NCBI RefSeq assembly: GCF_027594785.1
Contig: NZ_CP075584.1
Coordinates: 992,001-1,056,000, forward strand
Direction of reading: 5' to 3'
Length of the DNA stretch: 64,000 nucleotides
DNA from: Cryobacterium breve
GTDB taxonomy: Bacteria; Actinomycetota; Actinomycetes; Actinomycetales; Microbacteriaceae
Shown: positions 1 to 64,000 of the stretch, in pieces
Numbering within the stretch: the stretch's first letter is position 1
How the letters are laid out: every line of letters begins with the position of its first letter
Notes under the pieces: generated by a model
Seen by the model: the letters and a program-made list of their open reading frames with translations, nothing else
Told to the model about the DNA's origin: nothing
Database searches by the model: none
Program-made: the position numbers and the translations under genes

Positions 1-926
1 GCTCTGCCTCGGCCGCAGGGTACGCCGCGCTCGTCGAACGGGTGCGTGCCGTCTACGCGCGGCTCGTGTCGGTACCGGTGAGCCGGGTGGCAATCGGTTC
101 GCAGGCTTCCGTGCTCGCGGGCCTCGTGGCCGCGAGCGTTCCGGACGGGGCGGAGGTGCTCTGCGTCGACGGCGACTTCAGCTCGATGGTCTTCCCGTTC
201 CTGAACCAGGCCCACCGCGGCGTCACTGTGCGACACGTTCCGCTCGCGCACCTGGCCGAGAGCATCACGGGTAACACCTGGTTGGTCTCCTGGTCACTCG
301 TCCAGTCCGCGACGGGCGCTGTCGCCGAGACGACGGCGATCATCGCCGCTGCGCGCCGTCACGGGACCTTCACCCTGTGCGACACCTCACAGGCAGCCGG
401 GTGGATGCCGGTGGACGCCTCGGTCTTCGACGCCACGATCTGCCACGCGTACAAGTGGTTGTGCGCGCCGCGCGGCGTGGCTTTCCTCACGATTGCCGAG
501 GGGTTCGGCTCCGTCGTGCGCCCGGCCCAGGCCGGCTGGTACGCCGGCGAGGACGTCTGGGGCTCCTGTTACGGGCCGGGAATGCGGCTCGCGGCCGACG
601 CCCGTCGTTTCGACGTGTCGCCGGCGTGGCAAGCCTGGGTCGGCGCGGAACCCGCCCTCGAGTTCTTCGGCACACTCGACCTGGCCGAGGTGCGACGGTA
701 CGACGTGGGCCTCGCGGACGCCTTCCGCGCCGGACTCGGCATCGACTCGACCGAACAGACCGGCCAGGCCACCGTGACGTGGGCGGATGCCGCGGGCACC
801 GACCTCGCGCGCCTCACGGCGGCCGGACTCACGGCATCCGGTCGGGCGGGCCGCGCCCGCGTGGCCTTCCACCTCTGGAACGATGCCGACGACGTTCAGG
901 ACGCCCTCCGCGCCCTCGGCCGCTGA
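1..926 (+). CDS. Class V-fold PLP aminotransferase/desulfurase-like enzyme (5' truncated)
   Basis: The reading frame is open from the first bases of the window, so the true start lies upstream and only the C-terminal ~308 residues are visible. The stretch CDTSQAAGWMPVD followed by HAYKWLCAPRG is the classic class V (NifS/kynureninase/isopenicillin-N-epimerase) arrangement: an Asp that contacts the pyridine nitrogen of PLP, then the Lys that forms the Schiff base. The C-terminal small domain ends normally (FHLWNDADDVQDALRAL), a typical ending for the family. The substrate cannot be told from sequence. An internal GTG at 42 could be mistaken for a start, but coding continues in frame upstream of it. 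The gene is followed by a long inverted repeat and a convergent gene. Confidence 0.8.
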   Translation, partial: SASAAGYAALVERVRAVYARLVSVPVSRVAIGSQASVLAGLVAASVPDGAEVLCVDGDFSSMVFPFLNQAHRGVTVRHVPLAHLAESITGNTWLVSWSLVQSATGAVAETTAIIAAARRHGTFTLCDTSQAAGWMPVDASVFDATICHAYKWLCAPRGVAFLTIAEGFGSVVRPAQAGWYAGEDVWGSCYGPGMRLAADARRFDVSPAWQAWVGAEPALEFFGTLDLAEVRRYDVGLADAFRAGLGIDSTEQTGQATVTWADAAGTDLARLTAAGLTASGRAGRARVAFHLWNDADDVQDALRALGR

Positions 927-978
927 CGCGACAGCAACTGACGCCGCAGCCGCTGACGCCCCAGCCACCAAAACCGCG

Positions 979-1035
979 TGAGGTGTCGCAGATCGAGGTT
1001 CGCGCGCCCGCGGAACCTCGATCTGCGACACCTCA
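979..1035. repeat. Perfect 23-bp inverted repeat between convergent genes (bidirectional terminator-like)
   Basis: Arms at 979-1001 and 1013-1035 are perfect reverse complements (arm begins TGAGGTGTCGCAGATCGAGG); the loop is 11 nt of G and C. It lies in the 122-bp gap between the plus-strand gene ending at 926 and the minus-strand gene ending at 1049. There is no U-tract, so it is not a textbook intrinsic terminator, but its position and stability suggest it separates the two convergent transcripts. It differs in sequence from the element found twice at 3555 and 23941. Confidence 0.75.
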
Positions 1036-1048
1036 GGCGCGCGCGGTC

Positions 1049-1756
1049 CTACTTCTTGGCAGCGACGACCGAGATGATGCGGGCCGCGAGCTCGCCGGAG
1101 GATGCCGGGTTCTGGCCGGTGTAGAGGTTGCGGTCGACCTCGATGTGCGCCGTGAACGGGGCCGCCTCGACGAAGTCCGCGCCGAGCGCGACCAGGCGGG
1201 TCTGGACCAGCCACGGTGCCTTGGGTGCCAGGCCTCCGATGACCTCTTCCTCGTTGGTGAAGCCGGTCATGCGATATCCCGTGAACGGCCAGCTGCCGTC
1301 CGCGCGCTTCGCGGCGAGGAGCGCAGCCGGGGCGTGGCACAACACGGCCAGGATCCGGTCGGTGTCGAGCGCCTCGGTCATGAGTGCGCCGGAGGTCGCG
1401 TCGACCGCGAGGTCCTCCATCGGTCCGTGGCCGCCCGGGTAGAAGACGACGTCGTAGTCGGCGACGACGATGTCGTCGATGCTGCGCGGAGCGTCGAGCT
1501 CCTCGCCGATCGACCCGAGGTACGCCACGATCTCGGCGGCGCGTTCCTCGCCGCCGGCCGACTGCGCCGTGAGGCTGCCGCGGTCGATCGTGGGCGGAAC
1601 CCCGCCCGGAGTCGCGATGGTGATGGACCATCCGGCCTCGCTGAACAGGCGGTGCGGTTCCGCGAGCTCCTCAGCCCAGTATCCGGTCGGGTGCAGGGTG
1701 CCGTCGTTGAGAGTCCAGTGGTCAGCGGCGCTGACGACGAAGAGTACGTGGGCCAT
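1049..1756 (-). CDS. DJ-1/PfpI family type 1 glutamine amidotransferase-like protein
   Basis: A 235-residue protein of the DJ-1/PfpI/Hsp31 superfamily. The nucleophile elbow is visible as VLCHAPAAL (Cys near residue 138), preceded by the YPGGHGPMEDL loop that supplies the oxyanion-hole glycines. Length and the N-terminal VLFVVSAADHW strand match the Hsp31-like branch (class I glyoxalase III / protein deglycase type), which handles methylglyoxal or glycated targets; this is family knowledge and the exact activity is inferred. It is 57 bp downstream of the MDR oxidoreductase gene on the same strand, so the two may be co-transcribed and controlled by the divergent TetR gene as a reactive-carbonyl response. 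Confidence 0.85.
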   Translation of the reverse strand: MAHVLFVVSAADHWTLNDGTLHPTGYWAEELAEPHRLFSEAGWSITIATPGGVPPTIDRGSLTAQSAGGEERAAEIVAYLGSIGEELDAPRSIDDIVVADYDVVFYPGGHGPMEDLAVDATSGALMTEALDTDRILAVLCHAPAALLAAKRADGSWPFTGYRMTGFTNEEEVIGGLAPKAPWLVQTRLVALGADFVEAAPFTAHIEVDRNLYTGQNPASSGELAARIISVVAAKK

Positions 1757-1813
1757 GATTCTCCAATGTTCAAAAATGGGTGGATGCGGGTCGTGGAGCG
1801 GTTGCGAGCCGAC

Positions 1814-2830
1814 TCAGGCGGTCGTGCGCACGACCATTTTGCCGGTGTTCTCGCCGCGCATGAGGCCGAGGAACGCTTCGACGGCGTTGTCGATCCCGTC
1901 GACGACGGTCTCGTCGAAGACGACGGCCCCACTGGTCAGCCAGCCGGACATCTCGGCCGAGAACGCACCGAAGTGCTGCAGGTAGTTGCCCACGGTGAAG
2001 CCCTTCAGGGTGAGTCCGCGGGTCACGATGTTCGACATGTTGCGAGGCCCGGCGGATGCCTCCGTCGTGTTGTAGAGGGAGATCGCGCCGCAGAGGGCCG
2101 CGCGGCCGCCGTCGTTGAAGGCGCCGAGGGCGGCCTCGAGGTGCTCTCCCCCGACGTTGTCGAAGTAGACGTCGATGCCGTCGGGCGCTGCGAGGGCGAG
2201 CTGGCCGGCGATGTCGCCGTCCTTGTAGTTGAAGGCGGCGTCGAAGCCGTACTTGCTCGTGAGCAGCGCGACCTTCTCGGGCGTTCCCGCCGAGCCGACG
2301 ACGCGGCCGGCGCCCTTGAGGCGGGCGATCTGACCGACCATGCTGCCGACCGCGCCGGCCGCGCCGGAAACGAAGACGGTGTCGCCGGGCTTCATGCCTG
2401 CGATGTCGAGGAGGCCGACATAGGCGGTGAGCGCGGTCATCCCGAGCACGCCGAGGTAGGCGGAGAGCGGAACGCCGGGCAGTTCGGGCACGACGCGGAA
2501 CCCCTCGGCGGGTGCCTGCACGAGGTCGCGCCAACCGAACTGGTGCACGACGACGTCGCCGACGGCCACTCCGTCGGCAGCGGATGCGACGACCCGGCCG
2601 ACCGCGCCGCCGGACATGGTCTCGTCGAGCGCGTAGGGAGGCGAGTAGCTCTTCACGTCGTTCATCCGGCCGCGCATGTACGGGTCGACCGACACGAACT
2701 CGTTGGCGACGCGGATCTCTCCGGGCGCGAGGTCGGGAAGGTCGACGTGGACCGTGCGGAAGTCGTCCGCCGTCGGCCATCCGACGGGGCGGGCGGCGAG
2801 CTGGATCTGGGTGCTGGTATTCGCGGTCAT
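1814..2830 (-). CDS. Zinc-independent MDR NADP(H)-dependent oxidoreductase (CurA/2-alkenal reductase type)
   Basis: A 338-residue medium-chain dehydrogenase/reductase. The PYMRGRM motif near the N-terminus is diagnostic for the leukotriene-B4 dehydrogenase / YncB / CurA group, which reduces the C=C bond of enals and enones with NADPH. The cofactor site is VSGAAGAVGSMVGQIA. There are no zinc-ligand cysteine clusters, consistent with the group. The next gene downstream is a DJ-1 protein and the divergent neighbour is a TetR regulator, pointing to an electrophile or carbonyl detoxification unit. The start ATG at 2830 fits an N-terminus of ordinary length. Confidence 0.85.
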   Translation of the reverse strand: MTANTSTQIQLAARPVGWPTADDFRTVHVDLPDLAPGEIRVANEFVSVDPYMRGRMNDVKSYSPPYALDETMSGGAVGRVVASAADGVAVGDVVVHQFGWRDLVQAPAEGFRVVPELPGVPLSAYLGVLGMTALTAYVGLLDIAGMKPGDTVFVSGAAGAVGSMVGQIARLKGAGRVVGSAGTPEKVALLTSKYGFDAAFNYKDGDIAGQLALAAPDGIDVYFDNVGGEHLEAALGAFNDGGRAALCGAISLYNTTEASAGPRNMSNIVTRGLTLKGFTVGNYLQHFGAFSAEMSGWLTSGAVVFDETVVDGIDNAVEAFLGLMRGENTGKMVVRTTA

Positions 2831-2873
2831 GGATGACTCCTGAACTTCTGATGTGCCGAACGTGGGGCTCGGA

Positions 2874-2930
2874 ACGTTTTTGTACCGACTGGTTTACTAT
2901 ATGCTGGATCGAACGGTACACAAAAACCGT
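2874..2930. promoter_or_regulatory. Imperfect inverted repeat in the divergent TetR/MDR promoter region
   Basis: The 119-bp gap between divergent genes contains TTTTTGTACCG at 2877-2887 and its near reverse complement CGGTACACAAAAA at 2914-2926, differing by a 2-nt indel. The middle is unusually AT-rich for this genome (TTTACTATATGC). On the minus strand TTGTGT then TATAGT at about 16-nt spacing could serve the MDR gene. A TetR operator here is inferred from position and symmetry only. Confidence 0.45.
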
Positions 2931-2949
2931 CCACTGACTGGAGACCGAA

Positions 2950-3555
2950 ATGGGCCGCATGCCGAGCTTTGATGCTCCCGTCGTCGTGACCGCGGCGCGC
3001 GACCTCTTCTGGGACCGCGGCTTCGAGGCGGCGTCCCTGGCCGACCTCGAGCGGGTCACCGGGCTGGGCCGCTCGAGCCTGTACCACGCGTTCGGGAGCA
3101 AACGCGGGCTCTTCGACGCTGCGGTCGCGGACTACCTGGAGACGGTCATCCGCCCGCGCCTGCGCCCACTTCTCGCCGAGTCGGCGGGCCGTGCGGCCCT
3201 GCTCGAGTACTACGGCGGCCTGAGCCTGGCCGTTGCCTCGCTTCCGGCGGATTCACCCCGCCGGGGCTGCCTGCTGGTCAACTGTGCCGCGGGACTCGCC
3301 GGGCACGACGACCTGGCCAGGAAGGTCGTCGACGATTACCGCTCAGAGCTCACGGCGGCGCTGCGCCATGCCCTCGCGGGAGCCGCGGCCGAGACCACAC
3401 CGGGCACGGATGCCGCGACCGCGGTCCTCGAAGAACGCGCCCGCACCCTCGCCTCGCTGTCGATGAGCGTCATGTTGCTCGCCCGGGTGAACCGGGACGA
3501 GTCGCTCGCGCTCCTCGCCACGGCCGCCGCCCAGGTCCGCTCCTGGCACCCCTGA
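2950..3555 (+). CDS. TetR/AcrR family transcriptional regulator
   Basis: A 201-residue TetR-family repressor. The N-terminal helix-turn-helix is clear: AARDLFWDRGFEAASLADLERVTGLGRSSLYHAFGSKRGLF carries the family pattern (given here in overlapping motif form: ARDLFWDRGFE, then GRSSLYHAFGSK). The ligand-binding C-terminal domain contains a Cys-containing segment RRGCLLVNCAAGLA, common in regulators of electrophile and quinone stress. It is transcribed divergently from the MDR/DJ-1 pair, which it probably represses. Its TGA stop overlaps the first base of the palindromic element at 3555-3637. Confidence 0.85.
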   Translation: MGRMPSFDAPVVVTAARDLFWDRGFEAASLADLERVTGLGRSSLYHAFGSKRGLFDAAVADYLETVIRPRLRPLLAESAGRAALLEYYGGLSLAVASLPADSPRRGCLLVNCAAGLAGHDDLARKVVDDYRSELTAALRHALAGAAAETTPGTDAATAVLEERARTLASLSMSVMLLARVNRDESLALLATAAAQVRSWHP

Positions 3556-3637
3556 CGAATTCGACGGAGTTTTTGCCCGGAAAGCGCTTAAATCGCGTTC
3601 CCACGTGCCGAAAACCCAAAATCTCCGTCGAATTCGT
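3555..3637 (+). repeat. Dispersed palindromic element, copy A
   Basis: Perfect 15-bp arms ACGAATTCGACGGAG (3555-3569) and its reverse complement (3623-3637) enclose a 53-nt centre. A second copy at 23941-24025 has the same arms, and its centre, read as the reverse complement, aligns to this one without gaps over 53 nt (shared blocks include CCGGAAAG, CTTAAA, CACGT, CAAAA). The centre is therefore a conserved, oriented sequence, not random loop. GGGGCAGG follows the right arm in both copies. Copy A lies between a plus-strand gene and a convergent minus-strand gene. Confidence 0.8.
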
Positions 3638-3652
3638 TCGGGGCAGGTGGGG

Positions 3653-4417
3653 CTAGAGGCGCTTGACCGGGTTCGTCAGGATGCCGATGCCCGGGATCTC
3701 GATCTGCACCGCGTCGCCGTCGTGGACCTTTTCGGCCCGGTCAGGGGCGCCCGTGAGGATCACGTCGCCCGGCAGGAGCGTGAAGACGCTCGACACGAAC
3801 GCGACGACCTCGGCGATGGAGTGCTTGTAGAGCGCAGCCGTCCCCTTCTGGAACTTCTCGCCGTTGACCCGGCCGGTCAGGTGCAGGCTGTTCCAGTCGT
3901 ACTCGGTGTCGATGACGGGGCCGAGCGGGCAGAACGAGTCGAAGCTCTTGGCGCGGGCGAGCTGGCCGTCGCGCTCGAGGAGATCCCGCGCTGTGACGTC
4001 GTTCGCGATGGTGTACCCGAAGATGACGTCCTCGGCGTTCTCGACCGTCACGTTCTTCGCGATCTTGCCGATCACGATGGCAAGCTCGCCTTCGACGCGC
4101 ACGTCGTGGGACTGCGCGGGCAGGAAGATCGGGTCGTCCGGGCCGATGACCGCGGTGTTCGGCTTGAGGAAGAACAGCGGCTCCCGCGGTTCGGCGTGCT
4201 CGCGTTCCTCGTCGTCGGAGTAGAACGCGTGCGCCATGCCGACGATCTTGGACCGCGGGATCACGGGTGCGAGCAGTTTCACGTCGCGCAGGGCGACCCG
4301 GTCGCCGGTGGGATCGTACCCGGCGAACATCGGGTCGCCCTTGAGCACGACGAGTTCATCGTCGTCGACGATGCCGAAGGCGATCACGCCCTCCTGGCTG
4401 AACCGCGCGACCTTCAC
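3653..4417 (-). CDS. Fumarylacetoacetate hydrolase (FAH) family protein
   Basis: A 254-residue protein with the FAH fold. Metal ligands are visible as [13 protein letters not shown] (Glu pair) and ANDVTARD (Asp), with the substrate-loop signature GPVIDTEYD. The family includes fumarylpyruvate and acylpyruvate hydrolases, oxaloacetate decarboxylases and HHDD isomerases; the substrate cannot be assigned. The start is taken as GTG at 4417, because protein similarity begins at [10 protein letters not shown] and this GTG overlaps the stop of the upstream ilvE gene in a GTGA arrangement, implying translational coupling. Downstream lies palindromic element copy A. Confidence 0.85.
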
Positions 4418-5571
4418 GCCTGGTCCGCGGGCACGTCGAGGCGGGTGAGCCAGCCGTGCCGGTCGGGCAGCCGCCCGTACTGGATGTCGGTCAGGCTCCT
4501 GGCGGAGGGCCATCGTGAGCGTGCCGGCCGGGGCATCCGCGTCGCCGATGGCCAGGCCGTCAGGGCCCTTGAGCCTGCGAGATCGGGGTGACCACAGCGG
4601 CGGTGCCGCACGCGAACACCTCGGTGATGGCACCGGATGCGATTCCGTCGCGCCAGTCGTCCAGGGTCACGTCGCGCTCCTCGACGGTCAGTCCGCGGTC
4701 GCGGGCGAGCTGGATGATGCTGTCGCGTGTGACACCCTCGAGGATGGTGCCGGTCAGCCGCGGGGTGACGAGCGTGTCGGTGCCGTAGACGAAGAAAACG
4801 TTCATGCCGCCGAGTTCGTCGATGTGCGAACCGGTCTCCCCGTCGAGGAAGAGCACCTGGGCGCAATCGTTGTCGTAGGCCTGCATCTGCGGCAGGAGCG
4901 AGGCTGCGTAGTTGCCGCCGCACTTCGCGGCTCCGGTGCCGCCGCGGCCGGCGCGGGCGTATTCGGTCGAGAGCCAGATCTTGATCGGGGCCACGCCGTT
5001 GGCGAAGTAGGCGCCGGCGGGGCTCGCGATGACGTAGTAGCCGACCTTGTGGGCGGCGCGCACGCCGAGGAAGCTCTCGTTCGCGATCATGAACGGCCGC
5101 AGGTACAGGCTCGTCTCGTGGTCCGACGGCACCCAGTCGCCGTCGACGGCGATCATCTGCCGGATGGATTCGATGAAATCGCTCTCGGAGAGCTCCGGCA
5201 GGGCGAGCCTGCGTGCCGAACGCTGCAGCCGGTCGGCGTTCTTCTCCGGGCGGAAAGTCCAGATCGAGCCGTCCGCGTGGCGGTAGGCCTTGAGGCCCTC
5301 GAAGATCTCCTGGCCGTAGTGCAGCACCGATGAGGCCGGGTCGAGCCTGCAACGGGCCGTACGGGATGACCCGGGCGTCGTGCCAGCCCTCCTCGACGGT
5401 CCAGTCGATCGAGACCATGTGGTCGGTGAACTTCTTGCCGAAACCGGGGTCGGCGAGGATCTCCTCGCGCTCGGCCCTCGTGCGCGCCATCGTGGACGGC
5501 GTCAGGCTGAAGGTCAGCGGGAAAGCGCCCGTTGTCGTGGTGGTGGTGTCGCTCAGTGCTGCCTGGCTCAT
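4414..5571 (-). CDS. ilvE: Branched-chain amino acid aminotransferase (three apparent 1-bp insertions)
   Basis: Fold-type IV PLP aminotransferase that interconverts branched-chain amino acids and their 2-oxo acids, the last step of Val/Ile/Leu synthesis. After correction it is 384 residues. Visible motifs: [24 protein letters not shown], the PLP-lysine region [28 protein letters not shown] and the C-terminal [11 protein letters not shown]. The frame is broken at 5343-5349, 4571-4577 and 4492-4498; each is an expected GAGCTG/CAGCTC read with one extra base, and three insertions bring the gene back to its starting frame. Its ATG overlaps the leuB TGA (ATGA) and its stop overlaps the FAH start (GTGA), so the three genes form a coupled unit. 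Confidence 0.93.
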
Positions 5572-6649
5572 TGGAGTCCCTTGTCTGTCATTCGAGTCAC
5601 GATGGCGTCGCCCACCTCGGTGGTACCGCGCGACGCCGTGAATGCCCCATTTTCCGTACGGGCCGCGATATCGGCGACCACCGCGTCCCGAACCCGGGCC
5701 GCGGCATCCGTCAAGCCCAGGTGATCGAGCAGAAGGGCGACGGAAAGGATGGCGGCCGTCGGATCCGCAAGCTGCTTGCCCGCGATGTCGGGGGCCGAAC
5801 CGTGCACCGGTTCGAACATGCTCGGGAACCGGCCGTCCGGGTTGATGTTCCCGGATGCTGCCAGGCCGATGCCGCCGCTGATTGCGGCCGCCAGGTCGGT
5901 GAGGATGTCGCCGAAGAGGTTGTCCGTGACGATGACATCAAATCTACTCGGATTTGAGACGAGGAAAATCGTCGCGGCATCCACGTGCAGGTAGTCGACG
6001 GTCACGTCCGGGTATTCGGCGGCGACGGTCGTCACGATCCGCTGCCACAGGCCGCCGGCGAAAACGAGCACGTTGGTCTTGTGCACGAGGGTCAGGTGCC
6101 GGGCGGCGCGGCCCTGGGCGACCTCGAAGGCGTAGCGCACGACGCGTTCGACGCCGAAGGCGGTGTTGACCGAGACCTCATTGGCGACTTCGTGCGCGGT
6201 GCCCTGGCGGATGGCGCCGCCGTTGCCGACGTACGGCCCTTCCGTGCCCTCCCGCACGACGACGAAGTCGACGTTGCCTGGGGCCGCGAGCGGGCTCGGC
6301 ACACCGGGGAAGAGCACGCTCGGTCGCAGGTTGACGTAGTGGTCGAGGGAGAAGCGCAGCTTGAGCAGGAGTCCCCGCTCGATGTTCGCGTTCGCGAGGC
6401 GCGGGTCCCCGGGCACTCCCCGACGGCGCCGAGCAGGATGGCGTCGTGGGCGGCGATCGACCCGAGGTCCTCGTCGGTGAGTACGTCGCCCGTCTCGAGG
6501 AACCGGGTCGCGCCGAGCGAGAACCAGGTCAGCGCGAACTCGACGTCGTCGGTCGCTGTCGCGGCGCTGAGCACCTTGACGGCTTCCGCGACGACTTCGG
6601 GCCCGATCCCGTCTCCGGGAATGACGGCGAGCTTGATGTGACGGGGCAT
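5568..6649 (-). CDS. leuB: 3-isopropylmalate dehydrogenase (one apparent 1-bp deletion)
   Basis: Third step of leucine synthesis: NAD-dependent oxidative decarboxylation of 3-isopropylmalate. About 360 residues after correction. Seen: [14 protein letters not shown] at the N-terminus, [13 protein letters not shown], the catalytic region [31 protein letters not shown] (metal-binding Asp residues) and [14 protein letters not shown]. The actinobacterial short form fits. The frame slips at about 6418-6423, where GAVG to VPGDPRLAN needs one more base. Start ATG at 6649 has AGGAG 7 nt upstream; an upstream in-frame ATG at 6682 lacks support. The stop overlaps the ilvE start. Confidence 0.93.
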
Positions 6650-6747
6650 GGGACTCCTGGGGGCTCGGAATGCTGTACCCAAACCCTACTGCGACGCGTC
6701 AGGTCGGGTGATCCCCGCATCGCCGCCGGCCCCGGCTCGGCGCCGGT

Positions 6748-8274
6748 TCAGCGTGCCGAGCGCAACGCGACGAGGGCGACCACGGCCGCCACGACCACGA
6801 GACCGGCACCGATCCAGGCGGTCGGACCGATCCCGGTCAGGAAGGCCTCCCGCGCAGATTCCAGCAGCATCCGGCCGGCTCCCCCGGCAGCTCGGCCGCA
6901 ACGGCGACGGCCCCGCCGAGGGTCTCCCCCGCGGCGGCCCGCTGTGCGGCGCCGAGCCCGTCGGGCAGCACCACCGCAGAGCGGTATGCCGAGGTGAGGA
7001 TGCTGCCCAGCACCGTGGTGCCGAGAACAGCGCCCAGTTCGTACGCGGTTTCCCCGACAGCGGATGCCGCACCCATCTTCTCGGGCGGCGCGCTCGCCAC
7101 GATCAGTTCGTTCGACACCGTCTCGGCGGCCCCGATTCCGATCCCGAGGGCGACGAAGGCGACGGCCACACCGGCGGCGCCGAATCCGGCGCCGCCAACC
7201 GCGAATGCCGCGTACCCGGCCGCAGAGACCACCAGCCCGAACGGGACCACGATCGACGGCCGGATCCGCTTGGCGATCGGGACGACGATCAATCCGGCCA
7301 GGATCATCGCCAGCAGGCCGGGAACAAGCACCAGGCCGGCAGCGAGCGGTTCCAGCCCGAGGACGAGCTGGAGGTACTGCGAGACGAAGAACAGTCCGCC
7401 GACGAGCGCTACGACGCTCAGGAAGTTGACCGCGACGGCCCCGCTGAACGAGCCGCGACGGAAGAGCGCCAGGTCGAGCATCGGCGCGCGGAGACGCCGC
7501 TGCCGCCGGGTGAAGAGCAGGCCGGCCACGAAGCCCCACCGCGATTGACGCGATTCCGGCGAGACCGAACCCGGTGTCGGCGAGCGTCTTGATGCCGAAC
7601 ACGATCGGGAACATCGTCACGAGTGACAGCAGGATGCTGGGCACGTCGATCGCGCCCGGGTTCGGGTCCCGGGATTCCGGCACGATCAGCGGCGCCACCA
7701 CGAGCAGGGGCAGCAGCAGCGGGACGGCGAGCAGGAAGACGGATCCCCATTCCCCGTTCTCGAGGATGAGGCCGCCGACCACGGGGCCGAGTGCGCTTCC
7801 GGCCGCGAAGCCGCTGGCCCAGACGGCGATGGCGAGGCGGCGCTCGTTGCGCTCGGTGAAGACGGAGCGCAGCAGCGCGAGCGTGGGCGGCATCAACATC
7901 GCCCCGAAGATGCCGAGAGCCGCACGGTCGAGGATGAGCCATTCGATGCTCGGCGCGAAGGAGGCGATCACCGACATGACTCCGAAGCCCGCGGAGCCGA
8001 TCAAGAGCAGGCGGCGGCGGCCGATCCGGTCGCCGAGGCTGCCCATCGAAACCAGCAGCCCCGCGAGCACGAGGGGGTAGATGTCGATCACCCAGAGCAG
8101 CTGGGTGCCGCTCGGCCTGAGCGCCTCGGAGATCTGCGGCAGGGCCAGGTTGAGCACGGTGTTGTCGATCGACACGAGCAGCACCGGCAGCATCAGCACC
8201 GCAAGGGCCCACCAGCGTCGCACAGGCGCGGTGCCGGGCTGGAGGAGGATCCGGGGGCGGGTCGGGGTTGACAC
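6748..8274 (-). CDS. DHA2-family MFS drug exporter (EmrB/QacA type; two apparent indels)
   Basis: About 508 residues, 14 predicted membrane segments, matching the DHA2 family of proton-driven multidrug exporters. The motif-C/D1 region VSIDNTVLNLALPQIS and the loop LGDRIGRRRLLLIG (motif A) are clear. The frame changes at about 7534-7537 (extra C in a C-run) and 6880-6885 (missing base in a C-run); both lie in homopolymers and together restore the original frame. Start is taken as GTG at 8274 (VSTPTRP); the upstream stretch in that frame does not look coding. The gene is divergent from a TetR gene with a perfect palindrome between them, the usual exporter/repressor layout. Confidence 0.85.
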   Translation of the reverse strand: MSTPTRPRILLQPGTAPVRRWWALAVLMLPVLLVSIDNTVLNLALPQISEALRPSGTQLLWVIDIYPLVLAGLLVSMGSLGDRIGRRRLLLIGSAGFGVMSVIASFAPSIEWLILDRAALGIFGAMLMPPTLALLRSVFTERNERRLAIAVWASGFAAGSALGPVVGGLILENGEWGSVFLLAVPLLLPLLVVAPLIVPESRDPNPGAIDVPSILLSLVTMFPIVFGIKTLADTGFGLAGIASIAVGLRGRPALHPAAAASPRADARPGALPSRLVQRGRRGQLPERRSARRRTVLRLAVPPARPRAGTARCRPGACSRPAGDDPGRIDRRPDRQADPAVDRGPVRAGGLCGRVRGIRGWRRRIRRRRCGRRLRRPRDRNRGRRDGVERTDRGERAAREDGCGIRCRGNRVRTGRCSRHHGAGQHPHLGIPLCGGAARRARRRTAGRRGGDPRRGRRRCGRAAGGAGRMLLESAREAFLTGIGPTAWIGAGLVVVAAVVALVALRSAR

Positions 8275-8337
8275 GGTGCAACAACTTTCCGGGAGGGGAC
8301 GGGTGGACCCGCCGCAGGAGGGGAACGGCACAAAATA

Positions 8338-8353
8338 TACCGTCCAGACGGTA
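8338..8353. promoter_or_regulatory. Perfect 16-bp palindromic TetR operator TACCGTC-CA-GACGGTA
   Basis: TACCGTCCAGACGGTA is a perfect inverted repeat (7-bp arms, 2-nt centre) in the 89-bp gap between the DHA2 exporter and the TetR gene, 10 bp upstream of the TetR ATG. It overlaps an AT-rich patch (CAAAATATAC) that is probably part of the promoter for one or both genes. TACCGTNNNNACGGTA-type palindromes are typical of operators bound by small TetR exporter repressors. It probably mediates both autorepression and control of the exporter. Confidence 0.8.
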
Positions 8354-8363
8354 CAGTAGCACC

Positions 8364-8957
8364 ATGACACCCTCGCCCGTTCAGCCACCGCTCCGGTCAG
8401 CCGAGCATTCCCCGACCCGGACCCGGATCCTCGACGCGTTCACCGGGCTCCTGATCGACCAGGGCGAACGTTCGGCCACCCTCGAGAACGTCGCCGCTGC
8501 GGCCGGCCTCTCGAAGGGCGGGCTGCTCTACCATTTCGGATCGAAGGAAGCCCTGGTCCAGGGACTGCTCACCCGGCTGGAGGAGCTCGTCGCCGAGGAC
8601 ATCCTGCAGATCCGCTCAGCGGTGGCCGGCCCCGTCGACTACCTGATCCGCACCTCGATGAGCGAGGGCACGCCCCTGGACCGAACGATCGCGGGAGCCG
8701 TGCGCCTGGCGCAGGGATCTCATCCGCTCGCCAACACGGCAGTGGTCTCGATGCGGCGCCAGTGGCTGGCCGTGATCGAGGAGACCGTCGGGGATCCGGA
8801 CGTCGCAGAGGCGATCCTGTTGATCAGTGACGGGCTGTACTTCGGTTCCACCATCACGAGCGCCGCCCATCCCGCCGCCGACGTGGTGTCGGCGGCGAGA
8901 CTGGACCGGTTGCTCGCTGTGATCGGTCGGATGACCGAGCGAACGTCTACTCCGTGA
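8364..8957 (+). CDS. TetR/AcrR family repressor of the adjacent DHA2 exporter
   Basis: A 197-residue TetR protein. Helix-turn-helix: ERSATLENVAAAAGLSKGGL followed by LYHFGSKEALVQGLL. The C-terminal domain (YLIRTSMSEGTPLDRTIAGA, GLYFGSTITS) resembles the TetR_C_37-type domain found in several actinobacterial repressors. The start ATG at 8364 lies just after the palindrome at 8338-8353; longer in-frame starts would run through that operator. Divergence from the exporter and the operator between them make local control likely. The 3' end overlaps serA by 11 bp in convergent orientation. Confidence 0.87.
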   Translation: MTPSPVQPPLRSAEHSPTRTRILDAFTGLLIDQGERSATLENVAAAAGLSKGGLLYHFGSKEALVQGLLTRLEELVAEDILQIRSAVAGPVDYLIRTSMSEGTPLDRTIAGAVRLAQGSHPLANTAVVSMRRQWLAVIEETVGDPDVAEAILLISDGLYFGSTITSAAHPAADVVSAARLDRLLAVIGRMTERTSTP

Positions 8958-10539
8958 TGGCGATTTCCACCATCACGTCGGCCGAGATCGCGTCGCGCAC
9001 GGTGGCGAGCAGGCTTGCCGAGACGGGTGAGTCGACGGTCAGCACGCTCAGCGCCTTGCCGCCGGCCTCGTGGCGGGCGATCTGCATGCCCGCGATGTTG
9101 ATCTGGGCGTCGCCGAACTCGCGGCCGTAGACGGCGACGATTCCGGGGCGGTCGGTGTAGACCATCACGATCAGGTGCTCGGCGAAGGTGACCTCGACGT
9201 CGTACCCGTTGACCTCGACGATCTTCTCGATCTGCTTTGTTCCGGTCAGGGTGCCGGAGACGGAAACCTGTGAGCCGTCGGCGAGGGCGCCGCGAATCTG
9301 GATGACGTTGCGGTATTCCGGCGATTCCTTGTCGGTGAGCAGGCGGACCGCGATGCCCCGCTGCTCGGCGAGCAGCGGCGCGTTCACGTAGGAGACGGTC
9401 TCGCTCACGACGTTCGTGAAGATGCCCTTGAGTGCCGCAAGGCGCAGCACGCTCACGTCGTAGTCGGCGAGCTCGCCGCGCACGTCGATGTCCACGCTCG
9501 TGAGCGGGCGCTGCGCGGTGAGGCCGGAGAAGACCTGGCCGAGCTTCTCGACGAGCGGGATGCCGGGACGCACGTAGGGGTCGATGACGCCGCCGGCGAC
9601 GTTGACCGCGTCGGGCACGAGTTCGCCGGAGAGCGCGAGGCGCACCGACTTCGCGACGGAGACGCCGGCCTTCTCCTGGGCTTCGTCGGTCGATGCACCG
9701 AGGTGCGGGGTGGTGATCAGGTTTTCCAGGCCGAGAAGCTTCGACCCGGTCGGGGGCTCAGACACGAACACGTCGAGACCGGCCCCGGCGATGGTGCCGG
9801 CGGTCAGGGCGTCGTAGAGGTCGTCCTCGTCGATGAGGCCACCGCGGGCGACGTTGATCACGAATGCGGTCGGCTTCATGAGCTTGAACTGCTCGGCGCC
9901 GATCATGCCGGTCGTCTCCGCGGTCTTCGGCATGTGGATGGTGACGAAGTCGGACTGGGCGAGGAGTTCCTCGAGCGTCACGGGCACGACGCCGAGCTGC
10001 TGCGCGCGGGCGGACGTGATGTACGGATCGAACGCGATGATCTTCGTGCCGAAGGCCTGCATTCGAGCGGCGATGAGGGCGCCGATCCGGCCGAGGCCGA
10101 TGATACCGACGGTCTTTTCGTACAGTTCGACCCCGGTGTACTTGGAGCGCTTCCACTGCCCTTCGGCGAGGGCGCCGCTCGCGGCGGGGATATGACGGGC
10201 CAGGCTAATGATGTGGCCGACGGTCAGTTCGGCGGCGGAGATAATGTTCGAGGTGGGCGCGTTGACGACCATCACGCCGGCCGCCGTCGCTGCTTTAATG
10301 TCCACGTTGTCGAGTCCGACTCCGGCGCGGGCGATCACCTTGAGCAGGGGCGCTGCCGCGATGGCCTCGGCATCGACCTTCGTCGCGGAGCGCACGAGCA
10401 CGGCGTCCGCCGTTGCGAGCGCGGCGAGCAGGGCCGGCCGGTCCGTTCCGTCGACTGTGCGGACCTCGAAGTCGGGTCCGAGTGCATCGACGGTTGCGGG
10501 TGATAACTCTTCAGCGATAAGAACGACTGGTTTTGACAC
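8947..10539 (-). CDS. serA: D-3-phosphoglycerate dehydrogenase (long form with ASB and ACT domains)
   Basis: First committed step of serine synthesis: 3-phosphoglycerate to 3-phosphohydroxypyruvate with NAD. 530 residues, the long type I form known from Mycobacterium. Domains in order: substrate domain, Rossmann NAD domain (VGIIGLGRIGALIA; HMPKTAETTGMIG; NVARGGLIDEDDLYDAL; the LGASTDEAQEKAG His region), the allosteric-substrate-binding domain (~residues 320-450) and a C-terminal ACT domain (YTDRPGIVAVYGREFG) that senses serine. Start is GTG at 10539 (VSKPVVLIAEELS), preceded by GGAGG at 10-nt spacing; upstream in-frame sequence is not protein-like. Divergent from the DoxX-like gene. Confidence 0.95.
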   Translation of the reverse strand: MSKPVVLIAEELSPATVDALGPDFEVRTVDGTDRPALLAALATADAVLVRSATKVDAEAIAAAPLLKVIARAGVGLDNVDIKAATAAGVMVVNAPTSNIISAAELTVGHIISLARHIPAASGALAEGQWKRSKYTGVELYEKTVGIIGLGRIGALIAARMQAFGTKIIAFDPYITSARAQQLGVVPVTLEELLAQSDFVTIHMPKTAETTGMIGAEQFKLMKPTAFVINVARGGLIDEDDLYDALTAGTIAGAGLDVFVSEPPTGSKLLGLENLITTPHLGASTDEAQEKAGVSVAKSVRLALSGELVPDAVNVAGGVIDPYVRPGIPLVEKLGQVFSGLTAQRPLTSVDIDVRGELADYDVSVLRLAALKGIFTNVVSETVSYVNAPLLAEQRGIAVRLLTDKESPEYRNVIQIRGALADGSQVSVSGTLTGTKQIEKIVEVNGYDVEVTFAEHLIVMVYTDRPGIVAVYGREFGDAQINIAGMQIARHEAGGKALSVLTVDSPVSASLLATVRDAISADVMVEIAITE

Positions 10540-10635
10540 GAAAACAGAACCTCCGATAGCAGCAGCAATTGTGGCTCGCGCCGCGACCGTGGGGCGCCAG
10601 TATTGCGTCGAGTCTATCGGCCGTAATATTCCCCA

Positions 10636-11040
10636 ATGAGCACTGTTACGTTGGACACCCTCCAGTTCGTCCTGCGCTGCCTTCTGGCGGTGTTCTTCTT
10701 CGGCGCGGGGGTCACCCATTTCATCCCGGTGGTCCAGCGCACGATGGCGGCGATGATCCCGCCGGGACTCCGCTTCACGGGACTGTTCGGTGCGCGCGGC
10801 CCCGTGGTCCTCGTCGTCTTCACGGGCGTCTGCGAGATGCTGGGCGGCCTCGGCCTGCTCTGGCCGCCGACCATTGGACTGACCGGGCTCATGCTCGTGG
10901 TCTTCCTGATCGCGGTCTTCCCGGCCAACGCCTTCGCCGCCCGCGACCCGCAGCGCTTCGGTCGGGCCGCGATCCCGCTCCGGACCCGCGTCATCGAGCA
11001 GGTCGCTCTCATCGCCCTCGTCGTGCTCGCGATTCTTTGA
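10636..11040 (+). CDS. DoxX-like integral membrane protein
   Basis: A 134-residue protein with four predicted membrane helices and the DoxX-like layout (RCLLAVFFFGAGVTHFIPVV, then GVCEMLGGLGLLWPPTIGLTG). DoxX-family proteins are small membrane proteins linked in some bacteria to thiol and redox homeostasis; the specific role here is unknown. It is divergent from serA with a 96-bp shared gap, so both promoters probably lie there. There is no clear operon partner downstream because the next gene is convergent. Confidence 0.7.
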   Translation: MSTVTLDTLQFVLRCLLAVFFFGAGVTHFIPVVQRTMAAMIPPGLRFTGLFGARGPVVLVVFTGVCEMLGGLGLLWPPTIGLTGLMLVVFLIAVFPANAFAARDPQRFGRAAIPLRTRVIEQVALIALVVLAIL

Positions 11041-11067
11041 GCCTGCGAAGCCGGTCCGCCCCTTCGA

Positions 11068-11487
11068 TCAGACGATCAGGCTGCCGAGCCCGAACTGGTA
11101 GATGTCGAGGGCGAGGGCGGATGCGAGGGCCAGGCCCACGAGGAACAGGGCGGCCTGCGCGTAGAGCGGCCTGCCCCGCCCGATCCGGGCGGCGAGGAGG
11201 AAGACGAGGATCGGCAGGAGCACCCCGGCGATCAGGATTCCCCAGCCGAACCCGCTGAGCCGGGTATCGAGTGACCCGGCGGCGAGGTTGAGGCCGATCA
11301 GGTTCCCGAGGGCCGCCCAGACGTCCCAGGCGTAGAACAGGCCGAAGAACACGGCGACGACCAGGAACGGCCAGGAGGGCCGGCGGCGGGTGGCCGCAGC
11401 GTCGGAACCGGTCGAGCCGGTGCCGGACGTAGCGGTACCGGACGCATCGGCGCCGGACGGGTTCGGGTGTGCGATGGGCTCGCTCAT
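11068..11487 (-). CDS. Hypothetical membrane protein
   Basis: A 139-residue protein with a Ser/Thr/Gly/Ala-rich N-terminal ~35 residues and three to four predicted membrane helices (WPFLVVAVFFGLFYAWDVWA, GWGILIAGVLLPILVFLLAA, AALFLVGLALASALALDIYQ). I do not recognise the family. Its ATG overlaps the stop of the upstream gene (ATGA), so it is translationally coupled to another membrane protein, and the two probably act together. Confidence 0.65.
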   Translation of the reverse strand: MSEPIAHPNPSGADASGTATSGTGSTGSDAAATRRRPSWPFLVVAVFFGLFYAWDVWAALGNLIGLNLAAGSLDTRLSGFGWGILIAGVLLPILVFLLAARIGRGRPLYAQAALFLVGLALASALALDIYQFGLGSLIV

Positions 11488-12063
11488 GCGACGGCCCCTC
11501 CGCTCACGAGCAGCGGCAGGGGTGCGAGCAGCACGACGCCGAGGAGCAGCCAGAGGATCCGTCCGCGCGGCCGGGTCGGGGTCAGCCAGAGCGTCACCGC
11601 GAACCATGCGACGGGGGCCGCGATGGCGAGCCAGGTACCCAGGCTGAACATGAAGCTCGCGAGCGCGTCGCCGAGCGGGTTGTCGATCCGGCTCACGCCG
11701 ATGAACCAGCCGATCGTGAAGAGCAGGTAGATGCCCCCGAACACTCCGAGGGAGATCAGGGTGAATGAGCTCATCGGCGAGCGTTCTGCGCCTCGGGCCG
11801 CGGCATCCGCTTCGATTGCGGCGGTCGGTCCCTTGACGCTCCAGCCGTCCGGCAGCGGGGCATAGACCGGTTCGGATACCGGTGCAGAGGCCCGAGTTGA
11901 GGCCGGAGCCTGAGAAACCGGGGTCTGACTCGACCGGCGTGCGCGAGTTCTCGCGGGCGTCGGCGTCCTCTGACCGGGTTTGCAGGGTCGGATCGTCGTC
12001 GCCGGCCCAGCCGAGCGCGTCGTCGTCGTCGCGCGGATTTCCGCCACGTGGTGCTGAAGTCAT
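11484..12063 (-). CDS. Hypothetical membrane protein with acidic N-terminus (one apparent 1-bp insertion)
   Basis: About 192 residues after correction. The N-terminus is hydrophilic and acidic (RDDDDALGWAGDDDP), followed by a Pro/Ala linker, YAPLPDGWSVKGPTAA, and then three to four membrane helices (FTLISLGVFGGIYLLFTIGW). The frame breaks at 11906-11912, where expected GAGCTG reads GAGCCTG; removing one base joins the acidic head to the membrane domain. The head plus PLPDGWS box is a layout seen in conserved actinobacterial hypotheticals, but I cannot name it. The stop overlaps the next gene's start. Confidence 0.6.
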
Positions 12064-12072
12064 AGGGCCAGA

Positions 12073-12948
12073 TTAGCCGTCGGAGTGCGGCGCCGCGTCA
12101 GGCAGCGGGTCAGGATGCCTGGAGGGGGGCGTGGTGGTCACCGCTGTCGGGGCAGCGTTCGGTGGCTGCGGCAGCCCCACGAACATGGTGTGGTGCAGGG
12201 CCTCGACGTGCGCGCGGGCGATGCGCACGGCATCCACAGGGTCGGAGCGGCGGAGCGCGGCAACGAGGTCGGCGTGGTCATCGTTGACCCCGTGCAGGAA
12301 CGCGATCGGATAGGGCAGGAAGTACCGGTACAGCGCGGCGAGCGCTGCGCGATAGAGCGGAAGGGCGAAATCGAGACCGCTCGCGGTGGCGATGCCGACG
12401 TGGAAGCTCTCGTCGGCCAGGTGGTACTCGGTCCAGCTTGCCGCCGTGCGCATCCGGGCGATCTGCAGGTCGAGGGCGGCCAGGTCGGCGTCGGTCGCGG
12501 CGAGCGCGGCGTGGTGCGCGATGGCGCACTCGAGGAGCACCCGGCGGTCGATGAGTTCATGGACCTCGGCGGCGTCAGCGAGGTAGCTGCGGATCTCGGC
12601 GACGGCCGAGTGCGCGGGAACATCTGCGACGAAGGTGCCGCCGCCGCGTCCCCTGCGGCGCACGAGCACGCCCTCCTCCGCGAGGCTCTCGAGCGCCCGC
12701 CGGGCCGTGATCGGGCTGACGGCGAGCGCATCAGCGACGTCCTCGACGGGCGGCACTCGTTCGCCCGGCAGCAGCAGGCCGAGGTCGACGGCGAGGGCAA
12801 GCCGTGCCCGCACGGTGTCGATCGCCGCGAGGCGGGTGATCCCGGTGACCGAAGGCGCGGTCAGGGCCGCGAGGCCGGTCGGTGCGCTCCCGGACTGTGC
12901 ACGCCCCGACGGCGCGTCGTCGCCGTCTCCGGGTATCGATATGGTCAC
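12073..12948 (-). CDS. GntR family regulator with FCD effector domain
   Basis: About 291 residues. The N-terminal winged helix-turn-helix (LLPGERVPPVEDVADALAVS then ITARRALESLAEEGVLVRRR) and the helical FCD effector domain with likely metal-binding His/Asp residues (ADESFHVGIATASG, ARAHVEALHHTMF) are visible. FCD-type GntR proteins sense small carboxylates or amino-acid catabolites. It is divergent from a nitrilase-family hydrolase and an APC permease, which it probably controls. Start is given as GTG 12948 (VTISIPGDG); an ATG at 12990 is an alternative that would run into the promoter region. Confidence 0.8.
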   Translation of the reverse strand: MTISIPGDGDDAPSGRAQSGSAPTGLAALTAPSVTGITRLAAIDTVRARLALAVDLGLLLPGERVPPVEDVADALAVSPITARRALESLAEEGVLVRRRGRGGGTFVADVPAHSAVAEIRSYLADAAEVHELIDRRVLLECAIAHHAALAATDADLAALDLQIARMRTAASWTEYHLADESFHVGIATASGLDFALPLYRAALAALYRYFLPYPIAFLHGVNDDHADLVAALRRSDPVDAVRIARAHVEALHHTMFVGLPQPPNAAPTAVTTTPPSRHPDPLPDAAPHSDG

Positions 12949-13990
12949 GGCACAACAGTAATCGAACCGAAACGCGCTCGTAATGTTCAAAATGATCTAA
13001 TTTGGGGGAACCCGAGAGGACACCATGACACGACGTCTCACGATCGCAGCCGTACAGGTACCACCGCAGGCTCATCGGGGCATCCGTCGAGCTGTTCGCC
13101 GCCGAATTTCGGGCCGTCCTGGCCGCGGTTCCGTCCATCGACCTGGTGGTCTTCCCCGAGCTTCATCTCTTCGGCTCCGCCGCCGATCGAGGGGAAACCG
13201 CCCCTGAGCCGGTCACCGGCGAGGAGCGCAACGCGACCTTGCGAGCATCCGCCCGCCCGCTCGATGGACCGCTCAGCGACGCCCTCGGAGCCCTGGCCCG
13301 CGAGGCCGGTGTCTGGCTGGTTCCGGGCAGCGTGTGCGAGCTCGGACCTGAGGGGGAACTGTTCAACACCGCCCTGGTCTACGCGCCGACCGGGGAACGG
13401 GTCGCCTCGTACCGGAAGATGTTTCCGTGGCGGCCGTTCGAGCCATACGACCCCGGGGACCGTTTCGTCGTCTTCGACATGCCGGGCGTCGGCCGCCTCG
13501 GCCTCTCCATCTGCTACGACGCCTGGTTCCCCGAGGTGACCAGGCACCTCGCCTGGCTCGGCGCCGAGGTCGTGCTCAATCTCGTGAAGACGACGACGGA
13601 TGACCGCGCCCAGGAACTCGTGCTCGCCCGGGCTAATTCGATCGTGAACCAGGTCTTCACCGTCAGCGTCAATTGCGCGGGTCCCGCCGGCCGGGGCCGG
13701 AGCATCATCGTCGACCCGGAGGGCCTCGTGCTCGCTGAGAGCGCAGGCGCACACGCCGAGACCCTCGTCACGACCCTCGACCTCGAACATGTGACCCTGG
13801 TGCGTGACCACGGCACCGCGGGCACCAACCGGCCCTGGGCGCAGTTCGCAGACACGGATGCCGCGCTCGCGTTGCCCCTGTACGGCGGGCGGATCTCCCC
13901 CTCACGTGGCGGCCCCTGGCCAGCTCTCCCGCTTCTCCCGATTCCCCGACCGATTCCGCAGCACCCCTCACCCAGTAAGGACGACGACCC

Positions 13991-16487
<2,497 letters not shown>

Positions 16488-16504
16488 TTATCTCCTAGTT
16501 GTTT

Positions 16505-16530
16505 GGTGAAGAAAGGTCGGTGAAGAAAGG
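16505..16530. repeat. Two 12-bp direct repeats in the ilvN-ilvC gap
   Basis: GGTGAAGAAAGG occurs at 16505-16516 and 16519-16530 (CCTTTCTTCACC on the coding strand), 14 bp apart, in the 65-bp gap between ilvN and ilvC. On the ilvC transcript this makes two pyrimidine-rich blocks before the ribosome-binding site. Probably a local duplication; a regulatory role is unproven. Confidence 0.6.
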
Positions 16531-16546
16531 GGGTGCGGGGCGGACG

Positions 16547-17056
16547 CTAGCTCTTGAACACGCGTTCGGTGATCGATTTGGACCCGCGGCCGATGGCGAG
16601 CAGTCCGGATTGTGCGATCTCCTTGATCCCGTAGGGCTCGAGCACGCGCAGCAGCGCCTGGGTCTTGCCGGAATCCCCGGTGACCTCGATCACGACGGAG
16701 TCAGGGGCGACGTCGACGACCCGCGCACGGAACAGCGTCACCGCCTCGAGCACCTGGGACCTCGTCGTGTTGTCCGCACGCACCTTGACGAGCAGGTGCT
16801 CGCGGTGCACGGACTGCGCGGGGTCGAGCTCGACGATCTTGATCACGTTGATCAGCTTGTTGAGCTGCTTCGTGACCTGCTCGAGCGGGAGGTCCTCGAC
16901 GTCGACGAGGATGGTGATCCGCGACAGGCCGGGGATCTCGGTGTGACCGACCGCGAGGCTTTCGATGTTGAAGCCGCGGCGGGCAAAGAGGCCGGCGACG
17001 CGGGTCAACAGGCCGGGCTTGTCCTCGACGAGGAGGCTCAGGACATGGGAACTCAT
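16547..17056 (-). CDS. ilvN: Acetolactate synthase small (regulatory) subunit
   Basis: 169 residues, the usual length of the actinobacterial regulatory subunit. The N-terminal ACT domain begins HVLSLLVEDKPGLLTRVAGL and includes GFNIESLAVG; the C-terminal half (ALLRVLEPYGIKEIAQSGLLAIGRG) is the ALS_ss_C domain. It binds valine and sets feedback inhibition and full activity of IlvB. It starts 4 bp after the ilvB stop, so the subunits are co-translated. Confidence 0.95.
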   Translation of the reverse strand: MSSHVLSLLVEDKPGLLTRVAGLFARRGFNIESLAVGHTEIPGLSRITILVDVEDLPLEQVTKQLNKLINVIKIVELDPAQSVHREHLLVKVRADNTTRSQVLEAVTLFRARVVDVAPDSVVIEVTGDSGKTQALLRVLEPYGIKEIAQSGLLAIGRGSKSITERVFKS

Positions 17057-17060
17057 GGGC

Positions 17061-18906
17061 TTACTCCTCTCCCCAGGTCGGTGCGTGGTCTTTCGCGTAC
17101 TGCACGTAGCTGTTGCTGACGCCCTGCGGCACCATCGGCCACACCATCGCGTCGCGGCTGACCACGAAGTCGATCACGACGGGCCGGTCGTTCGTCGCAA
17201 GGGCGAGCTTGATCGCGTCGTCGACCTGGTCCGCGCTCGTGACACGGATACCGAGCGCGCCATAAGCCTCGGCGAGCTTCACGAAGTCGGGCACCATCGC
17301 CGAGCCGTGGCCGGTGTTCAGGTCGGTGAAGGAGTGCCGCCCGTCATAGAACAGGGTCTGCCACTGGCGCACCATGCCGAGCGAGGAGTTGTTGATGATC
17401 GCGACCTTGATCGGGATGTTGTTGATGGTGCAGGTCGCGAGTTCCTGGTTGGTCATCTGGAAGCATCCGTCGCCGTCGATCGACCAGACCACCCGGTCGG
17501 GTTCTGCGACCTTGGCGCCCATCGCGGCGGGAACGGAGTAGCCCATCGTGCCCGCGCCACCCGAGTTCAGCCAGGAGTTGGGGCGCTCGTACTTGATGTA
17601 CTGGGCCGCCCACATCTGGTGCTGGCCGACGCCGGCGGCGTAGACGCCTTCCGGACCGGTGAGCTCGCCGATGCGCTTGATCACGTACTGCGGGGCGAGC
17701 AGGCCGTCCGTCGGCTCGGAGTAGCCGAGCGGGAACTCCTCGCGGAGGCCGTTCAGGTAGGTCCACCACTCGGTGAAGTCCGGGGTGGTCGTCTTGAGCA
17801 CAGCGGAGAACGCGACGGCCAGGTCGGCGAGCACGTCCTTGGCGTCTCCGACGATGGGCACGTCGGCGGTGCGGATCTTGGAGATCTCTGCGGGGTCGAC
17901 GTCGACGTGAACGATCGTGGCGTGCGGCGCGAACTCGCTGACCTTCCCGGTGACCCGGTCGTCGAAGCGGGCGCCGAGCGCGATGATCAGGTCGGCCTCC
18001 TGCAGCGACAGCACGGCGGAAACGGTCCCGTGCATGCCCGGCATCCCGAGGTGCTGGTCGTGCGAGTCCGGGAACGCTCCACGGGCCATCAGCGTGGTGA
18101 CGACCGGCGTGCCGGTGAGTTCGGCGAAGGCGAGGGAGCTCGGCGGATGCGCGGGCGCGGATGACACCGCCGCCGACGTACAGCACGGGCTTCTTCGCAT
18201 CGGCGAGCAGCTGGGCTGCCGCCTGCACCTGCTTGCCATGGGCCTTGGTGATCGGACGGTAGCCGGGCAGGTCGATCTTCGGCGGCCAGATGAAGGGCGC
18301 CGTCTTCTGCTGGGCGTCCTTGGTGATGTCGACGAGCACGGGACCCGGCCGGCCGGTCGAGGCGATCAGGTACGCGGATGCGATCGCACCGGGAACGTCT
18401 TCCGGGCGCTTGACGAGGAACGAGTGCTTCGTGATCGGCATCGTGATCCCGACGATGTCGGCCTCCTGGAAGGCATCCGTGCCCATCAGCGTCGAGAAGA
18501 CCTGGCCGGTGATGCACAGGATGGGCACCGAGTCCATGTAGGCATCGGCGATTGCCGTGACGAGGTTCGTCGCCCCAGGGCCGGACGTCGCGATGGCGAC
18601 GCCGACGCGGTTGCTCGCCGAGGCGTAGCCCTCGGCAGCGTGGCCGGCGCCCTGCTCGTGGCGCACCAGGATGTGCCGGATGGCGTCCTGGGTCATCAGC
18701 TCGTCGTAGAGCGGGATGACGGCGCCGCCGGGCAGGCCGAAGACATCCGTCACGCCCAGCAGTTCGAGGGTGCGGATGATCGCACCGGAACCGGTGAGGA
18801 GTTCGGGTTCACCGGATGCCGCCGCGGCCGGCGCTGCGGCGGACGGAGTGGCGGCCGAGGTCGGCGAGGGCGTGGGTGATGGCACGGGGTTCTGTTCCGC
18901 GGTCAT
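17061..18906 (-). CDS. ilvB: Acetolactate synthase large (catalytic) subunit (one apparent 1-bp insertion)
   Basis: ThDP/FAD-dependent condensation of pyruvate with pyruvate or 2-oxobutyrate, the first common step of branched-chain synthesis. About 614 residues after correction, with an Ala/Pro/Ser-rich ~35-residue N-terminal extension. Seen: [16 protein letters not shown], the ThDP glutamate in [24 protein letters not shown] and the ThDP/Mg motif [17 protein letters not shown]. The frame breaks at about 18132-18142 (extra base beside GAGCTC). Downstream genes ilvN and ilvC follow closely; ilvD is 38 bp upstream, with no room for a leader-peptide attenuator. Confidence 0.95.
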
Positions 18907-18944
18907 TGAGTCAGGTCCCTAAGGTCGAGTTCGAATGGTGAGCG

Positions 18945-20638
18945 CTACCCCGTGACGGCGCCGACGGCGGCCGATTGCACGAGCTTCGTGTACTTGGCGA
19001 GCACGCCGCGGGTGTAGCGCGGAGGGAGAGGCGCCCAGCCGACTCGTCGGGCGTCGAGCTCTTCAGGGTCGACCAGTAGGTCGAGCGTGCGAGCTGCGAT
19101 ATCGACCCGTATGAGATCACCATCGCGCACGAAGGCGATCGGACCTGCGTCCACCGCTTCGGGTGCTATGTGGCCGATACACAGTCCGGTTGTGCCGCCT
19201 GAGAATCTGCCGTCCGTTAACAGTAGTACATCGGCACCGAGCCCGGCGCCCTTGATGGCGGCGGTGATCGAGAGCATCTCCCGCATGCCGGGGCCGCCCT
19301 TCGGGCCTTCGTAACGGATGACGACGACGACGCCCTTCTCGATGGCACCCTCGGTGAGGGCGTCCATCGCAGCGCGCTCGCGTTCGAAGACGCGGGCAGG
19401 GCCGGTGAACACGTCGCTGTCGAAGCCGGCGGTCTTGACGACGGCGCCCTCCGGAGCCATCGAGCCCTTGAGGATGGTGATGCCGCCGCTCTTGTGGATC
19501 GGGTTGTCGAGCGTGCGGAGCACCTCGCCGTCGAGGTCGGGCGGGTCGATCTCCGCGAGGTTCTCTGCGACGGTCTTGCCGGTCACGGTGAGCGCGTCCC
19601 CGTGGATGAGGCCGGCCTCGAGCAGGGCGCGCATCACGGCGGGCACCCCGCCGTGGCGGTCGACGTCGTTCATGACGTACTTGCCGAACGGCTTCAGGTC
19701 GCCGATGTGCGGAACCTTGTCGCCGATCACGTTGAAGTCGTCGAGGCTCAGGCTCGACCTCGGCCTCCCGGGCGATGGCGAGGAGGTGCAGCACCACGTT
19801 CGTGGATCCCCCGAAGGCCATGGCCACGGCGATTGCATTCTCGAAGGCCTTGCGGGTGAGGATGTCCCTGGCCGTGATACCGAGGCGCAGCAGGTTGACG
19901 ACGGCCTCGCCGGAGCGGTGCGCGTAGTAGTCGCGGCGGCGGTCGGCCGAGGCGGGGGACGCGGATCCCGGCAGGCTCATGCCGAGGGCTTCTGCGACGC
20001 TCGCCATGGTGTTGGCCGTGTACATGCCGCCGCAGGCCCTCGCCGGGGGCGAAGGCGCACTCGATCCGCTTGGCGTCGGCCACGGACATCCGCCCGGCCT
20101 TGACGGCGCCGACGGCCTCGAACGAGTCGATGATGGTGATGTCTTTTTCGGTGCCGTCGGAGAGCTTGACCCAGCCGGGCGCGATCGAGCCGGCATAGAG
20201 GAAGACGCTTGCGAGATCGAGGCGGGCGGCAGCCATCAGCATGCCGGGCAGGGACTTGTCGCAGCCGGCGAGCAGGACGGAGCCGTCGAGGCGCTCGGCC
20301 TGCATGACGACCTCGACGGAGTCCGCGATGACCTCCCGGGAGACGAGGGAGAAGTGCATGCCCTCGTGGCCCATCGAGATGCCGTCGGAGACGGAGATGG
20401 TGCCGAACTGCAGCGGGTAGCCGCCGCCGGAGTGCACACCCTCCTTGGCCGCCTGCGCGAGGCGGTCGAGGGACAGGTTGCACGGGGTGATCTCGTTCCA
20501 GGAACTCGCGATGCCGATCTGGGGTTTGTCCCAGTCGGCGTCGCCCATCCCGACCGCGCGGAGCATTCCGCGGGAGGTCGTGGCTTCGATTCCGTCGGTG
20601 ACGTCGCGACTACGCGGTTTCAGATCGATCTCAGGCAT
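18945..20638 (-). CDS. ilvD: Dihydroxy-acid dehydratase (two apparent 1-bp insertions; internal rare-codon patch)
   Basis: Fe-S dehydratase for the third common step of valine/isoleucine synthesis. 563 residues after correction. Cluster-ligand Cys residues lie in the expected places: [21 protein letters not shown] and [22 protein letters not shown] near the C-terminus is the conserved substrate region. The frame breaks at 20033-20039 (expected GGGCTGC reads GGGCCTGC) and 19749-19755 (expected GAGCTG reads GAGCCTG). From about 19025 to 19215 codon use changes sharply: GTA, CTA, TTA, AGA, TCA, ATA and ACA appear, which the rest of the gene avoids. First gene of ilvD-B-N-C; otsAB ends 43 bp upstream on the same strand. 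Confidence 0.95.
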
Positions 20639-20681
20639 GTAGTGATTCTAGAACCTGTGTTTCGGGAACTTTGCCGCAGGG

Positions 20682-22899
20682 TTACCGTTCGCTGGGAGTT
20701 CCGGGGGTTCCTGAAGCTTCGGCGGCCTCCCGGAGGTCGGCGATCAGCTGGAGCACGATCGGCACTTCCTCCGGTCCGCGCACCCGGTAGCCCGCGATGG
20801 TCGTGCCCGCGCCGATCTTGAGTCCGAGGTCGCTGGGGTGCAGCGCGGTGAAGGCGTCTTCGTCTGTCACGTCGTCACCGGCGTAGAACACCCGGTCGGC
20901 GCCCGTGTATGCACGGAGCCGTTCGAGAGCGTCGCCCTTCGAACTCGAACGCACGGCGAATTCGAGCACGTTCTTGCCCTCGCGCACGGTGAGATCCGGA
21001 AGGACGGCGCCGAGCTGTGCGCGGGCGTCGCGTTGCACGGCCTGGGCGGCCTGCACGGTCGCCTTGCGCGTGTGCAGGGCGAGCCCGGCGGGCTTGCGTT
21101 CGATCCACACGCCCGTCACGGATGCCGAGACCCGCTCGAGCACCCGGGTGAGCGTGTCGAGCTGGTCGAGTTCGTCCTGGTCGAGCCCGAGCTCTTCGCC
21201 CGGGTTGTCCAGTTGCACCTCGATGCCGTGTGAACCGGTCAGGAGCACCTCGATCTGCGGTTCGGCGACCTGGCGCAGGCTCGCGAGCGATCGGCCGGAG
21301 ACGAGGGCGACACGCACGCCGTCGAGCCCGATCAGGCGTTCGACGGCCTCGCGGGTGCCGGCAACGGCACGCGAGTCCTGGGGGTTGTCAACGATCGGGG
21401 CGACGGTGCCGTCGAAGTCAAGCGCGATGAGCAGCGAGCCCGCCGCACTGAAGTCGCGGACGGCGTGGACGAGGTCGTCGGGTACGCCGGGCTGCACGGC
21501 GGCGCCCTCCCGGAGTGTGCGCAGGAACGACGACGACCAGGCGGCGACGTCGTTGTCGAACACCTTCCGGCGAAGAGCCCGCATCCGCCGCTGCCGTTCG
21601 GGGCGCGGCATCGCGATCGCCCGGAGGATCGCCGCCTTCATTCCGTCGATGTCGTGCGGGTTGATCAGTACGGCCTGCTTGAGTTCGTCGGCGGCCCCGG
21701 CGAATTCGCTCAGCACGAGCACGCCGTCCTTGTCGTCGCGGACGGCGACGTATTCCTTGGCGACGAGGTTCATCCCGTCGCGGAGGGCGGTGACGAGCAT
21801 GACGTCTGCGGCGAGGTACAGGGCGACCATCTCTTCGCGCGGGTAGCCGTGGTGGTGGTAGCTGATCGCGGTGTGGCTGATCGTCGAGTAGTCGCCGTTG
21901 ATGCGGCCGACGGCGAGTTCGATCTCGTCGCGGAGGGCCATGTATGCGCCGACGCGCTCCCGGGAGGGGCTCGCGACCTGCACGAGGGTGACGTCCTCGA
22001 CGGAAATCGACCCGTCCTCGAGGAGCTCGCCGAAGGCCTTCAGACGGTGGCCGATGCCCTTCGTGTAGTCGAGCCTGTCGACGCCGAGGATGATCGTCTT
22101 CGGGTTGCCGAGGTCTTCGCGGATGCGGCGCGCGCGGGCCTGGATCTCCGGCTGCTTCGCGAGGTCGGCGTATGCGATGGCGTCGATGGAGATCGGGAAG
22201 TGCTTGGCGATCACGCGGCGGTGGTGTCCCCCGGCGCCCGGAACGTCGATCGCGACACCGCGGGTGGAGTAGCCGAAGAGGCGACGGACCGCGCGGGAGA
22301 AGTTACCGGCATCCGCCAGCCGCTGGAAGCCGATCAGGTCGGCGCCGAGCAGGCCGTCGAGGATCTGTTTGCGCCACGGGAGCCTGCGCGTAGATGCCGT
22401 ACGGCGGGAACGGTATGTGGTTGAAGAAGCCGATGACGAGGTCGGGGCGCATGTCGCGCAGCATCCGCGGCACGAGTTGCAGCTGGTAGTCGTGTACCCA
22501 GACGGTGGCACCGGATGCCGCGGCCGCGGCGGCCGCTTCGGCGAACCGCCGGTTCACGCGCACGTATGCCTCCCACCATTCGCGGTGGAAGCTCGGCGGG
22601 GAGATCACGTCGTGGTAGAGCGGCCAGAGGGTGTCGTTGGAGAAGCCCTCGTAGTAGTCCTCGAGGTCGGCGTCGGTCAGCGAGACGGGAACGATGTTGA
22701 TGCCGTCGTTCTCGAAGGGGGCGAACTCGCGGTCTGCGACGCCGGGCCAGCCGACCCAGGCGCCATCGGACGAGCGCATCAGCGGTTCCAGGGCGGTGAC
22801 GAGTCCGCCCGGTGAGGTCTTCCAGCTCTCGGTGCCGTCTTCGGCGACGACGAAGTCCACGGGCAGCCGGTTCGAGACGGCGACGAGGGCGTAGGTCAC
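20682..22899 (-). CDS. otsAB: Bifunctional trehalose-6-phosphate synthase/phosphatase (OtsA-OtsB fusion; one apparent 1-bp insertion)
   Basis: About 738 residues. The N-terminal GT20 domain (~1-470) makes trehalose 6-phosphate from UDP-glucose and glucose 6-phosphate: [66 protein letters not shown]. The C-terminal HAD phosphatase (~490-738) releases trehalose: [34 protein letters not shown]. The frame breaks at 22380-22386 (expected GAGCTG reads GAGCCTG). The start is uncertain: GTG 22899 ([13 protein letters not shown]) is chosen because similarity begins there. The fusion makes a bifunctional trehalose synthase, likely for osmotic or cold protection. Confidence 0.9.
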
Positions 22900-23077
22900 C
22901 TTCGGCTCGGCAGCGGGCGTGGTGACGGCTTCGATCGAAATGGCTGGTCCGTTCCGGTACCTGCACGGCGCACGCACCTTGGTGGACTTCCAAGGATACC
23001 AGCAGCCCGTGCCGAGCTCCCTGATTATTGGGCCGCGCGACACCCACCGTTCAACCGTCGGGTTTACTCTGGCGCCA

Positions 23078-23935
23078 ATGATTCGCATCGGCATGAGCAC
23101 GACGTGCGCCTATCCGCTCTCGACAGAGCATGCCTTCCGGCTTGCGAAGCTCGCGGGATACGACGGCATCGAAATCATGGTCTCCCGCGACGAGGTCACC
23201 CAGGATGCCGCTGCGCTCCTGGCCCTCTCGCGGAAATACAAGCTGCCGATCTTCTCGATCCACGCGCCCGTGCTCCTGCTCACGCATTTCGTCTGGGGCA
23301 GGGACCCGCTCGTGAAGCTCGAACGATCGGCAGCCCTCGCGGCCGAGGTCGGGGCGCGAACCGTCGTCGTGCATCCGCCGTTTCGCTGGCAGGCCGACTT
23401 CGCCGTCACGTTCCTCGACTCCGTGCGCGAGATCAGCGCGCAGAGCGGCATCGAGATCGCGGTCGAGAACATGTTCCCGTGGAAGTTCGGCGGCCGGAGC
23501 ATGAAGGCGTACTCCCCCGGCTGGGACACCACCCGGATGGACTGCGACGCGGTCACGCTCGACTTCTCGCACTGCGCCCTGAGCGGGCTCGACAGCCTCG
23601 CGATGGCGACGGAGCTCGGCGCCCGCCTCAGGCACGTGCACCTGTGCGACGGGTCAGGCTCCCTTGACGAGGGCAAGGTCTTCGACGAGCACCTGCTGCC
23701 CGGCCGGGGCAGCGAGCCGGTCGCCGAGGTGCTCAACCTGCTCGCGCGCACGGACTGGGACGGCCGGATCGTCGCGGAGGTCAACACCCGCAAGGCGCGT
23801 ACCGAGCAGGAACGCCTCGTGCTTCTCGTGGAGACCCTCGCGTTCGCGCGCCTGCACACGAATCAGCGCCGGGTGCGCCGCGCCCCGCGCTCGCCTCGCG
23901 CCCGCGAGTCCCTGCGTCCCGGCCAGCAGCACTAG
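23078..23935 (+). CDS. Sugar phosphate isomerase/epimerase-like TIM-barrel protein
   Basis: 285 residues of the AP-endonuclease-2/xylose-isomerase-like TIM-barrel family. Metal-site residues are visible: FSIHAPVLL (His), VVVHPPFRW (His), IAVENMFPW (Glu), [10 protein letters not shown] (Asp/His), [10 protein letters not shown] (His, Asp) and [10 protein letters not shown] (Glu). The substrate is unknown. A TTTACT -10-like box lies only 8-13 nt before the ATG at 23078, so the message may be leaderless, which is common in actinobacteria. The Arg/Pro-rich tail ([18 protein letters not shown]) is basic and unusual. Divergent from otsAB; palindromic element copy B follows the stop. Confidence 0.78.
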
Positions 23936-23940
23936 CCCCC

Positions 23941-24025
23941 AACGAATTCGACGGAGTTTTTGCGTTTTGAGTACGTGAGAGCGCGGTTTAAGATCTTTCC
24001 GGACAGAATCTCCGTCGAATTCGTT
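23941..24025 (-). repeat. Dispersed palindromic element, copy B (opposite orientation to copy A)
   Basis: Perfect 16-bp arms AACGAATTCGACGGAG (23941-23956) and its reverse complement (24010-24025). The reverse complement of the 53-nt centre aligns ungapped with copy A at 3555-3637, so this copy is inverted relative to A. Like A it sits immediately after the stop codon of a plus-strand gene and before the 3' end of a convergent minus-strand gene, and GGGGCAGG follows the right arm. Confidence 0.8.
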
Positions 24026-24057
24026 AGGGGCAGGGCAAGGGCGGATGCGGGGCGGGG

Positions 24058-26052
24058 TCAGCCGCGGGCGAGGGCCAGGGCGAAGGAACGCGGGCCACGC
24101 TTGGCGGCAACGGCCCAGAAGGTCAGGCCGATGCTCACCACCGCGAAGAGCAGCAGGATGCCCACGGCATTGAGCGCGCCGGCTCCCCCACCCGACACGA
24201 TCCCCTGCATGCCGCGCACGGCCCAGGTGAGCGGCAGGAACGGGCTGATCGCCTGGAACGGCGCCGAGACGAGCTCGATCGGGTACAGGCCGCCGACCGC
24301 CGTGAGTTGCAGGGCGAGGAGCACGAGGGAGATGACGATGCCGACCCTGCCGAACGCCACGGTAAGGAACTGGTGCACCGCGACGAACACGAACGCGAGG
24401 AACACCGCGAAGCCCAGTGTCGCGGGGAGCAGGGTCCAGGTCACGCCGAGCGACGCGTGCAGCAGGGCGACGACGACGACCGCCTGGACGGCGGCGAGGC
24501 CGAATGCCCGGCCGAAGCCACGCGAGACGAGGCGCCCGGTCGAGGCCGTCGACGCGAGCGCGGTGCTCGTCACCGGGCGCATCACGAGGAAGATCGCGAG
24601 CGCGCCGATCCAGAGCCCGACGGGAACGAAGACCATGCCGAGGAGCGGGCCGATCGTCGTGATCGGATTGTCGCGGCTCGTGGTGATGGCGACGGGCTCC
24701 GAAACGACCGAAGCCGACTGCGCAGGGTCGTCCTGGTTCAGTTTCTTCGCGCTCTCGGCTCCGGACGCGAGCCCGGTCGCGAGCTGGCTCGCGCCCGTCT
24801 CGAGCTGGTGCACCCCGGTGGCCGCGCCGGCGGTCCCGGTCGCGAGCTGGGAGACGCCGCTCGAGAGGCTCGAGACGCCCGAGGCGAGGCCGGTCGCGCC
24901 GGTTCGGAGCGATGCGGATCCCGCTGCGAGCTTCGCGGCCCCTGCCGCGCTCTGCGCGACGCCGCCCTGGACGCCCGTGAGAGCGGATGTCGTCTGCTGG
25001 CTGAGTCCGGTGCCCTGGGTGGACAGGGTGTCGAGCCCGCCCTGAACGCCCGTGATGCCACCGGAATACTGGGTGAAGTACGCGCGGTACTTCGCGATGA
25101 TCTCCGAGGCGTGGGTGGGATCGGCGGCGACTGCCTGCGCCATCGCGTCATAGGTGGGGACGAGGGGTATCGCCGCAGACAGGCTCGACAACCCGGTCGC
25201 CGCCTGCGTGACTCCCCCGGTGTACTGGGCGACGCCACTGCTGAGGGCGCTGAGCCCCGCCGTGCCGGAGTCGAGCTTGCCGAGGCCCGCGCTGAGCGCA
25301 TCCACCCCGTTCGTGTACGCCGTCACTCCGGTCGCGAAGCTCGACGCTCCGGTCGCGGCGGACGCCGCTCCGGTGGCCGCGGAGGACGCGCCCCCGGAGA
25401 GGGAATCCAGGCCGGTGGCCACTCCGGTGACTCCCGTGGAGACCTGGCCGGCGCCATCCGCTGCCGTGGTCAGCGAGCCGCCGAGCGTGGTCAGGCCTTT
25501 GTACAGGCCGCTCAGGTACTGGGTGGTGATCTGACGGCCGAAGACGCCCGTCATCGCGGACCCGACGGTCCCTGCGACGGTTCCGGCGAGGTAGGAATGC
25601 GCGTCGTCGGTGCGGATGGCGAGTTCGGCCTGGGTCGGTGCTGCGGTGCCGATCGAGGTGATCGATTTGGAGAAATCGGCGGGGATGGTGAGCACCGCGT
25701 ACGCCTTGCCGGAGGCGAGGGCGGCCGCCGCATCCGCGGAATTGGAGATCGTCCAGGCGAACCCGGTCGACGCAGTCCTCGACGAGGCCGGCGCGGTCAG
25801 CTCGGTCACGAGCAGGCGCCCGGCGAGCACGGTCTGCTTTGTGCCGTCTGCGGCCGTCGTCGTGACGAAGGTGTCGTTGTTGACGACGATCGCGGGCAGG
25901 GTGTCGAGCCGCTGGTCTGCGGTCGCGAGCGCGCCGGCGAAGACGCCTGCGACCGCGAGCGGTACCACGATCAGTCCGGCGAGTACGGCGCCGAAGGTCC
26001 AGCGGCGCTGTCCCGGCGTGCGGCTGAAGAGTCGTTCGAGCCTGGTGCTCAT
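24058..26052 (-). CDS. YhgE/Pip-family membrane protein with X-X-X-Leu-X-X-Gly repeats
   Basis: 664 residues. One N-terminal membrane helix (GAVLAGLIVVPLAVAGVFAG), an extracytoplasmic region with the Pip motif (LPAIVVNNDTFVT), a long stretch of heptad-like repeats from about residue 195 to 430 (SSLSSGVSQLATGTAGAATG and similar), then five or six C-terminal membrane helices of the ABC-2 permease type. The family includes phage-infection protein Pip and YhgE; members are often next to MMPL transporters in actinobacteria. Its ATG overlaps the stop of the upstream MMPL gene (ATGA). I infer an envelope export machine with the MMPL partner; the cargo is unknown. Confidence 0.87.
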   Translation of the reverse strand: MSTRLERLFSRTPGQRRWTFGAVLAGLIVVPLAVAGVFAGALATADQRLDTLPAIVVNNDTFVTTTAADGTKQTVLAGRLLVTELTAPASSRTASTGFAWTISNSADAAAALASGKAYAVLTIPADFSKSITSIGTAAPTQAELAIRTDDAHSYLAGTVAGTVGSAMTGVFGRQITTQYLSGLYKGLTTLGGSLTTAADGAGQVSTGVTGVATGLDSLSGGASSAATGAASAATGASSFATGVTAYTNGVDALSAGLGKLDSGTAGLSALSSGVAQYTGGVTQAATGLSSLSAAIPLVPTYDAMAQAVAADPTHASEIIAKYRAYFTQYSGGITGVQGGLDTLSTQGTGLSQQTTSALTGVQGGVAQSAAGAAKLAAGSASLRTGATGLASGVSSLSSGVSQLATGTAGAATGVHQLETGASQLATGLASGAESAKKLNQDDPAQSASVVSEPVAITTSRDNPITTIGPLLGMVFVPVGLWIGALAIFLVMRPVTSTALASTASTGRLVSRGFGRAFGLAAVQAVVVVALLHASLGVTWTLLPATLGFAVFLAFVFVAVHQFLTVAFGRVGIVISLVLLALQLTAVGGLYPIELVSAPFQAISPFLPLTWAVRGMQGIVSGGGAGALNAVGILLLFAVVSIGLTFWAVAAKRGPRSFALALARG

Positions 26053-29000
26053 CGCAGTGCAGCCTTTCCATCCAGGGAGTCGGCGCCGAAGACGGCGTCG
26101 CGGGGGTCGGGGGTGTCGGTTGGCCGGGTCGCATGACGCGGGTCAGGGTCGAGCGGCGGATATCCGCCGCGAGCTCCGGCGAGGGCGAGCTCTGCCGGTT
26201 CGACGGGCTCGAGCGCTTCGAGGTCGACGACCTGCACGGACCGGCCCGCTGCGGTCAGCGGATGCTGCGCCGCCGCCGCGAAGATCAGCGTGGTGTCGGC
26301 GGGAGCGAGGGTCGCCACCACGGCACCGACGCTGCGTCCCGCGGAATCGGCGGGGAGCCCTTCGCCGAGGTCGATGACGACCACGCCGGGACGTTCGGCG
26401 AGCGCCGCCGCGACGAGGACCGCGGCACGGGAAACGGCAGACAGGGAGGAGACGGGGGTGGCCGCGGTGAGGGGCGCGAGCGGGGCGCGGTCGTCGGCGA
26501 GGGCACGGTTGACGCGTCCGATCCAGCTGTCGAGCTGGCTGCGGCGGCTGCGGGAGCGGAACCGTGGCTGGGTGAGGTCGAGCCGCTCGGCGAGCAGTTC
26601 GCCCACGGTCATACCGTTGTCCCGGCTGTCGCCGACGTCGGCGAGCGCGACGACGCGTAATGCGCGACCGCGTTCGGAGGGCAACGGATAGCTGAGGACC
26701 TGGAGTCGACCGGAGACCGGGTCGAGGCGGCCGGCGAGCGTCGCGGCGACCACCCGGCGATGGGCGGTGGTCCCGGTGAGGACGAGCACAGATCCGGTCG
26801 GCACGGAAACGGTGAGCGGGCCGATCGTGCTGCCCGGCAGGCCGAAGACGGCCTGGTCCGCGGTGATGGCGCCGTCCTGCGCCTTCGCCCAGTGACTGTC
26901 GAGCATGTGGTGGCGGAGTCCTTCGCCTTCGATGTCGACGTTGGGGAGCAGGCGGTCGAGCCAGCGCGGCAGCCACCAGGCGGCACGGCCCGCGAGGGCC
27001 ATCGCGGCGGGCACGAGCGTCATCCGCACCAGGAAGGCGTCGAGGAACACGCCGACGGCGAGGGCGAACGCAATGCCCTTGATCGCTCCGGTGCCGTCTG
27101 GCACGAAGGCGAAGAAGACGAAGAACATGATGAGCGCCGCTGCGGTGACGACGCGGGCGGCGTGTGCGAAGCCGTAGACGACGGCCTGGCGCGCGTCGTT
27201 GCTCTTGACGTACTCCTCACGCATCCCGGACACGAGGAAGACCTCGTAGTCCATGGCGAGTCCGAAGAGCACGGCCATCAGCAGGATCGGCAGGAAGCTC
27301 AGGATCGGGCCTGGCGTGCTCACCCCGAGCAGGTCGGCGAACCAGCCCCACTGGAAGATCGCGACGGTCGCGCCGATCGACGCGAAGACGGAGAGCAGGA
27401 ACCCGATCGCTGCCTTGACCGGCACGAAGACGGAACGGAACACCATCGTCAGCAGGATGATGGAGAGCCCGACGACAATGAGCGCGAACGGGATGAGCGC
27501 GTTGCTCAGCCGGTTCGAGATATCGATCGACACGGCCGTCGCTCCCGTCACCGTGACGGGAGTCCCGAGTTCGGAGTCGATTCCCGGCGCGAGGTCCCGA
27601 ATGGCCTGGACGAGGTCCTTGGTCTTCGGGTCGTTCGGTGCGCTGTTCGGCATCACCTGGATGATCGCGGTGTCGACCGTGGCGTTCGGGGTGCCCTTGC
27701 CGACGAAGGCGACGTCGGGCAGGGTGCGCAGCTTGGCGCTGATCGTCTCGAGGTCCGGGAAGATGTTCGTGGTCTGGGTGATGTCGACCACCACGATGAG
27801 CGGGCCGTTGTAGCCGGGGCCGAAGCCCTCCTCGATCATGGTGAATGCCTTGTGCTGGGTCGAGTCGACCGGCTCGGAGGCGCCGTCCGGCAGGTTGAGG
27901 TCGAGGCTGAGGGCGGGGATCGCGAGGGTGCCGAGGATTCCGACGACGAGGATCACGGCGACGATCGGTGCCTTCATCACGAGGCCGACCCAGCGGCGGC
28001 CCATCGTGGGCCGGCCGGTGTCCGGCATGGTCGCCCGGTTGTGGGCGCGCCCGCCGGGTTTCGGGGGTGAGGCGGCCCTTGGCCAGGCCGAGAATGGCGG
28101 GCAGGAGGGTGATGGCGACGAGGATGGCGATGAAGACGGCGACCGCGGCTCCCACCCCCATCACGCTCAGGAAGGGAATTCCGACGACGAGCAGTCCGAG
28201 CAGGGCGATGATGACGGTGAGCCCGGCGAAGACGACCGCGCTCCCGGCGGTGGCCACGCTCGTCGAGGCCGATTCGTGCGGTTCGACCCCCTCGCGAGCT
28301 GGGTCCGGTGCCGGGACAGGATGAAGAGCGAGTAGTCGATCCCGACGGCGAGCCCGAGCATCATCGCAAGCATCGGGGCGGTGCTCGAGACGGGCACGAA
28401 CGCGGAGATCGCGGTGATACCGCCGATGGCCACGCCGACGCCGATGAGCGCCATCAGCAGCGGCATCCCGGCCGAGGCGAGCGAGCCGAAGGTGATCAGC
28501 AGCACGACGCCGGCGAAGAGGAGGCCGAACACCTCGGTGATGGTGATGCCGAAGGTGTTGGACGAGAAGACCTGGCCACCGAAGGCGACCTCGAGACCCG
28601 CCTTCTCGGCGATCGCCGCCGTCGCCGTGACGGCGTTGAGGGTCGCGTCCGTCACGTCCGCGGATGGCCCGTCGAGTTGCACGACGCTGCGCGCGGTCCC
28701 TTCGTCCGTCGAGATGGCGCTCGAAGCGTAGTCGGAATAGGGGGTGATCACGGACACGACGCCGGGCACGGCCTCGAGTTCGGTCGCCATGTCGGTGGTG
28801 GCGGTCTTGTACGGCTCCGTGTTGACGGATGCCCCGTCCGGCGTCTTGTAGACGACCTGCACAGAGGCGCCGGCCGCCTGGGGGAACACGGCGGCGAGCT
28901 GGTCGATCGCGTCCTGCGATTCGGTGCCGGGGATCGCGAAGGATTCGGCGGTCTTGCCGCCCAGGGCGATGCCGCCGCCGAGGATTCCGATGAGGAGGAG

Positions 29001-29072
29001 CGCCCACACGCCGATGACGAGCCAGGCGCGCTTGTAAGCGAAGTGGCCGATCCGATACAGAAGGGTTGCCAT
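26049..29072 (-). CDS. MMPL/RND-family transporter with C-terminal degenerate ABC ATPase domain (two apparent indels)
   Basis: About 1007 residues after correction. The N-terminal ~700 residues form the usual MMPL pattern: two repeats of one helix, a large periplasmic loop and a helix bundle, with LGLAVGIDYSLFILSRHR and FGLAMDYEVFLVSGMREE as the proton-relay D-Y motifs. From about 26850 downward comes an ABC-like domain: GPLTVSVPTGSVLVLTGTTA in the Walker A place without GxGK(S/T), SSLSAVSRAAVLVAAALAE at the signature, and PGVVVIDLGEGL in the Walker B place without the usual DE. It looks unable to hydrolyse ATP. Indels at about 28292-28295 (missing base) and 28048-28053 (extra base). Coupled to the YhgE gene and downstream of a TetR gene. 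Confidence 0.87.
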
Positions 29073-29077
29073 TGTGA

Positions 29078-29713
29078 TTACTTCCTGGGCTGGGTGGTGC
29101 GGACGGCGACGGGGGCGAGGAGTTCGGAGAGGAGGGTGATGAGGGCGGGCCGGAGATCGTCCGTCGGCGTGATGTCCTCGTCGAAGAACGTCAGGCCGGC
29201 GACGAGCGAATAGGCCGCGCCGCCGAGCGCGACACCGAAGCGCATCCGGTCGATGGTCGTGGCGTGCTCCTGGCAGAGGGCGTCGCCGAGGCGAACGATC
29301 AGGGCCCTGGCCCTGTCGATCACGGCGATGCCCTTGAGGGACTGGGCCTGGTTGATCAGCACGTGTACTTCGAGCCGGTACTGGAGCAGGAAGTCGACGA
29401 AGTCCTCGATGAACTGACGACGCGAGGCAGCGTCCTCCGAGGTGGACGTGAACCCGCCGAGGATGTCCTCGAGGCGCTCAATGGCCGGGGTGAGCACTTC
29501 ACCGAGGAGGGCGTCCTTCGAGGCGAAATGGTAGAGCACGCTCGATTTCGAGTACCCGGCGGACGCCGCGATCTGTTGCAGGGAGGTACCGGCGAACCCG
29601 ACGGCTGCGAACTGCTGCAGCGCCATGACCCGCAGGCTCGGCTCCCGCACCGGGGCGGACAGTCGCGACAGCGGCGGGGACGAGGTCTTCCGGTTCGATC
29701 GGCACTGGACCAC
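29078..29713 (-). CDS. TetR/AcrR family regulator of the MMPL-YhgE operon
   Basis: 211 residues. HTH region AVGFAGTSLQQIAASAGYSK then SSVLYHFASKDALLGEVL is typical TetR. The C-terminal domain (FVDFLLQYRLEVHVLINQAQ; LGGAAYSLVAGLTFFDEDIT) binds an unknown ligand. It begins the minus-strand unit and ends 5 bp before the MMPL start, so regulator, MMPL and YhgE are probably one transcript. GTG 29713 is chosen as start because a perfect palindrome lies just upstream; a GTG at 29743 would place the operator inside the gene. Confidence 0.83.
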   Translation of the reverse strand: MVQCRSNRKTSSPPLSRLSAPVREPSLRVMALQQFAAVGFAGTSLQQIAASAGYSKSSVLYHFASKDALLGEVLTPAIERLEDILGGFTSTSEDAASRRQFIEDFVDFLLQYRLEVHVLINQAQSLKGIAVIDRARALIVRLGDALCQEHATTIDRMRFGVALGGAAYSLVAGLTFFDEDITPTDDLRPALITLLSELLAPVAVRTTQPRK

Positions 29714-29718
29714 CTTAG

Positions 29719-29734
29719 CTGACCGATCGGTCAG
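29719..29734. promoter_or_regulatory. Perfect 16-bp palindrome CTGACCGATCGGTCAG, probable TetR operator
   Basis: A fully symmetrical 16-bp palindrome five bases upstream of the TetR GTG, followed at 29744-29753 by an extra direct half-site GGTCGGTCAG. TGACCGATCGGTCA is the common operator type for TetR proteins with the SSVLYHF recognition helix. It suggests tight autoregulation of the whole regulator-MMPL-YhgE unit. Confidence 0.82.
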
Positions 29735-29844
29735 TTCCTGCACGGTCGGTCAGTTTGTTCACCCACTCGTAACGTGGCGGAAGCCGGCCGCCGGACGGCA
29801 CCCGCCCCCGTCCGGTTCCGGGTACCGTGGTTCCCGGAGGACCC

Positions 29845-30033
29845 ATGCGAAAATTCATCTTCAGCAGCGCGATGCTCGGCGTCGTCGCCGGCGGTTGGAA
29901 CATCCTGCAGGCGACCCGGCGCGGACCACGCGACTGGCGATTGCTGCTCATGTGGATCGGCTGGGCCCTGAGCGCGGCCGTCGCCATTGGCACCATTGTC
30001 AAAGATGCCGATGAGCGTCAAATCGACAGCTAG
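29845..30033 (+). CDS. Small membrane protein, hypothetical
   Basis: 62 residues. Start ATG 29845 has a strong GGAGG five nt upstream, which decides it over the ATG at 29827. An N-terminal helix (FIFSSAMLGVVAGGWNILQA) and a second helix (LLLMWIGWALSAAVAIGTIV) flank a short basic loop RRGPRDW. No family recognised. It is divergent from the TetR-MMPL unit and not obviously linked to it. Confidence 0.62.
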   Translation: MRKFIFSSAMLGVVAGGWNILQATRRGPRDWRLLLMWIGWALSAAVAIGTIVKDADERQIDS

Positions 30034-30148
30034 GTATCCCTGCTGTTTCTGACTCGGACTCGTGAGCGACCGGCGTGTCCGTCGCTCAATCGCGCCCGGG
30101 GCCGTCACACTGATAGCAGAAAGAGCTTTCAAGCGAAAGGGGCTCCCG

Positions 30149-30580
30149 ATGTTTGGTCGACGACGTCGTGCCGCACCTGCCATTCCGGTCCCGGTGATAC
30201 CCACCCCCGAACTCAGCGACGACGAGGTCTTCGACCTCTTCCACGGCGAGTTGTCGCGGCTGATCGGCGAGCAGGGCCTCTGGACCCTTGTGCCGCGCAG
30301 CCCGGCAGACACCGACGTGATCTTCCACGGCCTCAAGGCCCGCCAGGTGGCCGCCTCCCTGACGACGGCGCTCCGCAGCGCGACCTCGAAGTTGCGCGGC
30401 GAGTCCGTCGGCGAACCGGCGGCGCTGTCGTTCACCCCCGCTCCGATCACCGTCTGGGCCGAACCGGATGCCGCTGCGCGCAAGCCGGCCGCCCCGCAGC
30501 CACAACGTCTTGTCTCCGCCGTGCCGCACGCAGGCCACACCGCCGTCGAACCCGCAGAACGCGCCCGCCTCGTCGCCTGA
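30149..30580 (+). CDS. Hypothetical cytoplasmic protein
   Basis: 143 residues, no family recognised. A basic start (MFGRRRRAAP), Pro-rich linker, then a compact ~75-residue acidic-to-neutral core (ELSDDEVFDLFHGELSRLIG; WTLVPRSPADTDVIFHGLKA) and an Ala/Pro-rich tail. The core is predicted helical with a short strand. ATG 30149 with AAAGG at 30136-30140 is the likely start; a longer GTG start at 30062 adds an unconvincing Arg-rich stretch. It lies 73 bp before the GH15 gene in the same direction. Confidence 0.5.
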   Translation: MFGRRRRAAPAIPVPVIPTPELSDDEVFDLFHGELSRLIGEQGLWTLVPRSPADTDVIFHGLKARQVAASLTTALRSATSKLRGESVGEPAALSFTPAPITVWAEPDAAARKPAAPQPQRLVSAVPHAGHTAVEPAERARLVA

Positions 30581-30653
30581 GCATTCGCTCCCGGTCCCGA
30601 CCCGGGCATCCGCTCACAGCGGCCCGACACCCGCGCGATGGCAGGATGTCTGC

Positions 30654-32496
30654 ATGCCCCTGAACATCGAGGACTATGCCCTGATCGGCGACTGCCACTC
30701 GGGTGCCCTGGTCGGCAGTGACGGCAGCATCGACTGGCTCTGTCTGCCGCGCTTCGACTCCGCGTCGATGTTCGGCGCGCTCCTCGGCACCGAGGACCAC
30801 GGGCGCTGGCTGCTCGCCCCGGCAGACCCCGCCGCCACGAGCACGCGCAGCTATCTCGACGGCACCTTCATCCTGTCCCAGACCTGGACCACCCCGACGG
30901 GGAGTGTCGAGGTCCTCGACTTCATGCCGCACGGTGACGGTCGCCCTGACGTGCTCCGCCGGGTGCGCGGCGTGTCCGGTTCCGTCGAGATGGCAGAGGA
31001 ACTGCGCATCCGCTTCGGCTACGCCGTGAGCATTCCCTGGGTGCGCCAGGTGCACCAGGACGGCGAGACGGTGTTGCTCGCCGTCGCGGGTCCCGACGCC
31101 ATCGCCGTGCGCGGCCCGGAGCTGACCGCCGCCGACCACCGGCACACGGCCACATTCACGGTTGCGGCGGGTGAGGTCGTCGACCTGCAGCTCGCCTGGC
31201 ATCCCTCGCACCGAACCCCGCCCGCCGCCGTCGACGTCGACGCAGCGCTGGCTGCGACGACCGCCTGGTGGACCGACTGGGCCAGGTCCTGCACGCACGA
31301 CGGCCCGTACCGGGACGAAGTCGTGCGCTCCATGCTCGTACTGCGGGCGCTCACTCACGAGGACACCGGCGGCATCGTCGCGGCGGCGACGACGTCACTC
31401 CCGGAATTCCGCGGCGGCCACCGCAACTGGGACTACCGCTATGTCTGGCTCCGCGACGCGGCGCTCACCCTGACCGTGCTGCTCGCGCACGGATATGAAG
31501 CGGAGGCCCACGACTGGCGCGGCTGGCTGCTGCGCGCGATCGCCGGCGACCCCGACGACGTGCAGATCATGTACGGGCTCGCCGGCGAGCGGTACCTGCC
31601 GGAGCGTGAGCTCCCCAGCCTGCCCGGATACCGCGGGTCCAGCCCCGTGCGGGTCGGCAACGGCGCCGTCGACCAGTTCCAGGCCGACGTGATCGGCGAA
31701 GTCCTGGTGGCACTGCACGCCGCGCGCCACAGCGGTCTCACGGAGGGCGAGTTCTCCTGGCCGCTGCAGCGCGCACTGATCGGGTCCCTCGAGCGGAGCC
31801 TGGTCCCGGCCGGATCAGGGCATCTGGGAGGTGCGGGGGCCTGCCCGCGAATTCACCCACTCCCGGGTGATGGTCTGGGCGGCCTTCGACCGGATGGTAC
31901 GTGGCTGCACCGAGTTCGGACTCGACGGCCCCGTCGAACGCTGGACGGCCCTGAGGGACGAGATCCGCAGGGACATCGAGCAGCGGGGCTTCAACGCCGA
32001 ACTCGGCACATACACCCAGTACTTCGGCGGCACCGAGGTCGACGCCTCCCTGCTTGTGCTTCCGCAGGTGGGCTTCCATGAACCGACGGATGCCCGGATG
32101 CTCGGCACGGTCGCCGCGATCGAGGCCGACCTGATGCGGGACGGCCTGGTGCTGCGCTACCGCACGGAGGTGCCCGTCGACGGTCTGGCCGGCGGCGAGC
32201 ATCCGTTTCTCGCCTGTTCCTTCTGGCTCGTTGAGCAGTATGCGAGCTCGGGGCGGGGCGAAGACGCCCGGGCGCTGATGGACCGGCTCGTCGGATTCGC
32301 CAACGACGTGGGGCTGTTGAGCGAGGAATACGACGTCGGCGCGGGCCGCCAGGCCGGCAACACGCCGCAGGCGCTCACCCACCTCGCCCTCGTTCGCGCG
32401 GCCGACGCGATCACGGCGATGGAGGAGCGGGCCGCCCGGCCCGCCCGGACGGGAAGCGAGATCGCCGCCGCGGCCGTTTCGGGTGCCGACCGATAG
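30654..32496 (+). CDS. Glycoside hydrolase family 15 protein (glucoamylase/trehalase type; one apparent 1-bp insertion)
   Basis: About 613 residues after correction. N-terminal beta-sandwich starting IEDYALIGDCHSGALVGSDG and SIDWLCLPRFDSAS, then an (alpha/alpha)6 barrel with NWDYRYVWLRDAALTL and the catalytic-Glu region PDQGIWEVRG. This N-terminal signature is shared by GH15 glucan hydrolases and by the actinobacterial GH15 trehalases; with otsAB in the same window a trehalase role is plausible but not proven. The frame breaks at 31796-31802 (expected GAGCTG reads GAGCCTG), just before that catalytic motif. ATG 30654 is the natural start of the conserved sequence. Confidence 0.88.
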
Positions 32497-32563
32497 AGAT
32501 CCACCGGATTCTTTGTAGGTCTCCTCTGGAAAGCACCCCCGGACTGCTCGTACATTGAAAACC

Positions 32564-33187
32564 ATGACCGCCAGAATCCTGACCGTGCGCGACCTCGCGC
32601 AGATCGCCATCTTCGCCGCGCTGATTGCGGCCCTCGGCGCCCCCGGCCCCCTCTCCCTCGGCGTGATCGCGGTGCCGATCACCCTGCAGACCCTGGGCGT
32701 GATGCTCGCGGGCGCGATCCTCGGGGCCCGCAAGGGCTTCTTCGCCGTGTTCCTCTTTCTCGCCCTCACGGCGGCCGGGCTGCCGTTGCTCGCCGGCGGC
32801 CGTGGCGGCCTCGCCTGGTTCACGACCTCGCCGTCGGCGGGCTACCTGTACGGCTGGCTCCTCGGCGCGCTCGTGATCGGGTACCTCACCGGCCGGCTGC
32901 TCCCGAAATACCCGTTCTGGCCCGCGCTCGGTGCGACCGTGCTCGGCGGCATCGTCGTGATCTACGCCATCGGCGTTCCCGTCACGGCGTTCACCCTGCA
33001 CCTCCCCATCTGGGGCGCCCTGGTCGACGCCTCGAAGTTCCTGCCAGGAGACGCGATCAAGGCCGTCGTCACAGTCCTCGTCGCCAGCCAGGTGCACCGC
33101 GCGTACCCGGGCCTCATCCCCCGCCGCCGCACGGTCGCCGCGGCCACCACCGCGGCCACCACCCCGGCCCAGGCCTCGGACGAGTAG
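32564..33187 (+). CDS. bioY: Biotin ECF transporter S component (BioY)
   Basis: 207 residues, six membrane helices: LAQIAIFAALIAALGAPGPL, the BioY signature VPITLQTLGVMLAGAILGAR with GARKG, and FLPGDAIKAVVTVLVASQV near the C-terminus (substrate-site Asp/Lys). BioY binds biotin in the membrane. TACATT lies 8-13 nt before the ATG at 32564, suggesting a leaderless message; TTG 32555 is an alternative start. bioM and bioN follow, giving a complete dedicated biotin transporter. The tail is Thr/Ala-rich. Confidence 0.92.
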   Translation: MTARILTVRDLAQIAIFAALIAALGAPGPLSLGVIAVPITLQTLGVMLAGAILGARKGFFAVFLFLALTAAGLPLLAGGRGGLAWFTTSPSAGYLYGWLLGALVIGYLTGRLLPKYPFWPALGATVLGGIVVIYAIGVPVTAFTLHLPIWGALVDASKFLPGDAIKAVVTVLVASQVHRAYPGLIPRRRTVAAATTAATTPAQASDE

Positions 33188-33193
33188 GCCGAC

Positions 33194-33874
33194 GTGAGCA
33201 CGATCGTCTTCGACGGGGTGTCGCACTCCTTCGGCGACCGGCGCGTGCTCCGCGACCTGAGCCTCACCCTCACCGAACGCCGCATCGGGATCGTCGGAGC
33301 GAACGGCTCGGGCAAATCCACCCTCGTCCGGCTGATCAACGGGCTCGTGACACCGGATGCCGGCACCGTCACCGTCGACGGACTCCTCGTCGCGAAGAAC
33401 GCGCGCGAAGTACGACGCCGGGTCGGCTTCATCTTCACCAATCCCGACAACCAGATCGTGATGCCGACCGTCGAGGAAGACGTCGCGTTCAGCCTCCGCA
33501 AACGCGGACTGAGCGCGGCCGAGATCGCCGGGCGCACCCGGGAGGCACTCGACCGTTTCGGGCTCAGCGCCCACGCCGCCCACCCGGCGCATCGGCTCTC
33601 CGGCGGCCAGAAGCAACTTCTCGCCCTCGCCGCCGTCCTCGTCGGAGAGCCGCGGGTCGTCGTGGCCGACGAACCGACGACACTCCTGGACGCCCGCAAT
33701 TCCCGGCGCATCGCCGACCTGTTCCGGGCCATGACCCAGCAGGTGATCGTCGTCACCCACCAGCTCGATCTCCTCGAAGACTTCGACAGGGTGATCTGCA
33801 TCGAGGACGGCGCCATCGTCGCGGACGGCGCACCGGCCGTGGCCATCGACGCGTACCGGGCACTGCTCGCATGA
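33194..33874 (+). CDS. bioM: Biotin ECF transporter ATPase (BioM)
   Basis: 226-residue ECF-type ABC ATPase. Walker A GANGSGKSTLVRL, the Q-loop region FTNPDNQIVMPTVEEDVAFS (typical for ECF ATPases), signature RLSGGQKQLLALA, Walker B VVVADEPTTLLDARN and switch His VVTHQLDLL are all present, so it should be active. GTG start 6 bp after bioY; the stop overlaps the bioN ATG (ATGA). It energises biotin uptake by BioY together with BioN. Confidence 0.93.
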   Translation: MSTIVFDGVSHSFGDRRVLRDLSLTLTERRIGIVGANGSGKSTLVRLINGLVTPDAGTVTVDGLLVAKNAREVRRRVGFIFTNPDNQIVMPTVEEDVAFSLRKRGLSAAEIAGRTREALDRFGLSAHAAHPAHRLSGGQKQLLALAAVLVGEPRVVVADEPTTLLDARNSRRIADLFRAMTQQVIVVTHQLDLLEDFDRVICIEDGAIVADGAPAVAIDAYRALLA

Positions 33875-34465
33875 TCGGCCTCTACTCGCCGGGGCACTCA
33901 CTCCTCCACCGGGCGCCGACCCTTCTCAAACTGGCCGTCCTGTCGGCCGGGGTGCTCTGGGTCGGCATTCTCGGCGAACCGTGGCATCTCCTGGTCGCGC
34001 TCGGCGTCGTCGCCGGCCTGTACCTCGTGGCCGGCGTGCCCCGCGCGCGCGGCCTGGCAGCAGATCGGCCCGATCCTGTGGATCCTCCTGATCGCCGTGC
34101 CGATCCAGGCGCTCCTCGCGGGCTGGGCCCCGGCGGCGCTCATGGCCGGCCGGCTGCTCGTGGCCGTCGCCCTCGCCGCGCTCTTCACGCTCACGACCAC
34201 CGTGACAGCGGTACTCGAGGGGTTCCAGCGGCTGCTCCGCCCCTTCGGTCGCTGGGTCGATGCCGACCGGGTCGGCCTGCTCGTGGCGATCACGCTGCGC
34301 TGCATCCCCCTCGTCGCCGAGATCGTCACCGAGGTGCTCGAGGCCCGCAGGGCCCGCGGCACCCAGGGTTCCCTGCTCGCGCTCGCGGTGCCGGTCGTCG
34401 TGCGGTCGCTGTACGCGGCGGATGCGATCGGCGAGGCCCTGGTCGCGCGCGGTCTCGACGACTGA
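33871..34465 (+). CDS. bioN: Biotin ECF transporter transmembrane T component (BioN; one apparent 1-bp insertion)
   Basis: About 197 residues after correction, CbiQ/EcfT family with four to five helices. N-terminal MIGLYSPGHSLLHRAPTLLK and the C-terminal coupling motifs EARRARGT and ALVARGLDD (the Ala-Arg-Gly boxes that dock to the ATPase) are visible. The frame breaks at 34051-34057, where an expected GGCTGG reads GGCCTGG. Overlaps bioM by 4 bp. It links BioY to BioM in the membrane. Confidence 0.9.
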
Positions 34466-34584
34466 CCGGCAGCCGTGTGACACCCGTTCTGGGTACTTCT
34501 CCGGCACGAACGAACCTCGACAGCCCCACCGGCCGGGACCACACTGGGAGCATCTGAACCATCGTTTCCTAGTGGAGGCCGCTC

Positions 34585-35022
34585 GTGAGCGCGCTCGTTG
34601 TCTTCGATTCCAACTACGGCACCACCGAATCCGTCGCGGGGGCCATCGCGGATGCGATCGGCGGCAGTGCGGTGTCGGTCGCGACCGTCAGACCGGACAG
34701 CCTGTCCGAAGTGGATCTCCTCGTCGTCGGCTGCCCCATCAACGGTTGGCGTCCCTCCCCGCGGATGCAGGCCTTCCTCGACCAGTTGCACCCAGGCTCC
34801 CTGCGCGGCATCCAGGCGGCCGCATTCGACACCCGGATCCACTCCCCCTGCACGGGGACGCCGCCGGGAGGGTGGCCCGCAGTCTCAGGGCCGCCGGTGC
34901 TCACATCCTGGCCAGGCCGACAGGGTTCCTCGTCGACGGCAAGACCGGACCGCTCGCCGCCGGTGAGCTCCGACAGGGCACGGGAGTGGGCCGGTTCGAT
35001 CGTGACCGCCCTCGCCTCCTGA
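34585..35022 (+). CDS. Flavodoxin-like protein (two compensating indels)
   Basis: About 145 residues. The FMN phosphate loop is VFDSNYGTTESVAGAIADAI; VDLLVVGCPINGWRPSPRMQ and AAAFDTRIHSP follow as in actinobacterial flavodoxin-domain proteins. The frame slips at about 34844-34848 (missing C in a C-run) and returns at 34965-34971 (extra C after GAGCTC); the corrected tail reads RAREWAGSIVTALAS. Start GTG 34585 has GGAGG at 34574-34578. A one-electron carrier or a flavodoxin-fold oxidoreductase; the partner is unknown. Confidence 0.8.
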   Translation: MSALVVFDSNYGTTESVAGAIADAIGGSAVSVATVRPDSLSEVDLLVVGCPINGWRPSPRMQAFLDQLHPGSLRGIQAAAFDTRIHSPCTGTPPGGWPAVSGPPVLTSWPGRQGSSSTARPDRSPPVSSDRAREWAGSIVTALAS

Positions 35023-35068
35023 GCCGCGCTCTGATCAGCCTCCGCCAGGATCCGCCTCCGTCGTGCGG

Positions 35069-37792
35069 CTATTTCCGGCCGGCCCTGGCCCGCCGGCGCC
35101 GGGCGGCCGACCGTCGCCTGGCGACGACCGCCCCCGGTTCCACGACGCTGAAGCGTGCCGCGCGCCGGGCGAGGTGGTGGCTCGAGACCCGCTGCCGGAT
35201 GGCCGGCGGCTGTTGTGCCGGGCGGCTGAAGAACCACTGCTTGGCGAACTCGACCAGGACGAGGTACAGCACGGTCATCCCGGCCAGGGCGAGGAAGAAC
35301 GGCAACGGCAACGGGTCGAAGCCGAGGACGCCGGCGAGCGGAGAGAACGGCAGGTACATGCCGATCGCGACAACGGAGAATGCCGAGATGGTGAGCCCTC
35401 GAGACGCCTTGCTACGCAGGAACGGCACCCGGCGCGTGCGGATCGCGAAGATGATGAGCGTCTGCGTGGCCAGCGATTCGATGAACCACCCGGCCCGGAA
35501 CTCCCCGGGCGCGGCCTGGAAGACGACGAGCATCAGCGCGAAAGTCGCGAAGTCGAAGAGCGAGCTGATCGGGCCGAACAGGAACATGGAAGCGCCGGAT
35601 GTAGCCGATGTCCCAGTGTGACGGCGCGAGCAGTTGCTCCTTGTCGACCCGGTCGCCGGGAATGGCGAGCTGGCCGGCGTCGTACAGGAGGTTGTTCAGG
35701 AGAATCTGCCCGGGCAGCATCGGCAGGAAGCTGAGCACGACGGATGCCGTTGCCGCGCTGAACATGTTGCCGAAATTGCTCGAGGTCCCCATCAGCACAT
35801 ACTTGATCGTGTTCGCGAAGATCCGTCGACCTTCCATCACCCCGTCGGCCAGCACGCCGAGGTCTTTGTCGAGGAGCACGACATCGGCGGCGTCCTTGGC
35901 GACGTCCGTTGCGCTGTCCACCGAGATCCCGATGTCAGGCTCCGTGCAGGGCGAGCGCGTCGTTGACGCCGTCGCCGAGGAAGCCGACGGCACGCCCGTT
36001 CGCCCGCAGGACGTGGATGAGCCGGGACTTCTGCTCCGGGGACACCCGCGCGAAGATGCTCGCTTCCTCCGCCCGGACCGCGAGGTCGGCATCCGTGAGG
36101 GCGTCGATCTCCCCGCCCGTCAGCGTGCCTCCCGACTCGAGGCCGAGATCGCCGCACACCTTCTCCGCGACCCGGGCGTTGTCTCCCGTCGCGATCTTCA
36201 CGGAGATGCCCAGAGTCTCGAGCCGCTTGAGCGAGACCCGCGCGCTCTGTTTCGGGCGGTCGAGGAAGATGAGGAACCCGGCGAGGGTGAGGTCGGTTTC
36301 GTCGGCCGGGCGGATGCCGGTGAGCCCGTCGGCAGACCGGGTCGCGACCGCGACGACGCGGCTGCCCTTCGCGTATTGCTCGTCGAGCAGGTGCCGGGCG
36401 GACGGTGCCACGTCACGGCAGACCTGGAGCACCTCCTCCGGCGAGCCCTTGGTGACGAGCGTGACCGCGCCTTCGGGGTCGCGCACGAGCACGCTGGTCA
36501 TCCGGCGCTCATGGTCGAACGGGATCACGTCGAGGCGGGCGTACGCGGACACCCGCGACGCCGCGGCATCGGGTGCGGCCCAGACGGCGACGTCGAGTGG
36601 ATTCTGGCCGACCGTCGACACGGCGCCCGTCGAGTAGTCGACCTCGGTCGCGAGCAGCCCGAACCGCAGGACGTCGTCCGCATCGACGTGCGGGGCTGCC
36701 GGGAGCGCCGTCGTGAAGGAGATCTTCCCCTCGGTCAGGGTTCCGGTCTTGTCGGTGACGAGCACGTCCATGTCGCCGAGGTCCTCGATCGAGACGAGGC
36801 GCTTGACCAGGACCTTGCGCTTCGCGAGTTCCCGGGTTCCGGTGGCGAGGCTCGTGGAGACGACGGCAGGAAGGAGCTGGGGAGTGATCCCGACCGCGAT
36901 CGCGAGCGAGAACAACAGGGACTCGAGCAGGGGGCGCTGGAGCAGCAGGTTCGCGACGAAGATGAGCGTCGTCAACCCGATGGCCACCTCGAGCAGCAGC
37001 AGCGAGAACCGCCGGAGGGCAGTTCTCGAACTCGGTCTGTGGCTGCCGGGTGCCGAGACCGAGCGCAATGCGCCCGAATTCGGCGTGCACTCCCGTGTAG
37101 ACGGCGACGCCGACGCAGCTTCCGGACTGGACGACAGTGCCCATCAATGCGCAGGAGCTCAGGTCGCCGAGCGCCGCTCCGCCGGGGACGGGTTCCGGCG
37201 ACTTGTCCACCGGCAGGGACTCCCCGGTGAGGATGCTCTCGTCACAGAGCAGGTCCTCACACGAGAGCAGGCGGATGTCGGCGGGGACGACGGCGCCGAG
37301 GGACAGGTGCAGGATGTCGCCGGGGACGATGTCGACGACATCGATCTCGACCAGGGAGCCGTCCCTGACGGCGACGGCCTTGTGCGTCACCCGCGAATGC
37401 AGGGCCTCGGCGGCGAGTTCGGCCCGGTACTCGTTGCTGAAACCGAGCCCGACGCTGACAAGGAGGATGACGCCGATCACGATCGAGTTGGTGACGTCCC
37501 CGAGGAGCAGCGACAGGGCTGCGGTGACGATCAGGAGGATGAGGATCGGGCTGCGCAGTTGCCTGCCGAGCACGGACAGGGGTCCCGCCTTGTGCGTGCG
37601 GACCGCGTTGGGGCCGGTCTCGGCGAGCCGACGGGAGGCTTCGACGCTGCTCAGGCCCGCGGCCGTCGACCCGAGTTCGCCCAGCACCTCCGCCGTGCTC
37701 CGGCTGGCGAAACCGGCGAGCGGCGCCGCCCCGTCCGGCCTCGGACTCTGGCTCACGGTTTCTTCCGACGTGAGGTCGGGCATCTCCGTCAT
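35069..37792 (-). CDS. mgtA: P-type Mg2+-transporting ATPase, MgtA type (three apparent 1-bp insertions)
   Basis: About 906 residues after correction, the normal P3B length. Seen: TGES actuator motif (SILTGESLPVDKS), VLVTDKTGTLTEGK (phosphorylated Asp), GDGVNDALALHGADIGISVD (hinge) and C-terminal helices with NLLYDAGQLAIPGDRVD, a segment typical of MgtA/MgtB. Frame breaks at about 37016-37019, at 35936-35942 (expected GAGCTG reads GAGCCTG) and at 35585-35592; three insertions restore the starting frame. It imports Mg2+ into the cytoplasm. I looked for a magnesium-sensing leader upstream and found none I could defend. Confidence 0.92.
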
Positions 37793-37936
37793 CTTCTTCT
37801 CGGTCCCCCGGTCAGGCGCCTGGTATCGCGCTGATTCCGAGACTATCCCTCCCCCGGTGACCTGGCGGATGCGCGGCGGCGGGCCCGCCCTCGACGAGGT
37901 GCGGGCTCGGCGCCGCGCTTCACGGTGAAGCCGGGG

Positions 37937-39331
37937 TCAGTGCCTGGCGTCTTCGAGCACTGCGGACTGCGCCGCCCGTTCTGCCGCAACGGATTGTTCT
38001 GCGGGGGTGGGGTCGACGGTGTGCGCCATCATGGTGGTCTCGTCGAACGGTTCGAGGCGATCGAGGACCCGGTCGACCTGGGCCCTGTCGATCTCCCGGG
38101 TCCAGGACCCGATCAGCACGGTGGCGACGGCATTGCCGGTGAAGTTCGTGAGCGCACGCGCCTCCGACATGAACCGGTCGATGCCGACGATGAAACCGAC
38201 GCCGCCGAGCAGCTGCGGGGCGTGGGCCTGCAGTCCAGCGGCGAGGGTCGCGAGGCCGGCGCCGGACACGCCGGCGGCTCCCTTGGACGCGATGATCATG
38301 AACACGAGCAGGCCGATCTGCTCACCGAGGGCGAGCGGCTGGCCCATCGCGGTGGCGATGAAGAGGGAAGCCATGGTCAGGTAGATGGCGGTGCCGTCGA
38401 GGTTGAACGAATAGCCCGTCGGCACGGTGACGCCGACGACCGGCTTGGAGACACCGAGGTGCTCCATCTTGGCGATCAGCCTCGGCAGCGCGGCCTCGGA
38501 CGACGAGGTCGAGAAGATCAGCAGGTATTCCCGGCCGAGGTAGCGCATCAGCTTGAAGATACTCACGCCGGTGGAAATCTTGAGGAGCCCGCCGAGGATG
38601 ACGACGATGAAGAGGATGCAGGTGAGGTAGAAGGCGCCCATCAGGGTGAAGAGGCTCACGACCGCCTGGAAGCCCGTGGCGCCCACGACCGCCGCGATGG
38701 CGCCGAACGCGCCGATCGGCGCGAGCCACATCACCATGATCAGAATCCGGAAAACGAGGGCCTGCACGTTCGCGATCGCTTCGAGAATCGGCTTGCCGGC
38801 CCTGCCCATCTTCTGCAGGGCGAACCCGGCGATCAGGGCGACGAAGAGGGTCTGCAGGATGTTGCCGCTCGTCACGGAGGAGAACAGCGTCGTCGGGATG
38901 ATGCCCAGGAAGAATCCCTGTGAATCGGCGGCAGCCGGTGGCACGTACGCCGCGGCCGCCTTCAGGTCGAGCCCGGCGCCGGGGTGGATCAGGTTCCCGA
39001 CCAGCAACCCGATTCCGAGTGCGAACGTGGACATGACCAGGAAGTAACCGAGTGCCAGTCCGCCGATCCGGCCGACGGTCGCGGCCTTGGCGATCGAGCC
39101 GATGCCGATCACGATCGTGCAGAAGATGATGGGCGAGATCATCATCTTGATCAGGGCGATGAATACGTCGCCGAGCGGCTTGAGCGAGACGGCGAAGCCG
39201 TCCTTGCCGCCGAAGAGCAAGCCGACGGTGATACCGAGCACGACGGCCACGACGACCGCGATGTAGAGGTAGTGGGACTTGTCGATCCGTTTCGCCGGGC
39301 GGACCGGACGTGTGGCTCGCAGTGCTGCCAT
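37937..39331 (-). CDS. dctA: C4-dicarboxylate transporter of the DAACS family
   Basis: 464 residues, uninterrupted. DAACS motifs: LKPLGDVFIALIKMMISPII at the N-terminus, SSSEAALPRLIAKMEHLGVS (serine-rich hairpin), PTGYSFNLDGTAIYLTMASL (substrate/Na site) and GIDRFMSEARALTNFTGNAV. Imports succinate, fumarate, malate or aspartate with Na+ or H+. AAGGAG sits 7 nt before the ATG. Divergent from a DcuS/CitA-type sensor kinase and its response regulator, which almost certainly control it. Confidence 0.93.
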   Translation of the reverse strand: MAALRATRPVRPAKRIDKSHYLYIAVVVAVVLGITVGLLFGGKDGFAVSLKPLGDVFIALIKMMISPIIFCTIVIGIGSIAKAATVGRIGGLALGYFLVMSTFALGIGLLVGNLIHPGAGLDLKAAAAYVPPAAADSQGFFLGIIPTTLFSSVTSGNILQTLFVALIAGFALQKMGRAGKPILEAIANVQALVFRILIMVMWLAPIGAFGAIAAVVGATGFQAVVSLFTLMGAFYLTCILFIVVILGGLLKISTGVSIFKLMRYLGREYLLIFSTSSSEAALPRLIAKMEHLGVSKPVVGVTVPTGYSFNLDGTAIYLTMASLFIATAMGQPLALGEQIGLLVFMIIASKGAAGVSGAGLATLAAGLQAHAPQLLGGVGFIVGIDRFMSEARALTNFTGNAVATVLIGSWTREIDRAQVDRVLDRLEPFDETTMMAHTVDPTPAEQSVAAERAAQSAVLEDARH

Positions 39332-39465
39332 GAGAGACTCCTTTGTCTGGTGTTGTGCGTTTCAGAATGGTCGACTCGGTGAGAGGCGTCACGGTTGCGG
39401 TCATATTGTTCACGGGCGACGGACACACGGTTTCAGTCACATCGAGGTGAGAAGGGCGGCACGCC

Positions 39466-41133
39466 ATGATTCGCGGCTGGAGTATCGCGCGCCGGCTCTT
39501 CCTGGCCCATTTCGTCTTCATCGTCGCGCTGACCGCCTTCGTCGGTACCGCACTCTTCATCGACGCCCGCGATCGCGGCTACGCCGAAACCGAGAGCCGG
39601 ATGCTGTCGGTCGCGACGGCCATCGCGGAGAACCCGCTCGTCCTGGAGGCCAGCGGGACCCCGGATCCGAGCGCGCTCCTGCAGCCCTATGCCCTGAGCG
39701 TCACGCAGAAGGCCGGGCTCGACTTCATCACGATCATGGCCCCTGACCGAACCAGATGGACTCACCCCACCGAATCGGAGATCGGCCGGCCGTACATCGG
39801 CACCATCGCCCCTGCCCTAGTGGGAACACCGTTCACCGAAGTCACGACGGGAACCCTGGGTCCGTCCGTCCGCGCGGTCGTGCCCGTCGTCGATGCGCAG
39901 GGAGCCGTGCGCGCGCTCGTCGCTGCCGGCGTCAAGACCAGCAACCTGTCGATCGCGCTGACCGCACGACTGCCCGCTGTCCTGGGCCTCGCGCTCGCCC
40001 TCCTGGTGGCCGGTGCGCTCGTCACGTCCCTGATCGGGCGTTACCTGCGCAGGGTCACCCTGGGTTGGGGACCGGAACAGCTCGCCCAGCTGTTCGTGTA
40101 CTACGACTCCGTGCTGCATTCCGTTCGGGAAGGACTCGTCCTCGTCGATCTGAAGGGCGAGCTCGTGCTCTACAACGACCAGGCCGCCGAGCTGCTCGGC
40201 ATCCCGTCCCGCCCGGCGAATCCGCGAGGTGCCGCCGCCCCGACCCTGGGCGAGCTCGAGCTCCCCGCTGGGCTCGGGGACCTGCTCCGCAGCGGCAGGC
40301 CCGTCCAGGACGAGATCCATCTCACCCGCACCCGGGTGCTCGTCGTCAACCAACAGCCCGCGCTCGCGCCGCCCGTGAGCGGCCGCGGAAAACCGACGCC
40401 GATGGGGTGGGTGGCCACGATCCGCGACCACACCGACCTGCAGTCTCTCGGCAGCGAACTGCAGTCCATGCAGACCCTGTCCGACGCTCTGCGTGCCCAG
40501 ACCCACGAGCATGCCAACCGGCTGCACACGATCGTCTCGCTGATGGAACTCGGCCGCACCGGAGACGCACTCGAGTTCGCGACCAGGGACCTCGAACTCG
40601 GCCAGCTGCTGACCGACGAGGTGGTTGCGTCCGTCGACGAGCCCGTGCTGAGCGCGCTGCTGATGGGCAAGTTCGCACAGGCCAGCGAGCTCGGCGTCAA
40701 CCTCGCCGTCGAGGCCACCGGCAGCCTGTCGGACACCGGACTCCAGGCCAGGGACCTCGTCACGATCGTGGGCAACCTGATCGACAACGCCCTCGACGCC
40801 GCCATGGACGCCCCGGCGCCGCGTGAGGTTCGCCTCTCGGTGCGCAGCGGCGCGGTCTCCGTCGTCATCGAAGTCCCCGACAGCGGAAACGGCGTCGATC
40901 CGGACACGATCGACGATGTGCTTCGCCGCGGCTTCAGCACCAAGGAACCCGGCGAGTTCGGGCGCGGGCTCGGCCTCGCACTGGTCCGACAGACCGTGAA
41001 CCGGCTCGGCGGCACCCTCTCCATCGGCCGGAGGACGGGTGCCGTCTTCACGGTCACGCTGCCCTGCCGGACCCCCTACCCGGAGGTTTCCAGCGTGCGC
41101 CCCACCGGAAGGACGGATGCGCACGATGCCTGA
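39466..41133 (+). CDS. Sensor histidine kinase, DcuS/CitA family
   Basis: 555 residues. N-terminal helix (FLAHFVFIVALTAFVGTALF), a periplasmic sCache/PDC domain (LFIDARDRGYAETESRM to ~170), a second helix (LPAVLGLALALLVAGALVTS), a cytoplasmic PAS domain (LHSVREGLVLVDLKGELVLY), the phospho-acceptor region LRAQTHEHANRLHTI and a HATPase_c domain (GNLIDNALDAAMDA; EFGRGLGLALVRQTVNRLGG). The family senses C4-dicarboxylates or citrate outside the cell. Its 3' end overlaps the response regulator gene. Confidence 0.92.
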   Translation: MIRGWSIARRLFLAHFVFIVALTAFVGTALFIDARDRGYAETESRMLSVATAIAENPLVLEASGTPDPSALLQPYALSVTQKAGLDFITIMAPDRTRWTHPTESEIGRPYIGTIAPALVGTPFTEVTTGTLGPSVRAVVPVVDAQGAVRALVAAGVKTSNLSIALTARLPAVLGLALALLVAGALVTSLIGRYLRRVTLGWGPEQLAQLFVYYDSVLHSVREGLVLVDLKGELVLYNDQAAELLGIPSRPANPRGAAAPTLGELELPAGLGDLLRSGRPVQDEIHLTRTRVLVVNQQPALAPPVSGRGKPTPMGWVATIRDHTDLQSLGSELQSMQTLSDALRAQTHEHANRLHTIVSLMELGRTGDALEFATRDLELGQLLTDEVVASVDEPVLSALLMGKFAQASELGVNLAVEATGSLSDTGLQARDLVTIVGNLIDNALDAAMDAPAPREVRLSVRSGAVSVVIEVPDSGNGVDPDTIDDVLRRGFSTKEPGEFGRGLGLALVRQTVNRLGGTLSIGRRTGAVFTVTLPCRTPYPEVSSVRPTGRTDAHDA

Positions 41134-41839
41134 CTCGGACATCCGCGTGCTCGTCGTCGAGGACGAGGCCATCGCGGCAGAAGCCCACGCGGTCTATCTC
41201 GGGCGCCTGGCGGGATTCGTGCACGCCGGGACCGCGCGGGACGGGCACTCCGCCCTGCGGTCGCTCGCGGAAGCGGAGTCGACGGGCAGCCCGATCGACC
41301 TGGTCCTGATGGACATGACGCTCCCCGACCTCCACGGCCTCGACGTCAGCCGCCGGATGCGTTCGGCCGGGTTGATGACGGACATCATCGCAATCACGGC
41401 GGTGCGCGACCTGACGATCGTGCGCGGCGCCGTGGCAGCAGGCATCGTCCAATACCTGATCAAGCCGTTCACCTACGCGACCTTCGCGCAGAAGCTCGGC
41501 CAGTACCGCGACTTCCGGCTCCAGCTCGGCACGCAATCCCGGGTCACCAACCAGTCAGACGTCGACCTGGCCTTCGCGAGCCTGCGCGCCCCCGCCGAGC
41601 TGCCCCGGCCGAAGGGACTCGCGGAAGGCACCCTCACGGCCGTCATCGAGTTCCTCAAGGACCACGAGTCCGCCGTCTCCTCGAGCGAGGTCACCGACGG
41701 GCTCGGGATCTCCCGCGTGACGGCGCGCCGATACCTGGAGTACCTCGCGGAGACCGGAACCGTTGTGCGTTCTCCGCGCTACGGGACGCCGGGGCGCCCG
41801 GAGAATGAATATGCCTGGAAGCGAATATCGCGGCCCTGA
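41117..41839 (+). CDS. Response regulator, DcuR/CitB family
   Basis: About 240 residues. Receiver domain with acidic pocket VLVVEDEAIAA, phospho-Asp LVLMDMTLPDLHGLDVSRRM, conserved Thr (AITAVRDL) and Lys (YLIKPFTY). The C-terminal helix-turn-helix (SSEVTDGLGISRVTARRYLE) is the CitB/DcuR winged type. Start ATG 41117 is close to GGAAGG; ATG 41126 is nearly as good. Overlaps the kinase stop, so the pair is co-translated. Predicted to activate the divergent dctA. Confidence 0.92.
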   Translation: MRTMPDSDIRVLVVEDEAIAAEAHAVYLGRLAGFVHAGTARDGHSALRSLAEAESTGSPIDLVLMDMTLPDLHGLDVSRRMRSAGLMTDIIAITAVRDLTIVRGAVAAGIVQYLIKPFTYATFAQKLGQYRDFRLQLGTQSRVTNQSDVDLAFASLRAPAELPRPKGLAEGTLTAVIEFLKDHESAVSSSEVTDGLGISRVTARRYLEYLAETGTVVRSPRYGTPGRPENEYAWKRISRP

Positions 41840-41842
41840 CAT

Positions 41843-42934
41843 TCAGGGAGTGACCGGACGCCGCCGGAGCACACCGAGCCGCAACGACAGGTACGCCACA
41901 AGGCCGAGCGGGATCGGCAGCCAGAACTCGAGCGCCCGCCAGCCCACGACGGCGAGCAGCGCCGTCGCATGCGGAGTGCCGACGGCGACGAGAGCGGGCA
42001 CGAGCACGCCCTCGACGATGCCCAGGCCACCCGGGGTCAACGGCAGGAGGGCCAGGAGCCCGGCGAGCCCATAGACGGCAAGCAGCGGGCCTACAGCAAG
42101 TGGATGCCCGAACGCGGCGAGCAGAACTCCGAGCGAAGCCGCGTCGAGCAGCCAGTTCGCGCCGGCGAGTCCGAGCGCCGCGGACATCCGCCGCCGGTCT
42201 GTGACGAGCTCGAGGACCTGCGCCGCCACAGAGCGGACGAAGGCCTCGACGCGTTGTGCGGAGATCAGCGGCACGCGGGCCGCCACCCGGCACGCTCCCC
42301 GGACGACGAGCTCGGTCCGGCGGGTCAGGAGCCAGACGCCTGCGCCGGAACCGGCGAGCAGGACCAGCACCACCGTCCCTGCCGCGATATACGTTCCCGT
42401 GACGACGAGGGTCGTGAACGACAGCAGGATCCCTCCGGCGAACACGACCCCGAGCACCAGGTTCGAACCGGTGGTCTCGATGGTCGCGGCCGTGATCGCG
42501 GCGCCAGAGCGCACTCCGGCCCGGACAAGAAGCCGGAACCTCACGGCGGCCGCCGTCGCACCCCCGCCGGGCACGACGTGGTTCACCCCGAGGTCCGCGA
42601 GGTCGATCCGGAGCAGGGTGAAGTAGTCCGGCCGGACGGGTCCGAGGACCGCGGCGGTCAGCGCACTGAACGAGAGCAGCGAGAACAGCTGGAGGACGGC
42701 GGCCAGGACCACGAGCGGCAGCGAGACGCTTTCAAGTGAGGCGAGGGCCGCCTCGACGCCGGCGAACTGCGGAACGACGACGAACCAGACGATGACGAAG
42801 AGCAGCGCCGTCGACAGGAGCACCTTGAGCCACAGTGGCACGCGCGCGCGCGTCCCGCCCGGCGAACCGGCAGCGGGCGGAACGGCGCTCTGGCGCACGG
42901 CGGGGTCAGGCCCCGGAGCGGACCGCCAGACCAC
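41843..42934 (-). CDS. UPF0104/lysylphosphatidylglycerol synthase TM-region family membrane protein
   Basis: 363 residues, about eight helices. LGVNHVVPGGGATAAAVRFR and LPLTPGGLGIVEGVLVPAL are the paired PGG motifs of the flippase-like MprF/AglD membrane domain. There is no C-terminal aminoacyl-transferase domain, so it is not a full MprF; members of this short form are thought to move or modify lipid-linked molecules. GTG start 42934 lies inside the upstream DinB gene (29-bp overlap). The last gene of a two-gene minus-strand unit; its stop lies 4 bp from the convergent response-regulator stop. Confidence 0.82.
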   Translation of the reverse strand: MVWRSAPGPDPAVRQSAVPPAAGSPGGTRARVPLWLKVLLSTALLFVIVWFVVVPQFAGVEAALASLESVSLPLVVLAAVLQLFSLLSFSALTAAVLGPVRPDYFTLLRIDLADLGVNHVVPGGGATAAAVRFRLLVRAGVRSGAAITAATIETTGSNLVLGVVFAGGILLSFTTLVVTGTYIAAGTVVLVLLAGSGAGVWLLTRRTELVVRGACRVAARVPLISAQRVEAFVRSVAAQVLELVTDRRRMSAALGLAGANWLLDAASLGVLLAAFGHPLAVGPLLAVYGLAGLLALLPLTPGGLGIVEGVLVPALVAVGTPHATALLAVVGWRALEFWLPIPLGLVAYLSLRLGVLRRRPVTP

Positions 42935-43418
42935 GCACGAACGCGGCCTGGCCTGCGTGCTGCAGGTCGTCGGCCAGCACGCTCACCAACCGGGCTCCGA
43001 GCGTCACGGGCGGGTTCCACGAGGTGTCGACGATGCGGTCGAGGTCCTCGGGGGTCAGCGTCGGAAGGTAGGCGAGGGTGCGGGCGTGCACGGCGTCGAA
43101 ATAGCCACCGAGCAGGTCGGCACTGGCCCGGACGCCCCCGACCTGGTCAGCGGTCTGGCCGTATCCGGTCTCGGAGTCGGAGAAGGGGAGGTCGAACCTC
43201 GCGGCCCAGCCGTCCTTGGTCCAGAGTTCTTCCTCGCCGAGCAGTTCGGACACGTGTCCGTCCTGCACCCGGGTCAGGTGCCAGACCAGCCAGGCGATCG
43301 AATTCGCCTCCGGGTCCGCCCGGTATTCGAGCACGGCCGGGCCGGCCTGCCGCAAGACCGCACGCACCACGCCGCCGACCCGGCCGTAGGCCTCACTCAA
43401 CAGCTCGCCTGACAGCAT
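42906..43418 (-). CDS. DinB-family protein (DUF664, mycothiol-dependent type)
   Basis: 170 residues, four-helix DinB fold. The metal-binding histidine pattern is visible: AWLVWHLTRVQDGHVSEL and ADDLQHAGQAAFVRGLA. Actinobacterial DUF664 proteins include mycothiol S-transferases, the local counterpart of glutathione transferases; the specific activity here is inferred. Overlaps the start of the downstream membrane protein gene. Confidence 0.83.
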   Translation of the reverse strand: MLSGELLSEAYGRVGGVVRAVLRQAGPAVLEYRADPEANSIAWLVWHLTRVQDGHVSELLGEEELWTKDGWAARFDLPFSDSETGYGQTADQVGGVRASADLLGGYFDAVHARTLAYLPTLTPEDLDRIVDTSWNPPVTLGARLVSVLADDLQHAGQAAFVRGLAVRSGA

Positions 43419-43582
43419 CCGTCTCCCCCGCTCTGGTTAGTTCCTCTCAGACTAGCTTCGAGGTGCCACGCCGGAGAAACGCGGAAAGGACGCTGAGCGC
43501 GCGAAATGGGACTACGTTTCCCAGTGAATCGTTGGCGGAGCCACTCGATGGACCACCCATCGCAGAGGATGGCGGAACAAGC

Positions 43583-44755
43583 ATGAGCATCGTCGGACCC
43601 GATCCCACGCCACTGCTCCGGTATCCCCGCGGCACGCTGCTCCTGGTCGGCCTCGCCGCCGCCACGATCACGGCGATGGGGATGAGCGGCATCCGCGGCA
43701 TTCTCGCCCCCGTCCTGCTCACTCTCGTGCTCTCCATCTGCGCGCATCCGGTCCGGGTGCGCCTGGAACGCCGCGGGGTGCCGCACGGCCTCGCGACGGG
43801 CTCGGTGATCCTCGTCGTCTTCGCACTGCTGTCCGGCTTCTTCTATGTCGTCATCGTGGCGATCTCCCAATTCGTCTCGATGCTGCCTGACTATGCCGCG
43901 GAGATCCACGACCTCGGCGTCTCCCTGGGCGAGTTTCTCAACACGATCGGCATCGGCGACGCGCAGATCCAGGCGATGACGGAAGGCTTCACACCCAGCC
44001 GGTTCGTTCCCTACCTCACCGGTTTCCTCGGCAGTTTCTTCGGCATCGTCGGCTTCCTGGTCATCGTCCTGACCATGCTGATCCTGATGTCCTCTGACGC
44101 GTCCTATGCGCACACCATTCTCGGGCAGTTGAGCCAGCGCCGGCCGGGCCTCGTCGATGCCCTCAAGGTCTTCGCCGCGAACGTTCGTCGCTACATGGTG
44201 GTCACGACCGTGCTCGGGTTGGCGCAGGGTTTTCTCAACTCCATCGCGCTGTGGATCCTCCAGGTGCCCGCTGCCCTGCTCTGGGGACTCCTGGCCTTCC
44301 TCTGCAGTTTCATCCCCAACATCGGCTACTTTTTCGCCATCACGCCGCCCGTCGTGTTCGGCTATCTTGTCGGCGGCTGGCCGACCGTGATCGCCGTCAT
44401 CATCGTCTACGGCGTGATCAACGGCGGCGTGCAGTCGATCATACAGCCCAAGGCCGTCGGCAGCGCCGTCTCCCTCAACCAGACCATCACCTTCTTCTCC
44501 GTGCTGTTCTGGGCCGTCGTGATCGGACCGATCGGCGCCATCCTCGCGATCCCCCTCACCCTGCTCGCCCGAACGTTCCTCGTCGACTCCGATCCCGACG
44601 CCTCGTGGGTCAGGCCGGCCTTCGGACCGACGACCGAGACCCGTCGGCTCCTCAAAGCGGCGGATGTCGCGGACCGGAATGCGCGGAAATCAAAGCCGCC
44701 CCCGTCCCCCGGGTCGACACCCGCGGCAGCGCCGGAGCCCCGGCGCACGGTGTGA
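43583..44755 (+). CDS. AI-2E family transporter (PerM-like)
   Basis: About 390 residues with eight helices in the AI-2E/PerM layout: LLLVGLAAATITAMGMSGIR, a pore-like amphipathic loop, LLWGLLAFLCSFIPNIGYFF and VYGVINGGVQSIIQPKAVGS near the C-terminus (the conserved N-x-x-x-Q-x-x-x-P-K signature). Members export autoinducer-2, Na+/H+ or other small molecules; the name does not prove a signalling role. Start is ATG 43583 (MSIVGPDP); ATG 43463 would add 40 poorly conserved residues. The GAP-family gene follows 9 bp downstream. Confidence 0.85.
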   Translation: MSIVGPDPTPLLRYPRGTLLLVGLAAATITAMGMSGIRGILAPVLLTLVLSICAHPVRVRLERRGVPHGLATGSVILVVFALLSGFFYVVIVAISQFVSMLPDYAAEIHDLGVSLGEFLNTIGIGDAQIQAMTEGFTPSRFVPYLTGFLGSFFGIVGFLVIVLTMLILMSSDASYAHTILGQLSQRRPGLVDALKVFAANVRRYMVVTTVLGLAQGFLNSIALWILQVPAALLWGLLAFLCSFIPNIGYFFAITPPVVFGYLVGGWPTVIAVIIVYGVINGGVQSIIQPKAVGSAVSLNQTITFFSVLFWAVVIGPIGAILAIPLTLLARTFLVDSDPDASWVRPAFGPTTETRRLLKAADVADRNARKSKPPPSPGSTPAAAPEPRRTV

Positions 44756-44764
44756 GACGCCCCC

Positions 44765-45426
44765 ATGCTCCCCACCATCGGACGATTGCTCCCGCTTGCA
44801 CTCGCCGTCGCGCTCAGCACGACGCCCATCCTGGTGACGGTGCTGCTGTTGCTCTCTCCGAAACAGCGCTGGTCGGCCCCGGCTTTCCTCGCGGGCTGGA
44901 TCGTCGGGCTGATCGTCGTCACGGCCGCGTTCACGGCGACGTTGACCTGGCTTCCCCCGCGGACATGTCGGTCGTGCAACCGGCCCTGGGCTGGGTCGAG
45001 ATCGTCCTCGGCGCCGCTCTCCTCGGGTCGGGCCTGTGGAAGCTCGTGCATCCGTCGCCGCCCCGGTTGGCCGAACCGGCCTGGCTGAACCGCATCGCGA
45101 CCCTGGGCCCGGTGTCCTGCGCCGGGGTCGGACTCGTGCTCAATATCCGGCCGAAAGCGCTCGTCCTCGGCACGGCGGCCGGGCTCGCCCTGAGCGCACG
45201 CGCGCTCCCCTTCGCCGAGTTGGTGATCTGCGTCCTCGTCTACACGGTGATCGGGGTGTCCAGCGTCGCCGTTCCCGTCATCATGACCCTGGCCTCGCCG
45301 CAGACCATGGTCAAGCCGCTCGAGGCGCTCAAGAAGCGCATCGTCAACCCGTCCCAGACCGTCACCGTGGTCGTGGCCCTCATGCTGGGTGCCCTCATCC
45401 TGGGCGATGGCATGACCCGGATCTGA
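44765..45426 (+). CDS. GAP-family (Sap-like) membrane protein (one apparent 1-bp deletion)
   Basis: About 220 residues after correction, six helices in a LysE/Sap-like arrangement: LLPLALAVALSTTPILVTVL, KQRWSAPAFLAGWIVGLIVV, then the second half with NIRPKALVLGTAAGLALSA. Actinobacterial GAP proteins are implicated in moving glycopeptidolipid or sulfolipid to the surface in mycobacteria; here the cargo is unknown. The frame slips at about 44945-44948 (missing C in ACCTGG/ACCCTGG). Nine bases after the AI-2E gene, so probably co-transcribed. Confidence 0.78.
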
Positions 45427-45487
45427 CCGCCTGACCCGCCGCCTGCGCGTGACGGGACCGCGTGGGCCCGGCGGTATGGCTCCGGGA

Positions 45488-45880
45488 CTAGTGCGTGGGT
45501 GACTGCGGGGTCACGGAAGCTTCGGGATCGACGCGCCAGCGAGACCACGGCCAGACTCCGTCCATTTCGACCTCGAGAGAGAAGCTCAACACCACGCGGA
45601 TCAGGACGATCACGGCGAGGACGAGGACACTCTGCACGGTCGGTTCGACGAGGATGGTCCGAATGATATCTGCCACGATGAGGACCTCGAGGCCGAGGAG
45701 GATGGCCCGGCCCAGGTCACGACGGAGGCCGACGTACGCCTGGGTGCGGGTGGAGGACCGCAGCACCCGCACCAGGGCGATCGCGAATGCGAGGGCCCCG
45801 CCAAGCACCATGATGATCGCGCCGGCCGCCTCAACCACCTGCACACCGGCCGAAATGACCTGCTCGAAGTCCATGGACAT
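45488..45880 (-). CDS. DUF1622 family membrane protein
   Basis: 130 residues with three helices: ISAGVQVVEAAGAIIMVLGG, RAILLGLEVLIVADIIRTIL and VLVLAVIVLIRVVLSFSLEV. LGLEVLIVADIIRT followed by a helix ending in LSFSLEVE is the DUF1622 signature; the function is unknown. ATG 45880 has GAGGAGAGGG immediately upstream. It lies between a convergent transporter gene and a TetR gene on its own strand. Confidence 0.8.
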   Translation of the reverse strand: MSMDFEQVISAGVQVVEAAGAIIMVLGGALAFAIALVRVLRSSTRTQAYVGLRRDLGRAILLGLEVLIVADIIRTILVEPTVQSVLVLAVIVLIRVVLSFSLEVEMDGVWPWSRWRVDPEASVTPQSPTH

Positions 45881-45948
45881 CCCTCTCCTCGGGTGATCAG
45901 ACGTTACCCTGTCCGCGTCGCCTCGGCCAGCGCCGACAGCATTCGGCA

Positions 45949-46590
45949 TCACCGAGGGGAGAACGCCGCTTCCAGCATCCGCTGGCTGGAACTCTCATCT
46001 CCGGGAGGTACGAGTGCGGGCAGGAGAATCTCCCACATCTCCCGAACTCGCTGCCGGAGGTCGGCACGCTCCGTGAAGACGTCGGAGACCACCTGGACTC
46101 CCGTGAAGGCGGGAATGATGAAGTGCGCGAGCTTCGCGGCATCCGTGCCGGCGCGGAGTTCGCCCGTCGCGGTTGCCGCCCTCGCCAGGGCCTCGAAGGT
46201 TGCGAGCCAGTCCTCATAGGGACGTGTCAGTGACCGGTCGAACGATGACGTCTCCGTTGTGAGGCGGATGCCGGCACGAACAATGGGATCGGTGGTCAGT
46301 CGTTCAGCGAGGTCAGCGCAGAGCCGAAGCATGGACTCGAGTGGTCCGGCCGTCGATTCGAGTATCCGCGCCGCGGCGGCGGTCGCGATCCGGTGCTCTG
46401 CCTCGATGATGGCGAGTGCGACGTCGTCCTTGGAGGGGAAGTGAAAGTACAGGGCACCTTTCGTCACACCGGCGGCTGCCGTGATGTCGGAAAGTGTGGC
46501 GCCGCCGAAGCCCTGGCGATAGAAGACCTCCGCGGCGCCCGCGATGACCTTCTCGCGCGTGAGGATCGCTCGCTCCTGTTGTGCGGTCAT
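45949..46590 (-). CDS. TetR family regulator resembling gamma-butyrolactone receptors
   Basis: 213 residues. The N-terminus ERAILTREKVIAGAAEVFYR and TLSDITAAAGVTKGALYFHF (with PSKDDVALAII) closely follow the ArpA/ScbR autoregulator-receptor pattern. The C-terminal ligand domain (DPIVRAGIRLTTETSS; LAHFIIPAFTGVQVVSDVFT) also fits that branch, including a Trp (YEDWLATF) near the predicted pocket. No synthase (AfsA-like) gene is in the window. ATG 46590 with GGAGG upstream is preferred to a longer start at 46620. Targets unknown; it may control itself and DUF1622. Confidence 0.85.
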   Translation of the reverse strand: MTAQQERAILTREKVIAGAAEVFYRQGFGGATLSDITAAAGVTKGALYFHFPSKDDVALAIIEAEHRIATAAAARILESTAGPLESMLRLCADLAERLTTDPIVRAGIRLTTETSSFDRSLTRPYEDWLATFEALARAATATGELRAGTDAAKLAHFIIPAFTGVQVVSDVFTERADLRQRVREMWEILLPALVPPGDESSSQRMLEAAFSPR

Positions 46591-46660
46591 GGGTGTTCCT
46601 CCGGGCGATAACGCATCCAAAATGTGTGCGGCTGCGTGTCGAGATCCCGGTCCGGTGCCG

Positions 46661-46837
46661 CTAGTCCGGTTCAGGCCGTTCCCCCGCGTCCGGCTTCCGC
46701 CTCAGCGCCAACCGAATCATCAGGACGCCGACGGCCAGGAGCACGGAAATGCCCAGGATCGGCCCCAGGTCGTAGCCGAGCCAGAAGAGCGGCACGAATA
46801 CGAGACTGGCGATGACGATTGCCGTTGAAATGTCCAC
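46661..46837 (-). CDS. Small two-helix membrane protein, hypothetical
   Basis: 58 residues from GTG 46837 with two helices (ISTAIVIASLVFVPLFWLGY and GPILGISVLLAVGVLMIRLA) and a basic/acidic tail (RRKPDAGERPEPD). The frame stays open far upstream but that part does not look coding. The start could instead be TTG at LKQSTRAQL. No family recognised; existence is supported by membrane-helix composition and codon bias only. Confidence 0.45.
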   Translation of the reverse strand: MDISTAIVIASLVFVPLFWLGYDLGPILGISVLLAVGVLMIRLALRRKPDAGERPEPD

Positions 46838-47578
46838 CAGCTGCGCTCGCGTTGATTGTTTCAAACTTCCCCCAGATGTTTGTTCGGAGAGCTCGGCACC
46901 GGCTGAACGTGAGTTCGGGCCCGTGCTCACCGCCCCCCGACAGTGTTGACACCGACGATGCGCCTGACGGCGAACGCCGATATCGATCCAATAAAAAACC
47001 GGTTTCCCCGTTTGTTTGGTTCCCCTCGATGAGTGTATGCGAATGTGGCGACGATAGGTCGGTCTCGCGCAAAAAAGTCGCGCTGTATGGCTCCCTGAAG
47101 CGGCAAGAGGCAGCGAACCACAGGTCATCACGCTGCATCGGTAAGCCACCCGATCGACTCGGGGGAACCACAGTCAGGAACAGGAAGGTGCGGGTATGTG
47201 CGACCGATTCCGCGACGTCGGTCAGGGTCCGCGCGATCGTGGCGCAGCCACCGATACCGTTACCGTTACCGCTCAACGTACCTGACGCAGATGGGAGACG
47301 GCCTGCGCCCTCGCCGGACGGAACTCGCGGGAATCAGCTGTCGTCGAATGACGATCGTCAAGACGATCGACCTGACGATGGCAGGCGATGGAGTGTGCGG
47401 CTCACGTGCGGCCGAGTGTTCGTTCGCGGTGCCGGCCCGCCGTCGCGGCCCAGCACGGGAGACACATCCGTTGGTGAAAAGTTATCCACAAAACCCCTAT
47501 TGATCGGGTTATCCACAGGTGGTTTGTGGGGTGGTGGATGCCGCGGGGATGTCGGTGGTGGTCCGTAGAGTGACCGGC
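46838..47578. other. About 740 bp with no convincing gene
   Basis: A gap of lower GC (for example CCAATAAAAAACCGG near 46990) between the small membrane protein and the HNH gene. A plus-strand frame stays open over most of it, but its translation is Cys-rich and irregular and has no start signal. Near 47260 there are short repeats of GTTACC. Near its end lie two TTATCCACA nonamers. It probably holds promoters for the two flanking genes; it could also be the eroded remains of a gene. Confidence 0.5.
47482..47517 (+). promoter_or_regulatory. Two TTATCCACA nonamers (DnaA-box-like) upstream of the HNH gene
   Basis: TTATCCACA occurs exactly at 47482-47490 and 47509-47517, same orientation, 27 bp apart, about 60-100 bp before the HNH gene start. 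This is the consensus DnaA box sequence, though actinobacterial boxes usually prefer TTGTCCACA. None of the genes that mark an origin (dnaA, dnaN, gyrB) are near, so a control element of the HNH gene is more likely than an origin. Confidence 0.55.
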
Positions 47579-49076
47579 ATGACAGCTGAAAATACCTCAG
47601 AACCCCACCGGGAAAGCCCGGTGGACAGCCCGGTGGACAGCCCGGTGGACAGCCCGGTCGACAGCACCGCGGAACCCCCGCCCGGGACTCCTCCCGACCC
47701 GAATGTGAACCCACCGCACCTCGGTCTCGTGGAGCCGTCGCTGGCCGAGGTCTACGACGCGATCCGGGACGCGGACCGCGAAATGAACCGGGCCACCGCG
47801 AAGAGGGCCGACGCGATCTATACCGCCCAGCGGGTGCTGGCCGATGTCGGCCGGGCCCGGGCAGAGGCCGCAGAACGCGCCGGTGGGAGGCGCCCGCCGT
47901 GGTCGCCGGAAGAAGCCACGAAGGAAGAGTTCGCCTGCGAGGTCGGGGCACTGCTCCGGCTCCCGCGGCGCACGGCGGAGACCCTGATCGAGGCCAGCCG
48001 CACCCTCGCCGAAGACCTCCCCGCCACCCGGGAAGCGCTCACCTCCGGGTCGATCAGTTACCGGCACGCACAAGTCATCATGGACCAGGCCTGGGGCATC
48101 CGAATGGGGGACGATCCGGAGGAGGCCGCCCGGGCCCGCGCGGTGTTCGAAGGCGTCCTCGTGCCCGCTGCGGAAGTGCTGACCGTGGCAAAACTCGCCG
48201 ACCGGGCCCGCCGGGTGCGAGAACGCACCCACCCGGAAACCATCACCGCGAGGCACCAGAAAAGCGTCGAGGACCGGCACGTCGTGTTCCAGGCCCTCAA
48301 CGACGGCATGGCCTCCCTGTGTGTGACCGGGGACGCCGAGAAAGTGCAGGCCGCCTACCACCGCACCCTCGACGTGGCCCTCACCCTGCAAGGCCCCAAG
48401 GAAACCCGCACGCTGACCCAGATCGCCGTAGACGTGCTCACCGACGTCCTGATCGGCGGCGTCACCCCGGACGGACTCGGTGCCGGCGTGGCCGCACAGG
48501 TCAACGTCACCGTTCCCGTCCTGACCCTGCTGGGCAAAAACGCGGAACCCGGGTACCTCGCCGGGTACGGACCCATCGACCCCGACACCGCGCGGCGGCT
48601 CGCGGCCGGGGCGCCGAGCTTCACCCGGCTCCTCACCCACCCGGAAACCGGGGTGGTGCTCTCGATGGGCCGCGACACCTACAAGGTCCCGGCCGCGCTC
48701 AAGAAATGGCTCGAGGTGCGGGACGAGACCTGCACCTTCCCTGGGTGCCGCCGCTCCGCGAAACGCTCGGACCTGGATCACAGTGTCGAGTGGCAGCACG
48801 GCGGCGAGACCGACGCGATGAACCTCGCCCACCTCTGCCCCTACCACCACGCGGTCAAGAGCTACACGAGGTGGACACCGAGACACCTCGGTGATGGCCG
48901 GATCGAGTGGACGTCCCCGGCCGGGTACAGCTACATCGTCGAACCCTCCGCCGACATGAGACCACCCCGGAAACCCACACCCGCACCCAAACCGCCGGCT
49001 ACCGGTCGTCGACGTCTGGACCCTCGACCCCACACCCGACGACCCCGACAACCCCGACAACCCGACACCATTCTAA
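47579..49076 (+). CDS. DUF222 domain HNH endonuclease (13E12-repeat type; one apparent 1-bp insertion)
   Basis: About 498 residues after correction. N-terminal ~25 residues hold four near-perfect SPVD repeats, encoded by 12-bp tandem repeats at about 47621-47666. The DUF222 helical domain spans about 45-330 (VEPSLAEVYDAIRDADREMN; RLPRRTAETLIEASRTLAED). The HNH nuclease domain is at the C-terminus: CTFPGCRRSAKRSDLDHSVE, then AHLCPYHHAVK. The frame breaks at about 48995-48998 (CCGCTA reads CCGGCTA); past it the tail VVDVWTLDPTPDDPDNPDNP reaches TAA at 49076. These genes are often multicopy in actinobacteria; their role is unsettled. Confidence 0.88.
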
Positions 49077-49122
49077 GTCGCCCGGCATTCCAGGTCGCCC
49101 GGCACTCCAGGTCGCCCGGCGA
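49077..49122 (+). repeat. 17-bp tandem repeat, 2.7 copies
   Basis: GTCGCCCGGCAYTCCAG at 49077-49093 and 49094-49110, with a partial third copy at 49111-49122 (GTCGCCCGGCGA). It starts right after the HNH stop codon. The rest of the gap to 49253 holds nothing I can support. Probably replication slippage. Confidence 0.75.
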
Positions 49123-49253
49123 TACGTGGCGACTATTACTACTCGACGGCGTGAGCCACGCCGACGGACGGTTTGCTCCTGCGTTCGCGCATACCCGACC
49201 CGCCGCGTTGCTCCCGCAACCCTGGAGGCTGGGACGCATGCACGTCGTTGCAA

Positions 49254-49679
49254 CTACTGCGGGCCCGACGCGGTCGCGCGCGCTGTTACTCCCAGCCGCA
49301 TCGACGAGAACGCGAACATCGCCGCGATCACAGCGTTCGTGATCAGTGGAACTATCAACAGCCCGGACTCCGGGCGGCTGATGACCGCGATCAGCAAGTA
49401 GATTGCCTGCGCGCCGAAGAGAAGTGTGAAGACGAGACCGGATGTCCGGTGCGCCGTCATTTGCCACCACGGGCGCCTCGGTTCAACGGGTTCACCCTCG
49501 CCGCGAAAGGTTCGCGCAGCAAAGGCGACCAGAACCAGCGCGAGTGCGCCCGTCACAACGGAGGCGACAGGGAGTGGGAGGCCGATGGTCAGGGCTGAGC
49601 AGAGAATCACCACCACGCAACTACTCGTGACGTAGCCGATCTTCGTGGACGTCGTTGTGATGCGAATGGTCATGGACAT
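49254..49679 (-). CDS. Hypothetical four-helix membrane protein
   Basis: 141 residues with four predicted helices: YVTSSCVVVILCSALTIGLP, ASVVTGALALVLVAFAARTF, SGLVFTLLFGAQAIYLLIAV, GLLIVPLITNAVIAAMFAFS. Between helices 2 and 3 a hydrophilic loop contains EPRRPWWQMTAHR. ATG 49679 (MSM) or 49673 are both possible, with CGGGGG upstream. No family recognised and no clear operon partner. Confidence 0.6.
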   Translation of the reverse strand: MSMTIRITTTSTKIGYVTSSCVVVILCSALTIGLPLPVASVVTGALALVLVAFAARTFRGEGEPVEPRRPWWQMTAHRTSGLVFTLLFGAQAIYLLIAVISRPESGLLIVPLITNAVIAAMFAFSSMRLGVTARATASGPQ

Positions 49680-49738
49680 CCCCCGTGATGAAAAGATCGA
49701 CCGGCTTGCGCCTGGCTCCCGACCAAATCATAACCGCA

Positions 49739-49774
49739 ACAAAAAAGGGCGCCGTTTGTGAGAACGGAACCCTT
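49739..49774 (-). terminator. Rho-independent terminator downstream of tRNA-Lys
   Basis: On the minus strand AAAGGG-TT-CCGTT, a short loop, AACGG-CG-CCCTTTTTTGTTG forms a hairpin ending in a T-run, starting about 20 nt after the tRNA 3' end. It is a standard intrinsic terminator for the tRNA transcript. Confidence 0.85.
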
Positions 49775-49790
49775 TGCTGATCGGACTTTT

Positions 49791-49865
<75 letters not shown>

Positions 49866-49982
49866 GTATTTGTTTCTCCGGGACGACCCGAAGCGACTCT
49901 AGAGAATAACACCGGAAACGTCCCCGGCGCCAATCGAGGCCGCGCACCGGTGAGTCGCGCGGGAATTACTATCCTTGGGAGT

Positions 49983-50861
49983 GTGACCGACGCGACGATT
50001 CCTCCCCGAAACAGTGCCTCTGATGAGGCCTCGACCTACAGCCTCGACGACGACCTGGCCCTCGCCATCGAACTCGCCGACGCGGCGGATGCCATCTCCC
50101 GCGATCGCTTCACCGCGATGGACCTCGTCGTCACGACCAAGCCGGATCGCACTCCCGTGACGGACGCCGACCAGGCCGTCGAACGGGCCATCCGCGCCCT
50201 CCTCGCGGTACGACGGCCGAACGACGGAATTCTGGGTGAGGAATACGGCACCGCGGGCTCGACCGTACGCCAGTGGATCATCGACCCGATCGACGGCACC
50301 GCCGGTTTCCTCCGCGGCGTGCCGATCTGGGGCACCCTGATCTCCCTCGCGGTCGAAGGCGTCCCCGTCGTCGGCGTGGTGAGCTCCCCCGCCCTCGGTA
50401 AGCGCTGGTGGGCGCGCACCGGCGCCGGCGCCTGGTCGACCGACGAGCGCACCCCGGATGCCGCGCCGCGCCGGCTCCAGGTCTCCGGCGTCGCAACGCT
50501 CCCCGATGCTTCTCTCAGCTACAACAGCATCCAGCAGTGGGATCAGACCGGTCACCTCGACGAGCTTGTCGCCCTCTCCCGGTCGGTCTGGCGCACCCGG
50601 GCATACGGCGACATGTGGTCGTACATGCTCCTGGCCGAGGGTGTGCTCGATATCGTGGCCGAATTCGACCTCAAGCCCTACGACCTGGCCGCGCTCGCCC
50701 CGATCGTGCAGGAGGCCGGCGGCACATTCACCTCGGCCGACGGGCTCGAGGGACCCTGGCACGGCAGCTCGCTCGCCACGAACGGTTTGCTGCACGAGGC
50801 GACCCTCGAGGTGCTCCGTGCTGCCGCAGTGGGCACCGCCGGCACGGCTCGTCACGGCTGA
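49983..50861 (+). CDS. hisN: Inositol monophosphatase-family phosphatase, probable histidinol-phosphatase
   Basis: About 292 residues. IMPase-fold metal sites: ILGEEYG (Glu) and WIIDPIDGTAGFLRGVPIWG (Asp-x-Ile-Asp-Gly-Thr), plus YGDMWSYMLLAEG and LKPYDLAALAPIVQEAGG near the C-terminus. The GFLRGVP/WGTLISL context and length fit actinobacterial HisN, which removes phosphate from histidinol phosphate. GTG 49983 is chosen as start: it has GGGAG just upstream, and TACTAT lies near -10. The lipoprotein gene overlaps its stop (TGATG). Confidence 0.85.
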   Translation: MTDATIPPRNSASDEASTYSLDDDLALAIELADAADAISRDRFTAMDLVVTTKPDRTPVTDADQAVERAIRALLAVRRPNDGILGEEYGTAGSTVRQWIIDPIDGTAGFLRGVPIWGTLISLAVEGVPVVGVVSSPALGKRWWARTGAGAWSTDERTPDAAPRRLQVSGVATLPDASLSYNSIQQWDQTGHLDELVALSRSVWRTRAYGDMWSYMLLAEGVLDIVAEFDLKPYDLAALAPIVQEAGGTFTSADGLEGPWHGSSLATNGLLHEATLEVLRAAAVGTAGTARHG

Positions 50862-51424
50862 TGCCACCCTCGGGTCCCGGCGCGGGTCGGGTTGCCTTGT
50901 TCGCTGCCCGGTGCGCCGTCGTCCTACGCACAGCGGCCATGGTCATGCTCGCCCTCGGCCTGTCGCTCGCAGCGAGCGGATGCGCCTCCGTCACCCGTCT
51001 CGCTCCCTCGGCAAGTGACGGGGCGGCCTCGGTTGCCGCGCCAGCGACGGCAGCGCCGGTCGAGGTGGCGAAGCTGCTGGTCGGGGACTGCTTCGACAAC
51101 CCCGGGGACGCCGACGTCGCATCCGCTGCGACCGTGACCCTGGTGACGTGCACCGAACCGCACGCGTTCGAGGTCTTCGCCGGCTTCGACCTGCCGATCG
51201 GGTCGTATCCCGGCGAGGACGCCGTCGTCGCCGCAGCCGAAGACGGTTGCGGCTCACGATTCGAGGCCTTCACCGGCAGCCCGTATGACGGGTCCCAGCT
51301 CGACTACAACTACGTCATTCCGCCCGAGAGCGGCTGGACGATCTCCGGCAGCCATCTGGTCTCGTGCCTGATCGACGACCCGGCCGGCCCAGTGACGGGG
51401 ACTCTGGCCCAGGCGCGCCGCTGA
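50861..51424 (+). CDS. Putative lipoprotein with septum-formation-like domain
   Basis: 187 residues. N-terminal signal with lipobox LSLAASGC (Cys about residue 36), an Ala/Ser/Thr-rich linker, then a domain with DCFDNPGDADVASAATVTLV and TCTEPHAFEVFAGFDLP, followed by paired cysteines (DGCGSRF, HLVSCLIDD). The VGDC...V.C..PH.FEV pattern is that of the actinobacterial Septum_form/DUF4190-associated domain found in envelope proteins. Start ATG overlaps the hisN stop. Extracytoplasmic; role unknown. Confidence 0.75.
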   Translation: MPPSGPGAGRVALFAARCAVVLRTAAMVMLALGLSLAASGCASVTRLAPSASDGAASVAAPATAAPVEVAKLLVGDCFDNPGDADVASAATVTLVTCTEPHAFEVFAGFDLPIGSYPGEDAVVAAAEDGCGSRFEAFTGSPYDGSQLDYNYVIPPESGWTISGSHLVSCLIDDPAGPVTGTLAQARR

Positions 51425-51542
51425 CCCCGCCGTCTCCCCCGGTGCTGACGGACACGCGCCGACCCCGGCCGACTCCCGGCCGACCCCGGCCGACCGCCGG
51501 CAACCACGGCCGACTGCCGGCGACTCCGGCCGCTTCCGGTCC
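51425..51542. repeat. Low-complexity CCGAC/CCGG-rich spacer between convergent genes
   Basis: About 118 bp of imperfect repeats of the type GGCCGACTCCC / GGCCGACCCC between the lipoprotein stop and the convergent ECF sigma factor stop. The copies vary in length and sequence and there are no regular spacers, so this is simple-sequence DNA, not a CRISPR. Confidence 0.7.
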
Positions 51543-52910
51543 TCAGCGCGTCCGGGCCTCCCGCAGGCGACGTTCCAGGTGCCGTTTTTCCGCTGGGTTG
51601 CGCGCCAGGGCGCACGCACGCTCGAAGGCGAGCACGGCGGCCGCCGGCTCATCGGCGCGCAGGAGTAACTCGCCGCGGGCCGCGTGCAGGAGGTGATAGT
51701 CCCCCAGCCGCGGGGAACCTCCCGAAACGTCTCGCCTATCGAGCCCGTCGATCAGATCGAGGCCGGCGCGCGGCCCGTCCGCCATGGCGACGGCGACCGC
51801 GCGATTGAGCGACACGATCGGTGATCCGGTCATCGCCTCGAGCTGGCCGTACAGGCGCGCGATGCCCGGCCAGTCGGTCTCGGCTGCGGTGCGGGCGTTG
51901 GCGTGATGCGCCGCGATGAGGGCCTGTACCTGAAAGGGTCCCGGATCCATCCGGACCAGGGCGGCCGCGACGATTTCGTTCGCGCTCTCGATCTGCGCAC
52001 GGTCCCAGCTGCTGCGATCCTGCTCCTCGAGCAGCACCAGGTCGCCGTGCGCGTCCGTGCGCGCCCAGGTTCGGGAGTGCTGGAACAGCTCGAGCGCGAG
52101 CAGCCCCTGCACCTCGGCAGCATCGGGCAGCAGGCTCTGGACGACCCGGGTCACTCGGATAGCCTCGGCCGCGAGGTCAACGCGCACGACGGCATCCGCT
52201 GTGCCGCGGGACAGGTAGGCCTCGTTGAAGATCAGGTAGAGCACCGTGAGCACCGCTTCGATGCGTTCGTCGATGTCCGCGGGCAGGGATAGCGGGATCC
52301 GGGCGTCCCGGATCTTGCGCTTGGCACGCACGATCCGCTGGGCGAGAGTTGTCTCCGGTATAAGAAATGCCGCCGCAATCTCGGGGGTACTCAGGCCGCC
52401 GACGAGCCGCAGGGTCAGTGCGACCTGGGTGTCGCGGTCGAGGGCGGGATGGCAGCAGAGCAGCACCAGGCGCAGGTGCTCGTCGTGCACGGAGCCGGGG
52501 TCGACGATCATGTCCTGCTCCTCTCCTGCGTCGGTGTCCTCGTCGAATGCCAGGGCCGGATCGGGGGTGACGAACCCGCGCGCATGCAATTCCGGAGCGG
52601 CCGCGAGGATGCGCCGGCGCGCGCTCGCGGACCGGCGCATCCGATCGATGGCTCCATTGCGTGCCACGGAGAACAGCCACGCGGCGGGCTTCTCGGGAAC
52701 GCCCTGCGCAGGCCAGACCTCGAGTGCCGTGATCAGGGCCTCGTGCACTGCTTCATCGGCCAGGTCGACGTCGCCGAAGCGGTGCGCGAGGAGAGCGATC
52801 ACCCGACCGCTCCCCTCACGTGCCACTCGCGTCACCGCGGCGTCGACCACCTCACGGGCGACTGTGCGGGCGGATGCTTCGGTCCCGGCCTGCGCGTCGT
52901 CAGGCGGCAT
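51543..52910 (-). CDS. ECF42-type RNA polymerase sigma factor with C-terminal extension
   Basis: About 455 residues, far longer than a simple ECF factor. N-terminal sigma2 (GDVDLADEAVHEALITALEV with VPEKPAAWLFSVARNGAIDR) and sigma4 (LRLVGGLSTPEIAAAFLIPE, TTLAQRIVRAKRKIRD) are followed by the ~200-residue DUF6596/TPR-like extension (LYLIFNEAYLSRG; WPGIARLYGQLEAMTGSPIV; LGDYHLLHAARGELL) that defines ECF42. There is no anti-sigma gene; the extension is thought to regulate activity. The DGPF-domain gene 8 bp upstream on the same strand is the standard ECF42 partner. Confidence 0.92.
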   Translation of the reverse strand: MPPDDAQAGTEASARTVAREVVDAAVTRVAREGSGRVIALLAHRFGDVDLADEAVHEALITALEVWPAQGVPEKPAAWLFSVARNGAIDRMRRSASARRRILAAAPELHARGFVTPDPALAFDEDTDAGEEQDMIVDPGSVHDEHLRLVLLCCHPALDRDTQVALTLRLVGGLSTPEIAAAFLIPETTLAQRIVRAKRKIRDARIPLSLPADIDERIEAVLTVLYLIFNEAYLSRGTADAVVRVDLAAEAIRVTRVVQSLLPDAAEVQGLLALELFQHSRTWARTDAHGDLVLLEEQDRSSWDRAQIESANEIVAAALVRMDPGPFQVQALIAAHHANARTAAETDWPGIARLYGQLEAMTGSPIVSLNRAVAVAMADGPRAGLDLIDGLDRRDVSGGSPRLGDYHLLHAARGELLLRADEPAAAVLAFERACALARNPAEKRHLERRLREARTR

Positions 52911-52918
52911 CGAGGCGG

Positions 52919-53281
52919 TCAGGCGGCATCGGGACGGAACGCCACCGGTCGCACTTCGACTGCGGCGTGCGGGATGGGCATGGACGTGGCCAGGGCAAGC
53001 GCTTCGTCGAGGTCGGCAGCACTCACGAGGTAGAACCCGCCGAGCTGCTCCTTGGTTTCGGCGTACGGGCCGTCGGTGACGATCGGAGCGGCGCCGGCTG
53101 CGAGGCGCACGGTGGTCGCGGTCGCGGTCGGCTGCAGGTTGGCCGCTGCGATCCAGTGGCCACCCTCGATGAGCTTCTGGTTGTAGGCCATCCACGCGCC
53201 CATCATCTCGTCGAAGCCGGGAGTGCCGGGAGCGGGCGCCGACATCGTCTCGTCGCTGTTGATCAGAATCATGTAGTCCAT
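52919..53281 (-). CDS. DGPF-domain (YCII-related) protein, ECF42 partner
   Basis: 120 residues. MDYMILINSDETMSAPAPG at the N-terminus and the name-giving DGPYAETKEQLGGFYLV motif (DGPF/DGPY box) are clear. YCII-like fold; in ECF42 loci these proteins are the usual conserved targets of the sigma factor, and their biochemical role is unknown. It comes first in the unit, 8 bp before the sigma factor gene. The 186-bp gap upstream (53282-53467) should hold the promoter; I see no clear ECF-type motif. Confidence 0.9.
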   Translation of the reverse strand: MDYMILINSDETMSAPAPGTPGFDEMMGAWMAYNQKLIEGGHWIAAANLQPTATATTVRLAAGAAPIVTDGPYAETKEQLGGFYLVSAADLDEALALATSMPIPHAAVEVRPVAFRPDAA

Positions 53282-53467
53282 GGGGAGCTCCTTCGGGTCG
53301 TCGATCCGGACGGGCGATCTGCCTATCCTCTTTCCTCCATGACGCAGGCCGCCAGCGAAATCGACAGCCCTGTGCGAAAAATAATCCAGGAATTCACTCC
53401 CTCGGGTGCGTCACGACCGCAGGGGCACCCGGCGGTATCCGTCGGCATCCGTCGGCGCCCGCACAGC

Positions 53468-55192
53468 TCAGGCATTGCCCTCCCACTGCGTGCCGTCGAG
53501 GTCGCCCCGCAGCGTGCCCGTCGCCGCGTCGACGGCGGCGCCGACGGTGTCGGCGAAGCGCTCCGGAGGAAATCTCTTGCCGAGTCCGTAGTGACGCAAG
53601 ACGTCTTTGACCGGCCCCTTCATCTCCGCGAAGATGAGGGTGGCGCCGCGCTTCGTCAGGAATTCGTCCAGTTCGAGAAGTTCGTCGACGGCGGTGGTGT
53701 CGATATCGGTGATGGGCTCGGCGGCGAGGATCACGGTGCGCACGTCTTTGCCCGCTGCGTTGACGGTCGCCCGGACATAGTCGTCGAAGATCCCGCCGTT
53801 GGCGAAAAAGAGCGGCGCGTCGAATCGTACGATGACAATGCCGGGCAGGCGTTCGCCTTCCGGGTGCCGCGACAGGTCATGGTAGCCGCGAAGGCCTCGG
53901 ATGCGACCTAACTCGGCCCGATACGGCCGCCAGGCATGGCCGACGAACTCCCCGAGCGACAGTGCGACCGCCACGATGATTCCCTCGATCACTCCGACGA
54001 CGAGCACGCCCAGGAAGGCGGTGACCGACAAGACGGCATCGGTCTTGCTCATCCGCACGAGGGCGACGAATCCCGTGATGTCGATCAGCCCCGCCGCCGC
54101 GACCATCACGACGGCCGCGATCGTGGCGGAGGGCAGATAGTCCGTGAGTCCGGGTGCGAACAGCATGAACAGCACGAGAAGGACTGCCCCGGCTATTCCC
54201 GCCAGTTGCGAGCGCGCCCCGGCATTCTCAGCGGCAGCGGTGCGCGACGACGACGCCGAGATGGGGAACCCGCCGAGCAGGCCGGCGAAGAGGTTGGAGG
54301 CGCCGACCGCCACCATCTCCTGGCTGCCGTCGACGTTGTCCCCACGGCGCGCAGCGAACGTGCGGGAGAGCACTGCGGTATCAGCGAAGGCGATGAGCGC
54401 CATCCCGAGCGCGGGGAGGGCCAGGCCGACGACATCCGCCCCCTGCAGGCCGGTGAGGGCGGGTGCCGGGAGACCGGCGGGCAGAGCGCCGACGACGGGA
54501 ATACCCTCGTGGAGGCCGAGGAGCCACGTCAGTACCATCGAGGCCAGGACCGCGACGAGGATCCCGGGGATGCGGCTCTTCGTCCAGACCAGGACAAGGA
54601 TGACGGCAAGGGAACCCATTCCGAACAGCGTCGCGGTCGGGTTCACCTGGCCGCCGACGATGCCCGTGACGATGGCGATCGCATCTCCCAGCGGCGACTC
54701 CGAGGAAATGGAGAAACCAAGGAGCGGCGGGATCTGCGACAGGATGACGATCACCGCGAGCGCATTGAGGTAGCCGACCCGGAGCGGCTTGGAGAGCAGG
54801 TCGGTCACGAAACCCAGGCGCAGCAATCCGCCCAGGATGAGTACCGCGCCGACCATGACGCCCAGGAGCCCGGCGAGGGCGACGGCCCGGCTGCTGTCTC
54901 CCGCGGCGAGCGGCAGGATGGCCGCGGCGATGATCGGAGCCAGCGCCGAGTCCGGGGCAAGCACCAGGATCCGGTAGGGCCCGAAGACTGCATAGGCGAA
55001 GAGGGGGACGATCGTGGCGAACAGGCCGGTCTCGGGCGGAAGGCCGGCAACCTCGGCGTAACCGATGCCGACCGGGATGAGCAGGGCGGTCAGAATCGCC
55101 CCCGCGCGCAGATCCTTCAGCAGCCACGAGCGCTGATAGCTCAGTGCCGTGGCGACACCCGGCACCCATTTGCGCAGTCCGTTGACGGCCAC
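53468..55192 (-). CDS. SulP family anion permease with STAS domain
   Basis: 574 residues, uninterrupted. LKDLRAGAILTALLIPVGIG and YAEVAGLPPETGLFATIVPL are the SulP entry signature, followed by 12-14 helices with a repeated GLLGGFPISASSSRTAAAEN region. The C-terminal STAS domain is complete (VIVRFDAPLFFANGGIFDDY; ITDIDTTAVDELLELDEFL). Family members move sulfate, bicarbonate or other anions; the substrate is not determined. It stands alone, convergent to nothing, 46 bp downstream of the reductase gene on its own strand. Confidence 0.88.
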   Translation of the reverse strand: MAVNGLRKWVPGVATALSYQRSWLLKDLRAGAILTALLIPVGIGYAEVAGLPPETGLFATIVPLFAYAVFGPYRILVLAPDSALAPIIAAAILPLAAGDSSRAVALAGLLGVMVGAVLILGGLLRLGFVTDLLSKPLRVGYLNALAVIVILSQIPPLLGFSISSESPLGDAIAIVTGIVGGQVNPTATLFGMGSLAVILVLVWTKSRIPGILVAVLASMVLTWLLGLHEGIPVVGALPAGLPAPALTGLQGADVVGLALPALGMALIAFADTAVLSRTFAARRGDNVDGSQEMVAVGASNLFAGLLGGFPISASSSRTAAAENAGARSQLAGIAGAVLLVLFMLFAPGLTDYLPSATIAAVVMVAAAGLIDITGFVALVRMSKTDAVLSVTAFLGVLVVGVIEGIIVAVALSLGEFVGHAWRPYRAELGRIRGLRGYHDLSRHPEGERLPGIVIVRFDAPLFFANGGIFDDYVRATVNAAGKDVRTVILAAEPITDIDTTAVDELLELDEFLTKRGATLIFAEMKGPVKDVLRHYGLGKRFPPERFADTVGAAVDAATGTLRGDLDGTQWEGNA

Positions 55193-55238
55193 CCGGCTCC
55201 TCGTCCGAAGACATCATGCCGCGAAAGCACCCGACGGA

Positions 55239-55898
55239 CTACCGGGCCGTGCGACGAGTGAAGACCAGGTGGACGACTCCGGACGGTGAAGCGGTCGCCT
55301 CGATGTCGAATCGCTGGTCGAGTCCTTCGAGTCCGTCCCAGAGTCGTTCTCCCCGGCCCAGGACGATGGGCACGAGGACGATGTGCATGTGGTCGATCAG
55401 ATCGGCCTCGAGGAACTGTCGGACCGTGCTGACACCGCCACCGATCCGCACGTCGAGGTCGCCGGCGAGGGCGCGAGCCTGTTCGAGCGCCGAGACGGGG
55501 TCGGCGTCGACGAAATGGAAAGTTGTTCCGCCTTCCATCGCCAATACCGGCCGAGGATGGTGTGTCAGTACGACGACGGGGGTGTGGAACACCGGGTTGT
55601 CGCCCCACCATCCCATCCACTCTTCGTCTTTCCAGGGACCGCGCACCGGGCCGAACTTGTTGCGCCCCATGATCTCGACGCCGATCCCGGGACCCCAGGC
55701 ACTGGCGAACGCGTCGTCGACGCCAAAGGATGCCACCGACTCCCCGTGGAGGCCCATCGCGCGGAACGTGCGCGTCGCGATCGCCCACTCCAGAAGCCGG
55801 GAGCCGGCGTGACCGAAGGGAGCGTCGAGTTGCTGGCCTTCGCCGGTACCGAAGCCGTCGAGGGAGACCGAGAAGTTGTGCACGCGGACGAGGGACAT
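55239..55898 (-). CDS. RibD C-terminal/dihydrofolate-reductase-like protein
   Basis: 219 residues. VRVHNFSVSLDGFGTGEGQQ, VEIMGRNKFGPVRGPW, VLTHHPRPVLAMEGGTTFHF, and VRIGGGVSTVRQFLEADLID followed by HIVLVPIVLGRGERLW are the pattern of the RibD_C/YyaP-YwjB group. These are NADPH-dependent reductases by fold; the natural substrate is generally unknown. AGGAG lies just before the ATG at 55898. Confidence 0.85.
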   Translation of the reverse strand: MSLVRVHNFSVSLDGFGTGEGQQLDAPFGHAGSRLLEWAIATRTFRAMGLHGESVASFGVDDAFASAWGPGIGVEIMGRNKFGPVRGPWKDEEWMGWWGDNPVFHTPVVVLTHHPRPVLAMEGGTTFHFVDADPVSALEQARALAGDLDVRIGGGVSTVRQFLEADLIDHMHIVLVPIVLGRGERLWDGLEGLDQRFDIEATASPSGVVHLVFTRRTAR

Positions 55899-56018
55899 GT
55901 CATCTCCTGAAGTCGTGGCCTGTGACGATCACACTATGGCGATTCGGCCGCGGTTCTCAAGGGCGGAGGCTCAAGGGATCAAGGGCTCAAGACCGACGAT
56001 CGGACGGAGATTCAACGC

Positions 56019-56038
56019 CTCAACAGCGTGTGACAGGA
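56019..56038 (+). repeat. Left arm of a perfect 20-bp inverted repeat flanking the tmRNA gene
   Basis: CTCAACAGCGTGTGACAGGA here recurs as its exact reverse complement at 56485-56504. The left arm ends 5 bp before the mature tmRNA 3' end. In a precursor transcript covering both arms they would pair and close the tmRNA into a loop. Confidence 0.85.
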
Positions 56039-56043
56039 ACCGA

Positions 56044-56430
56044 TGGTGGAGATGGGGGGAATTGAACCCCCGTCCACTGCTGTGGTCATATGCCTTCTAC
56101 GGGTGTATCCAGTGAAGTCGTTCTACTCGGCTCCGGAATTTGCCACTGTCAGCTAATCCGACGAGCCCAGCCCTCGTTTAAGTCCCCCTACACCCCGCGG
56201 CTCAGAGTAGGAGCAATCTCTCTAAATGACGTCAGGGTCCGGGTAGAGAGCATTCCCGGCCTGACGGACTCTCTAGTTGCTTTACTTAGGCCGCGAGGGC
56301 GTAAGCAGAAGCAGAGTCAGTGCGGTTTGTTTTGGCACTTATTGTTTTGCAGGGAGCGTTAACGAGTTAACCCTGCATCCTCGACCCGCTTCTCACAATT
56401 GCGCAGGCAATGTCGAAACCGATCATCCCC
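56044..56430 (-). ncRNA. ssrA: Transfer-messenger RNA (tmRNA)
   Basis: About 387 nt. The 5' end reads GGGGATGATCGGTTTCGACA and the 3' end carries the T-arm GGGTTCAATTCCCCCCAT-type sequence ending in encoded CCA (TGG at 56044-56046 on the plus strand). The resume reading frame is 56336 down to 56286 and encodes the tag AKTNRTDSASAYALAA followed by TAA; the ALAA end is the proteolysis signal. The tag is 16 residues, longer than the 10 of E. coli. It tags proteins on stalled ribosomes together with SmpB, encoded 1.2 kb upstream on the same strand. Confidence 0.97.
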
Positions 56431-56484
56431 ATGCGCACTCGTCGCCATGATTCGGCGCCACCGGCTTGCGGTGGAATGAGTGGG

Positions 56485-56504
56485 TCCTGTCACACGCTGT
56501 TGAG
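56485..56504 (-). repeat. Right arm of the 20-bp inverted repeat flanking the tmRNA gene
   Basis: Exact reverse complement of 56019-56038, located 55 bp upstream of the tmRNA 5' end. On the tmRNA strand it is directly preceded by TTGACA (56506-56511 on the plus strand), which looks like a -35 box; with no good -10 at 17 bp, the true promoter may lie further upstream. Confidence 0.85.
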
Positions 56505-56548
56505 TTGTCAAGACTGCACGCGTTCTTTCGAACTGCTCGTGCAGCCCT

Positions 56549-57520
56549 TCAGTCTACAACACTTCTGCCGGAATGCGGGGCGACGGCCAGAAGCACACGC
56601 TCGGCCTCGGAATCGCCCGGAACGATGACGTCGATGGACGCTGCACCCGACCGGATCGTGACCACACTTGCCTCCGTGTAACGCGGATGCCGGTGCACCG
56701 TGACAGAGTCCAGCCGCGCCAGGAAAACGATCAGGCGGGAGCTCGACAATTCGGACCGGTCGGCGAGACCGAACCAGTCGCGGCGGGACAGCACTTGAAC
56801 CTCCAAGTCGGTCCCGCAGACGATGGCGCCGTGGAGCACAGTCGGACGGAACAGGTTCAGCACCCGAGCCACGAAGCCGCCGCTTGCACGAACCCGTTCA
56901 CGCGGATGCGCGGCGTAGAGGTGGAGTTCAGGCTCGCGATCCCTCAGGTTGGTCCAGTCCGCCATCAGGTCCGCATCGGTTGCCCGGAATGCGGCGGAGT
57001 TGAGGACGGCATTGGGCCGCCGGTCGACGGCAGGGCCGACCGGGAAAGTGAGCATCGAAGCTACCGGTGCGGTGTCCGGGGTGCGGAGTGTCTCGGCCGT
57101 AGCGAGGGACATGTCGCGGAGCAGGTCGACGAATCGACTGACGACCTCGCGCGAGGAGCCGTTGTAGCCGACCTGCAGCGCAGTGCCGTCCCGGGAATAC
57201 ACCCGCAGGCGCCCATCGGTCAGGTCGACGCTGTCCTCGACGGCGACGACGGCGTCGTAGGGCGAAGTCGAGCAGCCATATGCCGAACCCGTCCGGCTCA
57301 GCACGGTGAGGGCGTCCTCCCCCGCGATGATCAGGTGGTCGTAGAGCTCCATGGTGGGATCCGCGTCCCGGCGGGGGATGTTCCGCGGCACCTTGAGCAC
57401 GAGCCGCTCCGACGTGGGATCGCAACCGAAGTCGCGGAACAGCCGCGGGACCTCTTCCAGTGTCCGCACCGCGTCCACCCAGGGGCCGAAGGCGTTGTAT
57501 TCCGCGTCGGCTGTAATCAT
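56549..57520 (-). CDS. Hypothetical protein between smpB and ssrA
   Basis: About 323 residues, no family recognised, no signal peptide or membrane helix. It looks like two related alpha/beta halves: the first has SERLVLKVPRNIPRRDADPT and GEDALTVLSRTGSAYGCSTS; the second repeats the theme with LSSSRLIVFLARLDSVTVHR and ASVVTIRSGAASIDVIVPGD. Both halves pair a membrane-protein-free beta region with a DGxxLxVxYNG-type strand (RDGTALQVGYNGSSREVVSR), reminiscent of PH-like domains, which is only an impression. ATG 57520 chosen. It sits between smpB and ssrA on the same strand. Confidence 0.7.
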   Translation of the reverse strand: MITADAEYNAFGPWVDAVRTLEEVPRLFRDFGCDPTSERLVLKVPRNIPRRDADPTMELYDHLIIAGEDALTVLSRTGSAYGCSTSPYDAVVAVEDSVDLTDGRLRVYSRDGTALQVGYNGSSREVVSRFVDLLRDMSLATAETLRTPDTAPVASMLTFPVGPAVDRRPNAVLNSAAFRATDADLMADWTNLRDREPELHLYAAHPRERVRASGGFVARVLNLFRPTVLHGAIVCGTDLEVQVLSRRDWFGLADRSELSSSRLIVFLARLDSVTVHRHPRYTEASVVTIRSGAASIDVIVPGDSEAERVLLAVAPHSGRSVVD

Positions 57521-57562
57521 CGTCTTAATCGTAACGCTCCGGATTTGCCGCATCGCTGTATC

Positions 57563-57606
57563 TGCGGGTGCCCGGCCACCCCCGAGCGGGGCACCGGGCA
57601 TCCGCG
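57563..57606 (-). terminator. Imperfect GC hairpin downstream of smpB
   Basis: TGCGGGTGCCCGG (57563-57575) pairs with CCGGGCATCCGCG (57594-57606), with one G-U wobble and one end mismatch, 33-77 nt after the smpB stop on the minus strand. No U-tract follows, so it may be an attenuator or RNA 3' end, not a full terminator. Confidence 0.4.
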
Positions 57607-57638
57607 GGAGAATTCCGCGAATTCGCCGGTTAGGCCGG

Positions 57639-58115
57639 TCAGTCGCCGAGGTGCTTGCGCGCGGACATCGCGCGGTCGGACTCGCGCTTGTCCTGGCGTT
57701 CGCGCAGTGTCTGGCGCTTGTCGTATTCCTTCTTGCCCTTGGCGACCGCGATCTCGACCTTGGCCTTGCCGTTGCTGAAGTAGATCCGCAGGGGGACGAG
57801 CGTGTAGCCGCCCTCCTTGGTCTTGTGGCTGATCTTGATGATCTCCTGCTTGTGAAGCAGGAGTTTGCGCTTGCGCCGCGGCGGGTGGTTGGTCCACGTG
57901 CCGGCCATGTATTCCTGGATGTGCACGGCGTCGAGCCAGGCTTCGCCGTCCTCGATGAAGGCGTAGCCGTCGACGAGCGAGGCGCGTCCCGCGCGAAGAG
58001 ACTTCACCTCGGTTCCCGTCAGAACCATGCCGGCCTCGTACGTCTCCTCGATGAGGTAGTCGTGGCGTGCCTTGCGATTGGTCGAGACGACCTTCTCGCC
58101 GATTTCCCTGGGCAC
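57639..58115 (-). CDS. smpB: SsrA-binding protein SmpB
   Basis: 158 residues, the normal length. [40 protein letters not shown], the beta-barrel segment [20 protein letters not shown] and the basic C-terminal tail [20 protein letters not shown] are all typical. SmpB binds the tRNA-like domain of tmRNA and brings it to stalled ribosomes. In the actinobacterial order prfB-ftsE-ftsX-smpB, with ssrA close downstream. Confidence 0.97.
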
Positions 58116-58204
58116 GGGTTACTCCTCAACTCGGTGGGTGGGCAGGCCGAGGACCGGCCAGCCCACCAGTCTAGCGCTCGGCCTCGAGCCGCTCGGACGA
58201 ACGG

Positions 58205-59120
58205 CTAGACCTTCAGGTAGCGGGTGATGGCGAAGTTCGCGGAGAACGCCGCGAGCACCGCGCCCACCACGAGCAGGATCGGAACGACGAGGAGCGCATC
58301 CTGCATGCCCACGAGCGAGAAGCCCGTCAGCCGGGAACCGAGGAAGCCCTGCACGAACCATTGCACCAGGGCAAGGACCGCACCACCCGCCAGGAGCGAC
58401 CCGAGGAGAGCGGCGAAGACGCCCTCGAGGATGAACGGTGTCTGGATGAACCGGTTCGACGCGCCGACGAGCCTCATGATGCCGAGCTCGCGCCGCCTCG
58501 AGAACGCCGACAGGCGGATGGTGGTGGCGATCAGCAGCGCAGCCGCCACGAGCATGAGCGAGGCGATACCGATCGCCGTGTAACTGGCCGCGTTGAGCAC
58601 GGAGAAGATCTGGTCGAGGTACTTGCGCTGGTCCGCGACGTTCTCGACCCCGGCCACGCCGGACAGGCTCTCCACGAGCACATCCGATTGGGACGGGTCC
58701 TTGAGGTTCACCCAGAAGGTCTGGTTGAGCTGGTCGGGAGTCACATAGTCGGCGACGGGGTTGCCGGCGAACTGTTTCTTGAAGTTCTCGAACGCCTGCT
58801 CATGCGTCTCGAAGTAGTACTTGTCCACGAAGGGCGAGAGCGTCGGCGACTCGAGCCTGCGCTTTGACGGCGTCGATCTGGTCCTGGCTCGCCTCTCCCC
58901 CGGTGCAGGTCTCCCCCGGTGAGATTGCCGTGCACATGTAGATTCCGACCTGGGCGCGGTCGTACCAGAAGTTCTTCATCTGGCCGATCTGCATCTGCAT
59001 CAGGATCGCAGCGCCGACGAAGGTCAGCGAGATGAAGGTCACGAGCACGACAGAGACAACCATCGAGGCGTTGCGACGCAGGCCATTGGCAGCTTCGGAG
59101 AGCACCAGTCCGAGTCTCAT
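58205..59120 (-). CDS. ftsX: Cell division protein FtsX (one apparent 1-bp insertion)
   Basis: About 304 residues after correction. N-terminal helix ([20 protein letters not shown]), an extracellular loop with two cysteines in [16 protein letters not shown], then three C-terminal FtsX helices ([40 protein letters not shown] motif). The frame breaks at 58853-58859 (expected CAGCTC reads CAGGCTC on the coding strand). FtsX with FtsE recruits and activates peptidoglycan hydrolases at the septum. Its start overlaps ftsE (ATGA). Confidence 0.95.
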
Positions 59121-60448
59121 CGGGTGGGTCCCACATTCTGTTCGCCGGTCTGGTCTGGTTTCTCGCCGGGAGCACGAAGCCCCAGCCTCTCGGCCAGGGT
59201 GAGCTGGTCGAGCACGTCGTCCTGGGTGGGCGCCATCGGACGCGCCATGTATGTCGGCTGCTCGTTCGCACCGGCGTCGGGGGAATCGTCTGTGACGGTA
59301 TCCGGGGTCGCGGTCGCGGCATCCGCCTGCGGCTCGCGGCCGGGCACGAAGACCGCCGAGGTCAGCGGAAGGGGCATGCCGGAATCTGCGGCGATGGCCA
59401 TGGCCTGCTCTCCGAAGGGCCGCGGGATGAAGGCGGGCGGCGCGATCGGCGCCGCAGGTTCTGCGCCCGTCTCGGCGAGGGAGACCGCACGAGCCGGGGC
59501 GTCGGGGACGATGACGACCGGCGTGATGGGTGCCGCAGGAACGTGAACGGCGGCGGGCGCAAGCGGTGCGGGCACGGGTGCGGAAGGGTGGGTGAGGGCG
59601 GGAGTCGCGGGGGCCATCGGGTTCGCCTGGTTCGTCGGGTTCGTCGGGCTCGCCGGGGCGAAGACCGACGGCAGCGCACTCGGTGCAAGCGCAGAGACGG
59701 TGCGCTGGGGGTCGATGGCCGGCTTCCGGTGCAGGCCGGCTCCGAGCGGGATGATCGGGATGCCCGCGGTCGCGTACCCGCCCTGGCGCTCGTCGCGCAC
59801 GATCTTGCCGCCGGAGAGTTCGATGACCCGGCGCTGCATCTGGTCGACGATGCCGGCCTCGTGCGTGGCCATGACCACGGTCGTGCCGCCCGCGTTGATG
59901 CGCTCGAGCAGGGCCATGATGCCCGCGCTCGTGGTGGGGTCGAGGTTTCCGGTGGGCTCGTCGGCGAGAAGCACCTGGGGCTTGTTGACGATGGCGCGCG
60001 CGATCGCAACCCGCTGCTGCTCACCGCCGGAGAGTTCGTGGGGCAGCCGGAGCGCCTTCTCGGCGAGTCCGACCATCTTGAGCGTGTCGGGCACGGCCTC
60101 CTGGATGAAGCCGCGCGACTTGCCGATCACCTGCAGGCTGAACGCGACGTTCTCGAAGACGCTCTTGTTCGGCAGCAGCCGGAAGTCCTGGAAGACGACC
60201 CCGAGGTTGCGCCGGAAGTACGGCACCTTACGGTTCGAGATCGACCGCAAGTCCTGCCCGAGCACGTGGATGCGCCCGCTCGTGGGTTTGTCTTCCTTGA
60301 GGATCAGCCGCAGGCAGGTTGATTTGCCCGAACCGGATGCACCGACGAGGAAGACGAACTCGCCGCGCAGAACCTCGACGTTGATGTCGTCGAGGGCCGG
60401 TCGGGTCGTTCCCGGATATTTCTTAGTGATGCTGTCAAAACGGATCAT
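59117..60448 (-). CDS. ftsE: Cell division ATP-binding protein FtsE with long C-terminal extension
   Basis: 443 residues, about twice the normal FtsE length. The first ~225 residues are a standard ABC ATPase: Walker [18 protein letters not shown]-loop [20 protein letters not shown], signature [15 protein letters not shown], Walker [17 protein letters not shown]. Residues ~230-400 are a Pro/Ala/Thr-rich disordered tail, ending in an ordered-looking short segment [20 protein letters not shown]. No frame break is needed to explain the tail. Works with FtsX at the division site; the tail may bind a partner. Confidence 0.93.
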
Positions 60449-60556
60449 GGCCCCTTGAGCCTAGGCAGGCATCCTGTATTTTGCCACTGCGACATACCGG
60501 CGAGCCGGTCCTCCCAGGCAGGAACCCCCGAATTTGGCCCCGTTCTGCGAGTGGGA

Positions 60557-61669
60557 TCAGTCCTGCGGCGCCTGCTTGCGCCAGCGGATGCCGGCGGCGA
60601 TGAATCCATCGAGGTCGCCGTCGAAGACCTGGGTCGGATTGTTGACCTCGTAGTTCGTGCGGAGGTCCTTGACCATTTGATACGGGGCGAGCACGTAGCT
60701 GCGCATCTGGTCGCCCCAGCTCGCCGTGATAACGCCGGCGAATTCCTTCTTGGTCGCGGCTTCCTGCTCGCGCTGGATGAGCAGCAGACGGGACTGCAGC
60801 ACCCGCATGGCGGCCGCGCGGTTCTGGATCTGGCTCTTCTCGTTCTGGCAGCTCACCACGGTGCCGGTCGGGAGGTGGGTGATCCGCACGGCGGAGTCCG
60901 TCGTGTTGACGGACTGGCCGCCGGGCCCGCTCGACCGGAACACGTCGACACGGATGTCCGTATCGGGAATCTCGATCGACTCGGTCTGCTCGATGAGCGG
61001 AACGACCTCGACGGCGGCGAAGGAGGTCTGGCGCTTGCCTGCGGAGTTGAACGGGCTCATCCGCACGAGCCGGTGGGTGCCGGCCTCGACGCTCAGGGTG
61101 CCGAAGGCATACGGCGAATCGATCTGGAGGGTCGCGGACTTGATGCCGGCCTCTTCCGCGTATCCGACGTCCAGCACCGTCACCGGGTAGTCGTGCTGTT
61201 CGGCCCAGCGCAGGTACATCCGCATCAGCATCTCGGCGAAGTCTGCGGCATCGACGCCACCGGCGCCCGAGCGGATGGTCATCACGGCGGGTCGTTCGTC
61301 GAATTCGCCGTTGAGGAGGGTGTGCACCTCGAGCTCGCCGAGGACCTTCTGCAGGCTCGCGAGCTCGATGGTGGCCTCCTCGGCGGACTCTTCGTCGCCC
61401 TCGCCGTCGTTGGCCATCTCGACGAGGACCTCGAGGTCGTCGAGCCGCGATTCGATGCTTTCAATGCGCGCGAGCTCCGACTGGCGGTGGCTGAGGTCGC
61501 TCGTGACCTTCTGGGCGTGCTCCGAGTCGTCCCACAGGTCGGGGGCGCCGGCCTGGTCGTTCAGGTCGGCGATGTCGGTGCGCAGTTGATCGATGTCGAT
61601 CACGGCCCGGATGTCGCCGAAGGTGGCCCGCAATGCGGCGATCTGCTCCGAAATGTCCAGCTCAATCAT
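60557..61669 (-). CDS. prfB: Peptide chain release factor 2
   Basis: 370 residues. The stop-codon recognition motif SPF ([15 protein letters not shown]) marks RF2, which reads UGA and UAA, and the GGQ motif at residues 250-252 ([15 protein letters not shown]) catalyses peptide release. The reading frame is continuous from the N-terminus, so there is no programmed +1 frameshift of the kind found in many other bacteria. Upstream of ftsE with a 108-bp gap; divergent from an MFS gene. Confidence 0.97.
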
Positions 61670-61753
61670 TTGTTGCCCAGCCTACCCGGCGTCACAGGCC
61701 CCCGGCTTGTGTCGCCGGGCCGCGGCCGTGCACGCGGGTAGCATCGAGGAGTC

Positions 61754-63067
61754 ATGACAAGCACCGAACGCCCCTTCAGCCTGCGCTCGGTGGCCCTTGC
61801 CGCGTTCCTGCCGACGTTCCTCTTTTCTGTCGGTGAGGGTGCGATCATCCCGCTGATCCCGATCATGGCCAACAATCTCGGGGCCTCCCTCGCGATGGCC
61901 GGGTTCATCGCCGCGATGATCATGGTCGGCGAGCTCATCGGCGACATCCCGAGCGGCTGGGTCGTCTCCCGGATCGGCGAGCGCAACGCCATGATCTGGG
62001 CCTCGTTCCTCGCGATCATCGCGATCCTCGTCTGCCTGGTCGCCCCGAACCCGCTCGTGCTCGGCATCGGCATCTTCGTCGTCGGCCTCGCGACGGCGAT
62101 CTTCTCCCTCGCCAGGCACGCCTTCATGACGAGCTACGTGCCGGTCGCCTACCGGGCCCGCGCGCTGTCCACCCTCGGCGGGATCTTCCGCGGCGGCTGG
62201 TTCGTCGGCCCCTTCATCGCGACCGCCGTCATCCGCTTCACCGGGGGTACCCAGGCCGTGTTCTGGGTGTTCGTCGTCGCCTGCCTCGGCGCCGCCCTCG
62301 TGCTCCTGCTCCTGCCGGACCCGGCGAGCACCTTCGGCACTCCGGAACTTGCGACGGCCCCGGACGGAACCGTGCGCCCCGCCGGACAGGAACTCGCGGA
62401 AGAGGAGAGCCAGGGCCTGTTCCAGACCATCTGGAGCTTCCGCGGCGTGCTCCTCCGACTCGGCACCGGCGCCGGCCTCGTTGGAGCGATGCGGTCGGCA
62501 CGCGCCGTGCTCATCCCGCTCTGGGCCGTCAGTATCGGCATCAGCGAGCCGGACATCGCCCTGATCATCGGCATCGCCGGCGGAATCGACTTCGCCCTGT
62601 TTTATGCGAGCGGCCAGATCATGGACCGGTACGGCCGGATGTGGAGTGCACTCCCCTCGATGATCGGCCTCGGCCTCGGCCTGCTCGTGCTCGCGTTCAC
62701 GCACGACCTGTCCACCAACGTGCAGTGGCTGATCGGCGTCGCGATGTTCCTGTCGGTCGCGAACGGGATCGGCAGCGGAATCCTGATGACTCTCGGCGCC
62801 GACCTCGCCCCGAAGGACAACCCCGCACCCTTCCTCGGTGCGTGGCGGTTCACCGGCGACTTCGGCAGCGCCGTCGCCCCCGTCGCCGTGGCCGGGCTCA
62901 CGATCGTGTCGATCTCCCTCGCGAGCGGCGTGATGGGCGTCTTCGGGCTCATCGGCGCCGTCCTGCTCGGCCGGTACATCCCACGCTACGTTCCCCGCCG
63001 CCCCCGGCCAGGAACGAAGCCCGGACCGGGGTCTGCGGCGCCCGGAACGGTGCCCGGCCGGGAATGA
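61754..63067 (+). CDS. MFS transporter
   Basis: 437 residues, 12 helices, uninterrupted. Motif A-like loop [16 protein letters not shown]; the two six-helix halves are joined by a hydrophilic loop ([18 protein letters not shown]) and the tail is Pro/Gly-rich. It resembles small actinobacterial MFS exporters, but the substrate is unknown. Divergent from prfB with an 84-bp gap and followed at 44 bp by a Ddn-like gene. Confidence 0.8.
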
Positions 63068-63110
63068 CCGACGCGGAATGTTCCCGAGTGGAGTGACGTT
63101 TAATGGTGTC

Positions 63111-63614
63111 ATGCCCCTCAACGGAGAATATGAACCCAGCCCACAGCAGTGGGTCCGCGACCAGGTCGCCCTCTATGAGAGTTCAGGCGGCCAGCAAGGC
63201 ACCACGATGCGCGGCATGCCCGTCATTGTGCTGACAACGCTCGGTGCGAAGTCCGGCAAGATCCGCAAGGCCCCGCTGATGCGCGTCGAGCACAACGGCA
63301 GCTACGCGGCGATCGCCTCCCTCGGCGGCGCACCGCGCAACCCGGTCTGGTACGCCAACGTAGTCGCCCATCCCGAGGTCGAGCTGCAGGACGGCACCCG
63401 GAAATGGGACATGGTCGCCCGTGAGGTCACCGGAGAAGAACGCGCCGCGTGGTGGGAGCGCGCCGTCGCGGCGTACCCCGACTATGCCGACTACCAGGTC
63501 AAGACCGAACGCATCATCCCCGTCTTCGTCCTCGAGCCCGTCGCCGCCGAGCCCGTCACCGCCGAGCCTGCCTCCGCCGTTCAGCGCCCAGCCACAGCCC
63601 CGGCACAGGACTGA
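63111..63614 (+). CDS. Deazaflavin (F420)-dependent nitroreductase family protein (Ddn-like)
   Basis: About 167 residues. [20 protein letters not shown] and [20 protein letters not shown] are the Ddn/F420-binding split-barrel signature; [11 protein letters not shown] and a tail Ala/Pro/Val-rich follow. Members use reduced F420 to reduce quinones or other compounds. TAATGGTGTC lies directly before the ATG at 63111, so the message may be leaderless. An upstream ATG at 63078 is possible. The pentapeptide gene follows 2 bp downstream. Confidence 0.87.
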
Positions 63615-63616
63615 GC

Positions 63617-64000
63617 GTGGCGCGCGCCCGCTCCGGCACCAAGCCTCCCCTCCTCGACCCGATCCGTCTCGACGACCTCACGGATGCCGACGGCTCGGAA
63701 ATCTCCTCAGGCGCCGGCGTCGATGCGCAGCGCTTCACCGACTGCGACTTCGATGGACGTGACCTCACCGGGGTCGCCTTCCGCGAGTGCGAATTCCACA
63801 CCGTCTCCCTGAACGACGCGAATCTGCGCGGCGCAACCCTGTCGGAGTGCGTCGCTGGCGAACTTCACGCGGCCATTTTCAGCGCCCCACGCTCGGCCTG
63901 GCGTGACGTGCGGATCGAGCACTCCCGCCTCGGCTCTGTCGAACTGTACGAGTCGAGCCTCCGTTCTGTGCAGTTCGACGGCAGCAAGCTCGACTTCGTC
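63617..64000 (+). CDS. Pentapeptide-repeat protein (3' truncated by window end)
   Basis: GTG start at 63617, 2 bp after the previous stop; 128 codons are visible and the frame is open at the last base. The A(D/N)LXX-type pentapeptide pattern is present: FTDCDFDGRDLTGVAFREC, LNDANLRGATLSEC, SVELYESSLRSVQFDGSKLD. Such proteins fold as right-handed beta-helices; some mimic DNA and protect gyrase, but most have no known role. Confidence 0.85.
   Translation, partial: MARARSGTKPPLLDPIRLDDLTDADGSEISSGAGVDAQRFTDCDFDGRDLTGVAFRECEFHTVSLNDANLRGATLSECVAGELHAAIFSAPRSAWRDVRIEHSRLGSVELYESSLRSVQFDGSKLDFV

Follow-up and report, generated by a model that had tools for sequence, protein, structure and literature searches.

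The window analysed is a 64,000-nt stretch of the Cryobacterium breve genome (NZ_CP075584.1, positions 992,001-1,056,000), and the features studied lie at 24,058-29,743 of it, all on the reverse strand. The first gene of the putative operon encodes a TetR-family regulator (29078..29743), assigned by its PF00440 score (49.2 bits, cut-off 24) and by its spacing; it ends 5 bases upstream of the start of an MMPL transporter gene (29072-26049). The stop of the latter overlaps by 4 bases (ATGA, 26049-26052) with the gene for a YhgE/Pip family membrane protein of 664 aa (24058..26052). The initial annotation had described a single TetR gene heading an MMPL and YhgE pair with a 4-bp overlap, and this arrangement is borne out. 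An intact ABC ATPase gene (33194-33874) is located about 4 kb upstream of the MMPL/YhgE locus on the opposite strand; its product looks like an ECF transporter ATPase with neighbours of its own.

The MMPL gene, earlier described as one open frame of 1007 residues, is broken in the C. breve assembly. The frame that begins at 29072 runs into a stop at 28167, which yields a first piece of 301 aa (28167..29072). From about 28287 to about 28067, the MMPL sequence continues in another frame, and each edge of this stretch corresponds to a single-base difference from a relative. The second piece, of 659 aa (26049..28028), comprises the second MMPL half and the C-terminal domain and is 71-95% identical to its relatives. 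In 95%-identical relatives (loci L010, L011 and L012), the gene is intact and forms one open frame. Since the completeness of the C. breve genome is 83% and frame-changing length differences over 16.7 kb are in excess (29 and 45 between C. breve and two relatives vs. 20 between the relatives), the breaks point to a sequencing error, without proving it.

Both pieces match PF03176 (125.1 and 103.4 bits, respectively, Pfam cut-off 20.5), which places the protein among the MMPL/RND transporters. Two DY motifs were read from the sequence, GIDYSLF (28323..28343) and AMDYEVF (27237..27257), which we take to be the proton-relay motifs of MMPL. The earlier statement that these motifs are retained was correct, and two DY motifs are found in 95/95 rows labelled domain-bearing and in 7/7 domain-less MMPL rows. 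The protein resembles MmpL3-type MMPL/RND transporters (PF03176, NF052608) in the MMPL domains and the two relay motifs; however, its score with the MmpL3 model NF052608 is far under the cut-off (130.3 bits vs. 1400). MmpL3 is not known to have an ABC-like domain or a YhgE partner.

The product of the second gene exceeds the cut-offs of both YhgE family profiles (TIGR03061, 104.8 vs. 96.15 bits; TIGR03062, 156.2 vs. 102.2 bits) and that of the ABC-2 profile PF12698 (60.5 vs. 31.6 bits), in agreement with its proposed attribution to the ABC-2 permease class. The best Foldseek matches of its AF2 model (pTM 0.50) are ABCH and ABCG chains, with a probability of 1.00 and a best E of 1.1e-3, none being at or below 1e-3. 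By its profile score, the membrane domain is similar to that of ABC-2, or type V, ABC transporters (ABCG, PF12698), and the model suggests a likeness in structure. YhgE is set apart from them by a large helical domain outside the cell, which contains XXXLXXG repeats, and by the C. breve operon, which has no ATPase of canonical motifs. According to the secondary structure of the model, the segment between TM helices 2 and 3, VTSTALASTASTGRLVSR (24520..24573), is the probable cytosolic coupling segment of YhgE, with an inferred place and role. In Firmicutes, the YhgE/Pip members of the same TIGR03061/TIGR03062 family (phage infection protein, EsaA/YueB) are known instead as phage receptors and as parts of T7SS.

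The C-terminal domain of the MMPL protein (26052..26936, beginning with DIEGEGL) comprises about 295 residues (approximately 713-1007 in single-frame numbering), compared to about 270 claimed initially, and is conserved in an alignment of 27 relatives of the Cryobacterium group. Its AF2 model has a pLDDT of 80.7 and matches PDB structures with a Foldseek probability of 1.00 (1046 matches at E ≤ 1e-3). HHalign comparison with canonical ABC ATPases gave 91.8% (E 7e-7), and with the separate ABC-like proteins that accompany YhgE elsewhere 99.7% (E 1.9e-25, 225 columns). The profile-profile and structure-prediction comparisons proposed in the initial annotation, which had read the plan of an ABC ATPase in this region, thus support an ABC nucleotide-binding fold as the predicted one, and a lack of ABC-fold similarity was not observed. 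Single-sequence scores could suggest that an unrelated C-terminal domain resembles ABC ATPases by chance: PF00005 (ABC_tran) gives the C. breve domain 15.6 bits, under the cut-off of 25, and a match at E ≤ 1 is present in 16/27 relatives and absent from 11/27. However, the same cut-off is exceeded by the fused relative L238 (60.6 bits) and, barely, by L130, and the HHalign negative controls reached only 0.2% (TetR) and 0.1% (YhgE). Together with the Foldseek result and both HHalign matches, this makes the probability of chance resemblance negligible, and this explanation was rejected. By profile comparison, the nearest relatives of the domain are small ABC-like proteins whose genes lie immediately upstream of YhgE in Actinomycetes. 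For three of these proteins, the best 25 NCBIfam matches include no dedicated model.

The catalytic motifs of the domain are worn. At the Walker A position, LTGTTAHRRVVAATLAGR (26727..26780), the Lys and Ser/Thr are replaced by Arg-Arg (R60, R61), a pair that is invariant in the 27 Cryobacterium-group rows and takes the place of the P-loop in 58/95 fused domains. The Q-loop strand position is occupied by VALADVG (26631..26651), the signature position by SSLSAVSRAAV instead of LSGGQ (26418..26450), the Walker B position by GVVVIDLGEG (26358..26387), with the Asp retained and the catalytic Glu gone, and the H-loop position by TTLIFAAA (26271..26294), which lacks the His. The Walker A and H-loop positions were read from the alignment and the other three from the HHalign alignment. 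The absence of Walker A, signature and catalytic residues reported at the outset is confirmed, the Walker B Asp being kept. Across the 95 fused rows, the Walker B Asp is found in 55, with a gap at this column in 33, and the Glu in none. Walker A Lys occurs in 4/95 fused domains and in 14/71 distinct separate-partner genes, and the LSGG[QEM] signature is absent from all aligned rows, fused (0/95) and separate (0/74). The 74 separate rows represent 71 genes, because L223 overlaps L231 and L241 overlaps L244, all of them stretches with tandem copies, and L252 repeats the L175 gene. The separate partners are of the same domain family as the fused domain, have the same partner and likewise have no LSGGQ; they differ from it in being unfused and in their Walker A, which is mostly GR[TS] or GK[TS] and never Arg-Arg. 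Because these proteins share the wear, it is not simply due to fusion with MMPL. Judging from the motifs, ATP hydrolysis by the Arg-Arg domain has presumably been lost.

The helical lobe, which in ordinary ABC transporters helps to contact the permease, is missing in 9/33 fused domains of the family-level set and in 20/20 of the order-level set, as read by eye from the alignments. Automatic counts disagree (missing in 19/95 vs. 44/94 fused domains, the second count flagging 25/62 separate ones as well) and were set aside. The loss of the lobe in many fused domains therefore argues against standard ABC docking geometry there.

ATP may still be used, either by unusual hydrolysis in the YhgE-partner domains or through pairing with a complete ABC ATPase from another locus, in the manner of asymmetric ABC dimers, one half of which can have worn sites. 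The fused domains of L238 and L239, which retain GSGKT and the helical lobe, are in line with this, as are the separate partners that keep the Walker A Lys and the presence of the intact gene at 33194-33874, ECF-like though it is. Against it stand the absence of the LSGG[QEM] signature from all 95 fused and 74 separate rows and the layout of the fused loci, in which MMPL and YhgE genes are adjacent or overlapping with no ABC gene between them; we regard continued use of ATP as quite improbable.

YhgE follows the domain-bearing MMPL in 90/92 loci, and both misses are contig ends. By sample, the pairing was found for 30/31, 33/33, 2/2, 19/20 and 6/6 domain-bearing MMPLs; 40, 40 and 20 places were picked by hand from the matches listed in the searches. 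Since the loci share common descent, these counts are not independent events. The domain of L144 is under the profile threshold and was recognised by reading, while L269 matches the ABC profile and not the domain profile. The initial annotation had allowed for the case that MMPL relatives lacking the domain always pair with YhgE as well; in the 21 domain-less loci examined, no YhgE was found beside the MMPL (0/7 and 0/14). L259 has only a weak YhgE-profile match (E 1e-5) about 2 kb off, and in L262 the weak match (E 9e-5) is that of the MMPL frame itself. All separate short ABC-like homologues taken in have a YhgE partner (11/11 and 19/19); among the matches listed, 11/12 open frames of less than 350 aa were included, with G306:C35 left out.

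A YhgE-centred survey of 60 Actinomycete loci revealed a separate ABC-like gene in 47, a fused MMPL in 9 and neither in 4, and the fused MMPLs carry the domain in 9/9 cases. This sample consists of 59/61 places over the cut-off plus one below it, the two left out being the C. breve locus and G310:C62, which are known to be fused. Loci L214, L218, L221, L224 and L227, at first considered partnerless, show strong matches to the profile derived from separate partners. L176, at first considered to have a separate ABC gene, turned out to be fused, its domain lying in another frame, and it counts as fused in the tree analysis. Because the domain goes together with an adjacent YhgE in the genomes examined, the pairing suggests that it couples the MMPL and YhgE machines. 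In Saccharopolyspora hirsuta, YhgE and MMPL genes with neighbouring locus tags, the MMPL (F1721_04140) being one with or without the domain, are raised by cholesterol (3.82 and 3.33, in a table of PMC9782250). Among the matches listed in the open-access literature, no description of an MMPL with an ABC-like domain was found.

The conserved charged site at Walker A, recognised as such because the Arg-Arg pair is invariant in the Cryobacterium group and frequent elsewhere, would also suit a regulatory or assembly module that binds YhgE, a nucleotide or a lipid in order to switch or place the MMPL, with no mechanical coupling. The absence of the helical lobe from many relatives fits such a module too, but given how closely the domain is paired with YhgE, YhgE itself is a better candidate than a general ligand. 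We consider a purely regulatory role unlikely.

The domain was not private to Cryobacterium but occurred across many families of its order. Among the matches listed in a class-wide search with the domain profile, linker-bearing fused frames from beyond the order were confined to G656 and G740, the sources of loci L238 and L239. The fusion is old and widespread, spanning many Micrococcales. Phylogenies of YhgE, MMPL and the ABC domain were obtained, all of them quick trees with long branches flagged. In the YhgE tree, the partner type changes once if the frame-broken L176 is counted as fused, and in the MMPL tree, a single branch (SH-aLRT 98) separates the domain-bearing proteins from the rest. 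Both topologies fit a single origin of the fusion, whereas the ABC-domain tree does not: L238 and L239 fall among separate proteins at SH-aLRT 95, and the remaining 87 fused domains adjoin separate ones, mostly with worn P-loops.

Omega was calculated for 16 Cryobacterium pairs, which are not mutually independent. The values are 0.13-0.39 for the domain and 0.02-0.15 for the core, with a domain-to-core ratio of 1.6 to 14 times, and the domain is under purifying selection in Cryobacterium. The faster evolution of the domain relative to the core could also mark a tolerated, slowly decaying relic of an old fusion, its linkage to YhgE reflecting only common operon descent; the loss of the helical lobe in many relatives agrees with this, as do the YhgE and MMPL trees, whose fit to a single origin means that the loci are not independent events. 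However, omega is well below 1 in 16/16 pairs, the domain occurs in many families of the order and no domain-less MMPL is found beside YhgE in the loci examined, so that a relic seems very improbable.

Covariation between the domain and YhgE was calculated for 162 pairs. None of the 40 top pairs falls on the defined cytosolic face of YhgE, although 10.5% would be expected from the background. The highest scores reach 0.231 vs. 0.149 in shuffles within partner type; shuffling removes relatedness, and the strong pairs are taken for clade markers. The composite exporter proposed in the initial annotation is upheld in part: the homology to YhgE partners strengthens the proposed link of the pseudo-ABC domain to the ABC-2-like protein, but docking and proton coupling are putative, and covariation gave no support.

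The domain is ABC-like, homologous over its length to the YhgE partners, under selection in Cryobacterium and devoid of the ordinary ATPase residues, and in the loci examined it occurs with YhgE only. We consider it fairly probable that the locus encodes a two-gene system in which the ABC-like domain fused to the MMPL C-terminus serves YhgE as a connector, instead of a separate subunit. Such a TetR-headed membrane system would join an MMPL (RND) permease to a YhgE/Pip protein whose membrane domain is of the ABC-2 type, and the C-terminal domain would bind the cytosolic face of YhgE, tying it physically to the permease. Because ATP hydrolysis has presumably been lost, working strokes, if any, would be driven by protons flowing through the MMPL portion. 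Alternatively, MMPL may move a lipid-like substrate for which YhgE, with its long helical domain, forms an immobile extension outside the cell.

A broader reading is put forward tentatively. The Actinomycete YhgE partners would form a family of ABC-like subunits, mostly without the Walker A lysine (usually arginine) and the signature, and, jointly with this, YhgE would have changed its engine: an ATPase subunit that lost hydrolysis was fused to an RND permease and now serves as a mechanical connector, making an ABC-type permease proton-driven.

RND/MMPL and ABC transporters count as distinct mechanistic classes, each with its own energy source. A conserved MMPL and ABC-like polypeptide with an ABC-2-like partner makes it testable whether a proton motor drives, or is tied to, an ABC-type permease. 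For the YhgE/Pip family, whose domain is described in a passage of PMC4999554 as having no known function, this locus of harmless soil and glacier bacteria provides a candidate partner and a testable mode of action.

The operon consists of three genes on the minus strand, identified with Pfam and NCBIfam: a TetR gene (29743-29078), an MMPL gene (29072-26049) and a YhgE/Pip gene (26052-24058). The spacing is 5 bases between TetR and MMPL and −4 bases between MMPL and YhgE, so the 4 bp overlap and the placement of both transporter genes behind one TetR, proposed in the initial annotation, are borne out. In this assembly, the MMPL gene is not the intact frame assumed there. A stop is located at 28167, and the segment from ~28287 to ~28067 reads in another frame; three relatives at 95% identity have a single open frame.

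Further broken frames occur in the same genome (3.96 Mb, single contig), whose closest named relatives are Cryobacterium species (Microbacteriaceae). The ORF list of the window shows genes split over frames at 20682-23100 (which we take to be a trehalose-phosphate synthase/phosphatase) and 30468-32496 (presumably a GH15-type glycoside hydrolase), and a frame switch seems to occur in the gene at 33871-34557, which follows an ABC ATPase (33194-33874) and has an alternative reading at 34097-34465. An additional MMPL gene in this genome (G000:C1:1514986-1517042; loci L003, L006 and L007) is spread over several frames.

The C-terminal region of the MMPL was predicted to be ABC-like, and profile comparison and structure prediction agree. 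By itself, the domain scores only 15.6 bits against ABC_tran (PF00005), and the domains of 16/27 relatives match this family at E ≤ 1. A profile of 27 domain sequences retrieved ABC proteins from PDB (best E 6e-4) and matched ten canonical ABC ATPases with a probability of 91.8% (E 7e-7), against 0.2% for TetR and 0.1% for YhgE as negative controls. The AF2 model of the domain (pLDDT 80.7, pTM 0.78) gave 1046 PDB matches at E ≤ 1e-3; among the best 50, the identifiable ones are ABC proteins. The degeneration of the motifs was likewise confirmed: GTTAHRR occupies the Walker A position and LSAVS the signature position, the Walker B position reads VVVIDLGEG, and the H-loop contains no His.

Among 57 genomes sampled from the genus, 28 (including that of the window) have a close domain-bearing relative with 71-95% identity, in Cryobacterium genome G041 in two frames. 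A diverged form is present in genome G024 and as a second copy in G052. Comparing the places by eye, YhgE adjoins all 28 close relatives, the G024 copy and the second G052 copy. Overall, the domain-bearing MMPL is followed by YhgE in 90/92 loci, and both misses (L099, L160) are at contig ends. The main sets gave 30/31 (named genomes), 33/33 (family search) and 19/20 (order search), and two smaller sets 2/2 and 6/6. A constant pairing of domain-less MMPLs with YhgE would have spoken against a role of the domain in the coupling; the opposite was found, with YhgE beside 0/7 and 0/14 such loci in two sets. At one domain-less locus (L259), a weak YhgE-profile match lies ~2 kb off. Counting from YhgE instead, on 60 loci taken from the class, a separate ABC-like gene accompanies it in 42, a very diverged one in a further 5 and a fused MMPL in 9, leaving 4 without either (L241, L244, L249, L251). 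None of the 60 stretches showed a domain-less MMPL.

The family search found a domain match in 173 of 299 genomes. Among those listed, the strong matches are mostly open frames of ~1000 residues, i.e., fused. Of the 12 separate matches listed with frames below 350 aa, the 11 examined each sit immediately upstream of a YhgE gene, as do 19/19 fetched in the order search. A profile of 17 separate YhgE partners matched the domain across 225 columns with a probability of 99.7% (E 1.9e-25), far better than the canonical ABC ATPases did. Because the separate matches examined all adjoin YhgE and the alignment is this strong, we group the domain with the ABC-like partners of YhgE. The window's genome carries a second YhgE locus (L226, G000:C1:2583925-2592710) with a separate ABC-like gene, the P-loop of which is worn.

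The LSGG[QEM] signature is absent from all 95 fused and 74 separate rows, the latter representing 71 distinct domains. The Walker A Lys is retained in 4/95 fused and 14/71 distinct separate domains, and Arg replaces it in 71 and 47, respectively; an Arg-Arg pair occurs in 58 of the fused and none of the distinct separate domains. Two fused loci (L130, L165) still have GKS. With Arg mostly in the Lys position and LSGGQ always lacking, the separate proteins upstream of YhgE (L193-L252, the 60 YhgE loci; L133-L143; L173-L192) make up a family of degenerate ABC subunits that serve an ABC-2-like protein. In a YhgE-tree clade with 31 fused rows (SH-aLRT 99), the helical lobe is missing in the 25 loci where the domain was seen. 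By inspection of the alignments, the lobe is absent from the fused domain in many Micrococcales (L122, L124-L128, L130-L132, L153-L172). Across 16 Cryobacterium pairs, omega ranged from 0.13 to 0.39 in the domain and from 0.02 to 0.15 in the MMPL core; by these ratios, the domain is under selection, but less strict than the core.

The YhgE tree (136 rows) requires one change of partner type with the frame-broken locus L176 scored as fused, and two otherwise; L239 is sister to the remaining fused rows (SH-aLRT 99). In the MMPL tree, a branch (SH-aLRT 98) separates 73 domain-bearing rows from 8 domain-less ones, two of the latter on very long branches. L238 and L239, both MMPL fusions, have a nearly complete ABC domain that retains GSGKT as well as the helical lobe, and the domain of L238 exceeds the ABC_tran cut-off; a less worn state therefore exists. 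In the tree of ABC domains, 87 fused domains are united in one clade (99) whose neighbours are separate proteins with mostly worn P-loops, but L238/L239 group with separate proteins keeping the Walker A Lys (95). This placement reflects either mutual attraction of worn domains or two fusions, and L238/L239 may represent something near the ancestral state or a second fusion.

The YhgE model (pLDDT 77.6, pTM 0.50) shows a single transmembrane helix at the N-terminus and a membrane domain at the C-terminus, along with a long helical domain assumed to lie outside the cell. YhgE exceeds the PF12698 cut-off. Foldseek placed ABCH and ABCG chains first (probability 1.00, none at E ≤ 1e-3), and a chain from the MmpL5-S5-AcpM complex ranked fourth (probability 0.69). 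The latter match probably arises via the long helices, which might replace the coiled coil of MmpL4/5.

In Saccharopolyspora hirsuta, the locus tags F1721_04135 (YhgE/Pip) and F1721_04140 (MMPL) are neighbours, and cholesterol raises both genes (3.82 and 3.33; PMC9782250, Table 2). This pair, a candidate parallel by its locus tags, hints at a sterol- or lipid-linked role.

The MMPL transporter carries a pseudo-ABC domain linked to YhgE through descent and neighbourhood; in keeping with the initial annotation, no earlier description of such a fusion was found in the open-access literature covered. Most economically, YhgE would depend on an ABC-like subunit on its cytosolic side. We infer a domain–YhgE contact there, which covariation across 162 pairs did not support; since the helical lobe is missing in many relatives, any contact would not be of the ordinary ABC-transporter type everywhere. 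In the fused branch, the subunit would be part of the MMPL, and MMPL and YhgE would therefore be held as one complex. ATP hydrolysis by the domain is presumably lost, which would leave the MMPL proton relay as the energy source.
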